Assembly (NCBI RefSeq): GCF_020991375.1
Contig: NZ_JAJLQZ010000004.1
Coordinates: 1 to 64,000 of the forward strand
Length of the DNA stretch: 64,000 nucleotides
Source: Glycomyces amatae
GTDB lineage: Bacteria; Actinomycetota; Actinomycetes; Mycobacteriales; Micromonosporaceae
Direction of reading: 5' to 3'
Both the position numbers and the translations under genes were made by a program. Each line of letters opens with the position of its first letter. The first letter of the stretch is position 1. The notes below the pieces were generated by a model. The model was given only the letters and a program-made list of their open reading frames with translations, was not told the origin of the DNA and ran no database searches. This document shows positions 1 through 64,000 of this stretch, piece by piece.

Positions 1-8
1 CCGCCGCC

Positions 9-22
9 GGGGGGGGGGGGGG
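9..22. repeat. Homopolymer run of 14 G
   Basis: Fourteen consecutive G bases lie in an extremely G/C-biased stretch (1-80) upstream of msrA. No gene is visible in 1-116. Such a run is prone to slippage and sequencing error, so its exact length should not be trusted. Confidence 0.9.
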
Positions 23-116
23 CGCCGCGGGGGCGCCCTGGGGGCCCCCCCCGCCGCGGCCGCGCGGCCCGCCTCGTCGCGTGGACGGGGCGGGCCGCGC
101 GTGACAGACTGGCCCG

Positions 117-722
117 ATGAGCATCACGCACCCGGTCCTCAAGCACCCCATCGAAGGCTCCCCCGGCCCCGGCGCCGGCATCGCGTACTTCGGCATGGGC
201 TGCTTCTGGGGCGCCGAGCGGCTGTTCTGGCGCGTCCCCGGCGTCTGGACCACCTCCGTGGGCTACATGGGAGGCAAGACCGAGAACCCCTCCTACGAGG
301 AGGTCTGCACCGGACTGACCGGCCACGCCGAGGTCGTCCGGGTCGTCTACGAACCCGAGAAGGCCGCCTACGAGGACCTGCTGAAGGTCTTCTGGGAGAA
401 CCACGACCCGACGCAGGGCATGCGGCAGGGCAACGACATCGGCACCCAGTACCGGTCGGTCGTCTTCACCACCACCCCCGAACAGCAGGTCGCCGCCGAG
501 GAGGGCAAGGCCGCGTTCGCGCCCGCCGTCACCGCGGCCGGGCTCGGCGCCATCACCACCGCGATCGTCCCGGCCGGCGCCTACTGGCTCGCCGAGGACT
601 ACCACCAGCAGTACCTGCACCGCAACCCGAACGGCTACTGCAACCACGGACCCAACGGCCTGACCTGCCCCGTCGGGGTCGCCAAGGCCCAGGTCGAGGT
701 CGAACGGCCCAGCGCCGGCTGA
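117..722 (+). CDS. msrA: Peptide-methionine (S)-S-oxide reductase MsrA
   Basis: The 201-residue product reduces methionine-S-sulfoxide in proteins and as the free amino acid, normally in the cytosol with thioredoxin. The family signature GCFWGAE is at residues 28-34 with catalytic Cys29. The C-terminus has the YCNHG motif (Cys175) and a further cysteine (Cys184), fitting the resolving-cysteine arrangement. The body motifs VGYMGG and TGHAEVVRV are typical of the family, and the length is normal. The ATG at 117 gives full-length homology at the N-terminus. It stands alone on the plus strand, 99 bp before sigK. A degraded antisense copy of its C-terminal motif lies at 12421-12463. Confidence 0.97.
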
Positions 723-758
723 CCCCTCGCGACGGGTGAAAAACCCCGCCGCCGCGAC

Positions 759-785
759 CCATCCGCTCCCCCTGCGGCTCCGAAC
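759..785 (+). promoter_or_regulatory. SigK-type promoter upstream of sigK
   Basis: CCATCC (759-764), a 15-nt spacer, and CCGAAC (780-785) lie 36 bp before the sigK start. The mycobacterial SigK promoter is known as CCATCC with CCGAAT at similar spacing. The -10 here has C in place of the last T. This implies autoregulation of sigK-rskA, which is inferred and not shown. Confidence 0.7.
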
Positions 786-821
786 CCATGTCGAGAACGC
801 CGTTCGATCGCCGGGAGCGCG

Positions 822-1442
822 ATGATGTTTGACCAGGGCGCCGAAGCCCATCGCCGACAGGACCAGCCGCGCCTGTCCGTCGTGGCGGGCGCCGACCCCG
901 CCACGCCCGAAGCGCTGCTGCACCGCACCGCGCTGGGCGAGGACGACGCCTTCGCCGCGCTCTACGACCTCGTGTCCGGGCGGGTCTACGGGCTGTGCCT
1001 GCGCATCGTCCGCGACCCGGCCCAGGCCGAGGAGGTCGCCCAGGAGGTCCTCGTCGAGGTGTGGCGCACCGCCACCCGCTTCGACGAGCGCCGCGGGTCC
1101 GCCACCGCCTGGATCACCACCATCGCCCACCGCCGGGCCGTGGACCGGGTCCGGTCCGCGCAGGCCGCGGGGGAGCGGGAGCGGCGCGCCGCCGCCGAGT
1201 CCGCCGAACCCGAGTACGACCAGGTCGCCGAGGCCGCCGCCGGGCGCCTGGAGCACCGCCAGGTCCGCCGCTGCCTCAAGACCCTCACCGAGCTCCAGCG
1301 GCAGGCGGTCACGCTCGCCTACTACGGCGGCCACACCTACCGGCAGGTCGCGTCCCTGCTGGATGCGGCGGTGCCCACCGTCAAGTCGCGCATCCGCGAC
1401 GGGCTCATCAAGCTGCGCGACTGCCTGGAGGTGTCCCGATGA
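822..1442 (+). CDS. sigK: ECF RNA polymerase sigma factor SigK
   Basis: The 206-residue extracytoplasmic-function sigma factor directs RNA polymerase to a small regulon. Sigma region 2 spans about residues 35-110 (AALYDLVSGRVYGLCLRIVR, with QAEEVAQEVLVEVW). Region 4 spans about 155-202 (LQRQAVTLAYYGGHTYRQVA, then VPTVKSRIRDGLIKL). The assignment to SigK rests on sequence style plus the next gene being an RskA-type anti-sigma factor and the nearby fasciclin lipoprotein, as with mycobacterial SigK and MPT70/MPT83. The stop overlaps the rskA start by 4 bp (ATGA), so the two are translationally coupled. A second ATG at 825 is an equally possible start. Confidence 0.93.
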   Translation: MMFDQGAEAHRRQDQPRLSVVAGADPATPEALLHRTALGEDDAFAALYDLVSGRVYGLCLRIVRDPAQAEEVAQEVLVEVWRTATRFDERRGSATAWITTIAHRRAVDRVRSAQAAGERERRAAAESAEPEYDQVAEAAAGRLEHRQVRRCLKTLTELQRQAVTLAYYGGHTYRQVASLLDAAVPTVKSRIRDGLIKLRDCLEVSR

Positions 1443-2206
1443 CCACGGACGAGCACACCCTGATCGGCGCCTGGGCCCTCGACGCGGTCGACGCGGGCGA
1501 GCGCGAGCTGGTCGAGCGCCACCTCGACTCGTGCGCCTCGTGCGCCCAGGAGGCCGCCGAACTGCGCGAGGCCGTCGCCCGCCTCGCCGACGTCACCATC
1601 GCCGAGCCGCCGCCGCGCCTGCGCGACAGCGTCCTGGCCGAAGTGCGCCGCACCCGCCAGGAGGCGCCGGTCGCGGCCCCCGGCGAGGCGCCCGAATCCG
1701 CCCGGGACCGGCGCCGCCGGGCGCCGCGGTCCCGGTCCGGGACGCACCGGGCGCACCGCCTGCGCCTGGCCCTCGGCGCCGCCGCCCTGGCCGTGGTCGC
1801 GGCCTTCGCGGGGGTCTTCGCGACCTGGTCGGTCATGCAGCAGCCCGGCGGCGAAGGGGACGGCAGCCCCATCGCGGCCGTGCTCGAGGCCCCCGACGCC
1901 GAGGTCGCCTACAAGGAGGCCGACGGCGGAGGCCGGGTCACCGTGATCTCCTCGGACTCGCTCGACGACGCCGTCGTGGTCGTCTCCGACCTCGCCGCCG
2001 TCGGCGACGACCGCTCCTACCAGGTGTGGATGGTCGACGAGGCCGGACAGGTCTCGGCCGGGGTCATGGACCCCGGCGACTCCTCCGCCACGATGCTCGT
2101 CGAAGGCCTCGGCGACACCCAGGTCATCGGCGTCACCAACGAGCCCGCGGGGGGCTCCGCGGCGCCGACCCTGCCGATGGTCGCCGACGTCGCACTGGAC
2201 GCGTAG
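1439..2206 (+). CDS. rskA: Anti-sigma-K factor RskA
   Basis: The 255-residue single-pass membrane protein holds SigK inactive until it is cleaved. The cytoplasmic N-terminal domain carries an HX3CX2C motif (His28, Cys32, Cys35), as in zinc-binding anti-sigma factors. One hydrophobic segment lies near residues 104-128 after a very basic stretch. The exported C-terminal half (RSYQVWMVDEAGQVSAGVM) matches the RskA C-terminal domain. The ATG overlaps the sigK stop, so stoichiometric expression is likely. An Arg/Glu-rich segment precedes the membrane helix. Regulated intramembrane proteolysis is known for mycobacterial RskA and is inferred here. Confidence 0.92.
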   Translation: MTTDEHTLIGAWALDAVDAGERELVERHLDSCASCAQEAAELREAVARLADVTIAEPPPRLRDSVLAEVRRTRQEAPVAAPGEAPESARDRRRRAPRSRSGTHRAHRLRLALGAAALAVVAAFAGVFATWSVMQQPGGEGDGSPIAAVLEAPDAEVAYKEADGGGRVTVISSDSLDDAVVVVSDLAAVGDDRSYQVWMVDEAGQVSAGVMDPGDSSATMLVEGLGDTQVIGVTNEPAGGSAAPTLPMVADVALDA

Positions 2207-2219
2207 GCCGCCGCTGAGG

Positions 2220-2259
2220 ACACGGCGCGGACCGGGCGAAAGCCCAGTCCGCGCCGTGT
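2220..2259 (+). terminator. Stem-loop terminator after rskA
   Basis: An 18-bp stem with one C/A mismatch is closed by a GAAA tetraloop (loop 2238-2241) and followed by TTTC. It lies 13 bp after the rskA stop and separates sigK-rskA from the next transcription unit. Confidence 0.85.
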
Positions 2260-2305
2260 TTCATGCCCGTCCACGAAATTCCTCCTGATTTTTTCGCCAC
2301 CGGAC

Positions 2306-2332
2306 CCATCCGCACGCGGCCCGGCCCCGAAT
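2306..2332 (+). promoter_or_regulatory. SigK consensus promoter, apparently leaderless
   Basis: CCATCC (2306-2311), a 15-nt spacer and CCGAAT (2327-2332) match the mycobacterial SigK hexamers exactly. The next gene's ATG is at 2340, only 7 nt after the -10. Transcription would therefore start at or beside the start codon, giving a leaderless mRNA. Confidence 0.75.
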
Positions 2333-2339
2333 CAGGGGC

Positions 2340-3836
2340 ATGAACGGCAGACCGATCGCAGCCCTCGCCGGGCTCGCCTGCGCAGGCGCCGCCCTCGCCG
2401 CGGCCCAGCTGGCGGCCGCGGCAGTGGCCCCCGGCAGCGCCCCGGTCGCGGCCGTGGGCGCCGTCGTCGTGGACGCCGTGCCCGAACCGGTCAAGGCCTT
2501 CGCGATCCGCACCTTCGGGGCCTACGACAAGCTCGTCCTGTTCATCGGCATCGGGCTCGTGCTCGCGGCCGCCGCGGCCGTCGTCGGCGTGCTCTCGCGC
2601 CGGCGGGTCGCGGTCGGCTACACGGCCCTGGCGCTGCTCGGCGCGGCGGGAGCGGCAGCCGCCCTCTCCCGGCCCGCGGCCGGGCCCGCCTGGGCCCTGC
2701 CCTCCCTGGTCGGCGCCGCTGCGGGGGCGCTCGTCCTGTGGCTGCTGTACCGGCGACCGGCCGCCGCGGAGCCCCCGGTGCCCGGCAGGGTCGTCGACCG
2801 GCGGGGGGTGCTGCTCGCCCTGGCAGGGGCGGGCGCGGTGGGAGCGGCCGGATGGCGCCTGGGCGGCACGGGGGAAGTGGAGACCGCCCGGGACGCCGTC
2901 CGGCTGCCCGAACCCGTCGACGCCGGCCCCGCCGGGGAGGGCCTCGACGTCGAGGGGATCACCTCCTACCTGACGCCCAACGCCGACTTCTACCGCGTCG
3001 ACACCGCCCTGGTGCTCCCGCAGGTGCTCCCCGACGACTACGTCCTGCGCGTCACCGGCCGCGTCGACCGGCCCCTCGAGTTCAGCTACCGGGACCTGCT
3101 CGAACGCGACCTGGTCGAACGCGAGATCACCCTCTCGTGCGTCTCCAACGAAGTGGGCGGAACCCTCGCCGGGAACGCCCGCTGGCTCGGCGTCCCGCTC
3201 GCCGAGCTCCTCGAGGAGGCCGGCGTCCAGGACGGCGCCGGCCAGGTCGTCGGGCGCTCCTCCGATGGCTGGACCGCCGGGACGCCCACCAGCGCGTGCA
3301 CCGACGGGCGCGACGCCCTCGTCGCGGTCGGCATGAACGGCGAGCCGCTCCCCATCGAGCACGGCTTCCCCGTCCGCATGATCGTCCCCGGCCTGTACGG
3401 GTACGTGTCCGCGACCAAGTGGCTCGTCGAGATCGAGCTGTCCTCCTTCGCCGACTTCGACCCCTACTGGGTCCGCCGCGACTGGGAGGCCGAGGCCCCG
3501 ATCAAGACGTTCTCCCGCATCGACACGCCGCGGCCCCTCAAGACCGTCCCGGCGGGGACGACCCCGGTCGCCGGGGTCGCCTGGGCCCAGCGGCGCGGCA
3601 TCGAGCGCGTCGAGGTCCGCGTCGACGAGGGCCCGTGGGAGGAGGCCGAGCTCGCCCCCGTGATCGGCCCCGACACCTGGCGCCAGTGGCTGTGGCAGTG
3701 GGACGCCGCGCCCGGGCGCCACAAGTTGGAGGTCCGCGCCACCGACGCGGACGGCGAGACCCAGACCGAGGAGCGGGTCACCCCGTTCCCCGACGGTGCG
3801 ACCGGATGGCATTCCGTGATCGTCACCGCCGAATGA
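2340..3836 (+). CDS. Membrane-anchored sulfite-oxidase-family molybdopterin oxidoreductase
   Basis: The 498-residue protein has a hydrophobic N-terminal part (about residues 5-170, probably four to five membrane segments). An exported Oxidored_molyb domain (about 205-385) follows, then a Mo-co dimerisation-type domain (about 395-495). The molybdenum-coordinating cysteine of this superfamily is present in ITLSCVSNEVGG (Cys267). Related enzymes oxidise sulfite or, in the YedY/MsrP branch, reduce methionine sulfoxide in the envelope. The substrate cannot be decided here. Having both domains points toward the sulfite-oxidase side. The perfect SigK promoter just upstream places it in the SigK regulon. 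mobA at 60.4 kb could supply the cofactor if the bis-MGD form is used, but this family commonly uses plain Mo-MPT. Confidence 0.88.
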   Translation: MNGRPIAALAGLACAGAALAAAQLAAAAVAPGSAPVAAVGAVVVDAVPEPVKAFAIRTFGAYDKLVLFIGIGLVLAAAAAVVGVLSRRRVAVGYTALALLGAAGAAAALSRPAAGPAWALPSLVGAAAGALVLWLLYRRPAAAEPPVPGRVVDRRGVLLALAGAGAVGAAGWRLGGTGEVETARDAVRLPEPVDAGPAGEGLDVEGITSYLTPNADFYRVDTALVLPQVLPDDYVLRVTGRVDRPLEFSYRDLLERDLVEREITLSCVSNEVGGTLAGNARWLGVPLAELLEEAGVQDGAGQVVGRSSDGWTAGTPTSACTDGRDALVAVGMNGEPLPIEHGFPVRMIVPGLYGYVSATKWLVEIELSSFADFDPYWVRRDWEAEAPIKTFSRIDTPRPLKTVPAGTTPVAGVAWAQRRGIERVEVRVDEGPWEEAELAPVIGPDTWRQWLWQWDAAPGRHKLEVRATDADGETQTEERVTPFPDGATGWHSVIVTAE

Positions 3837-3850
3837 ACCGAAGCGAGACC

Positions 3851-3870
3851 CCGGGGGCGACCGCCCCCGG
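3851..3870 (+). terminator. GC hairpin between the molybdoenzyme and fasciclin genes
   Basis: CCGGGGGC and GCCCCCGG form a perfect 8-bp stem with a 4-nt loop and no T-run. It could be a partial terminator or an mRNA-stability element that sets the ratio of the two genes. Two CCGAAT hexamers (near 3832 and 3873) flank it, but neither has a good CCATCC partner. Confidence 0.45.
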
Positions 3871-3893
3871 AACCGAATGAGAGAGGCACGACC

Positions 3894-4532
3894 ATGCAGA
3901 ACCGACTCCTGACCCGCGCCGGGGCCATCGCCGTGGCCGCCGGATGCGCCATCGCCCTGGCCGCCTGCTCCTCCGACGAGGGCGGCGGCGACGACTCGAC
4001 CGAAGAGGACGCGCAGTCGTCGGAGACGACCGAAGAGGAGACCACCGAGGCCGAGATGGCCTCGGGCGAGTTCGGCGCCGCGTGTTCGGCCGTCCCGGCC
4101 GACGGCGAGGGCAGCTTCACCGGCATGGCCGACGACCCGGTCGCCACCGCCGCGAGCAACAACCCGGTGCTGACCACGCTGGTCGCCGCCGTGGGCGAGG
4201 CCGACCTGGTCGACACCCTGAACTCCGCTGAGAACATCACCGTGTTCGCGCCGGTCGACGACGCGTTCGCCGCGATCCCCGAGGCCGACCTCGAGGCCGT
4301 CATGGCCGACCAGGAGATGCTCACCGGCATCCTCACCTACCATGTCGTGGGCGAGCGGCTCGCTCCCGAGGACCTGGCCGGCGAGCACACGACCCTCCAG
4401 GGCGACACCCTCGAGGTGACCGGCTCCGGCGAGGAGTTCATGGTCAACGACGCCGCGACCGTCGTCTGCGGGAACGTCCAGACCGCCAACGCGACCGTCT
4501 ACATCATCGACACGGTGCTCATGCCCGCCTAA
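3894..4532 (+). CDS. Fasciclin (FAS1) domain lipoprotein, MPT70/MPT83-like
   Basis: The 212-residue exported lipoprotein starts with a basic end, a hydrophobic segment and the lipobox LAAC (Cys25). An acidic Ser/Thr/Glu linker (about 26-60) follows, then one FAS1 domain (about 70-210). The domain has VFAPVDDAFAAIP, LTYHVVGERL and a C-terminal ANATVYIIDTVLMP. FAS1 domains mediate surface adhesion. In mycobacteria the SigK-controlled antigens MPT70 and MPT83 are FAS1 proteins, so its presence here supports the SigK assignment. Start chosen at the ATG after GAGAGG (3880-3885). It is probably co-transcribed with the molybdoenzyme. Confidence 0.93.
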   Translation: MQNRLLTRAGAIAVAAGCAIALAACSSDEGGGDDSTEEDAQSSETTEEETTEAEMASGEFGAACSAVPADGEGSFTGMADDPVATAASNNPVLTTLVAAVGEADLVDTLNSAENITVFAPVDDAFAAIPEADLEAVMADQEMLTGILTYHVVGERLAPEDLAGEHTTLQGDTLEVTGSGEEFMVNDAATVVCGNVQTANATVYIIDTVLMPA

Positions 4533-4546
4533 GGCCGAGCCCGCTC

Positions 4547-4586
4547 CGGCCGGGGCCGCCCGCGCATCCGCGGGCGGCCCCGGCCG
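4547..4586 (+). terminator. Strong hairpin after the fasciclin gene
   Basis: A perfect 18-bp G/C stem with a CATC loop lies 15 bp after the stop. There is no T-run, as is usual in high-GC actinobacteria. The Shine-Dalgarno of the photolyase gene (GAGGAGG, 4594-4600) follows directly. Confidence 0.8.
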
Positions 4587-4608
4587 CACGCACGAGGAGG
4601 AACCACCG

Positions 4609-5796
4609 GTGGGAACCGCCGTCATGCTGTTCACGCGCGACCTGCGCGTCCACGACAACCCGGCGCTGGCCGCGGCCTGCGGGGCCGAGGCGGTCGTGCC
4701 GCTGTACGTGGACGACCCGGCCCGGGCGGCGTCCCCGGTGCGGCGGCGCTTCCTCGCCGAGTCGCTCGCGGACCTGCGCGGGTCGCTGCGCGGCCTCGGC
4801 GGGGACCTGCTGGTGCGCCGCGGCGACACCGTCCGGGAGGTCGTGCGGGCCTGCGCGGACGCCGGCGCGGCGAGCGTGCACTGCGCCGACGACTTCGGGC
4901 GCTTCGAGTCCGGGCTGCGCGAGCGGCTCCGGGAGGCCTGCGATGCGGCGGGCGTCGTGCTGCGGACCGCGCCCGGCGTCACGGCCCTGGCGCCCGGGGC
5001 CGTGCTCCCCAGCACCGGCGGCGACCACTACAAGGTCTTCACCCCGTACTGGAGGGCCTGGTCGCGGGCTCCCCGGCGCCCGGTCGAACCGGCGCCCGAA
5101 CGCGTGCGCCTCCCCGAGGGGGTCACCGGGGGCGACCCCGCCGCGGTCCTCGGGCCCGTGCCCGGGGCGAACCCGGCCTTCCCCGGCGGCGAGGCGGCCG
5201 CGGCCGACCGGCTCGACCAGTGGGCCCCGCGCGCCGAGGACTACCCCGAGCTGAGCGACGACCTCGCCGCCGACGCCACCTCCCGGCTGAGCCCCTACCT
5301 GAGCTTCGGGTGCCTCTCGCCGCGCGTGCTCGCCGCCGACCCGCGCCTGCCCGACGCCTTCGTCCGGCAGCTGTGCTGGCGCGACTTCCACCACCAGGTC
5401 CTGGCGGCCTTCCCCGACCTGGCGCGCGACGCCTACCGCGGCGACGGGGACTGGGCCGAGGACCCCGCCGCGCTCGACGCCTGGCGGCGCGGCGAGACGG
5501 GGATCGCCATCGTGGACGCGGGGATGCGCCAGCTGCTGGCCGAGGCCTGGATGCCCGGCCGCGCCCGCCTCGTCTGCGCCGCGTACCTCACCAAGACCCT
5601 CGGGCTCGACTGGCGGCACGGCGCCGCCTGGTTCGCCGAGCGCCTCGTGGACCTCGACGAGGCCAACAACGCCGGGAACTGGCAGTGGACCGCCGGGACC
5701 GGCAACGACACCAAGCCCTACCGGCGCTTCAGCCACGAGCGGCAGGCCGCCCGGTTCGACCCCGACGGGGCCTACCGGCGGCGCTGGGCCCCGTGA
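4609..5796 (+). CDS. phrB: Deoxyribodipyrimidine photolyase
   Basis: The 395-residue flavoprotein uses blue light to split cyclobutane pyrimidine dimers. The N-terminal alpha/beta domain (about 1-130; LFTRDLRVHDNPAL) would bind the antenna cofactor. The C-terminal FAD domain (about 190-390) has SRLSPYLSFGCLSPR, QLCWRDF, MRQLLAEAWMPGRARL and the signature NAGNWQWTAGTGNDT. It is shorter than the usual ~450-470 residues, and the C-terminal helices after KPYRRFSHERQA look trimmed. The GTG start at 4609 follows GAGGAGG by 8 nt. It converges with, and overlaps by 25 bp, the marR gene on the other strand. Confidence 0.93.
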   Translation: MGTAVMLFTRDLRVHDNPALAAACGAEAVVPLYVDDPARAASPVRRRFLAESLADLRGSLRGLGGDLLVRRGDTVREVVRACADAGAASVHCADDFGRFESGLRERLREACDAAGVVLRTAPGVTALAPGAVLPSTGGDHYKVFTPYWRAWSRAPRRPVEPAPERVRLPEGVTGGDPAAVLGPVPGANPAFPGGEAAAADRLDQWAPRAEDYPELSDDLAADATSRLSPYLSFGCLSPRVLAADPRLPDAFVRQLCWRDFHHQVLAAFPDLARDAYRGDGDWAEDPAALDAWRRGETGIAIVDAGMRQLLAEAWMPGRARLVCAAYLTKTLGLDWRHGAAWFAERLVDLDEANNAGNWQWTAGTGNDTKPYRRFSHERQAARFDPDGAYRRRWAP

Positions 5797-6278
5797 GGCG
5801 GCTCCCACTCGGCGCTGACGGCCCGCATCGCCTCGGTGCTGACTTCGAGGAACCGGGCGACGACCTCGCGTTCGGCGGCGCCGAACCCCTCCCATGAGGC
5901 GGCGAAGGCCTGCGCCAGCGGGATGAACATCTGCCGCCCCTCCTCCAGTCCCGCCTCGGGGACGGTGAGGGCGACGCGGCGCCGGTCGCCCGCGGAGCGC
6001 TCGCGCTCCACGTGCCCGACCGCCTCGAGGCGGTCGATGAGCGCGGTCGTCGCCGAGGGGCTGAGGCCCAGCTCCCTGGCGAGGACGGACGGCGACATGG
6101 GCTCGCCGCGGCGGGCCGCGGCGAGGATGAGCGCGAGCGCGTTGGCGTCGGTGCGGTGGAGGCCGTGGCGGGCCCCGAACCGCTCGGCGTACCGGTCCGA
6201 CTCGACCGTCAGCGTCTGGAGCAGCCGGGTGAGGTCGCGGTCGGTGGGCGCGGCCTCGCCCTCGGTGTCGCGGGTCAT
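5772..6278 (-). CDS. MarR-family transcriptional regulator
   Basis: The 168-residue winged-helix repressor has a DNA-binding core at about residues 60-105: SVLARELGLSPSATTALIDR as recognition region, then SAGDRRRVALT as the wing. The N- and C-terminal helices would form the dimer interface. It is divergent from the MMPL transporter with a 108-bp gap full of palindromes. The likely arrangement is a repressor controlling itself and the exporter. The ligand is unknown. Its 3' end overlaps the convergent photolyase gene. The ATG at 6278 gives the first recognisable family helix. Confidence 0.92.
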   Translation of the reverse strand: MTRDTEGEAAPTDRDLTRLLQTLTVESDRYAERFGARHGLHRTDANALALILAAARRGEPMSPSVLARELGLSPSATTALIDRLEAVGHVERERSAGDRRRVALTVPEAGLEEGRQMFIPLAQAFAASWEGFGAAEREVVARFLEVSTEAMRAVSAEWEPPHGAQRRR

Positions 6279-6311
6279 ACGCGCCTTTCTCTCCACGGGC
6301 AAGGTCGGTCT

Positions 6312-6359
6312 GTAGTCTACTGTTTCGATCATCGAATTATCCGCCGATGGAACCATCGG
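6312..6359. promoter_or_regulatory. Cluster of palindromes in the marR/MMPL divergent promoter
   Basis: Three palindromes are packed together. GTAG-T-CTAC is at 6312-6320. TTCGAT-C-ATCGAA is at 6324-6336. CCGATGG-AA-CCATCGG is at 6344-6359. They lie between two divergent starts and are candidate MarR operators. The region is also locally less GC-rich, as expected for promoters. Confidence 0.7.
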
Positions 6360-6386
6360 TCGCCGCGACGCGAGGAGACCCGCACC

Positions 6387-8465
6387 ATGGCCCCCGAACG
6401 ACCGCACACCGTACCCCGCCGGCGCTGGCTGCTCCCTGCGCTCCTGGCCCTCGCCTGGCTCGCCCTGGGCGCCTTCGCGGGGCCGTTCGCCGGGAAGCTC
6501 AGCGAGGTCGCCGTCAACGACGGCTCGGCGTTCCTGCCGTCCTCCGCCGAGTCCACCGAGGTGAACGAGGCGCGCGCCGCCTTTGACGAGACCGACGCGG
6601 TCCCGGCGATCGTCGTCGCCGAACGCCCCGGCGGGCTCGAGGCGGCCGACCTCGCCTACCTGGAGGACGCGGCCGCGGCCCTGGCGGCGCTGCCGTTCAA
6701 CGCCGGCCCGGCGATCCCGCCGCAGCCCTCCGAGGACGCCGAGGCCGCGCAGCTGATCGTCCTCATCGGCGCGGACGCCGACGAGTCGGACGCGGTCGCC
6801 GAGATCCGCTCCGTCCTCGAGGACGGCAGCCCCGACGGCCTCCAAGTGCTCGTCACCGGCCAGGCCGCGCTCGGCGCCGACCTCGGCGAGGCCTTCGGCG
6901 GCGTCGACGGCCTGCTGCTGCTCGTGGCCGCCGCGGTCGTCGCGGTGATCCTCGTGCTCGTCTACCGCTCCCCGCTGCTGCCGCTGCTGGTGCTCCTGTC
7001 CTGCGGGTTCGCCCTCGCCGCCGCCAGCGCGGCCGTCTACTTCCTGGCCGACGCGGGCCTCATCGACCTCAACGGCCAGAGCCAGGGCATCCTGTTCATC
7101 CTCGTGTTCGGCGCCGCCACCGACTACGCGCTGCTGCTGGTCGCCCGCTACCGCGAAGAGCTCGGCGCCGGCCTCGACCGCTTCGCCGCCGTCCGCCGGG
7201 CCCTGCGCGCCACGATCGAGCCGATCGCCGCCTCCGCCGGGACCGTGATCCTCGGCGTGCTGTGCCTGCTGTTCAGCCAGCTCGAGTCGAACCGCGGCCT
7301 CGGCCCGGTCGCGGCCATCGGCATCGCCGCGTCGTTCCTGGCCGCCACGACGTTCCTGCCCGCCGTCCTCGCCCTGTTCGGGCGGGCCGCGTTCTGGCCC
7401 CGGCGCACCCGCACCGGCCCGTCGCGCTCGCGGCTGTGGTCCGGCACCGCCGGGCTCATCGCCCGCCGCCCCCGCGCGGTGTGGCTGGTCACCGCCGCGG
7501 GCCTGGTCGTCGCGGCCGCGTTCATGACGCAGCTGAAGGCCGACGGCACGACGCAGACGGACGTGTTCCTCACCGACGTCGACTCCGTCGCGGGCCAGGA
7601 GGTCCTGGCCGCGCACTTCGACGCCGGGTCCGGCGCGCCCGCCGTGATCGTCGCCGACGCCGACTCGCTCGACGCGGTGCTCGCCGCGGCCGAGGTCGAG
7701 GGCGTCGCCGAGGTCGCGGCGAAGACCGACGCCTCCGGGCAGGTCGTGGAGGCCGAGGGCCTGGTCGAGATCGAGGCGGTCCTGGAGGACGCGCCCGACA
7801 GCGACGCCGCGATGGCCGCCGTGGAGCGCCTGCGCGAGGCCGTGCACGCCGTCGACGGCGCGGACGCCCTGGTCGGCGGGCCCACCGCGATCCAGCTCGA
7901 CACGCTCCACGTCTCCGAACGCGACCGCGCGGTCATCATCCCGATCGTGCTCGCGGTGATCCTCGGCGTGCTCATGCTCCTGCTCCGGTCGATCCTGGCG
8001 CCGCTGCTGCTGACCGCCACGGTGGTCCTGTCCTTCGGCGCGACCATGGGCGTCTCGGCGCTCGTGTTCAACCACCTCTTCGGATTCCCCGGCGCCGACC
8101 CCACTGTGGTCCTGTTCGGCTTCGTCTTCCTGGTGGCCTTGGGGATCGACTACAACATCTTCCTGATGACGCGCGTCCGCGAGGAGTCCGCGCGACTGGG
8201 CACCCGGGCGGGCACGCTGCGGGGGCTGGTCGCCACCGGCGGGGTCATCACCTCGGCCGGGGTGGTCCTCGCGGCCACGTTCTCGGCCCTCGCGGTCCTG
8301 CCGATCCTGTTCCTGGCGCAGATCGCGTTCGTGGTGGCCTTCGGGGTGCTGCTCGACACCGTCATCGTCCGGTCCCTGCTGGTCCCGGCGCTCACCTTCG
8401 ACCTCGGGAAGGCCGTCTGGTGGCCCTCGCGCCTGTCGCGGGTAAGGCCCCTCAGCCGTGAGTAA
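6387..8465 (+). CDS. MMPL-family (RND superfamily) membrane transporter
   Basis: The 692-residue protein has two repeats of one membrane helix, an extracytoplasmic loop and five more helices, about 11-12 segments in all. The first helix is near residues 10-32 and the first loop is about 33-170. The bundle after it contains FILVFGAATDYALLLVARYR. The second half contains FGFVFLVALGIDYNIFLMTR. The paired acidic-Tyr motifs (TDYALL, IDYNIF) are the proton-relay signature of this family. Members export lipids, polyketides or drugs. The substrate is unknown, and control by the divergent MarR is likely. Start ATG at 6387 follows GAGGAG (6372-6377). Confidence 0.93.
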   Translation: MAPERPHTVPRRRWLLPALLALAWLALGAFAGPFAGKLSEVAVNDGSAFLPSSAESTEVNEARAAFDETDAVPAIVVAERPGGLEAADLAYLEDAAAALAALPFNAGPAIPPQPSEDAEAAQLIVLIGADADESDAVAEIRSVLEDGSPDGLQVLVTGQAALGADLGEAFGGVDGLLLLVAAAVVAVILVLVYRSPLLPLLVLLSCGFALAAASAAVYFLADAGLIDLNGQSQGILFILVFGAATDYALLLVARYREELGAGLDRFAAVRRALRATIEPIAASAGTVILGVLCLLFSQLESNRGLGPVAAIGIAASFLAATTFLPAVLALFGRAAFWPRRTRTGPSRSRLWSGTAGLIARRPRAVWLVTAAGLVVAAAFMTQLKADGTTQTDVFLTDVDSVAGQEVLAAHFDAGSGAPAVIVADADSLDAVLAAAEVEGVAEVAAKTDASGQVVEAEGLVEIEAVLEDAPDSDAAMAAVERLREAVHAVDGADALVGGPTAIQLDTLHVSERDRAVIIPIVLAVILGVLMLLLRSILAPLLLTATVVLSFGATMGVSALVFNHLFGFPGADPTVVLFGFVFLVALGIDYNIFLMTRVREESARLGTRAGTLRGLVATGGVITSAGVVLAATFSALAVLPILFLAQIAFVVAFGVLLDTVIVRSLLVPALTFDLGKAVWWPSRLSRVRPLSRE

Positions 8466-8503
8466 GGGGTTTCGGCGGCGAAGGCCCGAGAACTAAGGCG
8501 GGC

Positions 8504-8548
8504 GAGGCCCGGCCCGACGCGGACTCCCGATGCGTCGGGCCGGGCCTC
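8504..8548 (+). terminator. Hairpin after the MMPL gene
   Basis: A perfect 17-bp stem (8504-8520 with 8532-8548) with an 11-nt loop lies 38 bp after the stop. It has no T-run but is very stable. Confidence 0.8.
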
Positions 8549-8605
8549 AGCACGAGCATTGATGTCAGGCCGGAGACACCGGCCGGCGACATCGAAGGAA
8601 CCGCG

Positions 8606-8854
8606 ATGACCATGAACGACTTCGACTTCCACTACATGCACTACGCCCGCTCCGAGGAGCTCCTCCGGGACGCCGAGAACGAGCGGCTCGCCCGCAGCCT
8701 CATCAAGGCCGCCAAGGAGACCCGCCGCGCCCGCGCGCAGGTCCGCCACGACGGCGTCGCCCGTCGCGTCGCCCGCGCCCTCGGCCGCAGGGACCGCTCC
8801 GAGGCGGACCGGGCCGAGCCCCGCACCCGAAATGAACACACCGCCGCGTCATAG
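8606..8854 (+). CDS. Small hypothetical protein, 82 residues
   Basis: I do not recognise a functional family. The protein starts MTMNDFDFHYMHYARSEELL and continues as a charged, probably helical stretch rich in Arg, Glu and Ala. A basic C-terminal part (ARRVARALGRRD) follows. Third codon positions are strongly G/C and the ATG at 8606 is preceded by GAAGGA (8593-8598), so it is a real gene. Short highly charged proteins with a similar N-terminus occur as orphans in other actinobacteria. An ATG two codons later is an alternative start. It lies just before the large LuxR regulator and could share its transcript. Confidence 0.7.
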   Translation: MTMNDFDFHYMHYARSEELLRDAENERLARSLIKAAKETRRARAQVRHDGVARRVARALGRRDRSEADRAEPRTRNEHTAAS

Positions 8855-8855
8855 G

Positions 8856-8880
8856 GGCATGTCATGATTGCTGACATGCC
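8856..8880. promoter_or_regulatory. Inverted repeat overlapping the start of the LuxR/AAA regulator
   Basis: GGCATGTCA (8856-8864) and TGACATGCC (8872-8880) form a perfect 9-bp inverted repeat with a 7-nt spacer. The two possible start codons (8864 and 8876) lie inside it. It may be an autoregulatory operator or a translation-controlling hairpin. Confidence 0.6.
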
Positions 8881-11800
8881 GCGCCTAGGTTCCGATCTCC
8901 CCCTCTTCGCCCGCGACGGCGAGTTCGCCGCGCTCCGCGACGCGCTCGCCGCCGCGAAGAGGGGGCGACCGGCCACGGTGCTCGTCTCCGGCGACGCGGG
9001 GGTCGGGAAGACCCGGCTCCTCCACGAGTTCAACGACGGCGCCGGTGACGGTGTCCTCACCGTCACCGGCCACTGCCTCGACACCGCCGACTCCGCCCTC
9101 CCCTACCTGCCCTTCGCCGAGATCATCGGCGCCCTCGCCCGCGACCACCCCGGACTCGCCGCCGACCACCCGGGCCTCGGCCCCCTCCTCCCCGGCCACC
9201 CCGTCGCCGCCGACGGCGACCTCGGCCGCCTCGGCCTCTTCGAGGCCCTCCACGCCGCCCTCGCCGACCTCGCCGCCACCCGGCCGGTCGTCCTCACCCT
9301 CGAAGACCTCCACTGGGCCGACCGCTCCAGCCGCGACCTCCTCGCCTTCCTCACCTCCCGCCTCACCGGCCAGCGCCTCCTCATCCTCGGCAGCTACCGG
9401 TCCGACGCCCTGCACCGCGGCCACCCCCTGCGCCCGCTCCTGGCCGAGCTCGTGCGCCTCCCCGCCGTCCAGCGCCTCCACCTCGACCCCTTCGACGCCC
9501 AGCACGCCACCGTCTTCGTGCGCGAGCTCAACGCCGGGCTCGACGAGGAGACCGTCGCCAAGATCGCCGCCGCCTCCGAGGGCAACGCGTTCCTCGCCGA
9601 AGAGCTCGCCGCCGCCGAGACCCACACGGTCACCTTCGAACTCGCCGAGGTCCTCCTCGCCCGGCTCGAGCGCCTCCCCGACGCCGCCAAGCAGGTCGTG
9701 CAGCTCGCCTCCGTCCTCGGCAGGCGCTTCACCCACCGGCGCCTCAACGCCGCCGCCTGGTCCCTGCTCGACGAGACCGGCCTGCGGCACGAGCGCGAAC
9801 TCGACCAGGCCCTGCGGGCCGCGATCTCCCACGGCATCATCGTCCAGAAGAGCGCCGACACCTACGCCTTCCGCCACGCCCTCCTCAGCGAGGCCGTCTA
9901 CAACGACCTCCTCCCCGGCGAGCGCATCCGCTACCACCAGAAGATCGCCGAGTCCCTCGCCGACGACCACGGCAAGGGCGCCGAAGCCGAACTCGCCCAC
10001 CACGCCCACGAGTCCGGCGACCTCCCCTGCGCCCTCGCCGCCTCCGTGCGCGCCGCCGACGAGGCGGTCGAACTCGCCGCCCCCGCCGAGGCCCTCCTCC
10101 ACCTCGAACGGGCCCTCACCCTCTTCGGCCGCGTCCCCGCCGCGCGGCGGCCCGAAGGCCTCACCGAGCTGCGCCTGACGCTCCGGGCCGCCGCCAACGC
10201 CGAGGCCTCCGGCGAGATCAAACGCGCCCAGTCCTACTCGGGCGACGCGGTGCGCCTCGCCGACGCCTCCGGCGACAGCGTCCAGGGCGCCTACACCCGC
10301 CGCAAGTACGCCAAGAACCTGCTCATCATCGAGGGCAACGAACAGGAGGCCCACCGGATCGCCTGGGAGGCGTGGGAGCTGGTCAAGGACGAGGAGCCCC
10401 GCGCCGTCAAGGCCTGGGCCCAGGCCATGGTCGCCCGCACCACCAACGGCCTCTGGCAGTACGAGGAGGCCGCCCGCTGGTGCGCCCGGGCCATCGCCAC
10501 CGCCGACGCGGTCACCGCCGCCGGCACCGCCGAAGCGGACGAGGGCCACCTCGCCGCCAAGGCCGACGCGATGCTCACCGACGGCATCGCCGCGTTCCGC
10601 CGCGGCGCCCTGTCCTTCGAGGAGGTCGTCGCCCGCAACGAAGCGGCGCTCGACCTCATCCGCGGCAAGGGCTGGCACGAGGTCGAGCTGCGCGCCCACT
10701 TCAACAAGGGCCTGGCGCTCACCGAGGCCGCCCGGCTCCCCGAGGCCCTCGTGCACTTCGACCGCGGCGCCGAGCGGGCCCGGCGCACCGGCGACAAATG
10801 GAGCGCCTTCGGCCTGGAGATCGCCGTCCGCCAGGTCATCTGCAACTACATGCTCGGCCGCTGGGACGCGGTCGACGCCAACGGGGAGATGGCCTCCAGC
10901 GTCCTGCCCGGCGTCGTGCTCACGCGCCTCGCCGCCGCGGTGCTCCTCGTCGACGTCGCGCGCGGGCGCTTCGAGGCCGCCGACCGTCGCCTCGACTACC
11001 TCGCCGACCGCTGGCAGCTCGACGGCCAGGTCCTCGCCCTGGCCTCCCTGTGCGGGGCCGAACTCGACCGCTGGCGCGGCCGCCCGGCCGAGGCGCTCAA
11101 GCGCGTCGAGCGCGCCACCGCGAAGATGACGCGCCAGCGCGGCTACTACCTCGCGGGCATCTCCGTGTGCGCCGCCGGGATCGGCGCCGCCGCCGACCTC
11201 GCCCAGCAGGCGCGCCACGGCGGCGACGCCGCCGCCGCGAAGGACGCGGTGGCCGCGGGCGAGCGCCTGGCCGAGCGGGCCCGGTTCTTCCTCGAACACG
11301 GCCGGCCCCTGTCCGGGACGCTCGGCCCCGAAGGCCGCGCCTGGGTCGCCGAGCTCGACGCCGAGGAGTCCCGCCTCTACGGCGAGGGCGACCCCGAACT
11401 GTGGCGCGCCGCCGCCGAGGCCTTCGACTACCGCAACGCCGGCGATGGGGTCGGCGCCGAGAACACCACGGCCGCAAGCGAGGTCGCGGCCCTCGGTGAG
11501 CAGGACCGGCTCGAGCTGGCCCTGCGGGACCCGGTCGCCTCCGAGGCCTTGGCGCTGCTGGAGCGCACCGGCAGGAGCGACACCGGCGCGATCCCGGTCG
11601 GCGCGATGGCCGGCGGGGACTGGGCCGAGCCGTACCGGCAGGCGTACGCGCAATGGCGCCTCGCCGAGGCGCTGCTGGCCGCGCCGGGCGGCGAGTCCCG
11701 GACTGAGGCGGCCGAGGTGCTGACCGAGGCGAAGACCACCGCGATCCGCCTGGGCGCGGCCCCGCTCGCCGAGGCGCTGTGCGAACTGGCCGAACGGGCC

Positions 11801-12028
11801 CGGCTCGACGCGGCGGTGCCCACCACCACGCCGCTGACCCCGCGCGAGCTGGCGGTCCTGCGGCTGGTGGCCCGGGGCCTGACGAACCGGCAGATCGGCG
11901 CCGAGCTGTACATCTCGGAGAAGACGGTGAGCGTGCACCTGTCGCGGGCGATGGCGAAACTCGAGGTGGCGGGCCGCGCCGCAGCGGTCAACGCCGCCCA
12001 CCTCCGCGGCTACCTCACCGAGGACTGA
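8864..12028 (+). CDS. Large ATP-binding LuxR-family (LAL) transcriptional regulator
   Basis: The 1054-residue regulator has an N-terminal AAA_16/STAND ATPase domain with Walker A GDAGVGKT (43-50) and a Walker B-like VVLTLEDLHWAD (about 143-154). A long alpha-helical, TPR-like middle (about 330-960) follows. A C-terminal LuxR HTH (about 990-1054) contains LTPRELAVLRLVARGLTNRQ and ISEKTVSVHLSRAM. Such LAL proteins activate secondary-metabolite, carbohydrate or stress genes on binding an inducer. The target is not evident from the neighbours. The start may be ATG 8864 or ATG 8876; both lie in a palindrome. Its last ~40 bp are echoed three times downstream. Confidence 0.93.
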   Translation: MIADMPRLGSDLPLFARDGEFAALRDALAAAKRGRPATVLVSGDAGVGKTRLLHEFNDGAGDGVLTVTGHCLDTADSALPYLPFAEIIGALARDHPGLAADHPGLGPLLPGHPVAADGDLGRLGLFEALHAALADLAATRPVVLTLEDLHWADRSSRDLLAFLTSRLTGQRLLILGSYRSDALHRGHPLRPLLAELVRLPAVQRLHLDPFDAQHATVFVRELNAGLDEETVAKIAAASEGNAFLAEELAAAETHTVTFELAEVLLARLERLPDAAKQVVQLASVLGRRFTHRRLNAAAWSLLDETGLRHERELDQALRAAISHGIIVQKSADTYAFRHALLSEAVYNDLLPGERIRYHQKIAESLADDHGKGAEAELAHHAHESGDLPCALAASVRAADEAVELAAPAEALLHLERALTLFGRVPAARRPEGLTELRLTLRAAANAEASGEIKRAQSYSGDAVRLADASGDSVQGAYTRRKYAKNLLIIEGNEQEAHRIAWEAWELVKDEEPRAVKAWAQAMVARTTNGLWQYEEAARWCARAIATADAVTAAGTAEADEGHLAAKADAMLTDGIAAFRRGALSFEEVVARNEAALDLIRGKGWHEVELRAHFNKGLALTEAARLPEALVHFDRGAERARRTGDKWSAFGLEIAVRQVICNYMLGRWDAVDANGEMASSVLPGVVLTRLAAAVLLVDVARGRFEAADRRLDYLADRWQLDGQVLALASLCGAELDRWRGRPAEALKRVERATAKMTRQRGYYLAGISVCAAGIGAAADLAQQARHGGDAAAAKDAVAAGERLAERARFFLEHGRPLSGTLGPEGRAWVAELDAEESRLYGEGDPELWRAAAEAFDYRNAGDGVGAENTTAASEVAALGEQDRLELALRDPVASEALALLERTGRSDTGAIPVGAMAGGDWAEPYRQAYAQWRLAEALLAAPGGESRTEAAEVLTEAKTTAIRLGAAPLAEALCELAERARLDAAVPTTTPLTPRELAVLRLVARGLTNRQIGAELYISEKTVSVHLSRAMAKLEVAGRAAAVNAAHLRGYLTED

Positions 12029-12380
12029 CCGGCACCGAGAAAAAAGCAGGCCTCCTCTGCTGCTGGTCGCCGCTCGAGAGACAGTGGTTGGCTGGGCCGG
12101 AGCGGCTGATGCCCGCCTCCGCGGTTACCTCACTGAGCACTGACCGGCGCCGAGGCGGGGGAGCGGGCCTCCTCTGTTGCTGGTCGCCGATCAGGAGACA
12201 GCGGTTGGCCGGGACGAGGCAGGGCGGGGTGGCTGATGCTGTCCGTCTCCGCGGTTACCTCACCAAGGACTGACCGGTGCCGAGTTGGGTGCGGGCCTCC
12301 CCGTTGCCGGTCGCCGCTCGAGACGGCGATTCGCCAGGGCCGCGGCGGCCGATGCCCCCCCCGCCTCCGCGGCCACCGCA
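12002..12380 (+). repeat. Degenerate tandem repeats of the 3' end of the LuxR/AAA gene
   Basis: The gene's last codons plus stop (CTCCGCGGCTACCTCACCG, then GAGGACTGACCGGC) recur at 12117 and 12247, with a shorter trace at 12365. Spacing is 115, 130 and 118 bp. Each copy is followed by a shared segment containing CTGGTCGCC and GAGACAGYGGTTGGC (first two) or a diverged form (third). Each full copy again encodes a tail like LRGYLTED-stop. The copies diverge progressively, as expected for old slippage duplications. Confidence 0.85.
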
Positions 12381-12420
12381 CGGGCATCGACCGGCTCGAT
12401 CGGTCGTGAGCCGCGGCGCT

Positions 12421-12463
12421 CGTGGTTGCAGTGACCGTTCAGGTTGCGGTGCGGGTACTGCTG
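12421..12463 (-). pseudogene. msrA C-terminal remnant
   Basis: Read on the minus strand, this 43-bp piece encodes QQYPHRNLNGHCNH. It matches the msrA C-terminal segment [14 protein letters not shown] at 39 of 43 nucleotides. No upstream part of MsrA, and no GCFWG motif, is found nearby, and the open frame around it has non-coding composition. It is best read as a fragment of a duplicated and decayed msrA. Confidence 0.75.
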
Positions 12464-12465
12464 TT

Positions 12466-12813
12466 TCCAATGGGCGATCGGCTCAGGCGTGCCGCCTCCC
12501 AACGGCCTGTCCGCCTTCATCGGAGGCCGTCCGCCACCGGCATACCGGCCCGGTCGGGGCGGCGTGCGCTCGTGCGGCGACCGCCGTGAGCGGGGTCGCA
12601 TGCCCGTGCGCTGCCGCTCCGCGCCCCGCTCGCCGAGGACCGCCCCCGGGCCCGGCGCCGCCCCGGCGGCCCGACCTGGGCCCTCGCCCCCGCGCCCCCA
12701 GCTTCACCGCTACCCGGGGTTGACGCCTCAGACCTGCGTAATCCCGCAGTGGTACGCCGATTGCCTTCCTGCGCCCGATGTACGGGCCCCGCCTCCGCAC
12801 GAACATTGCCCCC
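12466..12813. other. Intergenic region without a convincing gene
   Basis: Open frames here are Arg/Pro/Gly-rich shadows. Apart from a weak GCGTA/TACGC inverted repeat near 12735-12757, I see no promoter or RNA structure I can defend. Confidence 0.5.
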
Positions 12814-14337
12814 ATGAAGCGGCGAACAGCACTCAAGTGGTCCCTCATCGGTGCCGGGGGCGCCGGCGCGCTCGTGCTCGGCGGCGCCGGCACCGTCGCC
12901 TACTTCTGGGCCGACGCGCGGCTCGACACCGTCGGCAAGGTCGCCTTCGACACCCCCCTCGCCGTCCCCCCGCTCGCCGAGTCGACGCGGGACGCCTCCG
13001 GCGCGCGCCGGTTCGACCTCGAGATCCAGTCGGGCACCGTCGCGTTCAAGGACGGCCGCGAGACCGAGACCTGGGGCCTCAACGGCGCCTTCCTCGGCCC
13101 CACCATCCGCGCCGAGCGCGGCGAGGAGGTCGCGTTCGCCGTCCGCAACGGCCTCGACGAGGGCACCTCCATCCACTGGCACGGGATGCACCTGCCCGCC
13201 GTCATGGACGGCGGCCCCCACCAGGAGGTCGCCCCCGGCGGCGACTGGGCTCCCCAGTGGACTATCGATCAGCCCGCCGCGACCCTCTGGTACCACCCGC
13301 ACCCCCACGGGCGCACCGCCACACACGTCTACCGGGGCCTGGCCGGGATGTTCATCATCGACGACGACGCGGACCTGAACCTGCCGCGGACCTACGGCGT
13401 GGACGACGTGCCGATGATCGTCCAGGACCGGAAGTTCAACGACGACAACCAGTTCGACGACACCAACACCTTCCTGAGCAGCCAGGGCCTCCTCGGCGAC
13501 GAGATCATGGTCAACGGCACGCTCGGCCCCTACTTCGACGTCACCACCCGCCTGGTGCGCCTGCGCCTGCTCAACGGCTCGCTCTCGCGCCTCTACAACT
13601 TCGGCTTCGGCGACGGCCGGCCCTTCTCGCTCATCGCCACCGACGGCGGCCTGCTGCCGTCCGCGTGGGAGACCGACCGCCTCCAGCTCTCACCTGGTGA
13701 GCGGGTCGAGATCGTCGTCGCCTTCGAACCCGGCGAGACCGCCGTCCTCCGCTCCCACGCGGCCGACGAGGGCTACACGGGCCCGCTCGGGCGCCTCAAC
13801 GGCGGCGACGACACCCTCGACATCTGCGAGTTCCGCGCCGCCGCGAGCCTGGACGACGCGACCGAGGTCCCTGAGACCATGGGCGCCGCACCGGACCTGG
13901 CGGACGCCGAGCCCGCCGAGGAGCGCTCGTTCACGCTCACGGGCTTCAACCAGATCAACGGCGAGTCGATGGACATGCAGCGCATCGACTTCGGCGTCCG
14001 CGAGGGCACCGTTGAGGTCTGGGAGGTGAAGAACGGCGACGGCTACCTGCACAACTTCCATGTCCACGACGTCCAGTACCAGGTCATCAGCGTCGACGGC
14101 GAGGAGCCGCCCCCGCGCCTGCGCGGCTGGAAGGACACCGTCCAGCTCGTCCCGCAGCGCCGGTACCGGCTGGCCATGCGGTTCACCGACTACACCGACC
14201 CCAACCTGCCGTACATGTACCACTGCCACATCCTCGCCCACGAGGACTCGGGGATGATGGGCCAGTTCGTGGTCCTCGGCGAAGGCGAGTCGATCGGGGA
14301 GGTCCCGGTCGTCGACTCGGCGCACTCCCACGGCTGA
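12814..14337 (+). CDS. Multicopper oxidase (CueO/FtsP/bilirubin-oxidase type)
   Basis: The 507-residue exported oxidase has three cupredoxin domains. The N-terminus MKRRTALKWSLIGAGGAGAL looks like a Tat signal (twin Arg, hydrophobic core), fitting folded export with copper. The copper motifs are HWHGMH (domain 1), WYHPHPHG (domain 1 end), HNFHVHD (domain 3) and YHCHILAHEDSGMMG. The last contains the type 1 Cys-His-Met set, so both the trinuclear and T1 sites are complete. Likely substrates are Cu(I), phenols or bilirubin; it cannot be narrowed. Start chosen at 12814 for the Tat motif; an in-frame ATG at 12778 would extend it by 12 residues. Confidence 0.92.
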   Translation: MKRRTALKWSLIGAGGAGALVLGGAGTVAYFWADARLDTVGKVAFDTPLAVPPLAESTRDASGARRFDLEIQSGTVAFKDGRETETWGLNGAFLGPTIRAERGEEVAFAVRNGLDEGTSIHWHGMHLPAVMDGGPHQEVAPGGDWAPQWTIDQPAATLWYHPHPHGRTATHVYRGLAGMFIIDDDADLNLPRTYGVDDVPMIVQDRKFNDDNQFDDTNTFLSSQGLLGDEIMVNGTLGPYFDVTTRLVRLRLLNGSLSRLYNFGFGDGRPFSLIATDGGLLPSAWETDRLQLSPGERVEIVVAFEPGETAVLRSHAADEGYTGPLGRLNGGDDTLDICEFRAAASLDDATEVPETMGAAPDLADAEPAEERSFTLTGFNQINGESMDMQRIDFGVREGTVEVWEVKNGDGYLHNFHVHDVQYQVISVDGEEPPPRLRGWKDTVQLVPQRRYRLAMRFTDYTDPNLPYMYHCHILAHEDSGMMGQFVVLGEGESIGEVPVVDSAHSHG

Positions 14338-14387
14338 CGCCGCGGGGGAGCGCCGTCCCCCCGGACCCCCTGTCCGGGAAACGGCGC

Positions 14388-14438
14388 GGCACCGGGCGGG
14401 CCCGCCCGTAGGCACCACGTGAGGGCCCGTCCGGTGCC
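14388..14438. terminator. Bidirectional hairpin between convergent genes
   Basis: 16-bp arms (14388-14403 and 14423-14438) with one mismatch enclose a 19-nt loop. It lies between the multicopper oxidase (plus) and the first PH-domain gene (minus), so it can serve both. Confidence 0.75.
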
Positions 14439-14452
14439 GTGTTGCCGAAGTC

Positions 14453-14827
14453 CTAGAGCACGTACACGCCGATGAGGTTGGAGAGGGTCCTGATGTCCAC
14501 TTTGCCCTTGAACTCGAAGCGCACCTTCCCGAGGCCGCTGTACCACAGGTCCAGTTCCGCGTCGAGGTCGAAGTGGCCGGACGTCTCGACCGAGAACGCC
14601 TGGACCTTGCTGTAGGGCAGGGAGGTGTAGTCGCGCTTCTTGCCGGTGATGCCCTGGGCGTTGACGGCGATCACGCGCTTGTTGGTGAAGGCCACGTAGT
14701 CGCGCACCCCTTTGAAGGCCGACACCAGCTGCTCGCCCTGCACCAGCAGCGGCTGCAGTTCGGCGGCGATGCTCCCGGGGTCGATCTGCTGGAGTTTGAA
14801 GAGTGAGCCGTTCGAGAAGTCGATCAT
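14453..14827 (-). CDS. Bacterial PH-domain protein, copy 1
   Basis: The 124-residue cytosolic protein starts MIDFSNGSLFKLQQ. Its central motif, VAFTNKRVIAVNAQGITGKK then SLPYSKVQAFSVET, is characteristic of bacterial PH (bPH_1) domains of the YokE/YvbH kind. These may bind lipids or partners; no enzymatic residues are expected. It is a tandem paralogue of the gene at 14969-15343, with the same length and about 60 % identical by eye. The two are separated by 141 bp in which I see no other gene, so they could form one transcript. Confidence 0.87.
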   Translation of the reverse strand: MIDFSNGSLFKLQQIDPGSIAAELQPLLVQGEQLVSAFKGVRDYVAFTNKRVIAVNAQGITGKKRDYTSLPYSKVQAFSVETSGHFDLDAELDLWYSGLGKVRFEFKGKVDIRTLSNLIGVYVL

Positions 14828-14968
14828 CCGCTCATCGTAATGACCCGCGGGGGACCGGTGGGTGCACTGTGGAGTCGGCGGGGCGGGAGGGGTGCGGCGC
14901 CGGGCGCCTCGATCGGTCCTCGCCGCCCCGCGCGACGCAGTCGCCTTGCGGGGGAGGCGGATCCGGGG

Positions 14969-15343
14969 TCAGAGGGTGCTGTTGGCGATGTGCTTGGCGA
15001 TCGCGGGGAGGTCGACGTTCTCCTTGAACTCGAAGCGCACCCTGCCGAGCCCGGAGAACCACATGTCCAGTTCGCCGTCGTTGTCCATGAGGCCGTCGGT
15101 CTCCACCGAGTAGGCCTGGATCTTGCTGTAGGGCAAGGACGCGTAGTCCTTCTTGCGGCCGGTCATGCCCTGGACGTTCACCGCGATGACCCGCTTGTTG
15201 GTGAAGACCACGAAGTCGCGCACGCCCTCGAAGGTCATCGCGACCACTTCGCCGTCGGCGAGCAGCGGCTGCACCTCGTCGCGGAAGCCGGGGTCGTCGG
15301 TGAGCTTGAGCTTGAAAACCGAGCCGTTCTTGAAATCGATCAT
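14969..15343 (-). CDS. Bacterial PH-domain protein, copy 2
   Basis: The 124-residue protein is a tandem duplicate of the downstream gene (14453-14827). It shares the N-terminus MIDFKNGSVFKL, the core VVFTNKRVIAVNVQGMTGRK, and an LDMWFSGLGRVRFEFK tail. The start is at ATG 15343, which aligns exactly with copy 1; a longer in-frame upstream stretch is not conserved in it. It is the upstream gene of the pair. Function is unknown beyond the fold. Divergence is spread evenly along the length, so the duplication is not recent. Confidence 0.87.
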   Translation of the reverse strand: MIDFKNGSVFKLKLTDDPGFRDEVQPLLADGEVVAMTFEGVRDFVVFTNKRVIAVNVQGMTGRKKDYASLPYSKIQAYSVETDGLMDNDGELDMWFSGLGRVRFEFKENVDLPAIAKHIANSTL

Positions 15344-15383
15344 GCGGGCAGGATATCGGTACCGCACCCGCGCCGCGGTCCGC

Positions 15384-16772
15384 CTAATACCGTTCGGCCG
15401 CAATCGCGGTCGCCTGCGCCATGACCACTTTGAGCGGCCGGCCCAGGGCCGCCGCGGCGGCGGCCGCGTCCTCGTACTCGACCGAGGCGTTCACGACCTC
15501 GCCGCCCTCCAGGGCGAGCTTCACCCCGATCGCATGACCGTCCACAGTGATGTGAACGTACTGCCGTTCCAGGGCGTACTTGTCGATCGCGTAGGAGCGC
15601 ATGCCGATCGTCGTCGTGTGCCGCACCAGCGCCGAACGCACCGCCTCGACCGCCTCGCCGCGGCACAGCACGTGCACCGTGTGGGCCGGGCGGCCCTTCT
15701 TCATGAGGATCGGCGTCAGCCACGCGTCCGAGGCCCCCGCGTCCAGGAGCGCCGCGAGCGCCGCGGGCCACAGGCGCGGGTCGAGGTCGTCCACGTTCGT
15801 CTCGACGACGACCGGCGTCCCCGTGCCGCGGGCCGCCGCTTCATGTCGGTGCCCGTGGGGTTCCGCGCCCGCACCGGGAGCGCCGTGCGCGTGGGACCCG
15901 TCGGGGCCGCCCCGGGGCTGCTCGCCGCCCGTCCGGTCGGCGCCCTCGTGATGGCGGGCGCCGCCCGGCTCAGCGGCGTGGCGGTGAGGCCCACCGCCCG
16001 CAGCCGCGGCGTCCCCCTGGTGGTGGTGCGGACGGGGCGCTGGCCGGACCGCGCGCCCGACGACGATCCGCAGCAGGTTCGCCCGCTCCTGCGGGTCCCG
16101 CCCGCCCGCGCCGACGCCGACCCGCTCGACCACCATCTCCGGCAGGGGACCGTAGTCCGCGGCGGCCGCCGCGACGAGCGCCGCGCCCGTGGGCGTGCAC
16201 GCCTCGTACGGCACCGCCCCCGCGACCGGGGCCTCCGCGTCCGCGAGCACCCGCAGCACGGCCGGGGCCGGCAGCGGGATCGACCCGTGCGAGCCCCGTG
16301 TGGCGCCCCCGCCGACGGTCACCGTCGACGCCGTCCACTGCTCCACCCCCAGGGACGCCAGCCCGGCCGCCGCCCCCACGATGTCCGCGATCGAGTCGAG
16401 CGCCCCCACCTCGTGGAAGTGCACCTCCTCGACGTCGATCCCGTGCGCGGCCGCCTCGGCCGCCGCCAGGCGCCCGAACGCCCCCAGCGACAGCGCCCGC
16501 ACCCCCTCGTCCAGGTCCGCGCCCTCGAGCATGGCCCGGATCGACCGCCAGCGCCGGTCCGTCGCCACCTCCGGCGCCTCCACGGCGACCAGCGTCGCGG
16601 CCAGGCCGTGCCGCGCGACCCTGCCGGCGCGCAAGCGGACCGGCTCGGTCCCGAGCGCGTCCACCGCCGCCTGCATCACGTCGAGGCCGACCCCCGCGTC
16701 CGCCAGGGCGCCCAGGAACATGTCGCCGCTCGCGCCCGCCCCGCAGTCCAGCCACCCGATCGACGCCGTCAC
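15384..16772 (-). CDS. larC: LarC, nickel insertion protein for the nickel-pincer nucleotide cofactor
   Basis: The 462-residue cyclometallase inserts nickel into the thiocarboxylated pincer nucleotide made by LarB and LarE. Conserved stretches include GWLDCGAGASGDMFLGAL near the N-terminus, EEVHFHEVGALDSIADIVG, IPLPAPAVLRVLADA, and the C-terminal VVETNVDDLDPRLWP. A His-rich low-complexity insert (PHHHQG to EPHGHRHEAA, about residues 245-315) probably stores or delivers nickel. It is one continuous ORF, unlike Lactobacillus plantarum where larC1/larC2 need a frameshift. The GTG start overlaps the larB stop by 4 bp (GTGA), so the pair is coupled. Confidence 0.92.
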   Translation of the reverse strand: MTASIGWLDCGAGASGDMFLGALADAGVGLDVMQAAVDALGTEPVRLRAGRVARHGLAATLVAVEAPEVATDRRWRSIRAMLEGADLDEGVRALSLGAFGRLAAAEAAAHGIDVEEVHFHEVGALDSIADIVGAAAGLASLGVEQWTASTVTVGGGATRGSHGSIPLPAPAVLRVLADAEAPVAGAVPYEACTPTGAALVAAAAADYGPLPEMVVERVGVGAGGRDPQERANLLRIVVGRAVRPAPRPHHHQGDAAAAGGGPHRHAAEPGGARHHEGADRTGGEQPRGGPDGSHAHGAPGAGAEPHGHRHEAAARGTGTPVVVETNVDDLDPRLWPAALAALLDAGASDAWLTPILMKKGRPAHTVHVLCRGEAVEAVRSALVRHTTTIGMRSYAIDKYALERQYVHITVDGHAIGVKLALEGGEVVNASVEYEDAAAAAAALGRPLKVVMAQATAIAAERY

Positions 16773-17485
16773 CGCTCCGCCTTCACGCCGAGGATCCGCA
16801 CCGCGGCCATCGCCGCGCCGAACCCGTTGTCGATGTTCACCACGGTCACCCCCGGCGAGCAGGAGTTCAGCATCGTCAGCAGCGGCGCGAGCCCGCCGAA
16901 CGCCGCCCCGTACCCCACCGAGGTCGGCACCGCCACGACCGGGGCCGACACCAGGCCGGCCACCACGCTCGGCAGCGCCCCGTCCATCCCCGCCACCACG
17001 ACCACGCACGCCGCCTCCCGCAGCTCGGCGACCTTGTCGAGCAGCCGGTGCAGCCCCGCCACGCCCACGTCCGCGACCAGGCGCGCGTCGATCCCGTTCG
17101 CCCGGGCCACCAGCTGCGCCTCGAGCGCCACCGGCAGGTCCGAGGTCCCCGCGCACACCACCGCCAGCGGCCCGGCCTCCGCCTCCGGGAACGCCCCGAC
17201 CGCGCACACGCCCGACTCGACCAGCACCGGGTCGGCGCCCTCGAACGCCTCCCGCACCGCCGCGGCGCACGCCTCGCCGCAGCGGGTCGCGACCGCTACC
17301 CGCCCCGGGTGGGCCTGGCGCAGCGCTTGCAGCGCCCCGACGACCTGCTCGGGGGTCTTGCCCGCCGCGTACACGGCCTCGGCCGTCCCGGTCCGGGCCG
17401 GGCGGCCGGTGTCGATCTTGGCCCACCCCAGGTCCCGGTAGGCGTCCCCGGACCCGGCGAGCCCCGCTTCGCGCTGGTATTCCAC
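16769..17485 (-). CDS. larB: LarB, pyridinium-3,5-biscarboxylic acid mononucleotide synthase
   Basis: The 238-residue AIR-carboxylase-like enzyme carboxylates and hydrolyses nicotinic acid adenine dinucleotide in the first step of nickel-pincer cofactor synthesis. Typical motifs are KTPEQVVGALQAL, TSDLPVALEA, the VAGMDGALPSVVAGLVSAPV segment and PTSVGYGAAFGG (the PurE-like site). Start at ATG 17485. It heads a two-gene unit with larC. LarE, the sulfur-inserting enzyme, and a client such as LarA lactate racemase are not in the window. Confidence 0.93.
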   Translation of the reverse strand: MEYQREAGLAGSGDAYRDLGWAKIDTGRPARTGTAEAVYAAGKTPEQVVGALQALRQAHPGRVAVATRCGEACAAAVREAFEGADPVLVESGVCAVGAFPEAEAGPLAVVCAGTSDLPVALEAQLVARANGIDARLVADVGVAGLHRLLDKVAELREAACVVVVAGMDGALPSVVAGLVSAPVVAVPTSVGYGAAFGGLAPLLTMLNSCSPGVTVVNIDNGFGAAMAAVRILGVKAER

Positions 17486-17637
17486 GGTCCGATCCTTTCA
17501 CCCGCGGCGCCCCGGCGACCACTCGAACCGGGCCCGTCCCAGTCCGCGACGGCCCTCCTCGGGCCCTCCGCGCCCACCGTCCGGACCGGATGCCGCGGTG
17601 CGGCCGCGGCGTCGGCCCCACCGTCTAAGGTCAAGGG

Positions 17638-18369
17638 GTGTCCCAGCCGCTGATCGCCGCCCACCGCGGCGCCAACGAGTTCCTCCCCGAGCACTCCATC
17701 GCCGCGTTCAGGCAGGCCATCGTCGAGGGCGCCGACGCGTTCGAGTTCGACATCCGCCTCACCGCCGACGGGCACCTCGTCCTCCACCACGACCGCACCG
17801 TCAAGCGCACCGCGGGCGCCAAGGGCGCAGTGGCGGACCTCACGCTCGACCAGCTCCGCGAACTCGACTTCGCCCACCTCTACCCCGCGTGCGCCGGCAA
17901 CCCCGAGGCCGAGCGCATCCCCACCCTCGAGGACCTCTTCGCGCTCGTCGTCGACTCCGGCAAGGACATCAAGCTCCTCGTCGAGGCCAAGCACCCCTGC
18001 AAGTTCGGGCCGCGGCTGGAGCTGCGGCTGTGGGAGACGCTGAAGCGCTGGCCGGGACTGGACGTGACCGTCATGTCGTTCTCGCGCGCCGCGCTGAAGA
18101 CCTGGCGCGGCCTGGACCAGGACACGCCGCTGGTGTGGATCTTCGAGTACCCGTTCCGGCGCCCGCCCGAGGGCGTCCAGGTGCTCAGCTCGCGGGTCGA
18201 CTACGTCGACTCGACGCCCGATTTCGTCGAACGCAGCCACGACGCGGGCTACGAGGTGTACACCTGGACCGTCAACGACGCCGACACCGCGCACCGTATG
18301 GCGGGGCTGGGGGTCGACCTCGTCTTCACCGACCGGCCCGCCGCGATCCGCCAGACCCTGGCGGGGTGA
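17638..18369 (+). CDS. Glycerophosphodiester phosphodiesterase (GDPD family)
   Basis: The 243-residue TIM-barrel enzyme hydrolyses glycerophosphodiesters to glycerol-3-phosphate and an alcohol. The catalytic motif AAHRGANEFLPEHSIAAF lies near the start (His9). The metal ligands are in FEFDIRLTADGHLVLHHD. C-terminal GYEVYTWTVNDADTAHRM and GVDLVFTDRP are family marks. There is no signal peptide, so it is cytosolic. The GTG at 17638 is chosen because homology starts at the next residue. It stands alone and diverges from larB with a 152-bp gap. Confidence 0.94.
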   Translation: MSQPLIAAHRGANEFLPEHSIAAFRQAIVEGADAFEFDIRLTADGHLVLHHDRTVKRTAGAKGAVADLTLDQLRELDFAHLYPACAGNPEAERIPTLEDLFALVVDSGKDIKLLVEAKHPCKFGPRLELRLWETLKRWPGLDVTVMSFSRAALKTWRGLDQDTPLVWIFEYPFRRPPEGVQVLSSRVDYVDSTPDFVERSHDAGYEVYTWTVNDADTAHRMAGLGVDLVFTDRPAAIRQTLAG

Positions 18370-18378
18370 AACTCCCCA

Positions 18379-18410
18379 CTTTACGACGGACTCGGGGTCC
18401 GACGGTAAAG
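18379..18410 (+). terminator. Imperfect hairpin after the GDPD gene
   Basis: CTTTACGACGGAC and GTCCGACGGTAAAG can pair with one A/A mismatch and one bulged G around a 5-nt loop. It lies 9 bp after the stop. It may end the GDPD transcript or act in the leader of the next gene (start 18485). Confidence 0.5.
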
Positions 18411-18484
18411 CTGGCGTTGCGACTTTTGAACAGGTAGGTTGCTGTATAGCCTCCCCACGGCACGTCGGAAGGAAGGGGAACGCC

Positions 18485-18886
18485 ATGCCTGCCGCGATAC
18501 CGGCACCAGAGCGACTGCGCGTCCCCCACCAGTCCGGGGCGCCCGGCCAGGTGCGCCGGTGGCTGCGCGACCTGCTTCCCGACCTCCCCGAGGAAGTGCG
18601 CGACGACCTGCTGGTGTGCGCCACCGAGCTGGTCTCCAACGCGGTGCGCCACGCCCGGCCGCTGCCGGGCGGGGACCTGTGCGTGGTCTACACGATGGGC
18701 CCGGGGGACGTGGAGGTCCGCGTGGTCGACGGCGGCTCGCGGACGCACCCGCACGTGGTCGCGGTCAACCTCGACTCGGCCCACGGGCGGGGCATGTTCA
18801 TAGTGTCCAAACTGTCCCTCGACTGGGGAGCGCGGACCCTCGGCGACGGCACGCAGGAAGTCTGGGCCCGCATACCGGTCCGCTGA
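18485..18886 (+). CDS. ATP-binding (HATPase_c_2) regulatory protein, RsbW/SpoIIAB-like
   Basis: The 133-residue GHKL-fold protein has N-box ELVSNAVRHARP (about 48-59), G1 box VRVVDGGS and G2 motif GRGMFIVSKLS. In actinobacteria such small stand-alone proteins act as anti-sigma or signalling kinases, often working with STAS-domain anti-anti-sigma factors. No STAS or sigma gene is adjacent, so its partner is unknown. The ATG at 18485 follows GGAAGGGGAA closely, a good ribosome site. The first ~20 residues before the fold are variable in this family. Confidence 0.88.
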   Translation: MPAAIPAPERLRVPHQSGAPGQVRRWLRDLLPDLPEEVRDDLLVCATELVSNAVRHARPLPGGDLCVVYTMGPGDVEVRVVDGGSRTHPHVVAVNLDSAHGRGMFIVSKLSLDWGARTLGDGTQEVWARIPVR

Positions 18887-18908
18887 GGCGCCGCCGCCGG
18901 TCCCCGAA

Positions 18909-19150
18909 TGTCGGACCCCCGTGTCACCCTTCTATCGGGGGCGCTGCGATACGAGCCTCTGGCGAGTCACCCCTGCCCTGCAACGGGGACCGCCTCTTTC
19001 GACCGAAACCGCCCCGATGCCGCGCCGGCCCCGGCACCGCCCGCCTGGATTGTCGGACCCCCGTGCCACCCTCGTATCAGGGGCTCGCGGTACGCGCCCT
19101 CGGCGCTTCGACCCTGCCCTCAGGTCCGGGTCGACCGGTCACCGTACGCT
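18909..19150 (+). repeat. Tandem pair of TGTCGGACCCCCGTG elements
   Basis: Two copies start at 18909 and 19051 (period 142 bp). Both have TGTCGGACCCCCGTG, then YCACCCT, then a TAT and GGGG block, and both continue with a related segment containing CCCTGCCCT. They look like one duplicated unit. A further full copy is at 54559 and a partial one at 50002. The core resembles the actinobacterial DNA-damage (RecA-independent) promoter shape TGTCRG-N-TAnnnT, with CA in place of TA in these two. Confidence 0.75.
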
Positions 19151-19156
19151 GTCCGG

Positions 19157-20464
19157 GTGTCCAACCGTCCGCTCATCATCGACGTCGCCCTCTACACCCT
19201 GGCCGCGCTCTTCGCGGGCGCGACCGCGCTGTGGACGACCCTCGACTCGCACGCCCATTGGGGCGCGATCGCGTTCGGCGGCTACCTCCCCGCGGCCGTC
19301 TGCGCCGGCATCCTGCTGACCCAGCCGGGCGCGGTCTGGCGCCGCCGGGCCATCGTCGCCGGGGCCACCGCGGTCGCCGTCGCCGCGATGCCCTTGGCGT
19401 TCATGGCGGTCGACCGCGCCGCCGACCTCCCCGGCCGCGCCCAGGAGGAGGTCCTCGTGGTCGAGGCCTCCGGCGCGCGGCTGCTCGAGACCGGCAGCCC
19501 CTACCTCCACGCGGACGCGATCACCGCCCTCTCCGAGCCCCTGCTCGGCTACAACCCCTACCAGCCGGGCATGGCCGTCTTCGGCGTCCCGGCCGCGCTC
19601 TTCGGCCAGCACTGGTGGACCGACGCCCGCTGGTACTTCCTCATCGCCGCGGCCGCCTGCGTCCTCGGCGCCCTCCGGCTCCTGCGCGGCGGCGCCGCGG
19701 ACGACCTCCGCGCCGGCAAGGGCCCGCTGCTGCGGGCCGTGCAGGCCACGTTCGTCTTCCCGGTGTGCGCGTTGACGTTCGCGACCGGCGGTGACGACAT
19801 GCCCGTGGTCGCGCTCATGGTCCTCGCACTCGCCTTCGCCCACCGCGAGCGGTCGCTCGCCGCGGGCCTGGCGGTCGGCGCGGCGGCGTCGCTCAAGCTC
19901 TTCGCCTGGCCCGTCGCCGTGGTCCTCGCGTTCCTGCTGTGGCGGGGTGGAGGCCTGCGCCGCTACCTCGCCGGGTTCGCCCTGCCGGTGGCGGTGACGA
20001 TGCTGCCGGTCCTGGCGACCGACGCCCGCGGTTTCTTCGACAACGTGGTCGCGTTCGGCCTCGGGCACGGCGTCGTCACCTCGCCCGCGCAGTCGCCGCT
20101 GCCCGGATACCTTGTGGCGCAGCACCTCCCGGGCGGCGACCTGATCGCCCCGGCGCTGCTCGGCCTGGCCGCCGTGGTGATCGCGTGGCTGCTGTGGACG
20201 CGCCCCCCGGCCTCCGCCGCGTCGGCGGCGCTGTGGTGCGCCGCCGGGCTCTCGACGGCGTTCATGCTCATGCCCGCGACCCGCTTCGGGTACCTGCTGT
20301 ACCCCGTGGTGCTGCTGGGCTGGTGGCTGCCGCTGCGCGACGCGATCGCGGGCTCGGCCGTGGGCACCCTGTTCGCGGGGCTCCCCGAGGACGACGAACT
20401 GGTCGACGACCTCGAGCACGAGACCGGCCCCGGCCCGTCGCTGGTCGTGGAGTGGTGGCGCTAG
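19157..20464 (+). CDS. Polytopic membrane protein, GT87-like glycosyltransferase
   Basis: The 435-residue integral membrane protein has about 9-10 hydrophobic helices. The first exported loop carries YLHADAITALSEPLLGYNPY, with acidic residues and a YNPYQPG motif like GT-C enzymes of the DUF2029/GT87 group that use polyprenyl-phosphate sugars. The later TGGDDMPVVALMVLALAF then GLAVGAAASLKLFAWP is also typical. A role in glycan assembly is inferred. The GTG at 19157 is chosen since the open frame upstream (from 18908) runs through the TGTCGG repeats and looks non-coding. An acidic tail ends the protein. Confidence 0.82.
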   Translation: MSNRPLIIDVALYTLAALFAGATALWTTLDSHAHWGAIAFGGYLPAAVCAGILLTQPGAVWRRRAIVAGATAVAVAAMPLAFMAVDRAADLPGRAQEEVLVVEASGARLLETGSPYLHADAITALSEPLLGYNPYQPGMAVFGVPAALFGQHWWTDARWYFLIAAAACVLGALRLLRGGAADDLRAGKGPLLRAVQATFVFPVCALTFATGGDDMPVVALMVLALAFAHRERSLAAGLAVGAAASLKLFAWPVAVVLAFLLWRGGGLRRYLAGFALPVAVTMLPVLATDARGFFDNVVAFGLGHGVVTSPAQSPLPGYLVAQHLPGGDLIAPALLGLAAVVIAWLLWTRPPASAASAALWCAAGLSTAFMLMPATRFGYLLYPVVLLGWWLPLRDAIAGSAVGTLFAGLPEDDELVDDLEHETGPGPSLVVEWWR

Positions 20465-20578
20465 CGGTGCGAGCGTGGTGCTGCGGCCGCCGATGATGCG
20501 ATCGGGGCTCGCGTGCGGTGTCGCCCCCGGTTCGATGATGACGCGGGGTGCGACATCGCCGCGGCGGTGCGCTTCGCG

Positions 20579-22015
20579 CTAGACCGCCATGTCCACGAAG
20601 CGCGAGAGGTGCAGCTGGGCCGCGACGGTGATCGTGTCCGTCGCGCCGTTGCGGTGCTTGGCGACGATGAAGTCGGCCTCGCCCGCGCGCGGCGACTCCT
20701 TGTCGTAGTAGTCCTCGCGGTGCAGCAGGATCACCACGTCCGCGTCCTGCTCCAGCGAACCCGACTCGCGCAGGTCCGACAGCTGCGGGCGCTTGTCGGT
20801 GCGCTGCTCGGGCCCGCGGTTGAGCTGGGCGACCGCGATCACCGGGCACTGCACCTCCTTCGCGAGGAGCTTGAGCCCGCGGGAGATCTCCGAGACCTCC
20901 TGCTGGCGCGACTCGACCTTCTTGGGCGAGGTCATCAGCTGGAGGTAGTCGACCACGATGAGCTTGAGGTCGTGGCGCTGCTTGAGGCGCCGGGCCTTGG
21001 CCCGGATCTCCATCATGGTCATCGACGCGGTGTCGTCCACGAACAGCGGCGCCTCGGAGATGTCGCCCATGCGCTTGGCCAGGCGCGTCCAGTCGTCGTC
21101 GGACAGGTCGCCCGAGCGCAGGACGTGCATCGGCACCCGCGTCTCGGCGCTCAGGAGCCGCATCACGATCTCGAGCTTGCTCATCTCGAGGCTGAACAGC
21201 GCGGCGGCGTGGCGGTGGTGCAGCGAGGCGTGCCGCATGAAGTCCATCGCGGCGGTGGACTTGCCCGCGCCCGGGCGCCCCGCGACGATGATGAGCTGCC
21301 CGGCCTGGAGGCCCGAGAGCAGCCGGTCGAGGTCGGCGAAGCCGGTGGGGATGCCGGTCATGACGCCCTGGTTCGCGCCGATCGCCTCGATCTCGTCCAT
21401 CGCGGGCTGGAGGAGGTCGGACAGGACCGCGAAGTCCTCGCTCTGGCGGTTGTCGGTGACCTCGTAGACGGCCTGCTGGGCGAGGTCGACGAGGTCGTCG
21501 ATGTCGCGGCCGCCCTGGCCGCCGCCGTAGCCGTACTGGACGACCTTGGTGCCGGCCTCGATGAGGCGGCGCAGGATCGCCTTCTCCTTGACGATCTTCG
21601 CGTAGTACCCGGCGTTCGCGGCCGTGGGCACGGCGTTGAGCAGGTCGTGGAGGTACGGGCCGCCGCCGATCTTGCCGAGGTCGCCGGTGTCGGCGAGGGC
21701 CGCGGCGATGGTGACGGCGTCGGCGGGCTCGCCGTTGCCGAACTTCTCGATGACCGCGTCGAAGATCATGCCGTGCGAGGGCTTGTAGAAGTCGCCGGGG
21801 CCGAGGACCTCGATGACGTCGGCGATGGCGTCCTTGCTCATGAGCATGCCGCCGAGGACCGACATCTCGGCCTGGAGGTCCTGGGGCGGGGTCCGCTCGA
21901 AGGTGCGGGCGCCGCCGCCCCCGCCGAAGGGGTCCTCCGGGGGGCTGTCGAAGTAGGAGTTGTTCGCGCCGTTCGCCCCTCGCGAGTAGGCGCCGTCCGT
22001 CGACAAGTCGGTCAT
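20579..22015 (-). CDS. dnaB: Replicative DNA helicase DnaB
   Basis: The 478-residue hexameric 5'-3' helicase has an N-terminal primase-interacting domain (about 30-150; QDLQAEMSVLGGMLMSKDA). A RecA-like motor follows with Walker A AGRPGAGKST, Walker B LKLIVVDYLQLM, and the DnaB motif VIAVAQLNRGPE then SDLRESGSLEQDADV. No intein is present, which is worth noting since actinobacterial dnaB genes often carry one. A Gly-rich linker (PFGGGGGA) precedes the fold. ATG 22015 is preferred because GAGGGGG lies about 9 nt upstream; GTG 22036 is an alternative. It is downstream of a DnaA-box array and separated from rplI by an unrelated membrane gene. Confidence 0.97.
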   Translation of the reverse strand: MTDLSTDGAYSRGANGANNSYFDSPPEDPFGGGGGARTFERTPPQDLQAEMSVLGGMLMSKDAIADVIEVLGPGDFYKPSHGMIFDAVIEKFGNGEPADAVTIAAALADTGDLGKIGGGPYLHDLLNAVPTAANAGYYAKIVKEKAILRRLIEAGTKVVQYGYGGGQGGRDIDDLVDLAQQAVYEVTDNRQSEDFAVLSDLLQPAMDEIEAIGANQGVMTGIPTGFADLDRLLSGLQAGQLIIVAGRPGAGKSTAAMDFMRHASLHHRHAAALFSLEMSKLEIVMRLLSAETRVPMHVLRSGDLSDDDWTRLAKRMGDISEAPLFVDDTASMTMMEIRAKARRLKQRHDLKLIVVDYLQLMTSPKKVESRQQEVSEISRGLKLLAKEVQCPVIAVAQLNRGPEQRTDKRPQLSDLRESGSLEQDADVVILLHREDYYDKESPRAGEADFIVAKHRNGATDTITVAAQLHLSRFVDMAV

Positions 22016-22126
22016 GCCGTCCACCCCCTCGGTCACCGTACGTTCATGGAGAATGTACCGCCCGCATACGACAGAACAGCGGCCTCAATGACGCTATGTC
22101 GCGCCGGGCACGGTTGCAAACGGGCC

Positions 22127-22202
22127 TGTGGACAACCTGTGGACAAGGCTGTGGATAACCTGTGGATAACCGGGTCCGAGCCTGTGGACAACCTGTGGAC
22201 AA
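22127..22202. promoter_or_regulatory. Phased array of six DnaA boxes between dnaB and the 22340 gene
   Basis: TGTGGACAA is at 22127, 22138, 22183 and 22194. TGTGGATAA is at 22150 and 22161. All have the same orientation (TTGTCCACA or TTATCCACA on the minus strand). Start-to-start spacing is 11, 12, 11, 22 and 11 bp, so all sites fall on one face of the helix. A degenerate seventh copy (TGTGGACGG) is at 22259. The array sits about 110-190 bp upstream of the dnaB start. Confidence 0.9.
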
Positions 22203-22277
22203 GAACGTGATTCGGGCTCGGATCAGGGCCGTCAGCAGCGCCGACGCCGTCCACTGCCTGTGGACGGAAATTCGTTC

Positions 22278-22292
22278 GTGCCAACTTGGCAC
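22278..22292. promoter_or_regulatory. Perfect 15-bp palindrome upstream of the 22340 gene
   Basis: GTGCCAA-C-TTGGCAC is a perfect palindrome 48 bp before the ATG at 22340. A TACAG box follows directly. It is a candidate operator; the regulator is unknown. Confidence 0.55.
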
Positions 22293-22339
22293 TACAGTGA
22301 TGGGCGACCCCCGGCACACGTCAGAGGAGAGAACGGCTC

Positions 22340-22729
22340 ATGACCGCTCCCCAGCGCCCCGAGCGCAGGCCCCGGCTCGACCCCGAAGGAGACGACCGCC
22401 CCGGCGAGCGCGCGTTCACGCCGACGCTCCTGGTCACCCTCGCCTGGTACGCGGTGCCCGCGCTGGCCTACCTGGCGTGGGTGCTGTCGCAGGCCCCGGT
22501 GGACGCGAAGTGCGCCGAGACGGGGTGCACGGCGGCGGCGCGGATCGGCACCGCGGTCTCGGGCGGCTGGGCCTGGACGCTGTCGTCGCTGACGGCGAGC
22601 CTGCTGGTGGCGGTGCTGCTGCGGCTGCCGCGGGCCGGGTGGCGCGCGGGCGTGGCCGGCTCGGCCGCGGCGATCCTCGGCGCGGGCCTGGTGACGGTGG
22701 TGCTGCGGACCGCCGGCTGGGTGATCTGA
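22340..22729 (+). CDS. Small three-helix membrane protein, unknown function
   Basis: The 129-residue protein has a charged N-terminus (PERRPRLDPEGDDRPGE) followed by three hydrophobic segments (about 31-50, 70-92, 98-125). The loop after the first helix contains two cysteines (AKCAETGCTAA), which could form a disulfide outside the cell. I do not recognise a named family. The start is supported by AGAGGAGAG about 9 nt upstream. It interrupts the usual rplI-dnaB neighbourhood and is transcribed in the opposite direction, divergent from dnaB across the DnaA boxes. Confidence 0.8.
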   Translation: MTAPQRPERRPRLDPEGDDRPGERAFTPTLLVTLAWYAVPALAYLAWVLSQAPVDAKCAETGCTAAARIGTAVSGGWAWTLSSLTASLLVAVLLRLPRAGWRAGVAGSAAAILGAGLVTVVLRTAGWVI

Positions 22730-22947
22730 GCGCCGGCGCGAAGCGGAGGCACGGGCGCGGCCCCGAAGACGTACGGGCGGCCCCGAGTGCCCGCCCACCC
22801 GTCACCCGCCGCCACCCGAACCGGACTGAAGGCCGCTCGCAGAGAACCCACTGCGCCGCTACCGAATGAAAAAGACCACCCCGTCACACGGGTACGACAC
22901 CGCCTTGTTCCAGGAGAGCGGCAACCGCCCCGACGGGGGCACGGCGA

Positions 22948-22977
22948 AGGCCCGCGACCGGTGACGGTCGCGGGCCT
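22948..22977 (-). terminator. Terminator hairpin of the rpsF-ssb-rpsR-rplI operon
   Basis: A perfect 12-bp stem (AGGCCCGCGACC with GGTCGCGGGCCT) and a 6-nt loop lie 20 bp after the rplI stop. It could also stop transcripts arriving from the plus-strand gene at 22340. Confidence 0.8.
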
Positions 22978-22996
22978 CGTCGCTTGGCGCGGCCTA

Positions 22997-23458
22997 CTAC
23001 TTCTTGCGGCGCTTGGCCGGGGTGACCTGAAGCTTGAACTTCGCGGTCACCTCCGGGTGCAGCTTCACGGAGATGTCGTAGGTGCCGACCGACTTGATCG
23101 CCGAGGCCAGCTCGACGCGGCGGCGGTCGATCTTCGGACCCCCGGCCTCGTCGACGGCCTTGACGACGTCCGCGGCGGTGATCGAACCGAAGAGGCGGTC
23201 CCCGTCGCCGGTGCGGGCGACGATGTGGGCGTCCGTCTGCTTCAGCTGGTCGGCCACCGAGCGGGCCTTGTCCAGGTCGTGGATCTGGCGGGACGCGCGC
23301 GCCCGCTGGATCGCGTCGACTTCCTTCTGACCGCCCTTGGTCCAGGCGATCGCCAGGCCCTGCGGCAGGAGGTAGTTGCGCCCGTAGCCGGGCTTGACCT
23401 CGACCACGTCACCGGCCGAGCCGAGGTTGGGCACCTCATGAGTCAGGATGATCTTCAT
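22997..23458 (-). CDS. rplI: 50S ribosomal protein L9
   Basis: The 153-residue protein binds 23S rRNA through its N-terminal domain (MKIILTHEVPNLGSAGDVVE, then YGRNYLLPQGLA, the L9 signature). A long connecting helix and a C-terminal domain (GDGDRLFGSITAADV) follow, and it ends in a basic KRRKK. Length is typical. It is the last gene of the rpsF operon, 15 bp after rpsR, with a strong hairpin behind it. Confidence 0.98.
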   Translation of the reverse strand: MKIILTHEVPNLGSAGDVVEVKPGYGRNYLLPQGLAIAWTKGGQKEVDAIQRARASRQIHDLDKARSVADQLKQTDAHIVARTGDGDRLFGSITAADVVKAVDEAGGPKIDRRRVELASAIKSVGTYDISVKLHPEVTAKFKLQVTPAKRRKK

Positions 23459-23473
23459 AAGCGCGCTCCTTCC

Positions 23474-23719
23474 TTATCGGGTCTGGCTGGTGTACGGGAG
23501 CAGGGCCATCTCGCGGGCGTTCTTGACGGCCGCGGCGATCTGGCGCTGCTGCTGGGTGGTCACGCCGGTCACTCGGCGGGCACGGATCTTGCCGCGGTCG
23601 GAGATGAACTTCCGCAGCAGCGCCGTGTCCTTGTAGTCGACGTACTCGATACCCTCTTTTTCAAGCGGGTTCGGCTTCTTCTTCGGCTTCCGCAGGGGAG
23701 CCGATTTCGGGTTGGCCAT
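23474..23719 (-). CDS. rpsR: 30S ribosomal protein S18
   Basis: The 81-residue protein binds S6 and 16S rRNA in the platform of the small subunit. The core [19 protein letters not shown] and the [20 protein letters not shown] helix are diagnostic. A basic N-terminus ([15 protein letters not shown]) precedes it. There is no CXXC zinc motif at the N-terminus, so this is the zinc-independent form. It lies between ssb (61 bp) and rplI (15 bp). Confidence 0.98.
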
Positions 23720-23780
23720 GTCTTGCCTTGCCTCTTACTCGAGATCGTTCCGGGCCGTGCTGTTCAAGAACAGTTCCCGG

Positions 23781-24293
23781 TTAGAACGGCGGGTCCTCGT
23801 CGAAGCCGCCCTGGCCCGCTCCGGAGGAGCTGGCCGGCGCTGCCGAGGCCCAAGGGTCGTCGGGCGCGGAACCGCCGGAGTTGCCGCCGCCGCCGCCGAA
23901 GGAACGACCGCCGCCACCGCCGGAACCGCCGCCGGTCTTGTTGAGCTTCGCGGTGGAAAAGCGCAGCGCGGGGCCGACCTCCTCGACGTCCAGCTCGAAG
24001 ACAGTGCGCTTCTCGCCCTCGCGGGTCTCGTAGCTGCGCTGCTTGAGCCTGCCCTGCACGATCACGCGGGTGCCGCGCGACAGGGACTCGGCGACGTTCT
24101 CGGCGTACTGGCGCCAGACGCTGCAGGTGAGGAACAGGGCCTCACCGTCTTTCCACTGGTTCGACTCGCGGTCGAACGTCCGCGGAGTCGATGCGATACG
24201 GAACTTCGCGACGGCGGCACCGGACGGCGTGTAACGCAGTTCGGGGTCGTCGACGAGGTTGCCGATAACCGTGATGACTGTCTCTCCTGCCAT
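23781..24293 (-). CDS. ssb: Single-stranded DNA-binding protein
   Basis: The 170-residue protein has an OB fold at about residues 1-110 ([20 protein letters not shown], then VSRGT-like [20 protein letters not shown]). A Gly-rich flexible linker (about 120-145) and the acidic interaction tip DEDPPF follow. It coats ssDNA and recruits partners through the tip. ATG 24293 is chosen to match the family start; the open frame runs further but has no homology. It lies 38 bp after rpsF. Confidence 0.97.
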
Positions 24294-24331
24294 GACCTGT
24301 TCTCCTAAGGTCTCGCAGTTGCTAGGTCGGG

Positions 24332-24622
24332 TTACCGAAGCTCCGGTCGCAGCACCTTGGTCCGCAGCACCGACTCGCTGAGCCGCAGCTGACGGTCCAT
24401 CTCCGCGACGGGACCGGGCTCGGACTGCAGGTCGACGACGGCGTAGATGCCCTCGTTGCTCTTGTTGATCTCGTAGGCGAGACGGCGCCGGCCCCAGACG
24501 TCGATCTTGTCGACGGCTCCCCCGGCGTCCTTGACGCCCTTCAGGAACTTCTCCAGCGTCGGGCTGACCTGGGCTTCCTCGAGGTTGGGTTCGAGGATGA
24601 CCATCAGTTCGTAATGCCGCAA
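24332..24622 (-). CDS. rpsF: 30S ribosomal protein S6 (TTG start)
   Basis: The 96-residue protein starts (M)[18 protein letters not shown] and contains [20 protein letters not shown] and [14 protein letters not shown], all diagnostic of S6. Homology starts at a TTG codon (24622), and AAAGGAGGTGG lies 6-8 nt before it, an almost perfect Shine-Dalgarno. No ATG or GTG fits. It heads the rpsF-ssb-rpsR-rplI operon. The rare start may tune expression. Confidence 0.96.
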
Positions 24623-24906
24623 GATCGCTCCACCTCCTTTGGTCTCGATCGGCTGCGGTCTCTCCGCAGCAGGAGGAATCACTTGCGCGTGCCGCCCCGG
24701 GACCCGAGCGGGGCTCGGAGCGGACAACCGCGCAATCGTACCTGCTTGCGGGCGGTGCGGCCGCGCCGCGCCACCCGGATGTGACGCTACCGCCCGGGTC
24801 CGACACTCCGGTGTTCGACTCCCGCCCGCCGCGGCGGCGCCCGCGGGCGGCGACTGAGCTCCGCCTCACATCGGGGCCGACCGCGCCCCGCGCTAAGTTG
24901 GAACGC

Positions 24907-26568
<1,662 letters not shown>

Positions 26569-26586
26569 CGGGCGCCGCCTACGCTC

Positions 26587-26618
26587 GGTGCCGGGGCCGG
26601 ACGTCCGGCCCCGGCACC
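26587..26618 (+). terminator. Perfect 32-bp palindrome after fumarase
   Basis: A fully symmetric 16+16 bp sequence starting GGTGCCGGGGCCGGAC can fold into a 14-bp stem with an ACGT loop. It lies 18 bp after the fumarase stop and 18 bp before the next start. Confidence 0.8.
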
Positions 26619-26635
26619 GTCCGCGAAAGGCCCGC

Positions 26636-27037
26636 ATGAAGATCCGAACGCCGCTCTGGATGCCGCCGGCCATCGCTCCCGTCGGCGTCGTGGGCGTGCT
26701 GCCGATACCGCTGGTCGAGCCGGACGCGGGCTACGCCGAGCCCGGACTGTGGCTCCTGGGCGCCCTCGTCTCGGTCCTCGTCATGGTCGCCGGCTTCATC
26801 GTCGCCTGCTTCCCCGGCATGAAGTTCGAAGACGAGCGGTTCCTCGTCCGCGGCAAGTACGGCTGGGACGTGAAGCAGGTGCGCGAGGAGGGCGAGCGCT
26901 GGGTCATCGCAGGCGACCGGCTCTGCCTCCAGCGGCAGGACGGCTCACTGGTGAGCCTGGGCGCCCCCAGGTGGATGGTCCGCCGGGGCGACTGGCGACG
27001 CCTCGAGGCGTCGCTTCCGGTCGTCGACGCGGCCTGA
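26636..27037 (+). CDS. Small membrane protein, unknown function
   Basis: The 133-residue protein has two hydrophobic segments (about 8-28 and 37-60), then a soluble C-terminal part (KFEDERFLVRGKYGWDVKQV to RRLEASLPVVDA). The soluble part reads like a small beta-rich domain and recalls PH-like modules in membrane proteins, but I cannot name the family. ATG 26636 is used because the upstream in-frame stretch is only Arg/Pro-rich palindrome sequence. It is separated from fumarase by a strong hairpin, so co-expression is limited. Confidence 0.75.
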   Translation: MKIRTPLWMPPAIAPVGVVGVLPIPLVEPDAGYAEPGLWLLGALVSVLVMVAGFIVACFPGMKFEDERFLVRGKYGWDVKQVREEGERWVIAGDRLCLQRQDGSLVSLGAPRWMVRRGDWRRLEASLPVVDAA

Positions 27038-27531
27038 CCGCTTACGCAGTACGGAGCGGGCGGGCCCCGGTGGCATCGTCACCGCGGGCCGGCCCTGTCG
27101 TCGTGGCGGGAAGGCGACTCGGCCACCGCAGTCGCGTCGGACGGCGTCCCAGACGCGGACGGCTTCGGCGACGATGAGCTCGTCGTCGGCGGCGGCCCGC
27201 CCTGTCGTAGTAGCCGTCGGACTGTTCGGTCAGGTCGGGTTCACCTGGACGGGGTCGGGGTGATCGCGCGTTTCGGCCTACCGGCTCGGGCTGGTTTCGG
27301 CGTACGCTGACTGAGACCATAGGAGGGTTTCCTTCCTCGGTTGGAAGGCGGGTCGTTTCTGGAGGCCGATCGAGAGAGCGACGTATCGGTTCATTGAGTT
27401 GTGCTGAAGTCCGCCCACTGAGCGGCTCTTCAAGGCTGGCACGGCCGTACGACGGTTTCCACTCGCGACACTCTGAACGTGCAGCACCGTCTAGTACCGA
27501 GGCAGTCGACTTTCGACCCTCCTCCGCTTCC
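27038..27531. other. Gene-poor region, partly of lower GC
   Basis: No frame has convincing coding composition. On the minus strand around 27060-27200 a short stretch reads DDELIVAEAVRVWDAVRRDC, which looks protein-like but has stops in front and no start. It may be a gene remnant. From 27300 to 27520 the base composition is clearly less GC-rich than the surroundings. I see no RNA gene. Confidence 0.5.
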
Positions 27532-27987
27532 TCATTCGCCTCGCTGCGACGAAGGCCCGAACCCGGTCATCACGGACAGGGCGTGACGCAGGGCGGCCAC
27601 TTCGGCGGGACCGAGATCGGAGGTGAGGGTCGCGTCGATCCGTTCGGCGACCTGGTCGCAGGACTCGAGGAGCGCCGTGCCCTCAGCGGTGAGGGCGAGC
27701 TCCTGGCGACGGCGATCGCCGGGATCGCGCTCGCGGGTGATGGCGCCGAGGTCCTGGAGCTGGTCGGCGAGGCGGACGAGAAGGCTCGGCGCGACCCCCA
27801 TGGTCTCGGCGGCTTCCGCTTGCGAGCGTGCGCCCTCTCTCGCGAGGAGCGCAAGGAGGCCCGCGTGCTTCGGTTTCAGGCCCAGCGGGGCGATCCGGGT
27901 GGCGAACAGGTCGGTGACGGTGGCGCCGAGGACGCCGATCTGGAACGACAGGGCCGAGGTCAGCGCAGCGGACGGGTGTTCAGTCAT
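27532..27987 (-). CDS. MarR-family transcriptional regulator
   Basis: The 151-residue winged-helix protein has an N-terminal dimer helix and LGLKPKHAGLLALLAREGAR. The recognition region is QAEAAETMGVAPSLLVRLAD and the wing is RERDPGDRRRQELALTAEGT. It is at the edge of a gene-poor zone with no obvious target gene next to it; a neighbour may have been lost. The ATG at 27987 follows TGAATCATTT-like AT-richer promoter DNA and a candidate operator at 28012-28030. Confidence 0.9.
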   Translation of the reverse strand: MTEHPSAALTSALSFQIGVLGATVTDLFATRIAPLGLKPKHAGLLALLAREGARSQAEAAETMGVAPSLLVRLADQLQDLGAITRERDPGDRRRQELALTAEGTALLESCDQVAERIDATLTSDLGPAEVAALRHALSVMTGFGPSSQRGE

Positions 27988-28011
27988 GGCCGCAATGATA
28001 CATCACGTAAA

Positions 28012-28030
28012 TGATTCAAGGTGTGAATTA
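28012..28030. promoter_or_regulatory. Candidate operator upstream of marR
   Basis: TGATTCA-AGGTG-TGAATTA is a near-perfect inverted repeat (6 of 7 pairs) 25-43 bp upstream of the marR start, in locally AT-rich DNA. Autorepression is likely for this family. Confidence 0.5.
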
Positions 28031-28163
28031 CTTGGTCTGCCCATCAAGCGGGCTGGCGGGCGTTCGACCGCGGCGCGAGCGAGCGGTTCCTCCGCTGCGG
28101 CGATGAAAGCGCTGTGCGCTGCTTGCGCGACCGCTCGCGGAAGCGGACTCCGTCAAGGCCCGG

Positions 28164-28628
28164 TTAATCCCAATACTGTTTATTTAGGAGGGTTGGTCTT
28201 GGGCCTTCGGTCGGTGTCAGGCACTCGGTGGCGGAATGGTGAGAGGTCTTCGTAAGGGTTCGCCGGGCCGGGGCAGTCTGCCGGGGTCGGGTCGGTGCTC
28301 GCGTGGGGTGCAGGCGGCGGCGACGGTGTGGCGGAGGGGTCGGTCCTGCGGTGGTCGCCGGGGCCGGGACGGTGTGGGTGGCGCCGGGATCGAGCGACGG
28401 TGTTCCGGCGGCGGTGGTGGTGGGGCCGGTGGTTGCCGGTGCGGTGGCGGCTCGGCCGGTCGTCGGTGGTGCGGTGGAGTTGCTGCCGGTCGTCGCTGCG
28501 GTGGCGGTGGTGTCGGTGGCTGCCGGGTTCGGCCGGGCAGTCTGCCGCTGGGCGGCCTGGTGTGCGGCGGGTGTCGCAGGAGTCGCGGTGCAGGGCATCG
28601 TGGTGGTTGTGGTGGTCGTGGTGGTCAT
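28164..28628 (-). CDS. Thr/Ala/Pro-rich ORF with a perfect Shine-Dalgarno
   Basis: The 154-codon frame starts with Met followed by nine Thr, then MPCTATPATPAAHQA. It continues as a low-complexity Thr/Ala/Pro region and ends in an Arg-rich, then more ordinary tail (HHSATECLTPTEGPR). The ATG at 28628 is preceded by AGGAGGTGA, a full 9-nt match to the 16S anti-Shine-Dalgarno, at 7 nt spacing. This argues that translation starts here. No family is recognised. A frameshift near residue 105 would give another plausible tail. It may be a real secreted-type or decoy peptide gene, or a decayed one. Confidence 0.4.
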   Translation of the reverse strand: MTTTTTTTTTMPCTATPATPAAHQAAQRQTARPNPAATDTTATAATTGSNSTAPPTTGRAATAPATTGPTTTAAGTPSLDPGATHTVPAPATTAGPTPPPHRRRRLHPTRAPTRPRQTAPARRTLTKTSHHSATECLTPTEGPRPTLLNKQYWD

Positions 28629-29299
28629 GGTGGGTTCACCTCCTCCCGGGGGTGTGGTCGCGCACGCATGGGCGCGCGGTGGTGGTCGCGATGGTGGTCG
28701 CGTCGCCTGGCGGCGCCGTCTCGCAGCGGGGTCTCGCATCGCTGTCGAGTAGTCGCCGCCGTGCGGCCGTGGCCTGCCGGCCCCGCCGGTTCTCACTGGC
28801 GTGTGGACCTATCGTCCTGTCGGGCCTGCCGGTCTTGTTCCTCCGGCTCGTCCTGTCCTTCCTGCCGGTGGTGGTGGTCGGGTGGGTGTGCTGGATACGC
28901 CCGGGGTGTGTGCGGGACTCCGACTGTGCTGGCCGGCGGTACCTCCTCAAGGAGGCCGCACTCCCGTCACATGCCCGTAGACCGCGGTGACGGTGGTACC
29001 AGCGCAGGACCGAAACGCGGGACAAACAATCCCCGTCCTAGCTGCGAGGGCGGCCCCGACACCAGTGGGCGGTACGAGCGGCCAGAGGCTGTCGTAGTCT
29101 GCATTAATTGAACACATCTCGTTCGCTTGCACTGATTCCGTAACCCTGTACGTACCACCAATCATCCCCCCACCAGCCCCAGGCCGGCAACACCCACACG
29201 GGTAGAGAACCCTCATGTTTCCACCGGTGCCCCTGTCCCGCAACGACACCGCCCACCGGATCCACAATGGCGCCCCGCCCGCCCGACCCTCCACTACCT
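28629..29299. other. Gene-poor region with strand-asymmetric composition
   Basis: The plus strand of 28330-28700 is rich in GGTGGT-type triplets, with long stretches of purine/pyrimidine imbalance. Open frames on either strand are Gly/Arg/Trp- or Thr/Arg-rich without family features. No tRNA, insertion sequence or transposase fragment is recognisable. Confidence 0.45.
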
Positions 29300-29459
29300 C
29301 GGGCCCGCCAACCGACCCCAGCCCTCCACACACCTCTTCGTCGCTGCCGCCTTTATGGACCTTGACCGTCCACCAACCCCGGGCCCGCCGACCGACCCCA
29401 GCCCTCCACCCTCCCCACCGTCGCCGCCGTCTGAAGCCGGACCCCGCCCCCTACCGCTA
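29300..29459. repeat. 80-bp tandem repeat, two copies
   Basis: CGGGCCCGCC, then RACCGACCCCAGCCCTCCAC, starts at 29300 and again at 29380. The first 30 bp are nearly identical; the rest of each unit is looser but keeps CGTCGCYGCCG. It lies 77 bp before the next gene. No coding function is apparent. Confidence 0.75.
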
Positions 29460-29535
29460 CCGCCACCGATTTGACTGAACGGCATTGCGGTTAATCCGGT
29501 TGCCCGCGCCGCGATCCCGCACCGATACTCCCAGG

Positions 29536-30585
29536 ATGCGAACCGACCGACTCGACGCCGAGCTCTCCCGCCTCCACGCCGAACAGGACTTCTCCGGGAC
29601 CGTCCTCGTCACCGCCTCCGGCCGACCGGTCTTCGAAGCCCATGTCGGCCTGGCCGACCGCGCTTGCGGCGTTCCGATCGGGTCCCGCCACCGCTTCGCG
29701 CTCGGATCGGTCACCAAGGTCTTCACCGCCGCCGCGGTCCTCTCCCTCGTCGCCGAAGGCGCCTTCACGCTCGACGACCCCCTCGCGCCGATCCTCCCGC
29801 CCGACCGCCGCCCCGGCACCCTCCGCCCCGACGTCACGGTCCGCCACCTCCTCGCCCACACCTCCGGCATCGCCGACTACTTCGAGGAGGAGACGGCCAC
29901 CGAGGCGTGGGCCGAGGAGTTCGCCGCGCTCTGGCACGACCGGCCCGTCTACCGGATGCGCGAGCCCGCCGACTTCCTCGGCCTCTTCGGCGACCTGCCG
30001 CCCTACCGCGGTCCCGGCGAGCGCTTCCAGTACTCGAACGCCGGCTACATCCTGCTGGGCCTGCTCATCGAGGAGGCCGCCGGGACCGGGTACGCGGCGG
30101 CCGTCGACGCCCGCGTGTTCGCGCCCGCGGGCATGGACGCCAGCGGCTGCTTCGCCGCCGACGAGGTCCGCCCGGACGTCGCCGTCGGGTACCTGCGGCC
30201 GAGCGCGCCGGGGGAGCCGTGGCGCACGAACGTCTTCGCCGTCCCGGCCGCGAGCGGACCGGACGGCGGCTCGTTCGCCACCGCCGCCGACCTCGACCGC
30301 TTCCTCACCGCCTACGCCTCGGGCGGACTCGTGCCGCCGCCGCTCCTGGACGAGGCCCTGCGCCCGCACGGGGACATCGACGAGGACGCGGCCATGGGCC
30401 TGGGCGTCTACCTCCTCGGCGCGGGCGAGGACCGCGCGATCGGCGCGGAGGGCGCCGACCCCGGCGCCGAGGCGCTCATCCGCCACTACCCCGCCAAGGG
30501 CGTCAACACCGTCGTCCTGTCGAACGTGAACGACTCGGCGTGGACGGTCGACGCGGTACTGCGCGACATGGTCACCGGGTCCTGA
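29536..30585 (+). CDS. Beta-lactamase-fold serine hydrolase (class C / D-Ala-D-Ala peptidase type)
   Basis: The 349-residue protein has the SXXK motif SVTK (Ser58, Lys61) within HRFALGSVTKVFTAAAVLSL. The YXN motif YSNAGY (Tyr166) and the VTVRHLLAHTSGIADY stretch are also typical. The third motif is poorly defined, possibly in RHYPAKGVN. It lacks a signal peptide, so it is probably a cytosolic esterase or peptidase of the estB/LACTB group rather than an exported beta-lactamase. ATG 29536 is chosen after CCCAGG; an earlier in-frame start (29485) adds only Arg-rich sequence. Confidence 0.88.
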   Translation: MRTDRLDAELSRLHAEQDFSGTVLVTASGRPVFEAHVGLADRACGVPIGSRHRFALGSVTKVFTAAAVLSLVAEGAFTLDDPLAPILPPDRRPGTLRPDVTVRHLLAHTSGIADYFEEETATEAWAEEFAALWHDRPVYRMREPADFLGLFGDLPPYRGPGERFQYSNAGYILLGLLIEEAAGTGYAAAVDARVFAPAGMDASGCFAADEVRPDVAVGYLRPSAPGEPWRTNVFAVPAASGPDGGSFATAADLDRFLTAYASGGLVPPPLLDEALRPHGDIDEDAAMGLGVYLLGAGEDRAIGAEGADPGAEALIRHYPAKGVNTVVLSNVNDSAWTVDAVLRDMVTGS

Positions 30586-30905
30586 CGCAGCGGTGCCGCC
30601 GCCGGGCGACAAGTCGCCTCGGGCCCGCGGCGCGGTGATTGTCCGGATCGGTGCGCGCGGCCATTTCTCACCCGCCGCACGGGGTAGCACCGCGCAGCGG
30701 TGTGACCGGTAATGCGGGCGTTCGTCTGCTTTCGACACTGCCCCTCGGGTCCGCGAAGGACGGTGCCGATGCGGCATCGGTGCAGGTAAACGGCAATTCA
30801 GGAAAATCGCGAGGCCCCCCGGGGACACCTGGCGCGGATACGATTCGCGGACCCGTACCGACAGGTACGCCGGCTCCCGTCCCGCCTCCTACCCGGAGCC
30901 CCGCC
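30586..30905. other. 320-bp leader of the MHYT gene
   Basis: The segment holds no gene. It has an AT-richer core (30780-30815, GTAAACGGCAATTCAGG) and small inverted repeats such as CCGATG-CGG-CATCGG (30766-30780). I compared it by eye with c-di-GMP, c-di-AMP, cobalamin, glycine and SAM riboswitch cores and did not find a convincing match. Confidence 0.4.
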
Positions 30906-31697
30906 ATGATCGAACACTTCACCCAGGCCTACGTCACCCTGCCGGTCGCCTTCCTCGTCTCCATGACCGGCTCGGCCCTCGGGCTCCTCATGGCGCGCCA
31001 CGCGCGCCGCCACGACCGGCCCGGGCGGCGCGCCCTGTGGCTGGCCGTCGCCGCGTTCGCCATCGGCGGCACCGGCATCTGGGTCATGCACTTCGTCGCC
31101 ATGCTCGGCTTCGCCGTCACCGACGTGGAGCTCCTGTACGACCCGGCGCTGACCGCGCTCAGCGCCCTCGTCGCCGTCGCGGCGGTCGCCTGCGGCCTGG
31201 TCTTCATCGGACTCGGCCGCTACTCGCGGGTGAAGCTCGCGTTCGCCGGGCTGTTCACCGGCGCGGGCATCGCCGGCATGCACTACATGGGCATGGCGGC
31301 CCTCAGCGCCGAGGTCGAGCTCACCCACCGGACCGGCTACGTGGTCGCGGCCACCGCGATCGCCGTCGGCGCCGCCACTACCGCGCTGTGGCTCTCGTGG
31401 CGCCTCGAGCGCACCTCCGCGATCTGGCTCGCGGCGGTCGTGATGGCCCTGGCCGTCAACCTCATGCACTACACGGCCATGTTCGGCGTCCAGGTCGGCG
31501 GCGACGCCGCCGAGGACGCCCACGGCGCCCACTCGATGGACCTCATCTTCCCGATGGCCACGCTCACCGCGATCGTGCTCCTGGTCCTCATCTTCGCCGT
31601 GGTCACCGTGCCCACCGACGAGGAGATGCAGACCGAGGCGCGCATGACGACGATCGAGCGGGAGCTGCGCCCCGGCGTGGAGCGCAGCACCCGCTGA
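30906..31697 (+). CDS. MHYT-domain integral membrane sensor protein
   Basis: The 263-residue protein has seven predicted membrane helices. The MHYT motifs are WVMHFVAML (about residue 60), AGMHYMGMAAL (about 120) and NLMHYTAMFG (about 190). These His/Met pairs near the outer face are thought to bind copper and sense small ligands such as oxygen or CO. There is no GGDEF, EAL or kinase domain attached, so it must signal through a partner or act alone. The ATG at 30906 starts the first helix. Its stop is 1 bp from the convergent DUF418 gene. Confidence 0.9.
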   Translation: MIEHFTQAYVTLPVAFLVSMTGSALGLLMARHARRHDRPGRRALWLAVAAFAIGGTGIWVMHFVAMLGFAVTDVELLYDPALTALSALVAVAAVACGLVFIGLGRYSRVKLAFAGLFTGAGIAGMHYMGMAALSAEVELTHRTGYVVAATAIAVGAATTALWLSWRLERTSAIWLAAVVMALAVNLMHYTAMFGVQVGGDAAEDAHGAHSMDLIFPMATLTAIVLLVLIFAVVTVPTDEEMQTEARMTTIERELRPGVERSTR

Positions 31698-31698
31698 C

Positions 31699-32910
31699 CT
31701 AGCGGCGGCCGTACACCAGGCGCCGCAGCAGGGTCTCGGCCGGACCGCGGAGGCCCTTGCGGCGCATCAGCTCCGCCCCGGCCACGCTCACCAGCCACAC
31801 CGCGGCGGCGCAGGCGCCCGAGACCAGCAGCGGCGAGCCGACGCGCTCGTCGAGCGCGAGCGTGAACGGCATCGCCAGGAACAGCCAGGCCACCGACTGG
31901 AACAGGTAGCCCGTCAGCGAGCGCTGCCCGAGCGCGGACACGGCCTTCGCCACCGGGCCCGGCCCCGCGCCGCGGCGGGTCAGGGCGTGCGCGAGCAGCC
32001 CGAACAGCGCCACGTAGCCGACGCCGCCGAAGAACCCGGAGGTCTCGTACAGCATCCGGACCGGGCCGGCCGCGTCCGCGCCCACCGCGACGAACCCGCC
32101 CGCGTGCAGCGCCATCGGCAGCCCGGCCGTCACCGCGATCGCGAGCCCGCCCGCCGCGGCCCAGCCCAGCAGCCGCAGGTGCCGCGCGGGCTCCTCCAGG
32201 ACGCGGTGCCGCGCGGCCCACGAGCCGACCCACACCATGAGGATCATCGCCAGCAGCGTCAGCGTGTGGGCCGGCCACTCGGCGAGGCGCTCCCGCACGG
32301 AGTCCGCATAGGTCGCGGCCTCGACCGACGGGAACGGCGTCACCGAGACCGCCGCGCCGCCCGCGCCCGACCCGAGGGCGGCGAGGGCCATGGCGGCGAG
32401 CACCAGCACGTAGACGAGGCCGACCGCGAGGTACCACGGCGCGAAGCGGTGCACCTTGTCCGAGCGCTGGAGCAGCAGCAGCGTGAACGCGATCCCGATG
32501 AGGCCGTAGGCGCCCAGGAAGTCGCCCGAGTACAGCAGGAGGCCGTGGACGGCGCCGAACGCGAGCAGCCAGGCGTTGCGGCGCAGCAGCACCGACCGCA
32601 CCTGCCGCGGCGCCGCCCCGGCGCGCTCCTGGCGGCGGGCGAGCTGGACGAGGCCGTAGCCGAACATGATCGCGAACAGCGGGAACGCCCGGGCGTGCAC
32701 GAACTCGACCATGAGGAAGTTGTAGTAGCGCTCGAGGCCGCGCGGGTCGGTCGCGACGCCGGGGGCGCTCGCCAGGAAGTACCCGGCGGCGTTGGCGAGC
32801 GCGATGAACAGGAGCATCGCGCCGCGGGCGAGGTCGGGCGCGAGGGCCCGCTCGGCGGCTTGGACGGGCCCCCGCGCGACGCGGGGCGGGGATTGCAGGT
32901 CGGCGGTCAT
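31699..32910 (-). CDS. DUF418-domain membrane protein
   Basis: The 403-residue polytopic protein has about ten hydrophobic segments. Family signs are the N-terminal APDLARGAMLLFIALANA, then FPLFAIMFGYGLVQLARR, LLYSGDFLGAYGLIGIAF, and the C-terminal ALGQRSLTGYLFQSV typical of YeiB/DUF418 proteins. The function is unknown; the fold is thought to resemble membrane acyltransferases. It is divergent from a TetR regulator across a 125-bp palindromic promoter, so it is the likely target of that repressor. Confidence 0.92.
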   Translation of the reverse strand: MTADLQSPPRVARGPVQAAERALAPDLARGAMLLFIALANAAGYFLASAPGVATDPRGLERYYNFLMVEFVHARAFPLFAIMFGYGLVQLARRQERAGAAPRQVRSVLLRRNAWLLAFGAVHGLLLYSGDFLGAYGLIGIAFTLLLLQRSDKVHRFAPWYLAVGLVYVLVLAAMALAALGSGAGGAAVSVTPFPSVEAATYADSVRERLAEWPAHTLTLLAMILMVWVGSWAARHRVLEEPARHLRLLGWAAAGGLAIAVTAGLPMALHAGGFVAVGADAAGPVRMLYETSGFFGGVGYVALFGLLAHALTRRGAGPGPVAKAVSALGQRSLTGYLFQSVAWLFLAMPFTLALDERVGSPLLVSGACAAAVWLVSVAGAELMRRKGLRGPAETLLRRLVYGRR

Positions 32911-32956
32911 GCCGGCACCTCCGGTGACATCAGGGAATATTTAATATCCCAAGGAT

Positions 32957-32973
32957 AGTATCCTAGAGATACT
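32957..32973. promoter_or_regulatory. TetR operator candidate between DUF418 and tetR
   Basis: AGTATC-CTAGA-GATACT is a perfect 17-bp inverted repeat. It overlaps GGATA-G-TATCC (32953-32963), and a near-palindrome GGAATATTTAATATCC lies just before it (32935-32949). The whole 32930-32975 segment is strikingly AT-rich for this genome and probably holds both divergent -10 regions. Confidence 0.75.
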
Positions 32974-33035
32974 AACTGGGTGTGCGATGATGTGCCCGCC
33001 GGGAGTCGGCCGGGGTGCGGAGGTGGCGGGACGAG

Positions 33036-33776
33036 ATGGACGAGGCGGAAGTGCCGGTCGAACTGGCGCGCCTGTGGCGCATCGCACCGGAGTCGCGGCT
33101 CGGGCGTCCCGCCCGGCTCGACGTCGGCGCCGTCGTGGACGCCGCGGTCGCGCTCGCCGACCGCGACGGCCTCGCGGCCGCGACCCTCCCGAAGGTCGCC
33201 GAAGCCCTCGAGGTCACCAAGATGTCCCTCTACCGCCACGTCGGCTCCAAGGACGAGCTGCTGGTCCTCATGCGCGACGCGGCGCAGGGGCCACCGCCCG
33301 CGTCGCTGGAGGGGACCGGGCCCTGGCGCGAGCGCCTGCGCGGCTGGGCCGAGGCGCAGGCCGCGGTCCTGGAGCGCCATCCGTGGCTCGTCCGGATGCC
33401 GGTCACCGGCCCGCCGAGCGGCCCCAACGGGATCGCCTGGTTCGACGCGGGCCTGCGGGCGCTGCGGGAGACCGGCCTCGACTGGGGGGCGAAAGTGGGC
33501 GTGGTGATGCTGGTGAGCCAGTACGTGGGCGGCGCCGCCGAACTGGCGCAGGGCCTGGCGGCCGGCCGCGGCACGGGCCTCGACCAGGCGGCGGCCGAGC
33601 AGTCCTACGGCCGCGCGATGGCGGCGCTGGTCGACCCCGGGCGCTTCCCCGACGCGGCGGCCCTGTTCGGCTCGGCGACCTTCGAGGCGACCGGGCCCGA
33701 CACCGGCGGGCACGACTTCCGCTTCGGCCTGGAGCTCGTCCTCGACGGCGTGGCCGCCGCCGTCGAACGGGCCTGA
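33036..33776 (+). CDS. TetR-family transcriptional regulator
   Basis: The 246-residue protein has an N-terminal HTH (about residues 30-75): VVDAAVALADRDGLAAATLP, then ALEVTKMSLYRHVGSKDELL. A helical ligand domain of the TetR_C_1 kind follows, with KVGVVMLVSQYVGGAAELAQ. The ATG at 33036 is preferred because GGAGGTGG (33019-33026) is 9 nt upstream; a GTG at 33015 is also open. It is divergent from the DUF418 gene with a clear palindrome between, implying autoregulation and control of DUF418. The ligand is unknown. Confidence 0.9.
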   Translation: MDEAEVPVELARLWRIAPESRLGRPARLDVGAVVDAAVALADRDGLAAATLPKVAEALEVTKMSLYRHVGSKDELLVLMRDAAQGPPPASLEGTGPWRERLRGWAEAQAAVLERHPWLVRMPVTGPPSGPNGIAWFDAGLRALRETGLDWGAKVGVVMLVSQYVGGAAELAQGLAAGRGTGLDQAAAEQSYGRAMAALVDPGRFPDAAALFGSATFEATGPDTGGHDFRFGLELVLDGVAAAVERA

Positions 33777-33782
33777 GACGCG

Positions 33783-33817
33783 GGACCGGCCCCGCTCGAG
33801 GCGAGCGGGGCCGGTCC
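33783..33817. terminator. Bidirectional terminator between tetR and chitinase
   Basis: A perfect 16-bp stem (GGACCGGCCCCGCTCG and its complement) with an AGG loop lies between convergent genes, 6 bp after the tetR stop. Confidence 0.85.
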
Positions 33818-33842
33818 ACCTGCGGGGAGAGGGAAGCCGGGG

Positions 33843-35039
33843 TCAGCCGACGGTGTTCGCGAAGTTATAGCCGTTCGTGGCGTCCCAGTTGATCGACCAG
33901 GTCATGGCCCCGCCGATGCCCGGGTAGGCCTGGTCGGGGACGAAGTCGCCGCAGCCCTGGAGGGTCTCCAGGCAGCGGATCGCGTCGTTGACCATCGACG
34001 GGTCCACATAGCCCGACCCGGCGGCGCTCGGCACGGCCGGCAGGCCCAGGCCCACCTGGCTCGGGTCGAGCCCGGCCTCCAGCTGGATGCAGGCCAGGCC
34101 GGTCAGGAAGTCGATGTCGCCCTGGCCGTACACCTGGCCGTCGCAGCCGAGCATGGTGCCCGAGTTGTAGTACTGCATGTTGACGATCGTCAGGATGTCC
34201 TTGGTGTTCACCGCGAGCTGCGCGTAGCTGCCCTGCGCGGACTGGAAGTCGATCGTCTGCGGCGCCATGGTGTAGGTGAAGCCCGGCTTCGCGCCGCTCA
34301 CCGAGCGCAGCGCGGTCTCCATGGGGCCGGGGTTGATGCCGTGCTCGAGGTCGATGTCGACCCCGTCGAAGCCGTACTCGTCCATCAGGCCGATGATCGA
34401 GTTCGCGAAGGCCGCGGCGGTGGCGCCGTCGTTGACGGTGACGGTGCCGCGCTCGCCGCCGACCGAGATGACGACCTTCCGGCCCTGGGCCTGGATCGCG
34501 TCGATGTCGGCCTTGAAGGCGGCCTCGGTGTAGCCGGCGTTGGTGAGGCTCGAGTCCAGGGCGAAGTCGACCTGGCCGGGGGTGGCGGTGGACTCGGCGA
34601 AGGCCACCGCGACGATGTCGTACGCGGCGGGGATCTCGCCCAGCTCCATGACGCCCGAGCCGTTGTCGAAGTTGTGCCAGTAGCCGGTGAGGAGCACGTC
34701 CTCCTGGCCGGGGCCGCCGGTGGGCGGGTCGGTGGGCTCCTCGGTCGTGGGCGGGTCGGTCGGGCCGGTGCCGTCGCAGGCACCGAGGTCCTCCCAGACG
34801 CCCCACTCGCCGGTGGTGCCGGGGGTCTCGCCGGTGGTCCACCACTTGGCGCGGTACTCGTGGCCCTGGTGGCTGACGCGGTCGCCGCCGACGTAGATCG
34901 CGCCGGACTCCCAGGCCGCGCTGGCGCAGGCGGCCTGGGCGGAGGCGTTGTAGGCGAACGTCATCGGCACGGCGACGGCGGCGCCCGCCGTCGCGAGTGC
35001 GGCGGCGGCGATGATCGCGGCTCTGCGGGTGGATCGCAC
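33843..35039 (-). CDS. Secreted chitinase: carbohydrate-binding module plus GH18
   Basis: The 398-residue exported enzyme hydrolyses chitin. The order is signal peptide (about 1-34, RSTRRAAIIAAAALATAGAA), a chitin-binding module CBM5/12 (about 35-88; SHQGHEYRAKWWTTGETPG), a Pro/Thr linker (about 89-112), then GH18. The catalytic motif DGVDIDLE is intact, with the acid at Glu232. The GH18 part is small, with SVGGERG and the MQYYNS and MTWSINWD motifs typical of Streptomyces ChiC/ChiD-like enzymes. GTG 35039 is chosen because GGAGG is 5 nt upstream and it opens the signal peptide. An AT-rich palindrome precedes it. Confidence 0.93.
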   Translation of the reverse strand: MRSTRRAAIIAAAALATAGAAVAVPMTFAYNASAQAACASAAWESGAIYVGGDRVSHQGHEYRAKWWTTGETPGTTGEWGVWEDLGACDGTGPTDPPTTEEPTDPPTGGPGQEDVLLTGYWHNFDNGSGVMELGEIPAAYDIVAVAFAESTATPGQVDFALDSSLTNAGYTEAAFKADIDAIQAQGRKVVISVGGERGTVTVNDGATAAAFANSIIGLMDEYGFDGVDIDLEHGINPGPMETALRSVSGAKPGFTYTMAPQTIDFQSAQGSYAQLAVNTKDILTIVNMQYYNSGTMLGCDGQVYGQGDIDFLTGLACIQLEAGLDPSQVGLGLPAVPSAAGSGYVDPSMVNDAIRCLETLQGCGDFVPDQAYPGIGGAMTWSINWDATNGYNFANTVG

Positions 35040-35053
35040 GGGACCTCCAATAT

Positions 35054-35071
35054 ATTTAAGGATTCTTAAAT
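35054..35071. promoter_or_regulatory. Palindrome in the chitinase promoter
   Basis: ATTTAAG-GATT-CTTAAAT is a perfect 7-bp inverted repeat 15-32 bp upstream of the chitinase start, in AT-rich DNA. It is a candidate operator. Confidence 0.55.
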
Positions 35072-35125
35072 GTATCTCCCTCATGTTGTCCTCGGGTCGC
35101 GCGAATGTCAAGACCGCCGGACATG

Positions 35126-35187
35126 AAAAAATCCGACTCGTCCGGTTTGCGGGCGGACTTCGCCACTCCCGCAACCGAACGAGTCGG
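35126..35187 (-). terminator. Rho-independent terminator of the SRPBCC-arsR operon
   Basis: On the minus strand, CCGACTCGTTCGGTTGCGGG pairs with CCCGCAAACCGGACGAGTCGG (one bulge, one mismatch) and is followed by ATTTTTTC. This is a complete stem plus U-run, which is rare in such GC-rich DNA. It lies 25 bp after the arsR stop. Confidence 0.92.
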
Positions 35188-35211
35188 TGTCCTTACTATT
35201 GGTGCCGCGCC

Positions 35212-35619
35212 TCAGGCGGCCCCGCGGCGCCCGGTCCCCTCGCGGCCCCGGCCCGGCCGCTCCGCGAGGCGCCGCTCGCGCCTGCCGCGGGCGAGCTCGG
35301 TCTCGAGCGCGTCCAGCGGCCCCGCGAACGCGTCCGCGAACCGCTCCAGCCAGGCCCGGACGGCGGCCAGGCCCTCCTCGTCCACGCCGTAGACGCGCCT
35401 GGTCCCCTCGGCGCGCACCGTCACCAGCCCGGCCTCGCGCAGGACCTTCAGGTGCTGGGAGACGGCGGGCTGGGAGATCCCGCCGCGCCCCTGGGCGGCG
35501 AGCCGCTCGCCCAGCGCCGCGGCCACCGCCCCGGCGGGGCGCTCGCCCTCGCCGAGCAGCTCCATGATCCGGCGGCGCACCGGGTCGCCGAGGGCGTCGA
35601 AGGCCGCCTCGGCGCTCAC
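35212..35619 (-). CDS. ArsR-family transcriptional regulator
   Basis: The 135-residue winged-helix repressor has AAFDALGDPVRRRIMELLG, then GISQPAVSQHLKVLREAGLV (recognition helix) and VRAEGTRRVYGVDEEGL (wing). No metal-binding CXC or ELCVC motif is present, so this is the non-metal group that pairs with SRPBCC/AHSA1 proteins. The GTG start overlaps the SRPBCC stop by 4 bp (GTGA). The C-terminus is basic (RGRRERRLAERPGRG). The pair is probably autoregulated through the perfect inverted repeat at 36263-36302. Confidence 0.92.
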   Translation of the reverse strand: MSAEAAFDALGDPVRRRIMELLGEGERPAGAVAAALGERLAAQGRGGISQPAVSQHLKVLREAGLVTVRAEGTRRVYGVDEEGLAAVRAWLERFADAFAGPLDALETELARGRRERRLAERPGRGREGTGRRGAA

Positions 35620-36260
35620 TCCTGCGGCGGGACGGTGTAGAACGCGACGACCGCGTCCCGCGCGGCCCGGGCCTGCCCGGGGTCGTCGCCGTCGGCGACG
35701 GCGGCCTCGGCCCAGGCGTCGGCGAGGACCCCGGCGTACTCGACACCGGCGGGGCTGGTCATGAACGCCTCGAACTCGGCCGCGTCGAGGGGCTCGCCGG
35801 TCTCGAGGTAGACGCCGAGGCCGTGCACGCTGCCGTCCCAGCCGACGCCGACCGCGCCGGGCCCGTACTGGCGCCACATCTCGGGGTCCACGGGCGCCTC
35901 GTGCACGAGCTCGAGGACGGTGCCGCCCTCGCTCTTGCTCAAGCGCACTTCGACCCAGGACATGCCGCCGCCGAACTCCCAGGTCACCGCCAGGGAGTCG
36001 GGGGCGTCGCAGCGCTCGACGAGGCCGCCGGCGTTGCCCTCGAACTGGTACCGGCCGCCGACGGCGAGGTCGCCGCTGACGGGCAGGAACCAGCGCGGCA
36101 GCCGCTCGGCGCTGGTGAGCGCGTCCCAGACGTCGGCCTGCTCGGCGCGGTAGGTCCGGCGCGCGACGAGGACCTTCGTGGCGGCCCCGTCGCGCTCGCC
36201 GGTGCGGATCGAGCGCGCCACCAGCCCGGCGGTCGCGATCGGGTCCTTGGGATCGGTCAT
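35616..36260 (-). CDS. SRPBCC (AHSA1-like) domain protein
   Basis: The 214-residue protein has a START-like ligand-binding fold. ARRTYRAEQADVWDALTSAE starts the domain, followed by LPRWFLPVSGDL, GGRYQFEGNAGG and AVTWEFGGGMSWVEVRL, all typical of AHSA1/DUF1857-type proteins beside ArsR genes. The C-terminal part (about 150-214) is helical. It is the first gene of a two-gene operon with arsR. Its Shine-Dalgarno AGGAGGGTG lies inside the 3' arm of a perfect inverted repeat. The ligand is unknown. Confidence 0.9.
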   Translation of the reverse strand: MTDPKDPIATAGLVARSIRTGERDGAATKVLVARRTYRAEQADVWDALTSAERLPRWFLPVSGDLAVGGRYQFEGNAGGLVERCDAPDSLAVTWEFGGGMSWVEVRLSKSEGGTVLELVHEAPVDPEMWRQYGPGAVGVGWDGSVHGLGVYLETGEPLDAAEFEAFMTSPAGVEYAGVLADAWAEAAVADGDDPGQARAARDAVVAFYTVPPQE

Positions 36261-36262
36261 GA

Positions 36263-36302
36263 CACCCTCCTAATATAAGTCAAAACTTATATTAGGAGGG
36301 TG
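36263..36302. promoter_or_regulatory. Perfect 18-bp inverted repeat containing the SRPBCC ribosome site
   Basis: CACCCTCCTAATATAAGT, a CAAA spacer, and ACTTATATTAGGAGGGTG form a perfect 40-bp inverted repeat, ending 2 bp before the ATG of the SRPBCC gene (minus strand). The AT-rich core suits an ArsR operator. In RNA it could fold and hide AGGAGGGTG. Confidence 0.85.
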
Positions 36303-36324
36303 CGGCGCCGATGTCAAACGGGCG

Positions 36325-37689
36325 TCAGCGCTCCACGTAGCCCAGCAGGTCCTGCCTGGTCAGCACCCCCACGGGCTTCCCCTCGGCGAAGACCATGAGC
36401 GCGTCCCGGTCCCGCAGGGCCGCGACGGCCCGCTCGACCTGCTCGCCCGAGCCGATGGTCGGCAGCGCCTCGCCGACGTGCCGCTCGACCGGGTCGTGCA
36501 GCGTCGCCTCCCCCGAGAACAAGGCGTCCATGAGGTCCCGCTCGGCCACCGCCCCGGCGACCTCGCCGCTGGTCACCGGCGGCTCGGCCTTGAGCACCGG
36601 CATCTGGCTCACCCCGTACTGGCGCATGATGTCGATCGCCTCGCGCACCGTGTCCTGCGGGTGCACGTGGACCAGCTCGGGGATGTCGCCGCCCTTGCCC
36701 GCGAGGACCTCGCCCACAGTGGTCTCGCCCGAGCCGCCCATGAAGCCGTACTCGGTCATCCACGCGTCGTTGAAGATCTTCGACAGGTAGCCGCGCCCGC
36801 CGTCGGGCAGGATCACCACGACCACGTCGCCCGGGTCGGCGTCCCGGGCCACCGCGAGCGCCCCGACCACGGCCATCCCGGCCGAGCCGCCGACCAGGAG
36901 CCCCTCCTCGCGCGCCAGGCGCCGCGTCATCGCGAACGACTCCGCGTCCGTGACCTCCACGATCCGGTCGGCGAGCGTGCGGTCGTAGTTCGCGGGCCAG
37001 AAGTCCTCGCCCACGCCCTCCACGAGGTAGGGCCTGCCGGTCCCTCCCGAGTAGACGGACCCCTCGGGGTCGGCGCCCACGACCTGGACCCTGCCGCCGG
37101 AGACCTCCTTGAGGTACCTGCCGATCCCGGTGATGGTCCCGCCGGTGCCGACGCCCGCGACCAGGTGCGTGATCCGCCCGTCGGTCTGGCGCCACAGCTC
37201 GGGGCCGGTCTGGTGGTAGTGGGAGGCGGGGTTCGCCGGGTTCGAGTACTGGTCGGGCTTCCACGCCTTGTCGATCTCGCTGATGAGGCGGTCGGAGACC
37301 TTGTAGTAGGAGCGCGGGTCCTCCGGGTCCACGGCGGTCGGACACACCACGACCTCCGCGCCGTAGGCCTTGAGGACGTTCCGCTTGTCCTCGGAGACCT
37401 TGTCGGGGCACACGAACACGCACTTGTAGCCGCGCTGCTGGGCGACCATCGCGAGGCCGACGCCGGTGTTGCCGCTGGTGGGCTCCACGATCGTGCCGCC
37501 CGGCTTCAGGGCGCCGGAGGCCTCGGCCTCGTCGATCATGCGCTGGGCGATGCGGTCCTTGATGGACCCGCCGGGGTTGAGGTACTCGATCTTGGCGAGC
37601 ACGGTCGCCTGGGCGCCGTCGGTGACCGAGTTGAGCTTCACCAGCGGGGTGTCGCCGATGAGGTCGAGGACCGAATCGTAGTACTGCAT
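36325..37689 (-). CDS. cbs: Cystathionine beta-synthase
   Basis: The 454-residue PLP enzyme condenses serine and homocysteine to cystathionine. The catalytic domain (about 1-320) has PGGSIKDRIA with PLP lysine Lys44, PTSGNTGVGLAMVA, GVGTGGTITGIGRYLKE and GGSAGMAV. A pair of CBS domains (about 335-454; HPQDTVREAIDIMRQYGVSQ, LTRQDLLGY) forms the regulatory module that binds S-adenosylmethionine in some homologues. There is no N-terminal heme domain, as in other bacteria. The CBS pair distinguishes it from plain cysteine synthase. Start ATG 37689 is well defined. Confidence 0.95.
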   Translation of the reverse strand: MQYYDSVLDLIGDTPLVKLNSVTDGAQATVLAKIEYLNPGGSIKDRIAQRMIDEAEASGALKPGGTIVEPTSGNTGVGLAMVAQQRGYKCVFVCPDKVSEDKRNVLKAYGAEVVVCPTAVDPEDPRSYYKVSDRLISEIDKAWKPDQYSNPANPASHYHQTGPELWRQTDGRITHLVAGVGTGGTITGIGRYLKEVSGGRVQVVGADPEGSVYSGGTGRPYLVEGVGEDFWPANYDRTLADRIVEVTDAESFAMTRRLAREEGLLVGGSAGMAVVGALAVARDADPGDVVVVILPDGGRGYLSKIFNDAWMTEYGFMGGSGETTVGEVLAGKGGDIPELVHVHPQDTVREAIDIMRQYGVSQMPVLKAEPPVTSGEVAGAVAERDLMDALFSGEATLHDPVERHVGEALPTIGSGEQVERAVAALRDRDALMVFAEGKPVGVLTRQDLLGYVER

Positions 37690-37763
37690 ACGTCCAGCCT
37701 AGGCCCGCAGATCGCGGGGAGGCTGGAGTCCCGGCCGCGTGGCCGGGAGCCGGTGCCCGAGGG

Positions 37764-38003
37764 TTAGTCGGAGAAGTCGAACTCGCCGTCTCTGGCGCCG
37801 GCGAGGAAGGCGTCCCATTCGGCGCGGGTGTAGACGATGACGGAGCCCTCGGGGTGGTGGGAGTGGCGGACGGCGACGCGCCCGGAGCCGTCCGCGAGGG
37901 GACCCGCTTCGACGCACTGGCCGCCGCCGCTGCTGCTGCGGCTGCTGACGCGCCAGCGGATCCCAGCCAGCTCGCCTTCAGTGAGCTGCTGTTCGGTGCT
38001 CAT
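37764..38003 (-). CDS. DUF397-domain protein
   Basis: The 79-residue protein shows the DUF397 pattern: WRVSSRSSSGGGQCVEAGP, then VAVRHSHHPEG and IVYTRAEWDAFLAGARDGEF. Such proteins are almost restricted to actinobacteria and lie beside Scr1/DUF5753 XRE regulators, as here; they are thought to form regulatory or toxin-antitoxin-like pairs with morphological roles. The ATG overlaps the XRE stop by 4 bp (ATGA), so translation is coupled. Confidence 0.94.
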   Translation of the reverse strand: MSTEQQLTEGELAGIRWRVSSRSSSGGGQCVEAGPLADGSGRVAVRHSHHPEGSVIVYTRAEWDAFLAGARDGEFDFSD

Positions 38004-38860
38004 CGAATCTCCTTCAGACGCTTGGCGATCAGGTCGACCGAGCGCTTTTCGGCGAGGGCCGCCCGATCAAGATCATCCCACACGACCTCGAAGTTGCTCA
38101 CCTTCGGTGCTTCGAGGTAGAGCGACCCTCCTGTGGTCTCGACATAGGCGACGGCAGGGTACGGCTCCGGCATCGAGAACAGTTCGAAGCTGCCGTTGAG
38201 TCCCGCGTGCGGCCCGTGCTCGGTGGGGATGATCCGGATGGTGATACCGGGCCGGTCGCTGGTGTCGAGGAGCCGCTGAAGCTGCCCGCGCATGACCTGA
38301 GCGGAGCCGACGGTCCGGTGCAGTACCGCTTCTTCAAGTACGAGATCGATTCGCGGTGCGCTGTCCGCTTCGAGGATCTGCTGGCGCTCTATCCGCAGAT
38401 CGATCCAGCGGTCGATCTGCGCCGCCGATGCGCGGTCGTGCTCCAACCGGTTGATCACCGCCTCGGCATAGGGCCGGGTCTGGAGCAGGCCGTAAACCAA
38501 GAGGTGCTGGTAAGTGCAGATCCGCTCAGCGCGGCTCTCCAGCCAGGGCACATCGATGAACTCCGTGCCAAGATCCTTCCGGTGCTCGTCCCACCAGTCC
38601 TTGCGCCAGGCCTCATCGCAGATTTCCAGAAGACCGTCTCGAAGCTTCTCGTCATCGACTCCGTAGAGCGTGAGCAGGCCGAGCACATCGACACGGCGAA
38701 AGGGAAAGATGCCGTTCTCGTAGCGGCCCAGCATCGTGGCGTCGCGTTGGATGTAGTCGGCGGCATCGGCTTGCGACACCCCGCAGGCCTTTCGCAGGTC
38801 GCGCATCTTCTCGCCGAGCCACTGCGAGCGGAGGTTCGGTTCGGTCTTCGTCTTCGCCAT
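38000..38860 (-). CDS. XRE regulator with Scr1/DUF5753 C-terminal domain
   Basis: The 286-residue protein has an N-terminal helix-turn-helix (about residues 12-70; LGEKMRDLRKACGVSQADAA, MLGRYENGIFPF). A DUF5753/Scr1 domain (about 85-280; FIDVPWLESRAERICTYQHL, YGLLQTRPYAEAVI, VLEEAVLHRTVG) follows. ATG 38860 is chosen since GGAGG lies 5-9 nt upstream; GTG 38872 is open. It precedes DUF397 in one unit. A near-perfect 13-bp inverted repeat upstream (38895-38924) is the probable autoregulatory site. The region is less GC-rich than average, as is common for these modules. Confidence 0.94.
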   Translation of the reverse strand: MAKTKTEPNLRSQWLGEKMRDLRKACGVSQADAADYIQRDATMLGRYENGIFPFRRVDVLGLLTLYGVDDEKLRDGLLEICDEAWRKDWWDEHRKDLGTEFIDVPWLESRAERICTYQHLLVYGLLQTRPYAEAVINRLEHDRASAAQIDRWIDLRIERQQILEADSAPRIDLVLEEAVLHRTVGSAQVMRGQLQRLLDTSDRPGITIRIIPTEHGPHAGLNGSFELFSMPEPYPAVAYVETTGGSLYLEAPKVSNFEVVWDDLDRAALAEKRSVDLIAKRLKEIR

Positions 38861-38894
38861 GCCATCCTCCACGGTTCGCCCGAAAGATCCAACT

Positions 38895-38924
38895 CAGGAT
38901 TAGTGCAGACTTGCACTGATCCTG
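38895..38924. promoter_or_regulatory. Operator candidate upstream of the XRE-DUF397 unit
   Basis: CAGGATTAGTGCA and TGCACTGATCCTG form a 13-bp inverted repeat with one mismatch and a 4-nt spacer, 35-64 bp upstream of the XRE start. Confidence 0.75.
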
Positions 38925-39023
38925 ACCGTATGCCATGATACCAACAAGGCGTGAGAGTTCCATCACGGGATTCCGGGGAGAATGTCCGCTCGGGCGGATA
39001 TTTCGCGCCATCGCATAAGCCGA

Positions 39024-39064
39024 CCGGGGCGGGGCCGAAGTTTGGAAGCCCAGGCCCGCCCCGG
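39024..39064 (+). promoter_or_regulatory. Leader hairpin before the 39089 gene
   Basis: CCGGGGCGGGGCC pairs with GGCCCGCCCCGG with one bulged G around a 16-nt loop. It ends 24 bp before the GTG start, just ahead of the ribosome site, and could be an attenuator or a block on translation. Confidence 0.55.
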
Positions 39065-39088
39065 TCTTGAGACATCGGAGGTAACACC

Positions 39089-39406
39089 GTGTCCGGACCC
39101 ATTGTCGCCGAATCGGCCGGGAAGGCCAACCTCGATCCGCCGACCGAGCCGCAGTCGTTCACGATCCGCTGCGCCGAGTGCGCCGACGAGCGCAACTCGC
39201 ATCTGCCCCACTGCCCCGGCGTCGTCGCCGCCGGGTACGACTCGCCCGGCCTCGGCGCGTTCTCCAGCACCGTCTACCCCAGCGTGGGCGGGAACTTCTG
39301 CAAGCACGAGAGCGCCTTCGGCGCCCTCCGCTTCTACGCGATCTGGGGGCCGGTGGAACTCCACCTCGAAGACGGCAGGGTGATCGCCTTCGACGACCTC
39401 CACTGA
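39089..39406 (+). CDS. Hypothetical protein with clustered Cys/His
   Basis: The 105-residue protein has no family I recognise. It contains IRCAECADERNSHLPHCPGV near residues 26-45 and NFCKHES near 70. Together they give four Cys and two to three His that could bind a metal. The C-terminal part (WGPVELHLEDGRVIAFDDLH) looks like a small beta domain. The GTG start is supported by GGAGGT 6 nt upstream. It is divergent from the XRE-DUF397 unit, and such neighbours are often co-regulated by the XRE protein. Confidence 0.65.
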   Translation: MSGPIVAESAGKANLDPPTEPQSFTIRCAECADERNSHLPHCPGVVAAGYDSPGLGAFSSTVYPSVGGNFCKHESAFGALRFYAIWGPVELHLEDGRVIAFDDLH

Positions 39407-39461
39407 GCGCATCGAAACGATCAAGGCCGACCGGGCTTTCGCCGTCGCGCTCGACCCGGAG

Positions 39462-39518
39462 CCGAAGCGGTCGGAGTGCCGCAGTCGCATTGCGGCGCAG
39501 CCACTCCGACTGCTTCGG
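39462..39518. terminator. Nested hairpin between the 39089 gene and GNAT
   Basis: CCGAAGCGGTCGGAGTG and CACTCCGACTGCTTCGG pair over 17 bp with one mismatch. Inside it, GCCGCA and TGCGGC form a second stem. It lies 56 bp after the stop of the upstream gene. It is probably a terminator, though longer than usual. Confidence 0.6.
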
Positions 39519-39616
39519 ATGAGCGCAGCACATGTCGGGCGACGAGCGAAGTCACAGCGTCCCTTCGCAATCCTGGTAATGTCCGCGGCAAGAACGGCCT
39601 GATCGATCGGAGCGGC

Positions 39617-40075
39617 ATGACGGCGACCATTGCGGACGAATCGTGGGACGGCGAGGACGGTCTGCGCCTACGCGGCGCCATGGAGGCCGAACTGGCCGCC
39701 CGCTACAACATTCCCGACCAGGAGACCGACAAGCCCACCGCGGAGACCGTCACCGCCTTCGTGGTCGCCCGTGATGCGAACGGCGCCGCCACCGGCTGCG
39801 GCGCCCTGCGCCTGCTCGACGACGGCACGGCGGAGGTCAAGCGGATGTACGTGGTGCCGGAGGCGCGCGGCACCGGCGTGGCGACCGGCGTCCTGCGCGC
39901 GCTGGAGGACCACGCCCGGCGGCTCGGGGTGGACGCCATAGTGCTGTCGACCGGCGTGAAGCAGCCCGACGCGATCCGGTTCTACGAGCGCGAGGGGTAC
40001 CAGCGGACCGACGGGTACGGCCCGTACGTCGGCCACCCGATGGCCAGGTGCTTCACCCTGCGGCTCGACCGGTGA
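39617..40075 (+). CDS. GNAT-family N-acetyltransferase
   Basis: The 152-residue enzyme has an acetyl-CoA-binding core VKRMYVVPEARGTGVATGVL (motif A, with the R-G-T-G-V-A pyrophosphate loop). LSTGVKQPDAIRFYEREGYQ (motif B) and a GYGPYVGHPMARCF C-terminus follow. It transfers acetyl from acetyl-CoA to an amine; the substrate is unknown. ATG 39617 is used because homology begins about 10 residues later; the frame is open upstream through the hairpin. It stands alone ahead of gnd. Confidence 0.92.
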   Translation: MTATIADESWDGEDGLRLRGAMEAELAARYNIPDQETDKPTAETVTAFVVARDANGAATGCGALRLLDDGTAEVKRMYVVPEARGTGVATGVLRALEDHARRLGVDAIVLSTGVKQPDAIRFYEREGYQRTDGYGPYVGHPMARCFTLRLDR

Positions 40076-40250
40076 CCCGGAGCCGCTGAACGGCCCGAGG
40101 CAGGACCGCCCGCGGAGGGCGGTCCGCGCGGCGGCCGCGATCGCGAACGCCGGTCCCGCTGCGTGGATACGATCGGCGGTGGTGCCTCCCGTGCCGGGCC
40201 GACCGGCGAGAATCGGGGGCGCAACCGCTATCGCAACGTTGGGAGACCGT

Positions 40251-41681
40251 ATGAGCACCGCCGACATCGGCGTGGTCGGGCTGGCCGTCATGGGCTCGAA
40301 CCTCGCCCGGAACTTCGCCCGCAACGGCTTCACCGTCGCGGTCTACAACCGCACGTACGCCAAGACGACGGAGCTCATCGAAGAGCACGGCGGCGACGGC
40401 GACTTCGTCCCCTCCGAGGAGCTGGCGGACTTCGTCGCCTCCCTCAAGCGGCCCCGCAAGGCCATGATCATGGTCCAGGCCGGCCCCGCCACCGACGCCG
40501 TCATCGACCAGCTCGCCGCCCTCATGGAACCGGGCGACATGATCATCGACGGCGGCAACGCCCACTTCGAGAACACCCGCCGCCGCGAAGCGGCCCTGCG
40601 CGACAAGGGCCTCCACTTCGTCGGCACCGGCGTCTCCGGCGGCGAGGAGGGGGCCCTCCTCGGCCCCGCGATCATGCCCGGCGGCTCCGAGGAGTCCTAC
40701 GAGTCCCTCGGCCCGATCCTGGAGGCCATCAGCGCCAAGGCCCCCGACGGCACCCCCTGCTGCACCCGCCTGGGCCCCGACGGCGCCGGGCACTTCGTCA
40801 AGATGGTGCACAACGGCATCGAGTACTCCGACATGCAGCTCATCGGCGAGGCCTACGACCTGCTGCGCCGCGGCGTCGGCATCGAGCCGGCCGAGCTCGC
40901 GCGGATCTTCTCCGAGTGGAACGCCGGCGACCTCGACTCCTACCTCATCGAGGTGACCGCCGAGGTCCTCGGCCACACCGACGCCGTCACCGGCAAGCCC
41001 CTCGTGGACGTCATCGTGGACCAGGCCGGGCAGAAGGGCACCGGGCGCTGGACCGTCCAGAACGCCCTCGACCTGGGCGTCCCGGTCACCGGCATCGCCG
41101 AGGCCACCTTCGCCCGCGCCCTCTCCTCGGGCGTCAAGCAGCGCGAAGGCGCCGTCGACCTGCTCACCGGCCCCTCGGAGAAGGCCGAGATCCCCGAGGG
41201 CTTCGTCGAGGACGTCCGCCAGGCGCTCTACGCCTCCAAGATCGTCGCGTACGCGCAGGGCTTCGACCAGATCGCCGCCGCCAGCGCCGAGTACGACTGG
41301 GGCATCGACCTGGGCTCGTGCTCGGCCCTGTGGCGCGCGGGCTGCATCATCCGGGCGCGCTTCCTCGACCGCATCACCGAGGCGTGGCGCTCCGACCCCG
41401 ACCTGCCGACGCTGCTGGCGGCCCCGGAGTTCACCAAGATCGTGACCGACGCACAGGACGCGTGGCGCCGCGTCGTGGCCACCGCGGCGTACGCGGGCAT
41501 CCCGACCCCGGGCTTCTCGTCGGCGCTCGCCTACTACGACGGGCTGCGCTCGCGGCGCCTCCCGGCCGCCCTCATCCAGGGGCAGCGGGACTTCTTCGGC
41601 GCGCACACCTACAAGCGCGTCGACCGCGAGGGCACCTTCCACACCGACTGGTCGGGCGACCGCACCGAGCAGGAACTGTAA
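40251..41681 (+). CDS. gnd: 6-phosphogluconate dehydrogenase (decarboxylating)
   Basis: The 476-residue enzyme of the oxidative pentose phosphate pathway oxidises 6-phosphogluconate to ribulose-5-phosphate, with NADP+ as the usual cofactor. The N-terminal nucleotide-binding motif GLAVMGSNLARNFARNGF, then YNRT (favouring NADP+). Catalytic signatures are GVSGGEEGALLGPAIMPGG and GAGHFVKMVHNGIEYSDMQ, and the C-terminal HTDWSGDRTEQEL is normal. It is the ~470-residue dimer type. ATG 40251 is chosen since homology starts two residues later. A strong hairpin follows. Confidence 0.97.
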   Translation: MSTADIGVVGLAVMGSNLARNFARNGFTVAVYNRTYAKTTELIEEHGGDGDFVPSEELADFVASLKRPRKAMIMVQAGPATDAVIDQLAALMEPGDMIIDGGNAHFENTRRREAALRDKGLHFVGTGVSGGEEGALLGPAIMPGGSEESYESLGPILEAISAKAPDGTPCCTRLGPDGAGHFVKMVHNGIEYSDMQLIGEAYDLLRRGVGIEPAELARIFSEWNAGDLDSYLIEVTAEVLGHTDAVTGKPLVDVIVDQAGQKGTGRWTVQNALDLGVPVTGIAEATFARALSSGVKQREGAVDLLTGPSEKAEIPEGFVEDVRQALYASKIVAYAQGFDQIAAASAEYDWGIDLGSCSALWRAGCIIRARFLDRITEAWRSDPDLPTLLAAPEFTKIVTDAQDAWRRVVATAAYAGIPTPGFSSALAYYDGLRSRRLPAALIQGQRDFFGAHTYKRVDREGTFHTDWSGDRTEQEL

Positions 41682-41700
41682 GGGCCGCAAGGCCGTCGAA

Positions 41701-41739
41701 CGGCGCCGCCCCCGCTCGTCTCGAGCGGGGGCGGCGCCG
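41701..41739 (+). terminator. Terminator after gnd
   Basis: A perfect 18-bp stem (CGGCGCCGCCCCCGCTCG with its complement) and a TCT loop lie 19 bp after the stop. Confidence 0.85.
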
Positions 41740-41797
41740 TCTCGCGTGCGGGAGGCCACACTCTTGAATACACTCCTTGGTTTCCTTTGGGGCCGGG

Positions 41798-41842
41798 TCG
41801 GTGTACCCTCAAATTACACCGACTGGTTTCTATAGGAAACCA
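41798..41842. promoter_or_regulatory. Two operator-like inverted repeats upstream of the hydrolase
   Basis: TCGGTGTA-CCCTCAAAT-TACACCGA (41798-41822) is perfect over 8 bp. TGGTTTC-TATAG-GAAACCA (41824-41842) is perfect over 7 bp. A partial third copy (TTGGTTTCC) lies at 41777-41785. They sit in a low-GC promoter 25-70 bp before the ATG and probably bind the TetR encoded downstream or another regulator. Confidence 0.75.
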
Positions 41843-41866
41843 ATGAGTTTCTACAAGGAGGCACCC

Positions 41867-42643
41867 ATGCCCGCCATCACCGTCGGCGCCGCCAAGGTCC
41901 ACTACGACACCGCCGGATCCGGGCCGCGCCTCGTCCTCGTCCACGGCACCGGCTCCGGCGGCGCCGAGATGGTCTGGGGCGGCATGCTCGACCACTTCGC
42001 CACCACGCGCACCGTCGTGCTCCCCGAGCTGTCCGGATCGCTCAAGACCGTCGACGACGGCGCCCCGCTCACCGTCGAAGGCCTCGTCGCGCAGGTCGCC
42101 GCCGTCATCGAGGCGACCGGGGACGGGCCGGTCGACGTCGCCGGGTTCTCCCTGGGCGGCACGGTGGCCGCCGCGCTCGCCGCGCTCCGCCCCGAGCTGG
42201 TGGCCCGCGTCGTCCCCATCGCGGGCTGGGCCCGCAGCGACCACCCGGCCTTCCAGCAGACGTTCGCGCTGTGGCGCTCCCTCGCCGACGACCCGCGGCG
42301 CTTCGGCGAGTTCGCGACGACCACCGTGTTCAGCTCGACGTTCCTCGGCCGCTTCGACGACGCCTCCCTCGCCACGGTCAACGCCACGATGGTTCCTGAC
42401 GAGGGCACCCTGCGCCACATCGACCTCGACGTGCGCGTGGACATCCGCGCGCTCCTGCCGAAGATCCAGGCGTCGGCGCTGGTCATCGGCAACGCCCACG
42501 ACGCGTGCGTCCCGGTCGGCCTCCACCGTGAGCTCGCCGCCGGCATCGCGGGCGCCCAGTACCGCGAGCTCGACAGCGGCCACATCGGCTTCGCCGAGCA
42601 GCCCGAGGCGTTCCTCGACGCCATCGACCGCTTCCTGGCGTGA
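41867..42643 (+). CDS. Alpha/beta-fold hydrolase
   Basis: The 258-residue protein has an oxyanion-region motif RLVLVHGTGSGGAEM, a nucleophile elbow GFSLGG (Ser near residue 98), an acid region SALVIGNAHDACVP, and a C-terminal His in ELDSGHIGFAEQPEAF. The catalytic triad is therefore complete. The substrate is unknown; the fold covers esterases, haloperoxidase-like and C-C hydrolases. ATG 41867 is chosen because AAGGAGG lies 6 nt upstream; ATG codons further upstream are in the operator region. It is followed by a TetR gene and behind two palindromes, so it is inducible by inference. Confidence 0.9.
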   Translation: MPAITVGAAKVHYDTAGSGPRLVLVHGTGSGGAEMVWGGMLDHFATTRTVVLPELSGSLKTVDDGAPLTVEGLVAQVAAVIEATGDGPVDVAGFSLGGTVAAALAALRPELVARVVPIAGWARSDHPAFQQTFALWRSLADDPRRFGEFATTTVFSSTFLGRFDDASLATVNATMVPDEGTLRHIDLDVRVDIRALLPKIQASALVIGNAHDACVPVGLHRELAAGIAGAQYRELDSGHIGFAEQPEAFLDAIDRFLA

Positions 42644-42703
42644 GCGGCGGGACCCCCTCCCGCCACTAGACTGGCCCCCGACACCGGCACGGGAAGGGGC
42701 ACC

Positions 42704-43366
42704 ATGGGCTCGGAGGCCACGGCGGCGCGGCGCGGCCGCCCCGACAAGCGCGAGGCGATCCTCCGCGCCGCGAGCCGCGTGTTCGGCCGCGAGGGCTACG
42801 CGCGGGCCACGGTCGACGCCATCGCCGCCGAGGCCGGCGTGTCCAAGAAGACCATCTACAACCACTTCGAGGACAAGGCCGAGCTGTTCCGCACGGCCGC
42901 GATCGAAGGCGTCCGCGACGTCTCGGAGCGCATCAGCGTCCTCGTCGACCGGCACCTGTCGAAGATCCTCGACCTCCAGACCGACCTGACCGACTTCGCG
43001 GTCGACCGGGCCGAGGCGATCCTGGACGCGCCCGACGAGCACACCGCGTTCAGCCGCACCATCCGCGCCGAGGTCACGAGCCTGCCGAGGCCCGTGATCG
43101 ACGAGTGGCTGCGGGAGGGGCCGCTGCGGTCGCAGCGCGAGATCGCCGCGAAGTTCCGGGCGATGGCCGACCGGGGCCTATTGGCGCTCGACGACGCCGA
43201 CAAGGCCGCCGAGCACTACACGCTGCTGAGCTTCACCCCGATCAGCGACCGCACCTTCTTCGGGGCGCTGCCGATCGGCGGGGACGAAGTGGCGGCCCTG
43301 GCTGCCGAGGGCGTGCGGATGTTTCTGCGCCTCTACGGCGCTCAGTCGCCGAACCGCGGGGAGTAG
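42704..43366 (+). CDS. TetR-family transcriptional regulator
   Basis: The 220-residue protein has an N-terminal HTH (about residues 10-60; RGRPDKREAILRAASRVFGR, then AAEAGVSKKTIYNHFEDKAE) and a TetR_C helical domain (about 75-215). It is 60 bp after the hydrolase on the same strand and is probably co-transcribed with it. It may recognise the palindromes at 41798-41842. Its last 25 bp overlap the convergent Nudix gene. Confidence 0.92.
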   Translation: MGSEATAARRGRPDKREAILRAASRVFGREGYARATVDAIAAEAGVSKKTIYNHFEDKAELFRTAAIEGVRDVSERISVLVDRHLSKILDLQTDLTDFAVDRAEAILDAPDEHTAFSRTIRAEVTSLPRPVIDEWLREGPLRSQREIAAKFRAMADRGLLALDDADKAAEHYTLLSFTPISDRTFFGALPIGGDEVAALAAEGVRMFLRLYGAQSPNRGE

Positions 43367-43860
43367 GCCCCGCCGAGGTCGACCGGCTCGGCGGGCCGGT
43401 CGCCGTCGCGCAGGCGCTTGACGAGGGCGACGAACCGCTCGGGGCCGATGGAGCCGTCGGAGGCGCCGCACCGCTCGGCGGGGAGCCATCCGAAGCCGAG
43501 CCGCTGCTCGTAGGCGATGCCGCTGGACATGCGGGGTGCGAAGCGGTCGACGCGGTGGAAGAAGTACCAGTTCTTCTGGACCAGCAGGCGGCCGTGCGGG
43601 AACGCGGCGAAGACGCCGTAGGCGACCGGCGCCCCCAGCGCCCCGGGCTCGAGCTCGAGCCCGGTCTCCTCGGCGACCTCGCGGACGGCGCCCTCCGCCG
43701 GGGACTCGCCGGGGTCGAGGCCGCCGCCGGGGACGAACCAGCGGACGACCCCGTCCAGGCACGGGTTGCCGCCGATGTGGAGGACCGCGCCGTGCTGGTC
43801 GAGGAGGAGGACGCGGGCGGCGACGCGCAGGACCGCGCCGGTCTCGGCTTCGATGCTCAT
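43342..43860 (-). CDS. Nudix hydrolase, third gene of a Nudix operon
   Basis: The 172-residue enzyme cleaves a nucleoside diphosphate linked to another moiety. The Nudix box is GGGLDPGESPAEGAVREV, then AEETGLELE, and all catalytic Gly, Glu and Arg residues are present. The N-terminal strand is ARVLLLDQHGAVLHIGG. The loop FPHGRLLVQKNWYFFHRVDR is close to the two upstream paralogues. Its ATG overlaps the stop of the gene before it by 4 bp. The substrate is unknown. It overlaps the convergent TetR gene by 25 bp. Confidence 0.92.
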   Translation of the reverse strand: MSIEAETGAVLRVAARVLLLDQHGAVLHIGGNPCLDGVVRWFVPGGGLDPGESPAEGAVREVAEETGLELEPGALGAPVAYGVFAAFPHGRLLVQKNWYFFHRVDRFAPRMSSGIAYEQRLGFGWLPAERCGASDGSIGPERFVALVKRLRDGDRPAEPVDLGGAYSPRFGD

Positions 43861-44378
43861 CGCAGGCTCGCGCGGTTCCCGGCGGGCTCGAGCTGCACCG
43901 GCTCGGTCGGCACGTCGCCGCCGATGAGACGTTTCACCAGGTCCACGAGCGAGTCGATGGGGCGGTCGAACCCGTCGGCGGCGTCGAAGGCGTCGGCGGC
44001 GATCCAGGTGAACTCGAAGTCCTGCTCGTAGGCGTCGCCGCCGCTGACGCGCGGCTCGAAGTGCTCGACGCGGACGAAGAAGAAGTGGTTCTCCTGCGTG
44101 AACGGGCCCTGCGCCCGCAGCGCGTGGTAGTGCTGGCGGGCGACGGGGCCGGTGAGGTCGGACGGGTGCAGGCGCAGCCCGGTCTCCTCGAACAGCTCGC
44201 GCGCGGCGGCCTCGGCCATGGCCTCGCCCTGGTCGATGCCGCCGCCGGGGAGGAACCAGCGGGCGGGGCGCTCGGCGGTGGCGTTGCGGCCGGTGAACAG
44301 GACGCGGTCCTGCTCGTCGATCACGATGCAGCGCGCGCCGTGCCGGTCGATTCGGGTGGTTTCGTTCTCCGCGGTCAC
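43857..44378 (-). CDS. Nudix hydrolase, second gene of the operon
   Basis: The 173-residue enzyme has Nudix box GGGIDQGEAMAEAAARELF then EETGLRLH, with ARCIVIDEQDRVLFTGRN before it. HFFFVRVEHFEPRVSGG then EQDFEFTWIAADAFDAADGF is the same C-terminal plan as its neighbours. Both ends overlap adjacent Nudix genes by 4 bp, so all three are coupled. A general housecleaning or modified-nucleotide role is possible; nothing shows the substrate. Confidence 0.92.
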   Translation of the reverse strand: MTAENETTRIDRHGARCIVIDEQDRVLFTGRNATAERPARWFLPGGGIDQGEAMAEAAARELFEETGLRLHPSDLTGPVARQHYHALRAQGPFTQENHFFFVRVEHFEPRVSGGDAYEQDFEFTWIAADAFDAADGFDRPIDSLVDLVKRLIGGDVPTEPVQLEPAGNRASLR

Positions 44379-44941
44379 CGGTCAAGTATGGCGGCACGCT
44401 CTGTAGGCGTCCAGTCTCTATCCGCGTCCCACAGCCAGGCGCCCCACGGAAGCCGAACGGGCGGAACGGGTTCGGCGCCGGCCCGCACTCCTTTGAGCAG
44501 GCAGGCGATCGGCGCGGGGAAGACCAGGCCGTCGGCGGCGGCCAGCTCGGCGGGACCGAGCCAGCGCGCCGCGGTGAACTCCTGCCGCTCGACCTCCTCG
44601 AGCCGGTCCCGGACCGGCTCGAAGTGCGGCACGCGCAGGAAGAAGTAGGCGTCCCGGGAGTGGACGACCAGGTCGGGGGCGTCAGACCAGGCCCCTTCGG
44701 TCTCGGCCACCACAGGGCCGAGCGAATCGGGCGCGACCTCGAGGCCGGTCTCCTCGAACACTTCGCGGACGGCGCCCGCCTCGAGGGTCTCGCCCGGGTC
44801 GAGGCCGCCGCCGGGGGTCACGTAGTACTCGACGCCGGGGCCCATGTAGTCCCTGCTGTGGAACAGCAGCACCCGGTCGTCCTCGTCCACCAGCAGCACC
44901 CGCGCGCACCGGCGGCGCACGATGCGGGGTTCGATGCTCAT
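44375..44941 (-). CDS. Nudix hydrolase, first gene of the operon
   Basis: The 188-residue enzyme has ARVLLVDEDDRVLLFHSRDY, then Nudix box GGGLDPGETLEAGAVREVF, EETGLEVA. YFFLRVPHFEPVRDRLEEVE, then FTAARWLGPAELAAADGLVF resembles the other two copies and the truncated copy at 46149-46394. ATG 44941 is chosen because the segment upstream to 44977 is not conserved. The operon runs 44941 to 43342. Confidence 0.92.
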   Translation of the reverse strand: MSIEPRIVRRRCARVLLVDEDDRVLLFHSRDYMGPGVEYYVTPGGGLDPGETLEAGAVREVFEETGLEVAPDSLGPVVAETEGAWSDAPDLVVHSRDAYFFLRVPHFEPVRDRLEEVERQEFTAARWLGPAELAAADGLVFPAPIACLLKGVRAGAEPVPPVRLPWGAWLWDADRDWTPTERAAILDR

Positions 44942-44964
44942 GGCCCCGAGTATGGTCCCGCCGC

Positions 44965-44991
44965 GGGGCGCCGGCAAGGCGCCGGCGCCCC
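44965..44991 (-). terminator. Hairpin after the Rpn-like gene
   Basis: GGGGCGCCGGC and GCCGGCGCCCC form a perfect 11-bp stem with a 5-nt loop, 9 bp after the stop at 45000. It separates that gene from the Nudix operon. Confidence 0.7.
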
Positions 44992-44999
44992 GCCGGCGT

Positions 45000-45251
45000 T
45001 CAACCCAGGATGTCGGCGACGGTCGGCGCCACGCCGCCGCGTTTGAGCCAGACCGCGAGCTGCGCGGGGTCCTGGCACTGCTCGATGCGGCGGCGCTGGT
45101 TCTCGGTGAGGTGCAGCCCGCGCCCCTCGATGACGAGGATCAGCGCCCGGGCCTCGCCCCGGGCCTCACCGCGGGCCTCGCCGCGGGCCTCGCCGCGGGC
45201 TTCGCGCTCGGCGAGGAGCTTGCTCTGGTACGGGTACGTCTCGCTGCTCAT
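45000..45251 (-). CDS. Rpn/YadD-type C-terminal fragment with EARG repeats
   Basis: The 83-residue product matches only the C-terminal part of a family of ~250-300-residue proteins with an N-terminal PD-(D/E)XK nuclease domain. It has YPYQSKLLAEREARGEARGE (repeated GEAR units), then LILVIEGRGLHLTENQRRRI and CQDPAQLAVWLKRGGVAPTV. The nuclease domain is missing, so it is a truncated relic or a stand-alone small protein. Rpn C-terminal peptides can be made from internal starts. ATG 45251 follows GGAGG by 5 nt; a TTG at 45263 is an alternative. The repeat is four copies of a 12-bp unit (45150-45200). Confidence 0.7.
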   Translation of the reverse strand: MSSETYPYQSKLLAEREARGEARGEARGEARGEARALILVIEGRGLHLTENQRRRIEQCQDPAQLAVWLKRGGVAPTVADILG

Positions 45252-45298
45252 CAGCGCCTCCAAGATCGTGGCCCCGAGGTGGTGCGGGCCCGCTCGAT

Positions 45299-45835
45299 TC
45301 AGGCGACCGCGCGCGTGAGCGCTTCCCGCTCGCTCTCGGGCAGCCGCCGCTGCAGCCGCCGCGCACGGAGTGTCGCGTCAGCGACCTCGCAGATCCGGGC
45401 GATCTCCACATCGGCGGGCGACACCTCGGCCAGGCCGTGCTGCTCCAGCCACATGGACACCTCAGCCCACGAGTACAGGCTCACGCGCGGCCGCGGGATC
45501 CGCGGCTCGGGGAACCCGCCGGGACCGCGGCGGCCAGTGGTCCAGTGGTCGACGGCTGCGAAGGTCCTGTTGGTCCGCTCGGCTATCTCGGGCAGGGCGA
45601 CCAGGTCTTCAGAGACGCCGAGGAGGTCGACACCGGCCTTCCGGCCCTGCCGGATGGCCGACGCGACAGCCTGGACCGCCGAGGGGGCCTCCCGATCGAA
45701 GACCGCCGACCCTTCGCCGCCTGTGGCCGGTTCGAAGGCGACCAGGGCGTCGCCCCAGCCCGCTTCATACAGCGCGTCGATGACATGGTCGCCGGGCGGA
45801 GCAGAAAAGTGCAGTTCGAACGCGTAGACAGTCAC
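45299..45835 (-). CDS. DNA-binding partner of a HicA-like protein (putative antitoxin)
   Basis: The 178-residue protein has an N-terminal alpha/beta part: YAFELHFSAPPGDHVIDALY, then GWGDALVAFEPATGGEGSAV and DREAPSAVQAVASAIRQGRK. A HTH-like region (LVALPEIAERTNRTFAAVDH) and RRGPGGFPEP then SLYSWAEVSMWLEQHG follow. This N-terminal domain plus AlpA-like HTH is a pattern I recall next to HicA-like genes in many bacteria. GTG 45835 is 4 bp after the upstream stop. It is likely the antitoxin or autorepressor; this is inferred from layout. Confidence 0.7.
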   Translation of the reverse strand: MTVYAFELHFSAPPGDHVIDALYEAGWGDALVAFEPATGGEGSAVFDREAPSAVQAVASAIRQGRKAGVDLLGVSEDLVALPEIAERTNRTFAAVDHWTTGRRGPGGFPEPRIPRPRVSLYSWAEVSMWLEQHGLAEVSPADVEIARICEVADATLRARRLQRRLPESEREALTRAVA

Positions 45836-45839
45836 CGTT

Positions 45840-46088
45840 TCATGGTCCCTTCTCGATATCTGTGCCCAAACCGTGGGAACACCGGTCGGCCAGTTTCCGC
45901 AGTCGCTTGGCGAAGTCTTCCGGTGATGTCGGTGTCGACCAGATCGATCTCGGTGGTCGACAACCTTCCTCGCCGCCGGGGCAGTACGCCTTCCCCCATG
46001 CGTGTCCTGCCGGTACTGCGATCTTCCAGCCCTTCGCCTCCATGTACTCGACCGCCGCGCGGATGTGCTTGTCGGGATGTCTCGGCAT
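45840..46088 (-). CDS. HicA-like putative toxin
   Basis: The 82-residue protein starts MPRHPDKHIRAAVEYMEAKG and continues WKIAVPAGHAWGKAYCPGGE, then RSIWSTPTSPEDFAKRLRKL. The central Gly-His (AGHAWG) after a beta strand fits the dsRBD-like HicA fold, whose His is catalytic in mRNA-cleaving toxins. Proteins with the same start are widespread as small hypotheticals upstream of the type of gene that follows here. It lies directly before the DNA-binding partner. Toxicity has not been shown. No good Shine-Dalgarno is visible, which would fit leaderless or weak translation. Confidence 0.68.
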   Translation of the reverse strand: MPRHPDKHIRAAVEYMEAKGWKIAVPAGHAWGKAYCPGGEEGCRPPRSIWSTPTSPEDFAKRLRKLADRCSHGLGTDIEKGP

Positions 46089-46148
46089 GTATCAATAACA
46101 CTACATCCTCGACGTGAAGCCCGGCAGCGACACGCGGGGCGCCTTGCG

Positions 46149-46394
46149 TCAGCGTGCGCTCCGGTCCGCCCAGGGCGGCTCGATCGGGCCGTCCGGGCGC
46201 TCTCCGGCGAGGAGCCGCTCGAGGACTCCGGCCAGGCCGACCGGGAAGACGACCGCGTCCGTCGCGGCCAGGTCCGCCTGCGAGAGCCACTCGTAGCGGC
46301 TGATCTCGCGGTCCTCGCCGTCCTCCAACCCGCTGAAGTCGGGTTCGCAATGGGCCGTGCGCCGGAAGATCAGGCCCTCAGGGGTGGTCGCCAT
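46149..46394 (-). pseudogene. Truncated Nudix hydrolase (C-terminal part only)
   Basis: The 81-codon frame reads MATTPEGLIFRRTAHCEPDF, then ISRYEWLSQADLAATDAVVF and LERLLAGERPDGPIEPPW. This is the region after the Nudix box in the operon paralogues at 43342-44941. The box itself and the N-terminal strand are absent, so the product cannot be active. The ATG at 46394 is a chance start. It flanks the HicA-like module on the far side from the Nudix operon. Confidence 0.75.
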
Positions 46395-46440
46395 GCGCGC
46401 CGGCGTAACCCGCCGCAGCGGCGGCGCCCCGGGCGCAGAG

Positions 46441-46469
46441 CGGGCCCGCGGCGCTGCGCCGCGGGCCCG
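46441..46469. terminator. Hairpin after the DUF6220 gene
   Basis: A perfect 13-bp stem (CGGGCCCGCGGCG and its complement) with a CTG loop lies 13 bp after the stop at 46482 (minus strand). Confidence 0.8.
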
Positions 46470-46481
46470 GGTTCCCTCGGT

Positions 46482-46901
46482 TCAGGCCGCGGCCGGCTCC
46501 ACCGCCTTCTCGGCTGTCCCGCGGTCGGCGATGAGCCGCTTGGCGAGCCGCCCCGACGCCTCCGCGACGCCCATGATCATCAGGGCGTTGATCGCGTGGA
46601 AGCCGAAGACGATCTGGCCCGGCACCGTCCCGGCCACGCTCACCACCGCGATCAGCGACTGGAGCACGACCAGGCCGAACGTCGCCGCGGCCAGGCCCGT
46701 GAGCTTCCCGCCGGAGCGGGCCAGCGCCGCGAACAGGATGCCCAGCAGCGCCACGGCCGCGATGAGGCGCCCGTTCATGATGTGCAGCGAGAACGACTCG
46801 TCGGGCGAACCGGTCCCGAGCGAGCCGTACCCGGCGAGGAAGAACTGGACGCCGATCAGCACGTGCAGCAGCATCGTCCAGACCCGGTAGACCTTAAGCA
46901 T
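46482..46901 (-). CDS. DUF6220-type four-helix membrane protein
   Basis: The 139-residue protein has four hydrophobic segments (about 8-28, 45-65, 70-92, 98-118). Marks include VQFFLAGYGSLGT, HIMNGRLIAAVALLGILFAA and VFGFHAINALMIMGVA, with His in the second and fourth helices that could hold a heme or metal. The function is unknown. The start overlaps the upstream AhpD-like gene's stop by 8 bp, so the two are coupled. A linked redox role is a guess. Confidence 0.8.
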   Translation of the reverse strand: MLKVYRVWTMLLHVLIGVQFFLAGYGSLGTGSPDESFSLHIMNGRLIAAVALLGILFAALARSGGKLTGLAAATFGLVVLQSLIAVVSVAGTVPGQIVFGFHAINALMIMGVAEASGRLAKRLIADRGTAEKAVEPAAA

Positions 46902-47928
46902 CGATGCCCCCCGTTGCCGCGCTCTCCGACGCGATCTCGTCCTGGACCGCGTCGACAGCGGTCATCGCCCCGTACGCCAGCAGGTAGACCACGCAGTGGT
47001 CCGAGAACACCTCGCCGCGCCACTCCTCCACATCGGACTCCTCTACCGCGTCGGGGGCCAGCGCCGCCGACACCGCCAGCCGCGCCCCCAGCGCCGCCTG
47101 CGACGGCAGGTCCGCCGCGCCCGCCAGCGCCGGCGGCCGCGCCCCCAGCGCCGAGGCGCCCGCGCCCACCGTGCGCGCCACCGCGTCCGCGGCCTGGTCG
47201 CTCAGCAGCATCGACCCGTACCCGGCCATCGCCCGCACCGTCCCGTACGCCCGGCCCACCGGCGAGCCCGCGGCCCACGCCGGCTCCCGCACCTCCAGCT
47301 CCCGCACCCAGTCCGGCAGGTCCTCCAGCAGCGGCAGGCTCGCCCCCGGCGCCAGGTCCGCGGCCACCGCCTCCCGCACCAGCCGCGACGCCACCTGGCG
47401 CCCCAGCCGCGTCCGCGTCACCGGGCTCGGCGACTCGTTGTCCGCCAACGCCTTCACCAGGCGCGTGATCAGCTCGAACACCAGCGCCGTCCCGATGAAC
47501 CGCGCCGCCGCCTCCGCTGGGAACGGCCCCTCCGGGCCCGGCTCCAGCGCCCACTCGGCCAGCGCCGCCCACTGGGGCGGCATCCGGCCCGAGCGCACCG
47601 CCTCCGCCGCCTCCGACTCGCCCGCCGCGTGCAGCATCATCGCGTGCGCGTCCGTGCAGAACCGGCACTCGTTGCGCACCGCGATCACCATCGCCACCAC
47701 CTCCTTCGCCTTCCGCTCCTCGGGCCCGCCGACCAGCAGCGACTCGCGCAGCAGCGCCCACACCGGCGCCAGCAGCTCCGGCGCGGGCGACAGCATCGTG
47801 ATCGCCGGGCCGATCACGCCCAGCTCGGACTCGACCTGCCGGTACACCGCGGCCAGCAGGCCATCGGCGTGCTTCGGAGCGACAGGGGTGACATGTCTGA
47901 CTCCAGGGACTGTGCCTGTCAAGGCCAT
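46894..47928 (-). CDS. AhpD-like carboxymuconolactone decarboxylase-family protein
   Basis: The 344-residue protein has the AhpD catalytic motif CXXC-X3-H as CRFCTDAH (Cys88, Cys91, His95), in ECRFCTDAHAMMLHAAGESE. The second, C-terminal half (about 180-344) is helical and resembles a degenerate CMD repeat without the Cys pair. Such proteins act as alkylhydroperoxidases. The ATG at 47928 is preceded by GAGGAGAGG. It is the first gene of a two-gene unit with the DUF6220 protein and diverges from the histidine kinase across 211 bp. Confidence 0.87.
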   Translation of the reverse strand: MALTGTVPGVRHVTPVAPKHADGLLAAVYRQVESELGVIGPAITMLSPAPELLAPVWALLRESLLVGGPEERKAKEVVAMVIAVRNECRFCTDAHAMMLHAAGESEAAEAVRSGRMPPQWAALAEWALEPGPEGPFPAEAAARFIGTALVFELITRLVKALADNESPSPVTRTRLGRQVASRLVREAVAADLAPGASLPLLEDLPDWVRELEVREPAWAAGSPVGRAYGTVRAMAGYGSMLLSDQAADAVARTVGAGASALGARPPALAGAADLPSQAALGARLAVSAALAPDAVEESDVEEWRGEVFSDHCVVYLLAYGAMTAVDAVQDEIASESAATGGIDA

Positions 47929-48139
47929 GGGGGTCGCCTCTCCTCGATTCGGTCCGGCGGCAGCGGCCGCCGCACGCCTCCAGGCTCCCCGCCGCCGGGC
48001 CGCGCGTCGTCGTCCCGCCGCCGACATTCGCGGCGGCGCCGAGCGCAGCACCGGGCCTCCCCGCGTACACCCTGGGCGGTACGCCCGGCCTGCACCGCGA
48101 GCCGACGCCGCCGCGGCCGGGCCGCCATAGGATGGGGGC

Positions 48140-49288
48140 ATGTCGGCTCCCCCCACGTCCCGCCTCACCGGCCCGCGCCTCGACCTGGCCGTCGCCGCCC
48201 TCCTCCTGGCCGACACCCTGCTCTCGGGGGTGTTCAAGGCCATGGGGGACGGCCTGCCCCTCTACGCCTGGCCGCTGCTGGTGGCCGGCCCGGCCCTGTT
48301 CCCGCTGTGGCGCCGCCACCCGCGCGCGGTCATGCTCCTCAACGTCGTGGTCCTCGTCGTCATCGGCCACCTCCACCTCGGCCCGCTCAGCGCCCTCCCG
48401 GCCCTGGTCGCCGTGGCCGTGTGCATGTACGCCGGGCACCGCCGCCTCACCATCGCCATGGTGCTGATCCTGTCGACGTTCACCTTCCTCGGGAACTGGC
48501 AGACCGCCGGCTTCCGGCTCACCGGCAACGTCCTGGAGCAGTCCATGCTCGTCATCGGCTGGCTCCACGTCGCCCTCATCTCCGGCGAGTCGCGCCGCCA
48601 GCGGGACGCCTACATGGCCGAGGCCGAGCACACCCGCGAGGAGGCGGTCAAGCGCAAGGCCGCCGACGAGCGCGTCCGCATCGCCCGCGAGCTGCACGAC
48701 TCCCTCACCCACTCGATCTCGGTGATCCGCGTCCAGGCCGGCGTCGCCCTCCACCTGGCGCGCAAGCGCGGCGAGGAGCCGCCGCCCGCGCTCGTCGCCG
48801 TCGAGGAGGCCGCCAAGGACGCCACCCGCGAGCTGCGCGAGACCCTCACCATGCTGCGCGACGACGACGGCCACCGGCTCTCCCGCGTCACCGACCTCGT
48901 CGACCGCTACCGGGGCCTGGGCTTCGCCATCGAGATCGCGTGCGCCATCGACGACCACGCCGAGGTCGGCGAGGAGGCCGACCACGCCGCGTACCGGATC
49001 GTCCAGGAGGCGCTGACGAACGCCGTCCGCCACTCCGGCGGCGACCGCGTCCGGGTCCGCGTCGCCCGCACCGAGGAGGCGCTCGTCGTCGAGGTCGCCG
49101 ACAACGGCGGGACCGCCGCCGTCGTGCCCGGCCGGGGCCTCACCGGGATGCGCGAGCGCGTCGACGCCCTCGGCGGCACCCTCGACGTCGGACCCGGCGA
49201 GTACGGTTTCACCGTCCGCGCCGAACTGCCCGACGCGGCGCCCGCGCCGACGGCCGAGGCCGCGGCGGCCCAGGAGGCCGCGCGGTGA
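48140..49288 (+). CDS. Two-component sensor histidine kinase (HisKA_3 family)
   Basis: The 382-residue kinase has an N-terminal membrane part with about five helices (15-150) and a coiled dimerisation helix. The HisKA_3 phosphoacceptor is in RIARELHDSLTHSISVIRVQ (His186). A HATPase domain (about 280-365) carries QEALTNAVRHSGG (N box), VVEVADNGG and GRGLTGMRERVDALGG. It pairs with the LuxR-type response regulator whose GTG overlaps its stop by 4 bp. The signal is unknown. Confidence 0.95.
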   Translation: MSAPPTSRLTGPRLDLAVAALLLADTLLSGVFKAMGDGLPLYAWPLLVAGPALFPLWRRHPRAVMLLNVVVLVVIGHLHLGPLSALPALVAVAVCMYAGHRRLTIAMVLILSTFTFLGNWQTAGFRLTGNVLEQSMLVIGWLHVALISGESRRQRDAYMAEAEHTREEAVKRKAADERVRIARELHDSLTHSISVIRVQAGVALHLARKRGEEPPPALVAVEEAAKDATRELRETLTMLRDDDGHRLSRVTDLVDRYRGLGFAIEIACAIDDHAEVGEEADHAAYRIVQEALTNAVRHSGGDRVRVRVARTEEALVVEVADNGGTAAVVPGRGLTGMRERVDALGGTLDVGPGEYGFTVRAELPDAAPAPTAEAAAAQEAAR

Positions 49289-49947
49289 TCCGGGTGCTGC
49301 TCGCCGACGACCAGCCGCTCATGCGCGGCGGCTTCCGCGCCCTCATCGACGCCGAGGACGACATGACCGTCGTGGCCGAGGCCGCCGACGGCCCCACCGC
49401 CGTGCGCCTCGCCGCCCAGGTCCGGCCCGACGTGGCCCTCCTCGACGTGGAGATGCCCGGCGGGGACGGCATCAGCGCCGTGCGCGCCATCGCCGCCGAC
49501 GCCGCGCTGGACGACCTCCGCGTCGTCATGCTCACCAACTACTCCTTCGACGCGTACGTCTTCGACGCGCTGCGGGCCGGCGCCGCCGGGTACCTCGTGA
49601 AGGACACCGAACCCGAGGAGCTGCTGCGGTGCGTGCGCGCCGCGGCGGCGGGGGAGACGCTCCTGTCGCCGCAGATCGCGGCGAAGCTCGTCGCCGAGTA
49701 CGTCGCCCACCCGCCCGCGCGCCTGGCCGGACGCGTCGAGGGCCTCACCTCCCGCGAGACCGAGATCGTGGCGCTGGTGGCGCGGGGCCTGACCAACGGG
49801 GAGATCGCCGAGCGCCTGTTCATCAGTCCGGCGACGGCCAAGACCCACGTGCACCGGGCCATGATGAAGCTCGCCGTCCGCGACCGCGCGGGCCTGGTCG
49901 TCTTCGCCTACGAGTCGGGCCTGGTGCAGCCCAAGGGCGGCGCGTGA
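49285..49947 (+). CDS. LuxR/NarL-type response regulator
   Basis: The 220-residue protein has a receiver domain (about 1-120) with phosphoacceptor Asp54 in VALLDVEMPGGDG and conserved LADDQPLMRGGF and VKDTEPEELL. A LuxR HTH (about 150-210) follows: LTSRETEIVALVARGLTNGE, then LFISPATAKTHVHRAM. The GTG start is coupled to the kinase stop (GTGA). The target genes are not apparent, although the divergent AhpD-like unit is a candidate. Confidence 0.95.
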   Translation: MIRVLLADDQPLMRGGFRALIDAEDDMTVVAEAADGPTAVRLAAQVRPDVALLDVEMPGGDGISAVRAIAADAALDDLRVVMLTNYSFDAYVFDALRAGAAGYLVKDTEPEELLRCVRAAAAGETLLSPQIAAKLVAEYVAHPPARLAGRVEGLTSRETEIVALVARGLTNGEIAERLFISPATAKTHVHRAMMKLAVRDRAGLVVFAYESGLVQPKGGA

Positions 49948-50001
49948 GCGGCCGCCGCCGTCACGCTTCCGGGTGACACGGGCGCCGCGGGGCCGCGTTC
50001 T

Positions 50002-50047
50002 TGTCGGACCCGAGCGGGAGAGTGGGCCCTACCTTTCCCCTCTCGGG
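50002..50047 (+). terminator. Hairpin with a TGTCGGACCC element after the response regulator
   Basis: TGTCGGACCC (50002-50011) runs into CCCGAG (50009-50014). CCCGAG can pair with CTCGGG (50042-50047), and the next GGG with CCC after a mismatch. It lies between convergent genes, like the similar element at 54559. The stem is interrupted, so its role as terminator is tentative. Confidence 0.45.
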
Positions 50048-50057
50048 AGGGCGGGGG

Positions 50058-51062
50058 CTAGGGATGGCCGCGGCGGTCCCCGGCACCGGTGCCACCGCCG
50101 CCCCCGAGGCCCCTGCCGCCGTCGTCGTCCTCGACTTCGACTTCGCCGTCGCCGTCGCTCCCGTCACCACCGGCACCGTCACGGCCCTCCCCGCCGTCCC
50201 CGGCCGCGCTCGGCTCCCCCGCCTCGCCCTCGGCGGTGCCCGCCGTGCCGGCCGCCGGTTCGGCGGTCGCGTTGAACTCCGCCCCGAACAGCAGGACCGC
50301 GTTGGTGATCCACAGCCACACCAGGAACACGATCATGCCGCCGAGCGCGCCGTACGTCTTGTCGTAGTTCCCGAAGTTCGCCACATACAGTCCGAACAGG
50401 ACCGACACCGCGATCCACAGCACCACCGCCAGCGCCGCCCCCGCGGCCCGCTCGCCGAACCGCGAGCGCCTCGACGGCGCCAGCCAGTACAGCAGCGCCA
50501 CGATCGCGATGACCAGTACGACGATCACGGGCCACTTCACCCACGCCCACACCGCCACGGCCGTGCCGCCCGCACCGAGCGCGCCGCCGATCGCCCGCGC
50601 CACCGACCCCCCGGTCGCCGCCACCACCGCGCACACCGCCGTCAGCGCCCCGACCACCACTGTGAGCACCACCCGCACGATGAGCACCGTCCACCACTTG
50701 CGCGTCTCCCCGGTCCCGTTGACCTCGTTCAGCGCCCGCGAGAACGCCGCCACGTAGTTCGAGGCCGCCCACAGCGCCGCCACCAGGCCCACCAGGGCCA
50801 TGAAGCCCGCCGTGGCCGGGTTCATCTGGAGGCGCGCCACGGCGTCCTCGATGATCCGCATGGTGTCCTCGGGGGCCACCGAGGCGATCCCGTCCAGCAA
50901 TGAAGCGGTCGCGTCCTCGTCGAGCAGCCCGATGAGCGAGGTGCCCACCAGGATCGCAGGGAACAGCGACAGCACCGAGTAGTACGTGAGGGCCGCCGCG
51001 TCGTCGCCGCGGCTCTCCGAGCCGTACCGCTTAGCGGCCTTGATGATCGATCGTCCGCTCAT
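50058..51062 (-). CDS. YihY/virulence factor BrkB family membrane protein
   Basis: The 334-residue protein has six predicted membrane helices. Family features are DDAAALTYYSVLSLFPAILV, LWAASNYVAAFSRALNEVNG and GNYDKTYGALGGMIVFLVWL then WITNAVLLFGAEFNAT. The C-terminal ~60 residues are a Gly/Asp/Glu-rich disordered tail. These proteins were once called RNase BN, wrongly; the real role (perhaps transport) is unknown. ATG 51062 opens the conserved part. Confidence 0.93.
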   Translation of the reverse strand: MSGRSIIKAAKRYGSESRGDDAAALTYYSVLSLFPAILVGTSLIGLLDEDATASLLDGIASVAPEDTMRIIEDAVARLQMNPATAGFMALVGLVAALWAASNYVAAFSRALNEVNGTGETRKWWTVLIVRVVLTVVVGALTAVCAVVAATGGSVARAIGGALGAGGTAVAVWAWVKWPVIVVLVIAIVALLYWLAPSRRSRFGERAAGAALAVVLWIAVSVLFGLYVANFGNYDKTYGALGGMIVFLVWLWITNAVLLFGAEFNATAEPAAGTAGTAEGEAGEPSAAGDGGEGRDGAGGDGSDGDGEVEVEDDDGGRGLGGGGGTGAGDRRGHP

Positions 51063-51121
51063 CACTCCACCGTGCCAGGTCCGGCCGCCCCGCGGGGGCG
51101 AACGACCGACCCGGTTGCGGG

Positions 51122-51562
51122 CTAACGGGTGTAGCGCTGCTCCTCGCCGCCGCCGGTGGGGCGCGGGCGCGTGGTGAGGTCCCAGATGACGAAGACGTCC
51201 ACCGCGATCACCAGCGCCGCCCACAGCGGGTACTGGGGCGCGAGGAAGAACTGGTTCATCGCCGAGACCACCGCGACCAGGAGCGCGGGGGCGACGCTGC
51301 GCCGCAGCCGCCCCAAGACCCGGCCCGGGCCCAGCTGCGCGAAACCGATCACGATGGCGGCCAAGCCGATCGCGATGTTCACCCAACCCCACCCGGTGTT
51401 GTCGGCCCGGTACCAGTAGCCGCCGCCGGTGAAGGCGAACACCTCGCCGCCCGCCACGGCGTACCCGATGAACACCTGCCAGGCGCCGACCAGCAGCAGC
51501 AGGACCCCGGCGAACGCGGAGCCGCCGGGCTCTCGGCGAGGATTCCAGTCCTCTTGCGTCAT
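51122..51562 (-). CDS. DUF7144-like four-helix membrane protein
   Basis: The 146-residue protein has four helices (about 18-38, 58-80, 88-105, 108-130). The pattern FAGVLLLLVGAWQVFIGYAV, TGWGWVNIAIGLAAIVIGFA and APQYPLWAALVIAVDVFVIW matches the actinobacterial DUF7144 type. The function is unknown. It is 59 bp upstream of YihY on the same strand and may share its transcript. The start at ATG 51562 is clear. Confidence 0.85.
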   Translation of the reverse strand: MTQEDWNPRREPGGSAFAGVLLLLVGAWQVFIGYAVAGGEVFAFTGGGYWYRADNTGWGWVNIAIGLAAIVIGFAQLGPGRVLGRLRRSVAPALLVAVVSAMNQFFLAPQYPLWAALVIAVDVFVIWDLTTRPRPTGGGEEQRYTR

Positions 51563-51679
51563 GTGGGGTCCCCCGGATGCCGGACGGCTTCGGTACCGCC
51601 GTGCGCGAGCCTCAGCTTAAGCGACGGGCCGCCGGGCCCTCGGCTTCGACGCCCGCCCAACGGCCGCGAACCCTCACCG

Positions 51680-52270
51680 CTAGGCGCCCTTGGCGTCCCC
51701 GACGCGGCGCAGCCAGTTCCCCAGCAGGGCGCTGCCGTCCTCGGTGAGGATCGACTCGGGATGGAACTGCACGCCCTCGACGTCGACCGCCCGGTGCCGC
51801 AGGCCCATCACGGTCCCGTCCTCGCTGGTGGCGCTCACCTCCAGCGGGTCGCGCACGCTCGCGGGCTCGACCGCCAGCGAGTGGTACCTGGTGGCGGTGA
51901 ACGGGTTCGCGAGCCCCGCGAACACGCCCGAGCCGTCGTGGCGGATCGGGGAGGTCTCGCCGTGGCGCAGCTCGGCCGCCCGCGAGACGACCGCCCCCCA
52001 GTGCTCGGCGATCACCTGGTGCCCCAGGCACACCCCGAGGACCGGGACCGCGCCCGCGAAGCGGTCGAGCAGCTCGTGGCCGAGCCGGGCCTCGTCGGGG
52101 CGGCCCGGCCCCGGCGACAGCAGCAGCCCGGCCGGGCGCAGGCGCGCCGCCTCGTCCACGTCCGTCCGGTCGGAGCGGCGCACGTCGACCCTGGCGCCCA
52201 GCGCCCGCAGATAGGAGACGATGGTGTGGACGAACGAGTCGCGGAAGTCGACGACCAGCACGCTACCCAT
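51680..52270 (-). CDS. pabA: Aminodeoxychorismate/anthranilate synthase component II
   Basis: The 196-residue class I glutamine amidotransferase supplies ammonia to a chorismate-using partner. The catalytic Cys81 is in VLGVCLGHQVIAEHWGA, and the His/Glu pair is in GVQFHPES. The N-terminal VVDFRDSFVHTIVSYL is a variant of the usual DSFTYNLVQYL. The gene next to srtE and crgA corresponds to pabA/trpG of the mycobacterial origin region, so pabA is preferred. It is 27 bp after the small gene at 52298-52603. Confidence 0.92.
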   Translation of the reverse strand: MGSVLVVDFRDSFVHTIVSYLRALGARVDVRRSDRTDVDEAARLRPAGLLLSPGPGRPDEARLGHELLDRFAGAVPVLGVCLGHQVIAEHWGAVVSRAAELRHGETSPIRHDGSGVFAGLANPFTATRYHSLAVEPASVRDPLEVSATSEDGTVMGLRHRAVDVEGVQFHPESILTEDGSALLGNWLRRVGDAKGA

Positions 52271-52297
52271 CGGGGTGTTCCACGGTGTCGGGCGGGC

Positions 52298-52603
52298 TCA
52301 ACCGTCGTCCTCGTCCGACTCGCCGCCGGGGGACTCCGCGGTCTGCCAGTCCTCGGGGTCGAACCCGGTGCCCTGGCAGTCCACGCCGGGCGTGCACGTG
52401 GGCGACTCGGCGTCGCCGCCCTCCTCGGGCTGCTCGACGTTCACCCCGCCCGCGGGGTCGACGTTGCTCCAGGGCATGTGCGGGCGGACCGCCGGGAAGA
52501 GCACGAACCACAGCAGGGCGACGGCGCCGGCGCCGAGGGCGAGCGAACCGGCGATCTTGCCGGGCACGCCCCCGGGGAGCCTGCTCCAGATCCACGAGTA
52601 CAC
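52298..52603 (-). CDS. Small membrane protein between srtE and pabA
   Basis: The 101-residue protein has one hydrophobic segment (about residues 17-37, SLALGAGAVALLWFVLFPAV) and an acidic exported tail with two Cys (TCTPGVDCQGTG). The GTG start at 52603 is one base after the srtE stop, so it is translated with the sortase. No family name is known to me; small membrane genes in this position next to srtE occur in other actinobacteria. A chaperone-like or accessory role to the sortase is only a guess. Confidence 0.8.
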   Translation of the reverse strand: MYSWIWSRLPGGVPGKIAGSLALGAGAVALLWFVLFPAVRPHMPWSNVDPAGGVNVEQPEEGGDAESPTCTPGVDCQGTGFDPEDWQTAESPGGESDEDDG

Positions 52604-52604
52604 G

Positions 52605-53843
52605 TCAGACCTCCGGGTCGATGGCCGCGTCGGGCAGGTCGCCCTCGGGGTCGCGCGGGACGGTGTCCACCAGCTGGCTGTAGACGACGTACCGCTCGTA
52701 GTTGTCCCACAGCGGATGGCAGGTGAACAGGGTCAGCCAGTAGTCCTCGTCGCCCGGCTCGGTGCCCGGCTCGCCGGGCACCGGCGCGGTGATGTCCACT
52801 TGGGTCTCGTTGACGACCTCGTGCTCCTGGACCTCGTAGACGTAGAAGTTCTCCTTGGTCTCGATCACGACCTTGTCGCCGGGTTCGAGGTCGCGGATCT
52901 TCTGGAAGATCGCGGGCACGTTGTGGCCCGCGAGGGTGAAGTTCCCCTGGTCGCCGGGGTAGGCGCCGTCGAGGTACCGGCCGGGGGCGTACTCGATGTC
53001 GGCCGGCTCGGTGCCCTCGACGAGGGTCCAGGACTCGGCCCGGATGTCGGGCGCCCACATGCGCGCGAAGGCGTCGCCGAGCTCGGGGACGGGCGCGCCG
53101 TCGACGCCCTCGTCCGCGACCTCGCCGCTCCAGATGGTGTCGAGGTCGCCCGAGAGGGTCTCCTGCTCGTTGTTGATCTCGCCGGAGACGCCGAAGACCT
53201 CGTACCCGGCGTAGAGCAGGACGACCGCGCCGAGGGTGATGAGCGCTTCGCCCAGGCCGCGGACGGTGCCGCGCAGGCCCCCTTCGCCGCGGTGGCGCTT
53301 GACCGAGCGGTTCTTGCGGGCGGCGCTGTCGGCGCCGGGCGGGGCGGGCGTGTCGTCGGCGGGGATCACCGGGAGGATCGCGGTCCCGTCGGGCTCGGGC
53401 ACGAGGGAGGCGCGCTCGGCCCGGGCGAGGGAGGGCGGGCGCAGCGCGGTGGTGGTGTCGAAGTCCGGTTCGGCCGGGGGCGGGGCGGTCGCGGCGGCGG
53501 GGGGCGGGGAGGACTGCCGGGGCGGGGAGTAGGGGGGCGCGGGGGTGCGCGGGCCGGGGGAGGGCCGGGCACTGTTGGAGCGGGCACTGTTGGAGCGGGC
53601 ACTGTCGGGCCGGGGCGGGAGCGAGCCCGGCGGCGAGGGCGCGGCAGGGGGCCCGCCCCCCGCGTCGGGGCCGGGAGCGGGGACCTTCGCCTGCCCGCTC
53701 GAACCGGGGACGCCGGCGCGGCCGGGGCCGGGCGCGGCGGGGGGCCGCGGCGGCGACGCGGGCGGCGGCCCGCCCTCGCCGGGCCCTTGCGGCGGCCCCG
53801 ATCGCGGCTCGTTCGCGAAGGGGGACCAGTCCTGATCGCTCAC
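52605..53843 (-). CDS. srtE: Class E sortase with a long Pro-rich cytoplasmic region
   Basis: The 412-residue transpeptidase anchors surface proteins (LAXTG-type signals) to the wall. It has a disordered Pro/Ser-rich N-terminus (about 1-180), a membrane helix (about 203-225; ALITLGAVVLLYAGYEVFGV), then the sortase domain. The catalytic residues are His307 (FTLAGHNVP), Cys375 (LTLFTCHP) and an Arg in NYERYVVYSQL. GTG 53843 follows GAGGGGAAG by about 5 nt. The N-terminal region contains SARSNSARSNSAR, from a 15-bp tandem repeat. It leads an operon with the next two genes. Confidence 0.93.
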   Translation of the reverse strand: MSDQDWSPFANEPRSGPPQGPGEGGPPPASPPRPPAAPGPGRAGVPGSSGQAKVPAPGPDAGGGPPAAPSPPGSLPPRPDSARSNSARSNSARPSPGPRTPAPPYSPPRQSSPPPAAATAPPPAEPDFDTTTALRPPSLARAERASLVPEPDGTAILPVIPADDTPAPPGADSAARKNRSVKRHRGEGGLRGTVRGLGEALITLGAVVLLYAGYEVFGVSGEINNEQETLSGDLDTIWSGEVADEGVDGAPVPELGDAFARMWAPDIRAESWTLVEGTEPADIEYAPGRYLDGAYPGDQGNFTLAGHNVPAIFQKIRDLEPGDKVVIETKENFYVYEVQEHEVVNETQVDITAPVPGEPGTEPGDEDYWLTLFTCHPLWDNYERYVVYSQLVDTVPRDPEGDLPDAAIDPEV

Positions 53844-54244
53844 CTGGAACTTCCCCTCCGTCGTGCCGGTGTACTCAACGCCTGGATGATGTCGTAACCA
53901 TAACGCGCGAGGCCATCCTAGAGATGCACCGCGAACGCGAGTATCGCCCGAACGGGCACCGCCCCGACCTGTTCGAACACCCGCCCGCCCGGAATGTCGC
54001 ACCCGCAGGGCGCCATGGTCGACCGGGGGCCCGTCCCCAGGGCCCGTGAGCCGCACGCCCCTGCCCGCCGCACCGGTCCCTCCGCGGCCCCGCCACCGCG
54101 GCCGCCGCGCTCCCGCCGGGCGCGCAGGGGAGCGCTCCAGCAGCTCACCCGCGGAGTGTGAGCTACGCGATGCCGCGCGGACGGCGCGTCACCGGCGGAC
54201 GGTACCCTGGAAGCCGGACATGTCCCTCAGTTGGAGAGTCGTCG
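53844..54244. other. 400-bp region between divergent srtE and crgA
   Basis: No open frame here has coding character. It must contain the divergent promoters of srtE and crgA. A mild drop in GC near 53875-53950 is the only sign of one. I see no strong palindrome. Confidence 0.5.
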
Positions 54245-54505
54245 ATGCCGAAGTCACGCGTGCGCAAGAAGAAGGTCTACTCGAGCTCCACGGGCGCGAG
54301 CTCGACCTCGGGCGAGAGTTACGAGCCGAGCCCGACATGGGTGCCCATCACCGCCGTCGCCCTCATCGTGATCGGCATCGGCTGGCTGACCCTGTTCTAC
54401 CTCTCGGGCATGGCCTACCCGGTCGCCGCCTGGGGCTACTGGAACCTGGCCGTCGGCTTCTCCTGCATGGTCGCCGCCCTCCTCGTCCTCTCGAAGTGGC
54501 GCTGA
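54245..54505 (+). CDS. crgA: Cell division protein CrgA
   Basis: The 86-residue protein recruits and regulates the divisome at FtsZ rings; in Streptomyces it holds back septation in aerial hyphae. The basic start MPKSRVRKKKVYSSS is the family signature. Two membrane helices (about 31-52 and 60-82; VALIVIGIGWLTLFYLSGMA, YWNLAVGFSCMVAALLVL) follow. ATG 54245 is chosen because this N-terminus is conserved; GGAGAG lies about 9 nt upstream. In Mycobacterium crgA lies between ppiA and pabA near the origin, the same gene neighbours as here. Confidence 0.96.
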   Translation: MPKSRVRKKKVYSSSTGASSTSGESYEPSPTWVPITAVALIVIGIGWLTLFYLSGMAYPVAAWGYWNLAVGFSCMVAALLVLSKWR

Positions 54506-54558
54506 CCCGGCTCCCCCGCACCTGAGAACCCCTCGCGTCTCCCTGCGCGAAGCAAAAA

Positions 54559-54594
54559 TGTCGGACCCCCGGCGTATCCTTCACACCAGGGGTC
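54559..54594 (+). repeat. TGTCGGACCCCC element with a GGACCCC/GGGGTCC stem
   Basis: TGTCGGACCCCCGG, then CGTATCCTTC and CAGGGGTCC. It matches the TGTCGGACCCCC core of the copies at 18909 and 19051. The TGTCGG with TATCCT at this distance matches the shape of PafBC/RecA-independent DNA-damage promoters. No plus-strand gene follows, so it may be a mobile or dispersed intergenic repeat or a terminator of crgA. Confidence 0.6.
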
Positions 54595-54601
54595 CCTAAG
54601 G

Positions 54602-54635
54602 GCGGATTTATCAGGATATTTCCTGATTCATCCGC
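54602..54635. terminator. AT-rich nested hairpin between crgA and thiolase
   Basis: GCGGAT-TTA-TCAGGA-TATT-TCCTGA-TTC-ATCCGC gives two perfect 6-bp stems around a small internal loop. It lies 9 bp after the thiolase stop on the minus strand, and is unusually AT-rich here. Confidence 0.65.
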
Positions 54636-54644
54636 TTTCTCGGT

Positions 54645-55802
54645 TCACAGGAGCTCGAAGACCGTCGCGTTCGCCATCCCGCCGCCCTCGCACATCACCT
54701 GCAGGCCGCGCCGCGACCCGGTGTCGCGCATGTAGTGCAGCATCGTCGCGGCCAGCCGCGCCCCCGACGCGCCCAGCGGATGCCCCAGCGCGATCGCCCC
54801 GCCCCGCGGGTTGAGCCGGTCCTCGTCCGCGCCCGTCTCGGCCAGCCACGCCAGCGGGATCGCCGCGAACGCCTCGTTCACCTCGAACACGTCGATCTCG
54901 TCCAGATCGAGCCCCGTGCGCCGCAGGATCCTCGCCGTCGCCGGAATCGGCCCGTCCAGCATGAGCACCGGATCCGACCCGACCGCGCACGCGCCCGCGA
55001 TCCGCGCCAGCGGCTGCACGCCCAGCCGCTTCGCGTGCTCGTCCGTCGTGACCACCAGCGCCGCGGCCCCGTCCGAGATCTGCGACGACGACCCGGCCGT
55101 CACCGCCCCCTCCGCCGTGAACGCCGGCCGCAACCCGGCCAGCTTCCCGATGCTCGTGTCCCGCCGGATCCCCTCGTCGACCGAGGCCCCCGCGACCGGC
55201 GCGATCTCGGCCGCGAACAGGCCCTCGTCACTCGCCGCCGCCGCCTTCTCATGGCTCGCCAGCGAGAACGCGTCCATCGCCTCCCGGCCGATCCCGTACC
55301 GACCCGCCACCAGCTCCGCGGCCACACCCTGGTTGAACGGCACCGCCGCCTCCGCGTCGACGCTCGCCGCGTACCGCAGCCGCACCGCCGGACCGTACGG
55401 CTCCCCCGCGCCCGCACCGACGCTCGACCCCATCGGGACGCGCGTCATCGACTCCACCCCGCCCGCCACGATCACATCGGCGTGCCCCGCCAGGACCGCC
55501 GCGGCCGCGAACGCGACCGCCTGCTGACCCGACCCGCACTGCCGGTCCACCGTGGTCCCCGGGATCGCCTCGGGCCAGCCCGCGGCCAGCACCGCGTTGC
55601 GCGCCACGTTCCAGGACTGCTCCCCGACCTGCGAGACGCAGCCGAGCACCACGTCGTCGACCGCGTCGGGACCGATCCCCGACCGCAGCAGCGCCGCGTT
55701 CATCGCATGCGCGGCCAGATCCACGGCGTGGACGCCCGCGAGCACCCCGCCGCGGCGCCCCAGCGGCGTCCGGGCCGCGGCGAGCACCACCGCCTCAGTC
55801 AT
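54645..55802 (-). CDS. Acetyl-CoA acetyltransferase / thiolase
   Basis: The 385-residue thiolase forms or cleaves acetoacetyl-CoA or longer 3-ketoacyl-CoA. Catalytic residues are Cys89 (TTVDRQCGSGQQA), the His in GGAIALGHPLGASGARL, and the C-terminal Cys in MCEGGGMANATV. VNEAFAAIP carries the conserved Asn. The specificity cannot be decided. Start ATG 55802 overlaps the upstream YbhB gene by 8 bp. No other beta-oxidation gene is adjacent. Confidence 0.94.
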   Translation of the reverse strand: MTEAVVLAAARTPLGRRGGVLAGVHAVDLAAHAMNAALLRSGIGPDAVDDVVLGCVSQVGEQSWNVARNAVLAAGWPEAIPGTTVDRQCGSGQQAVAFAAAAVLAGHADVIVAGGVESMTRVPMGSSVGAGAGEPYGPAVRLRYAASVDAEAAVPFNQGVAAELVAGRYGIGREAMDAFSLASHEKAAAASDEGLFAAEIAPVAGASVDEGIRRDTSIGKLAGLRPAFTAEGAVTAGSSSQISDGAAALVVTTDEHAKRLGVQPLARIAGACAVGSDPVLMLDGPIPATARILRRTGLDLDEIDVFEVNEAFAAIPLAWLAETGADEDRLNPRGGAIALGHPLGASGARLAATMLHYMRDTGSRRGLQVMCEGGGMANATVFELL

Positions 55803-56313
55803 TGCGGTACACCGGCGCGATGACCGCCCGCGCGATCGCGTTGAACGTCAGATGGAACGCCCCCAACGCCATCGACGACGCCGGATCGACCGCCACCGGC
55901 TCCCGCAGCGCGTGGACGGCGAACAGGTAGCGGTGGTCGGGATCCCCCGGCGGCGGCGCGGCGCCCGCGAACCCGACCGAACCGGAGTCGTTGCGCAGCT
56001 GCACGGCACCGCCCGGCGGGGCGTCGGCCGCCCCGGTCGCCAGCTCGGTCACCGACGCGTCCAGGTTCAGCAGCATCCAATGCCACCAGCCCGAACCGGT
56101 CGGCGCGTCGGGGTCGAAGCAGGTCACCGCGAACGCCGCCGTCTCGTCGGGAAACCCCGACCAGGTCAGGTGCGGGGACACGTCCTGCCCGGCGACCTGG
56201 GCCGGGTCCAGCGCCGCGCCGTCGGCGACATCGTCCGAGGCCACCGTGAACGACGGCAGCGGGGGAAGGAAATCGTAAGGCCACGGGGCCCTCGTGCGGT
56301 CGAGCGACGTCAT
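55795..56313 (-). CDS. YbhB/YbcL family (PEBP-like) protein
   Basis: The 172-residue protein belongs to the phosphatidylethanolamine-binding/Raf-kinase-inhibitor fold. DVSPHLTWSGFPDETAAFAV, then CFDPDAPTGSGWWHWMLLNL holds the anion-binding DPDAP and HW residues. PGDPDHRYLFAVHAL is the other family motif. There is no signal peptide. The function in bacteria is not settled. It is the upstream gene of a two-gene unit with thiolase. Confidence 0.94.
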   Translation of the reverse strand: MTSLDRTRAPWPYDFLPPLPSFTVASDDVADGAALDPAQVAGQDVSPHLTWSGFPDETAAFAVTCFDPDAPTGSGWWHWMLLNLDASVTELATGAADAPPGGAVQLRNDSGSVGFAGAAPPPGDPDHRYLFAVHALREPVAVDPASSMALGAFHLTFNAIARAVIAPVYRND

Positions 56314-56673
56314 CGTCCTCCTCCTTCAGGGCCCGCCGGCGGCGCGCGGGGCGCGGCCGCCGCCCGTCCTCAGGGCGGACGCGGCGGCTCTCCGCTTGCG
56401 GGACCGCATGTGCTACAGAACCTCAAGAACTCATCGCGGGCCCGGAAGCCCACCCGTGCACCGTATCGCGGCGCCCGCCCCGGCGGCGGCCAGGATCGCG
56501 GACGCGCACCGCCCCGAGGCCCCGCGCACCCCGCCGGCGAACACAGCCGGGACCGGCCGCCGCACCGTGCCGGCACGTGACCGCCCCTCACCCGCAGTGC
56601 CGCCGGATCGGCGCGGCCGACACCGCGCTCATACCGCTCGACGCCCGCTCCCCGGGCCGCTTACGCTGGTGTC
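56314..56673. other. Intergenic region before the aminotransferase
   Basis: The 360-bp segment between divergent genes has only shadow frames rich in Arg, Pro and Ala. An AT-richer patch around 56400-56430 (TGCTACAGAACCTCAAGAAC) is a possible promoter for the minus-strand YbhB unit. Confidence 0.4.
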
Positions 56674-57768
56674 ATGCCGAACACCGACGTCATCTCTTTC
56701 TCCCGGGGCGCCCCGTCGCTCGACATCGTCGACACCGAAGGCCTCAAGGCCGCCGCCGTCGCGGCCCTCGACGCCGATCCGGCCGGGGTCACCGGCTACG
56801 GCACCTCCGTGGGCTACGGCCCGCTGCGCGAGTGGATCGCCGCCAAGCACGGCGTCCAGACCGAGAACGTGCTCATCACCAACGGCTCGATGCAGGCCGA
56901 CGCGTTCCTCTTCGACGAGCTCGTCAAGCCCGACTCGCCCGTGATCGTCGAACGCCCCACCTACGACCGGACCCTCCTGGGCCTGCGCAACCGCCGCGGC
57001 GAACTGCACCCCGTCCGCGTCCAGGCCGACGGCCTCGACGTCGACGAACTCGAAGCCCTCCTCAAGAGCGGCGTGCGGCCGACCCTCGCCCACATCATCC
57101 CGAACTTCCAGAACCCGGCGGGCGTGTCCCTCTCCGGCGAGAAGCGCACCCGGCTGCTCCAGCTCGCCGGCGAGTACGACTTCACGATCTTCGAAGACGA
57201 CCCGTACTACGACATCCGCTTCCGCGGCGAGCAGCACCCGACCATGCTCGCGCAGGACGACGACGACCGCGTGGTCTACGCCTGCTCGTTCTCCAAGACC
57301 GTCTGCCCCGGCCTGCGCACCGGCTACCTCGTCGGCCCCGCCGACCTCATCAAGACCATCGCCGCCGCCGCCACCAACACCTACATCGCGCCGAACATGT
57401 TCGCCCAGGCCACGATCCACCAGTTCGCGGCCTCCGGGGCGCTCGACCGGTCCATCGCCACGGTGAAGGCCGCGCTCGAGGAGCGCGTCGACCAGCTCGC
57501 CGCCTCCCTGCGCGCCCACCTGCCCGGCAGCGAGTTCGTCGTCCCCGACGGCGGCTACTTCCTGTGGGTCGACCTCGGCGAGGGCGTCGACTGCGCGAAG
57601 GTCGCCCCGGCCGCCGCCGAAGAAGGCGTCCAGGTCGTCAAGGGCACCGACTTCGTGCTCGAAGGCGGCGAATCCTGCCTGCGCCTGGCCTACTCCGCCG
57701 TCAAGGCCGACCGGATCGACGAAGGCGTGCGCCGCCTCGCCAGGGCCGTCGAGGCCACCCGCGCCTGA
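56674..57768 (+). CDS. PLP-dependent aminotransferase, class I/II (2-aminoadipate transaminase type)
   Basis: The 364-residue enzyme has a PLP lysine in VYACSFSKTVCPGLRTGYLV, an Asp/Tyr pocket in IFEDDPYYDIRFRG, and IPNFQNPAGVSLSGEKR. It matches the LysN/AlaT-like group that also forms the C-terminal half of MocR regulators, but no GntR domain is present. Likely activity is on 2-aminoadipate, aromatic or branched amino acids; the exact substrate is not visible. ATG 56674 is well placed. It is a single gene, with an inverted repeat 48 bp after the stop. Confidence 0.93.
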   Translation: MPNTDVISFSRGAPSLDIVDTEGLKAAAVAALDADPAGVTGYGTSVGYGPLREWIAAKHGVQTENVLITNGSMQADAFLFDELVKPDSPVIVERPTYDRTLLGLRNRRGELHPVRVQADGLDVDELEALLKSGVRPTLAHIIPNFQNPAGVSLSGEKRTRLLQLAGEYDFTIFEDDPYYDIRFRGEQHPTMLAQDDDDRVVYACSFSKTVCPGLRTGYLVGPADLIKTIAAAATNTYIAPNMFAQATIHQFAASGALDRSIATVKAALEERVDQLAASLRAHLPGSEFVVPDGGYFLWVDLGEGVDCAKVAPAAAEEGVQVVKGTDFVLEGGESCLRLAYSAVKADRIDEGVRRLARAVEATRA

Positions 57769-57816
57769 ACGATCCACAATCCGTCACCACCGGGGAACGG
57801 AACGTCGACATCGGAT

Positions 57817-57846
57817 GGCGGTTATGCGACATGGCGTATAACCGCC
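57817..57846. terminator. Inverted repeat after the aminotransferase
   Basis: GGCGGTTAT and ATAACCGCC are a perfect 9-bp repeat with a 12-nt spacer. It could be a terminator or a protein-binding site. Between 57847 and 58150 I see no gene. Confidence 0.5.
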
Positions 57847-58150
57847 ACCGCGGCGCCCTTCCCAGAACCCGCATGGGACGCGAGAATCGTTCCGTGACCG
57901 CGGCACCGCCGCGGACAGGTCGTTATCCCGCCCCCATGAACGCCGGATCGGTGAACTCGCCCACTCCCCCCGAGGCGAGGCACCGGTCCGGCGTCGCGTT
58001 ACCCACGATCACAGGGGCCCGCGCCACGCGCGGACCCCCGATGCGCAAACGACCTGACGTGCGATCGCACCGCCAGGCCGTACTGCCGGCCCCGGACGGC
58101 GCGGACGCCGACCGGAGACCCGATATCCACTTCGCCGAAGGAGCGGGCCC

Positions 58151-58513
58151 CTACCGCGAGACGCTGTCGACCAGCTCCTCAGAGAGCGCCCGGTCCTCGA
58201 TCCCCGGGTCGTCGAGCAGCTCGTCCGCCAAGAGCGCCTCACCGATCGACTCGGTGCGCTGCCGGTACCACATGTAGAACGCCGCCCCGCCCAGCGCGAG
58301 CCCCGCCCCGATCGCCCCCGCCACCCACGGCCACTTGCGCGCCGGGGGCTTCTTGAGCCCGACCTTGGCCAGGACGACGTTGACCCGCGGCGCCGCGGCG
58401 TCCCGCGTACCGCGCGCGGCCACGGCCCCCGCATGCTTGAGCGAGGTCACACCCTGCGTGAAATGGTCCGCGGCCTCCCGGGCGGGAGTCGTGGAATGTC
58501 GGCTGAAGCCCAT
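58151..58513 (-). CDS. Small single-helix membrane protein, unknown function
   Basis: The 120-residue protein has a Ser/Thr- and Ala-rich N-terminus (MGFSRHSTTPAREAADHFTQ). A basic segment with one hydrophobic helix (about 75-95; WPWVAGAIGAGLALGGAAFY) follows, then an acidic C-terminus (LLADELLDDPGIEDRALSEE). The N-terminal half looks like a soluble amphipathic helix (AADHFTQGVTSLKHAGAVAA). It resembles small cell-envelope proteins near ppiA in actinobacteria. The ATG at 58513 follows AGGAGG by 8 nt. It is divergent from the cyclophilin gene. Confidence 0.75.
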   Translation of the reverse strand: MGFSRHSTTPAREAADHFTQGVTSLKHAGAVAARGTRDAAAPRVNVVLAKVGLKKPPARKWPWVAGAIGAGLALGGAAFYMWYRQRTESIGEALLADELLDDPGIEDRALSEELVDSVSR

Positions 58514-58629
58514 CGTGAATGCCTCCTCTAGGTGCCTGTCCCCATCATCGTGCACCGACCCGTGACACCGGTCGAGGGAAACGGGGGAGAAAGTTGGACT
58601 AACCTCAGCCGTCTGGCACCATTGACGCC

Positions 58630-59142
58630 ATGACGAAGGCGACGCTGAAGACCAATGCCGGCGACATCACGATCGAACTGCTCGACAACCACGCGCCCAA
58701 GACGGTGGCGAACTTCGTGGGTCTGGCCGAGGGCACCAAGGAGTACACCGACCCCGAGACCGGCGCCCCCGGCTCCGGCCCGTACTACGACGGCGTCATC
58801 TTCCACCGGGTCATCGGCGGCTTCATGATCCAGGGCGGCGACCCCACCGGCACCGGCCGCGGCGGCCCCGGCTACAAGTTCGCCGACGAGTTCCACCCCG
58901 ACCTCCACTTCGGCGAGCCCTACCTCCTCGCCATGGCCAACGCCGGACCCGGCACCAACGGCTCCCAGTTCTTCATCACCCTGGGCCCGACCCCGCACCT
59001 GAACTTCAAGCACACCATCTTCGGCAAGGTCGCCGACGAGGACTCCAAGTCCGTCGTCGACCGCATCGGCAAGACCGCGACCGGCCCGATGGACCGCCCG
59101 GTCAACGAGATCGTCATCAAGTCCGTCGTCATCGAGAAGTAA
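58630..59142 (+). CDS. ppiA: Peptidyl-prolyl cis-trans isomerase (cyclophilin)
   Basis: The 170-residue cytosolic cyclophilin catalyses proline isomerisation during folding. The core is YDGVIFHRVIGGFMIQGGDP (catalytic Arg in FHRV), then MANAGPGTNGSQFFITLGPT and HLNFKHTIFGKV. Length and sequence match mycobacterial PpiA (Rv0009). The start at ATG 58630 (MTKATLKTNAGDIT) is certain. It is followed after 10 bp by the rhomboid gene, so they are probably one transcript. Confidence 0.97.
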   Translation: MTKATLKTNAGDITIELLDNHAPKTVANFVGLAEGTKEYTDPETGAPGSGPYYDGVIFHRVIGGFMIQGGDPTGTGRGGPGYKFADEFHPDLHFGEPYLLAMANAGPGTNGSQFFITLGPTPHLNFKHTIFGKVADEDSKSVVDRIGKTATGPMDRPVNEIVIKSVVIEK

Positions 59143-59152
59143 CGACGCCTCG

Positions 59153-60076
59153 ATGAGCGAAGAGCAGTCGGCCCCGGTCTGCTATCGCCACCGGAACCGC
59201 CAGACCTATCTGCGCTGCGTCCGCTGCGACAAACCGATCTGCGCCGACTGCCGCATCGACGCACCCGTCGGGTTCCAATGCCCCGACTGCGTGGCCGAAG
59301 GCCGCCGGACGATGCGCCGACCGCGCTCCTCGTTCGGCGGCGGGGCCCGGGCGGGCGCGGCCGGCACGGTCACCAAGGTGCTCATCGGCGCGAACATCGC
59401 GGTGTTCGCGCTGGCCATCATCTCGGGCGGCAGCATCGACGCCCTGATGTCGTCGGTGCTGACCCCCATGCACGCCCTCGGTGCCGAGATCGGTTACCTC
59501 CCGGGCTACTCGAGTGTGCGGGTGGACCTGTTCGGCATCGAGATCGTGGCTCCGATGATCGCCGCGGGCGGGTACTACCGCATGGTCACGGCCATGTTCC
59601 TGCACTACGGCCTCATCCACCTGCTGTTCAACATGGTGGTGCTGTGGATGCTCGGCCGCGTCCTCGAGCGCGACCTCGGCCCGGCGAGGTTCCTCACCGT
59701 GTACATGCTGTCGGGCCTGGCGGGTTCGGTCGCGGTGTACCTGTTCTCGCCCGAGGTCTGGACGGCCGGCGCCTCCGGCGCCGTCTACGGCCTGTTCGGC
59801 CTGCTGATCATGGTGAACCGGAAGCTCCGGCGCGACAACCAGGGCATCTACGTGCTGCTGGGGTTGAACCTGGTGCTGACGATCATCTCGGGGTTCAGCC
59901 TCGCCGGACACGTCGGCGGCCTCATCGGCGGCCTGATCTGCGGTGCGATCCTCACCTTCACGCCGCGCGAGCGGCGCTCGATCCACTGGGTCGGCTTCGC
60001 CGTGTTCCTGGTGGTGCTGGCGGCGATCACGTTCTTCCAGACCGGGGCGATCGACAACCGGTACGACGTCGTCTAG
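59153..60076 (+). CDS. Rhomboid-family intramembrane serine protease with N-terminal zinc ribbon
   Basis: The 307-residue protein starts with a B-box-like zinc finger (CYRHRNRQTYLRCVRCDKPI, then CADCRIDAPVG and CPDC; about residues 9-46). The rhomboid domain (about 75-305) has six helices. The catalytic dyad is Ser208 in TAGASGAVYGLFG and His253 in LAGHVGGLIGG, and the family motif is GLIHLLFNMVVLWMLGR. It cleaves membrane proteins within the bilayer. It lies 10 bp downstream of ppiA, as in many actinobacteria. Confidence 0.95.
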   Translation: MSEEQSAPVCYRHRNRQTYLRCVRCDKPICADCRIDAPVGFQCPDCVAEGRRTMRRPRSSFGGGARAGAAGTVTKVLIGANIAVFALAIISGGSIDALMSSVLTPMHALGAEIGYLPGYSSVRVDLFGIEIVAPMIAAGGYYRMVTAMFLHYGLIHLLFNMVVLWMLGRVLERDLGPARFLTVYMLSGLAGSVAVYLFSPEVWTAGASGAVYGLFGLLIMVNRKLRRDNQGIYVLLGLNLVLTIISGFSLAGHVGGLIGGLICGAILTFTPRERRSIHWVGFAVFLVVLAAITFFQTGAIDNRYDVV

Positions 60077-60078
60077 GC

Positions 60079-60162
60079 CCGGGCCGCCGCCAGGCGGCCC
60101 GGACGCATCGATTCCGCCCGCCGCTCGCGGCGGCCATCGGCCCGAGCGGCTTCCGCTCGGGC
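60079..60162 (+). terminator. Two successive hairpins after the rhomboid gene
   Basis: CCGGGCCGCC-GCCA-GGCGGCCCGG is at 60079-60102 (10 bp perfect, 2 bp after the stop). GCCCGAGCGG-CTT-CCGCTCGGGC is at 60140-60162 (10 bp perfect). Neither has a long T-run. Confidence 0.75.
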
Positions 60163-60416
60163 CGCCCGGTGTCCAGGGCTTGACATCCGGAGGCCGGGAG
60201 GATTCGCTCGGTGCTCGGTGCCGGACTTGTTGGCGCTTGGGATGCTGCGGTTTTCGTTTTTGGAGCCTCGTTGGGGGCCTCCCCCTCCCCCCCCGCCCCA
60301 CCCACCCCGCGCCCGCCCGGTTGTTGTCGGTGTGCATCGTCGTGAGGGCCGTCGCCTCGGCGACTGGCCGGCGGTCGGCGTTGACCGTCCTTGCGGACCG
60401 GCCTTCGCCGGTGCCG
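60163..60416. other. Non-coding segment between rhomboid and mobA
   Basis: It contains a G/T-rich stretch with TTTTCGTTTTTGG (60251-60263) and a C-rich tract (60285-60312). No gene, RNA or repeat is recognised. Confidence 0.4.
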
Positions 60417-61031
60417 CTATTTCATGTCGGCGGCCCAGGTGCGGGCCTGTTCGAGATCGGCCGGAGTGTCGCAGTCGAACCACGGGGGCGGACCCGCCGC
60501 GTCCCAGTGGACCGTCTCGACCTCGATCCCGGTGAACAGGCGCCTCGCCGGCGCCCCCGGCTCGACCCCTGCCGCGTTGCGGCGGATCAGGGCCGTCGGC
60601 CACAGGCCGCACAACCACTGCCGGCGCCCCGCATCGTCGCAGAAGACCGCGCCGGCCTCCGCACCCGCGGCATCGGCCTTGCCGCGCAGCAGCTCCAGCG
60701 CCTCCGCGGAGAGGAACGGCAGGTCGCCGCCCAGGATCGCCACCCGCTCGCACTCGTCCGGCACGATCGCCAGACCCGCCGCGACCGACCTGGCCGGGCC
60801 CGAGCGCGGCGGATCCTCCAGCACCTGGAGCACCCCCGCCGGCAGGGGCTTCGCGTCGGCGGGCCGCGCGCCCACGACCACCCGCGCCGCCGCGTCCCCG
60901 GCGGCGGACAGTATCCGCTCCAGGATCGTCTCGTTCTCGACGACCAACTCGCTCTTCGCGCACCCGGCGAACCGTCGGGCCCTGCCGCCGACCAAGAAGA
61001 TCGCGGCGTAACTGCTCGGTAGGTCAGCCAT
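60417..61031 (-). CDS. mobA: Molybdenum cofactor guanylyltransferase (MobA-like)
   Basis: The 204-residue nucleotidyltransferase joins GMP to molybdopterin. The nucleotide-binding motif LVGGRARRF then CAKSELVVE (about residues 13-32) is a variant of LAGGXSXRMGXDKALL, keeping the key Lys. VAILGGDLPFLSAEALELL holds the metal-binding Asp. WLCGLWPTALI and DCDTPADLEQAR are typical near the C-terminus. It probably serves molybdoenzymes in the cell. The replacement of M-G-X-D by F-A-G-C in the first motif is unusual and may alter specificity. Confidence 0.87.
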   Translation of the reverse strand: MADLPSSYAAIFLVGGRARRFAGCAKSELVVENETILERILSAAGDAAARVVVGARPADAKPLPAGVLQVLEDPPRSGPARSVAAGLAIVPDECERVAILGGDLPFLSAEALELLRGKADAAGAEAGAVFCDDAGRRQWLCGLWPTALIRRNAAGVEPGAPARRLFTGIEVETVHWDAAGPPPWFDCDTPADLEQARTWAADMK

Positions 61032-61182
61032 GCCCCCAGACTAGCGATCACTCCGCGATCACGGGGTGCCGCTGCGCGACCGGCCGCATCTCGTCCCCTG
61101 GTTCTCCGGCTGGTCATCTCGCTCCTTTCCCTTCGGCTTCATCGGTGTTCTTTGCTCGCGGCGGGTATTCGGCGGGCGGGGC

Positions 61183-62163
61183 TCAGCCGTTGACCTCCGA
61201 GGCCTCCCGGTCTCCGTAGCCGATCCGCGACAGCGCGCCCGGCGGGATGCCCGCCTGCAGCGCCGCCATGAGCATCTGCGCCAAGCGGTAGTGCGGACTC
61301 ACCCGCAGCGCCAGCTCCAGCGCCTCGAGCGCGAGCACGCCGTTGCCGAAGCGGTAGGCGGCGAAGCCCGCCACCGCGGCGGCCGGGGCCACCAGGTCCT
61401 CCTCCATGTGCCTGGCCACCCAGATCCACAGATCGACCCGGTTGCCCTCGAACTGGCCGGAGTTGATGCGCCGCAAGGCGTAGTCCCGGATGTCCAGATC
61501 ACCGAGCGCCAGGCCCACCGCGGCGATGTCGCCCGTTCCCGGCAGCGCGCCCGCGCTCATCCAGTGGTCGATCGCGTGGAGGTCGCGCGAGCGCTGCGAC
61601 GCCCAGTCCATGTCCGCTTCGGCGGTGAGGATCTCGACCACCGCCGAGGCCACCGCCGCCCGTTTGCCGATCGGGGCCGGGGTCAGCTGGTCGGCGACCG
61701 CGGACCGGTCGGTCAGCGCGTACCCGCCCGCGACCGCGACCTCGCAGGACGCCGCCGTGGTCTCGGGGACCGGCAGGCCCTCGGGCGGGCAGCAGGGCTC
61801 GTCGCAGGTGAGGCTGAACCAGCGGCCCGCCGCCACGCGCAGCCGGTCGATCGGCGTGATCCCCGCGGCGTCGAGGCGCGCCGCCGCGCGTTCGATCGCC
61901 GCTTCCCCGACCTCCTTGTCGCCGTAGGCGATGATCACGCACTCGTCGCATTCGCTGTTGCTGAGCTGGGCCGTGAGGTCCACCAGGTGCTCCATGTGGT
62001 CGGCCGAGCCGGGAAGGTCGACGCGGAACGTGCACTGGAGTTCGCCGCGGAGGAGGCCCACCGTCACGAGGCTGTGCTCCGGATGGAAACCCAGGAGCAG
62101 CGGAGTGGTGGTGATGAGGTCTACGGGCCCGTTGATGCGGATTCTTGCTTGTGTCATGTTCAT
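61183..62163 (-). CDS. DUF4192-domain protein
   Basis: The 326-residue protein shows the DUF4192 pattern: INGPVDLITTTPLLLGFHPE, then SLVTVGLLRGEL, LDAAGITPIDRLRVAAGRWF and CCPPEGLPVPE. The Cys pair (DEPCCPPEG) and the GFHPE motif are hallmarks. This family is actinobacterial, cytosolic and of unknown function. The helical C-terminal part (about 220-310; ALRVSPHYRLAQMLMAALQA) is TPR-like. Start ATG 62163; it diverges from dnaE across ~410 bp with DnaA boxes. Confidence 0.94.
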   Translation of the reverse strand: MNMTQARIRINGPVDLITTTPLLLGFHPEHSLVTVGLLRGELQCTFRVDLPGSADHMEHLVDLTAQLSNSECDECVIIAYGDKEVGEAAIERAAARLDAAGITPIDRLRVAAGRWFSLTCDEPCCPPEGLPVPETTAASCEVAVAGGYALTDRSAVADQLTPAPIGKRAAVASAVVEILTAEADMDWASQRSRDLHAIDHWMSAGALPGTGDIAAVGLALGDLDIRDYALRRINSGQFEGNRVDLWIWVARHMEEDLVAPAAAVAGFAAYRFGNGVLALEALELALRVSPHYRLAQMLMAALQAGIPPGALSRIGYGDREASEVNG

Positions 62164-62214
62164 ACGTCAACTGTCCGTGACATGCCCATTACCCGCAAGA
62201 ATTATTTTTTGGCC

Positions 62215-62244
62215 TGTGGATAACCGAATCGGGCCTGTGGATTA
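62215..62244. promoter_or_regulatory. Two DnaA boxes upstream of dnaE
   Basis: TGTGGATAA (62215-62223, perfect) and TGTGGATTA (62236-62244, one mismatch) are 21 bp apart, two helical turns, in the same orientation. They lie beside an AT-rich stretch (AATTATTTTTT, 62201-62210) between the DUF4192 and dnaE starts. Confidence 0.75.
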
Positions 62245-62280
62245 TCGGGTGCCGAATGTCCGTTGTGGTAATGGGTTTCG

Positions 62281-62481
62281 GTGCGGACGCCTTCCGGCGA
62301 CCCCACCTTCTTCACGCGGCCGCGAGGCGGCGCGCCGCGCGACGTCTCCGAGTCGGCCGTGGAGCTGTTCTTCCCGCTCGACGAGGCGACCGCCGCGGTG
62401 TTCGGCGAGGCCGCCGCGGGGGGCGAGACGGACGGCATCGCGGGTGCGGAGTCGGCGCGGCCGCCGGGCCCGGGGGACTAG
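62281..62481 (+). CDS. Possible small ORF upstream of dnaE
   Basis: The 66-codon frame starts at GTG with no visible Shine-Dalgarno. Third codon positions are almost all G/C. The middle reads like a protein: DVSESAVELFFPLDEATAAV. No family is recognised. A leader peptide or a short regulatory protein are both possible; a non-coding reading is also possible since no ribosome site supports it. Confidence 0.35.
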   Translation: MRTPSGDPTFFTRPRGGAPRDVSESAVELFFPLDEATAAVFGEAAAGGETDGIAGAESARPPGPGD

Positions 62482-62576
62482 TCTTGAAAGTCTGGACCCG
62501 GCCGCCCGCGCCCGTGTCGCGCGGGCCCGCGCCGGGCTCGCCCGGGAACAAAACCACAGGTCAGCGGGAGTAAAGC

Positions 62577-64000
62577 GTGTCGAATCAGTACGTCCACCTG
62601 CACGTGCACACCGAATATTCGATGCTGGACGGGGCCGCGAAGCTCAAACCCCTGTTCGCCGAGGCGGAGCGGCTCGGGCAGCCCGCGATCGCGATGACCG
62701 ACCACGGGAACATGTACGGCGGGTACGCGTTCTACCAGGAGTCGAAGAAGACCGGGATCAAGCCGATCATCGGCATCGAGGCGTACATCGCGCCGCAGGA
62801 CCGGTTCCACAAGAAGCCCGTCTTCTGGGGCGAGCCGAGCCAGCGCGGCGACGACCTCTCCGGCGGCGGCTCCTACACCCACATGACGATGGTCGCCAAG
62901 AACTCCACGGGCCTGCGGAACCTGTTCAAGCTCTCCAGCACCGCCTCGTTCGAGGGCTACTACTACAAGCCCCGCATGGACCGCGAGCTCATCGCCCAGC
63001 ACGCGGAGGGGATCGTCGCCACCACCGGCTGCCCCTCCGGCGAGGTCCAGACCCGGTTCCGCCTGGGGCAGACGAAGGAGGCCTACCAGGCCGCCTCGGA
63101 CTACCGCGACATCTTCGGGCCGGAGAACTTCTTCCTGGAGATCATGGACCACGACAACCAGATCGACATGCGCGTCAAGGACGAGCTGTACGAGCTGGGC
63201 CGGAAGATGGGCATCCCGCCGCTGGTCACCAACGACTCCCACTTCGTGACCGAGGACCAGAAGTCCACGCACGCGGCGCTGCTGTGCGTCCAGTCGGGCA
63301 CGACCCTGGACGACCCGAAGCGGTTCAAGTTCGACGGGGAGGGCTACTTCCTGCGCTCGGCCGAGCAGATGTACGGCATCAAGAGCGACGACCTGTGGCA
63401 GGAGGGCTGCGCGAACACGCTGCTCGTCGCCGAGATGGTCGAGTCGTACGACGAGATCTTCGCCGTCCAGGACCGGATGCCGGTCATCGAGGTCCCCGAG
63501 GGCCACGACCAGGGCACGTGGCTGCGCGAGCAGGTCGCGGCCGGCCTCAAGGAGCGGTTCCCGGGCCGGGACGTCCCGGCCGAGTACCTCGAGCGGGCCG
63601 AGCTCGAGCTGAACGTCATCATCAACGCCGGGTACCCCTCGTACTTCCTGGTCGTCGCCGACCTCATCTCCCACGCCCGGTCCGTGGGGATCTACGTCGG
63701 CCCCGGCCGCGGCTCGGCCGCGGGCTCCCTGGTCGCGTACGCCATGAAGATCACGAACATCGACCCGCTCGAGCACGGCCTGCTGTTCGAGCGGTTCCTC
63801 AACCCTGAGCGCGTCTCGATGCCCGACATCGACATCGACTTCGACGACCGCCGCCGCGGCGAGATGATCACGTACGCGACCGAGAAGTACGGCAAGGAGT
63901 TCGTCGCCCAGGTCATCACGTTCGGCACCATCAAGACCAAGGCCGCGATCAAGGACGCCGCGCGCGTCCACCACGGCCAGCCCGGCTTCTCGATCGCCGA
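62577..64000 (+). CDS. dnaE: DNA polymerase III alpha subunit (5' part, runs off the window)
   Basis: The first ~474 codons are present. A PHP domain is at about residues 3-270 ([58 protein letters not shown]). The start of the polymerase core follows: [40 protein letters not shown], and the catalytic acidic motif [13 protein letters not shown]. The N-terminus and motifs indicate the essential replicative DnaE1 type. GTG 62577 fits the family start; CGGGAG lies about 7 nt upstream. Two DnaA boxes are ~340 bp upstream. Confidence 0.97.

Follow-up and report, generated by a model that had tools for sequence, protein, structure and literature searches.

The intergenic region upstream of dnaB in Glycomyces amatae contains a compact array of six DnaA boxes in a single orientation, and we propose, with a probability of about 0.6, that this array controls the dnaB promoter from upstream: DnaA would bind the boxes and raise dnaB transcription. 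This kind of array is not private to Glycomyces, shorter versions being found in many related bacteria.

A box scan of the window (the whole analysed stretch of 64,000 nucleotides) confirmed the claim of the earlier note that six exact TGTGGAYAA boxes of the same orientation, with start-to-start spacings of 11, 12, 11, 22, and 11 bp, lie at 22127–22202 (Table 1). The gaps between neighbouring boxes are 2, 3, 2, and 2 bp, plus one gap of 13 bp, and the array occupies six of seven successive register slots. The window has seven exact boxes in total, the seventh being away from the array at 62215, vs. 0.11 expected from dinucleotide shuffles (at least seven in none of 100 shuffles), and the array is the tightest group among the 54 exact boxes of the genome (6.17 Mb, 68 contigs). 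That the boxes line one face of the helix, as had been suggested, holds if the helical repeat is 10.9 or 11.0 bp, when the boxes drift within 53 and 33 degrees, respectively, and does not hold at 10.5 bp per turn, when the drift ranges from 0 to 137 degrees; strict 10.5-bp phasing was hence rejected.

Table 1. Coordinates of the dnaB upstream region and adjacent features in the window.
Feature	Position	Strand	Remarks
dnaB, replicative helicase	20579..22015	-	PF00772, PF03796; ATG at 22015 invariant in the 22-sequence alignment
Putative -10 of dnaB (TAGCGT)	22091..22096	-	17 bp from the -35, within invariant CGACATAGCGTC
Putative -35 of dnaB (TTGCAA)	22114..22119	-	Overlapping GTTTGC (22121-22116) invariant in 22 aligned sequences
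DnaA box 1 (TGTGGACAA)	22127..22135	+	Closest to dnaB; ends 30 bp from putative -10
DnaA box 2 (TGTGGACAA)	22138..22146	+	41 bp from putative -10
DnaA box 3 (TGTGGATAA)	22150..22158	+	53 bp from putative -10
DnaA box 4 (TGTGGATAA)	22161..22169	+	64 bp from putative -10
Vacant slot (GGGTCCGAG)	22172..22180		Between boxes 4 and 5, at the place expected from the 11-bp register; unconserved
DnaA box 5 (TGTGGACAA)	22183..22191	+	86 bp from putative -10
DnaA box 6 (TGTGGACAA)	22194..22202	+	97 bp from putative -10
Two weak box-like sites in inverted orientation (GTCCAC-N5-GTGGAC)	22249..22265		Between array and membrane gene; largely conserved in Glycomyces
15-bp palindrome GTGCCAACTTGGCAC	22278..22292		Precedes membrane gene; conserved in part within Glycomyces
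129-aa hydrophobic (probable membrane) protein	22340..22729	+	Divergent from dnaB; hydrophobic stretches by eye

The genomic surroundings are also as described earlier: the array lies between dnaB, recognized by its Pfam domains, and the divergent gene of the small hydrophobic protein, for which a Pfam search gave no match, and neither dnaA nor dnaN is found here, both residing with oriC on another contig (C1). Past the 129-aa gene come the genes for L9, S18, and S6, with a frame in between that appears ssb-like by eye. The palindrome upstream of the membrane gene is possibly an operator of some regulator; an Rfam search of positions 21500–24800 yielded no match to an RNA element. The oriC, located between dnaN and dnaA, has four exact boxes within 202 bp and 17 boxes within 358 bp if one mismatch is allowed.

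The array is present in all 21 close loci (20 from named Glycomyces and one from a metagenome-assembled genome, MAG), so that the outcome named beforehand as speaking against it, relatives having the same gene order without the boxes, did not occur. These loci carry six (13 loci), five (four loci), or four (four loci) exact boxes; with at most one mismatch, all six boxes are found in 19 of them, the remaining two having five (L053) and four (L069). Lost boxes aside, the spacing between neighbours is constant within 1 bp. In L069, a 23-column gap in the alignment removes two boxes, and the distal boxes, now 74 and 63 bp before the −10, keep the register. The identity of DnaB to the G. amatae protein is 93–98% in 15 of the 20 named Glycomyces loci and 87–92% in the other five.

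The box scan covered 35 out of 62 loci, with 26 distant or partial ones omitted along with L067, which begins inside dnaB and gave no usable start when rescanned later. No box was found within the scanned stretches of L074 and L093, nor, on the first scan, in L090, L072, and L073, but the matches in the latter three begin inside the gene, and L072 and L073 were then redone. In these two loci (from a Micromonosporaceae MAG and Actinocatenispora, respectively), the N-terminal domain of DnaB starts 1.6 and 2.1 kb ahead of the segment that matches best. This exceeds the length needed for the missing residues; an intein in these dnaB genes is likely. A second DnaB-like gene was observed in the G. 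amatae genome itself (G000:C1:515569-515868) and in Glycomyces paridis (L090, whose match runs from residue 199).

In the alignment of 22 sequences, the mean column identity is 96.9% for the boxes (52 out of 54 columns at 90% or higher), 86.4% for the linkers, 66.7% for the vacant slot (none of nine columns at 90% or higher), and 68.7% for the flank at 22203–22247. Besides the boxes, conserved intergenic stretches are 22034–22090 (88.4%) and 22248–22300 (86.0%). Box 1 ends 7 bp short of the conserved putative −35; next come the invariant GTTTGC and then the invariant CGACATAGCGTC, and judging by sequence these two blocks may be read as the −35 TTGCAA, a 17-bp spacer, and the −10 TAGCGT (100% mean identity) of the dnaB promoter. 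In none of the 21 close loci does a box with at most one mismatch overlap the −35 or the −10, the nearest one ending 30 bp before the latter.

Beyond Glycomyces, we considered 112 Actinomycetes genomes from 31 families, taking from each the 1 kb that precedes the DnaB domain (one stretch being shorter because of a contig end); these genomes remained from 118 genomes, including that of G. amatae, upon removal of three genomes without a match, two with the gene at contig ends (G019 and G093), and the G. amatae genome (G000), where the region is in the window itself. At least one exact box occurs in 70 out of 112 genomes, with 113 boxes in total, while the expectation is 0.70 both by shuffles and by the box density of each genome. 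None of the genomes has six exact boxes: 42 lack them altogether, 43 have one, 16 have two, and 11 have three to five. If one mismatch is allowed, 108 genomes have at least one box (16.1 in shuffles) and 98 have at least two (1.6 in shuffles). Pairs of boxes in the same direction 11–12 bp apart were found in 13 out of 112 genomes vs. 0.00 in shuffles. Both sampled genomes of another genus from the family of Glycomyces (G082 and G183) have no exact box. As expected of a DnaA-regulated promoter, several boxes are observed upstream of dnaB beyond chance.

The position of these boxes relative to the promoter was considered using the −10-like hexamer TAnnnT, a loose motif, the promoter itself being a predicted one. 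The distances between this hexamer and boxes oriented like those of the array peak at about 31, 42–43, 53, 64, 74–76, 87, 97, and 107–108 bp. The best period is 10.9–11.0 bp, with R of 0.60–0.67 when one genome is taken per genus (45 out of 63 genera having pairs in the printed run) and 0.66–0.79 when one is taken per family (22 out of 31), both at p = 0.005, the floor of the test; with the period fixed at 10.9 bp, p = 5e-6. Among 64 motifs of the form XYnnnZ, TAnnnT has the highest R, 0.66, the next value being 0.41, whereas by n*R^2 (48.2 for TAnnnT) it is approached or exceeded by TCnnnA (52.6), CCnnnG (44.6), and TGnnnA (39.6). Some control motifs show a degree of periodicity as well: R is 0.27–0.35 for TAnnnA (p from 0.005 to 0.015) and 0.19–0.24 for TCnnnT (p from 0.005 to 0.114). 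In our reading, the periodicity of TAnnnA, TCnnnA, CCnnnG, and TGnnnA reflects the box-to-box spacing, as these motifs can be read inside the box with or without the next base; this reading does not extend to TCnnnT.

Since motifs occurring in the box itself were also periodic, hexamers overlapping box-like sites were removed and the test was rerun, yielding R of 0.67 by genus and 0.71 by family, with 151 out of 202 pairs lying no more than 1.5 bp from a slot, compared with about 27.5% expected. The families differ in this filtered set: f22 (16 out of 31 pairs in slots) and f2 (13 out of 21) fit less well, and the counts are one out of three in f11 and none out of one in f8. Judging by their offsets, five out of eight pairs are off register in two members of family f15 (G167 and G193). 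Boxes of the opposite orientation are periodic at unstable periods of 9.0–11.4 bp (p from 0.005 to 0.035 by genus and from 0.015 to 0.507 by family), and their phasing was rejected for lack of a stable period. In families f16 and f17, an opposite-direction box precedes TAnnnT, with its end exactly 28 bp away, in nine out of nine cases each.

As the period had been found on this discovery set, two hold-out sets were analyzed with the preset period, neither of which contains near-copies of it (at most 13 and 85 shared 24-mers, respectively, out of about 1028). In the first one, comprising 11 loci from named records, ten loci had pairs, 36 in total, with R = 0.83 and p = 1e-5, and the phase was 9.87, compared with 9.70 in the discovery set; upon filtering, 26 out of 29 pairs from eight loci fell in the slots. 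The second one consisted of 20 new genomes, 13 of them from new genera, out of 201 with dnaB, 30 loci (L215–L244) being left out. An exact box is found in 12 of these genomes and pairs in 14, with none in the other six; here R = 0.41, the phase is 9.61, p = 0.008, and 22 out of 33 pairs are in the slots (p = 0.043 and 19 out of 28 pairs upon filtering). Thus, the register is repeated strongly in the first hold-out set and weakly in the second. As the families share ancestry, the phasing points to constraint and should not be taken as so many independent cases. The boxes are seen at a conserved place relative to predicted promoter elements, with a weak signal in the second hold-out set.

The activator reading is in line with three observations: the register with the −10, the absence of boxes over the promoter, and the box block ending just behind the −35; the published mycobacterial data also agree with it. 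According to this model, DnaA would form a head-to-tail oligomer by cooperative binding to the six boxes, in runs of four and two with gaps of 2–3 bp, and the oligomer would end just behind the −35, on the side of RNA polymerase. Plentiful DnaA would then lead to more dnaB transcription, and the helicase supply would track that of the initiator. We infer the binding of DnaA at the array, its activating effect, and the role of the ATP form. The earlier note had proposed a switch linking helicase expression to the level of DnaA-ATP; the link to dnaB gains support by inference from the boxes 7 bp from the −35, the register across many families, and DnaA binding upstream of dnaB in mycobacteria.

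More tentatively, we consider it possible, if somewhat doubtful, that DnaA is an ancestral activator of dnaB across Actinomycetes, acting via a ladder of slots of about 10.9 bp counted from the −10, with different slots filled in different lineages and nearly all of them in Glycomyces. The promoter would then report the length of the DnaA oligomer in a graded way, coupling helicase supply to initiation and, being near oriC, also titrating DnaA. To our knowledge, the matching of helicase supply to initiation has received little attention except in a few models. If the proposal is true, the levels of the initiator and the helicase belong to a single circuit with the early-replicated DnaA sites, and the phased ladder predicts which boxes and spacings matter.

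A rather unlikely alternative is that the array is a titration or datA-like site, whose boxes sequester DnaA (or favour the loss of its ATP form) after being copied early. Re-initiation would thereby be delayed, and dnaB would be affected incidentally. Clusters of boxes near oriC can indeed repress untimely initiation in Bacillus subtilis and Streptomyces coelicolor (PMC4585315), and the array holds six of the 54 exact boxes of the G. amatae genome. In 18 other genomes, dnaB is 23–144 kb from dnaA and hence would be copied early there; these distances were computed by hand for 18 out of 26 genomes, with ring closure assumed where needed, the eight reached via named loci being omitted because of uncertain contig correspondence, and oriC and dnaB of G. 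amatae itself are on different contigs. However, titration needs neither the register with the −10 nor a fixed site beside the promoter, and with no exact box in 42 out of 112 genomes, one or two in 59, and three to five in 11, the site would be a small sink in most of them. The proximity of dnaB to dnaA in other genomes would be compatible with the titration or reset site suggested by the earlier note, but titration does not account for the promoter register. Titration may be a second effect beside activation of dnaB, both functions coexisting.

The register would also suit repression of dnaB, or of both divergent genes, by DnaA bound at the array, forming a negative feedback. DnaA is known to repress dnaA and nrdAB (PMC8203912), and weak box-like sites are also found towards the membrane gene. 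Still, the lack of boxes over the −35 and −10 in all 21 close loci, the nearest one ending 30 bp upstream of the −10, makes repression improbable compared with activation.

It is very improbable that these box-like repeats are sites for another regulator or form a neutral tandem repeat. Sixteen further boxes of the G. amatae genome, counted by eye, belong to a motif that is dispersed over sites other than dnaB, and therefore TGTGGATAA alone is no proof of DnaA; yet boxes are enriched upstream of dnaB in 70 out of 112 genomes, and the boxes of the array are about 97% identical, vs. 86.4% for the linkers and 66.7% for the vacant slot. This conservation of the boxes above the linkers led us to reject a tandem-repeat artefact.

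The dispersed motif has the approximate form CAACC..CACATG..GGCAACA.AAGTT..CNGCC followed by TGTGGATAAC; some copies have another box about 45 bp further on. Its 16 copies (loci L265–L272, L274, L276–L281, and L285) are on contigs C1, C2, C4, C24, C34, C55, and C66, the copy in the window being at 62204–62224; six loci tested gave no Rfam match. The motif accounts for many boxes outside oriC and dnaB. Another group, of five exact and four one-mismatch boxes, was observed in L033 (positions 5289–5444, from G000:C1:313288) within the coding sequence for an AAA_10-domain protein, presumably VirB4/TraC-like, with the opposite strand encoding YPQ repeats.

A second or vestigial replication origin is scarcely credible and was rejected: the dense same-direction boxes with 2–3-bp gaps do resemble building blocks of oriC, but a complete oriC with dnaA and dnaN is present on C1, the AT content in 40-bp windows is at most 0.47 in 21960–22380 vs. 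0.68 at oriC, so that no unwinding region is seen, and the register follows the dnaB promoter.

Control of dnaB by DnaA is known in kind, and we compared the array with the systems described. Our literature search found no report of a six-box array, of its conservation, or of a class-wide promoter register, and the available part of PMC6478999 holds nothing bearing on DnaA control of dnaB; these three features appear to be new. Several boxes outside oriC are also found in the oriC-near clusters of B. subtilis and S. coelicolor and in datA of Escherichia coli (PMC4585315), and the dnaB loci of relatives are likewise near oriC; those sites restrain initiation, whereas the Glycomyces boxes follow the register of the dnaB promoter. 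In the alphaproteobacterium Caulobacter, dnaB belongs to the DnaA regulon, having predicted boxes upstream and DnaA-dependent expression (Hottes 2005, via the review PMC8203912); it thus shares the upstream boxes with the array and differs in being alphaproteobacterial.

Another parallel comes from mycobacteria. The region upstream of dnaB (Rv0057/dnaB) is among five strongly enriched by DnaA of Mycobacterium tuberculosis in vitro, DnaA occupies the homologues of the same five regions, the dnaB site included, in Mycobacterium smegmatis in vivo, and a DnaA mutant shows both weaker binding upstream of dnaB and lower dnaB expression (PMC7738170). This site resembles the array in lying upstream of dnaB and being bound by DnaA there, and differs from it in that the available text of the same paper describes neither a box array nor a promoter register. 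In our sample, each of eight genomes of genus g3, which we take to be mycobacterial, has zero or one exact box, compared with six here. A single box is not bound by DnaA of M. tuberculosis and is bound weakly by that of S. coelicolor (PMC4285127). Finally, double DnaA boxes of E. coli with gaps of 2–3 bp are the arrangement preferred by DnaA in vivo (PMC11317965). The same distance of 2 or 3 bp between neighbours is observed in the array; the E. coli boxes form pairs, whereas those of the array, next to dnaB, come as one run of four and one run of two.
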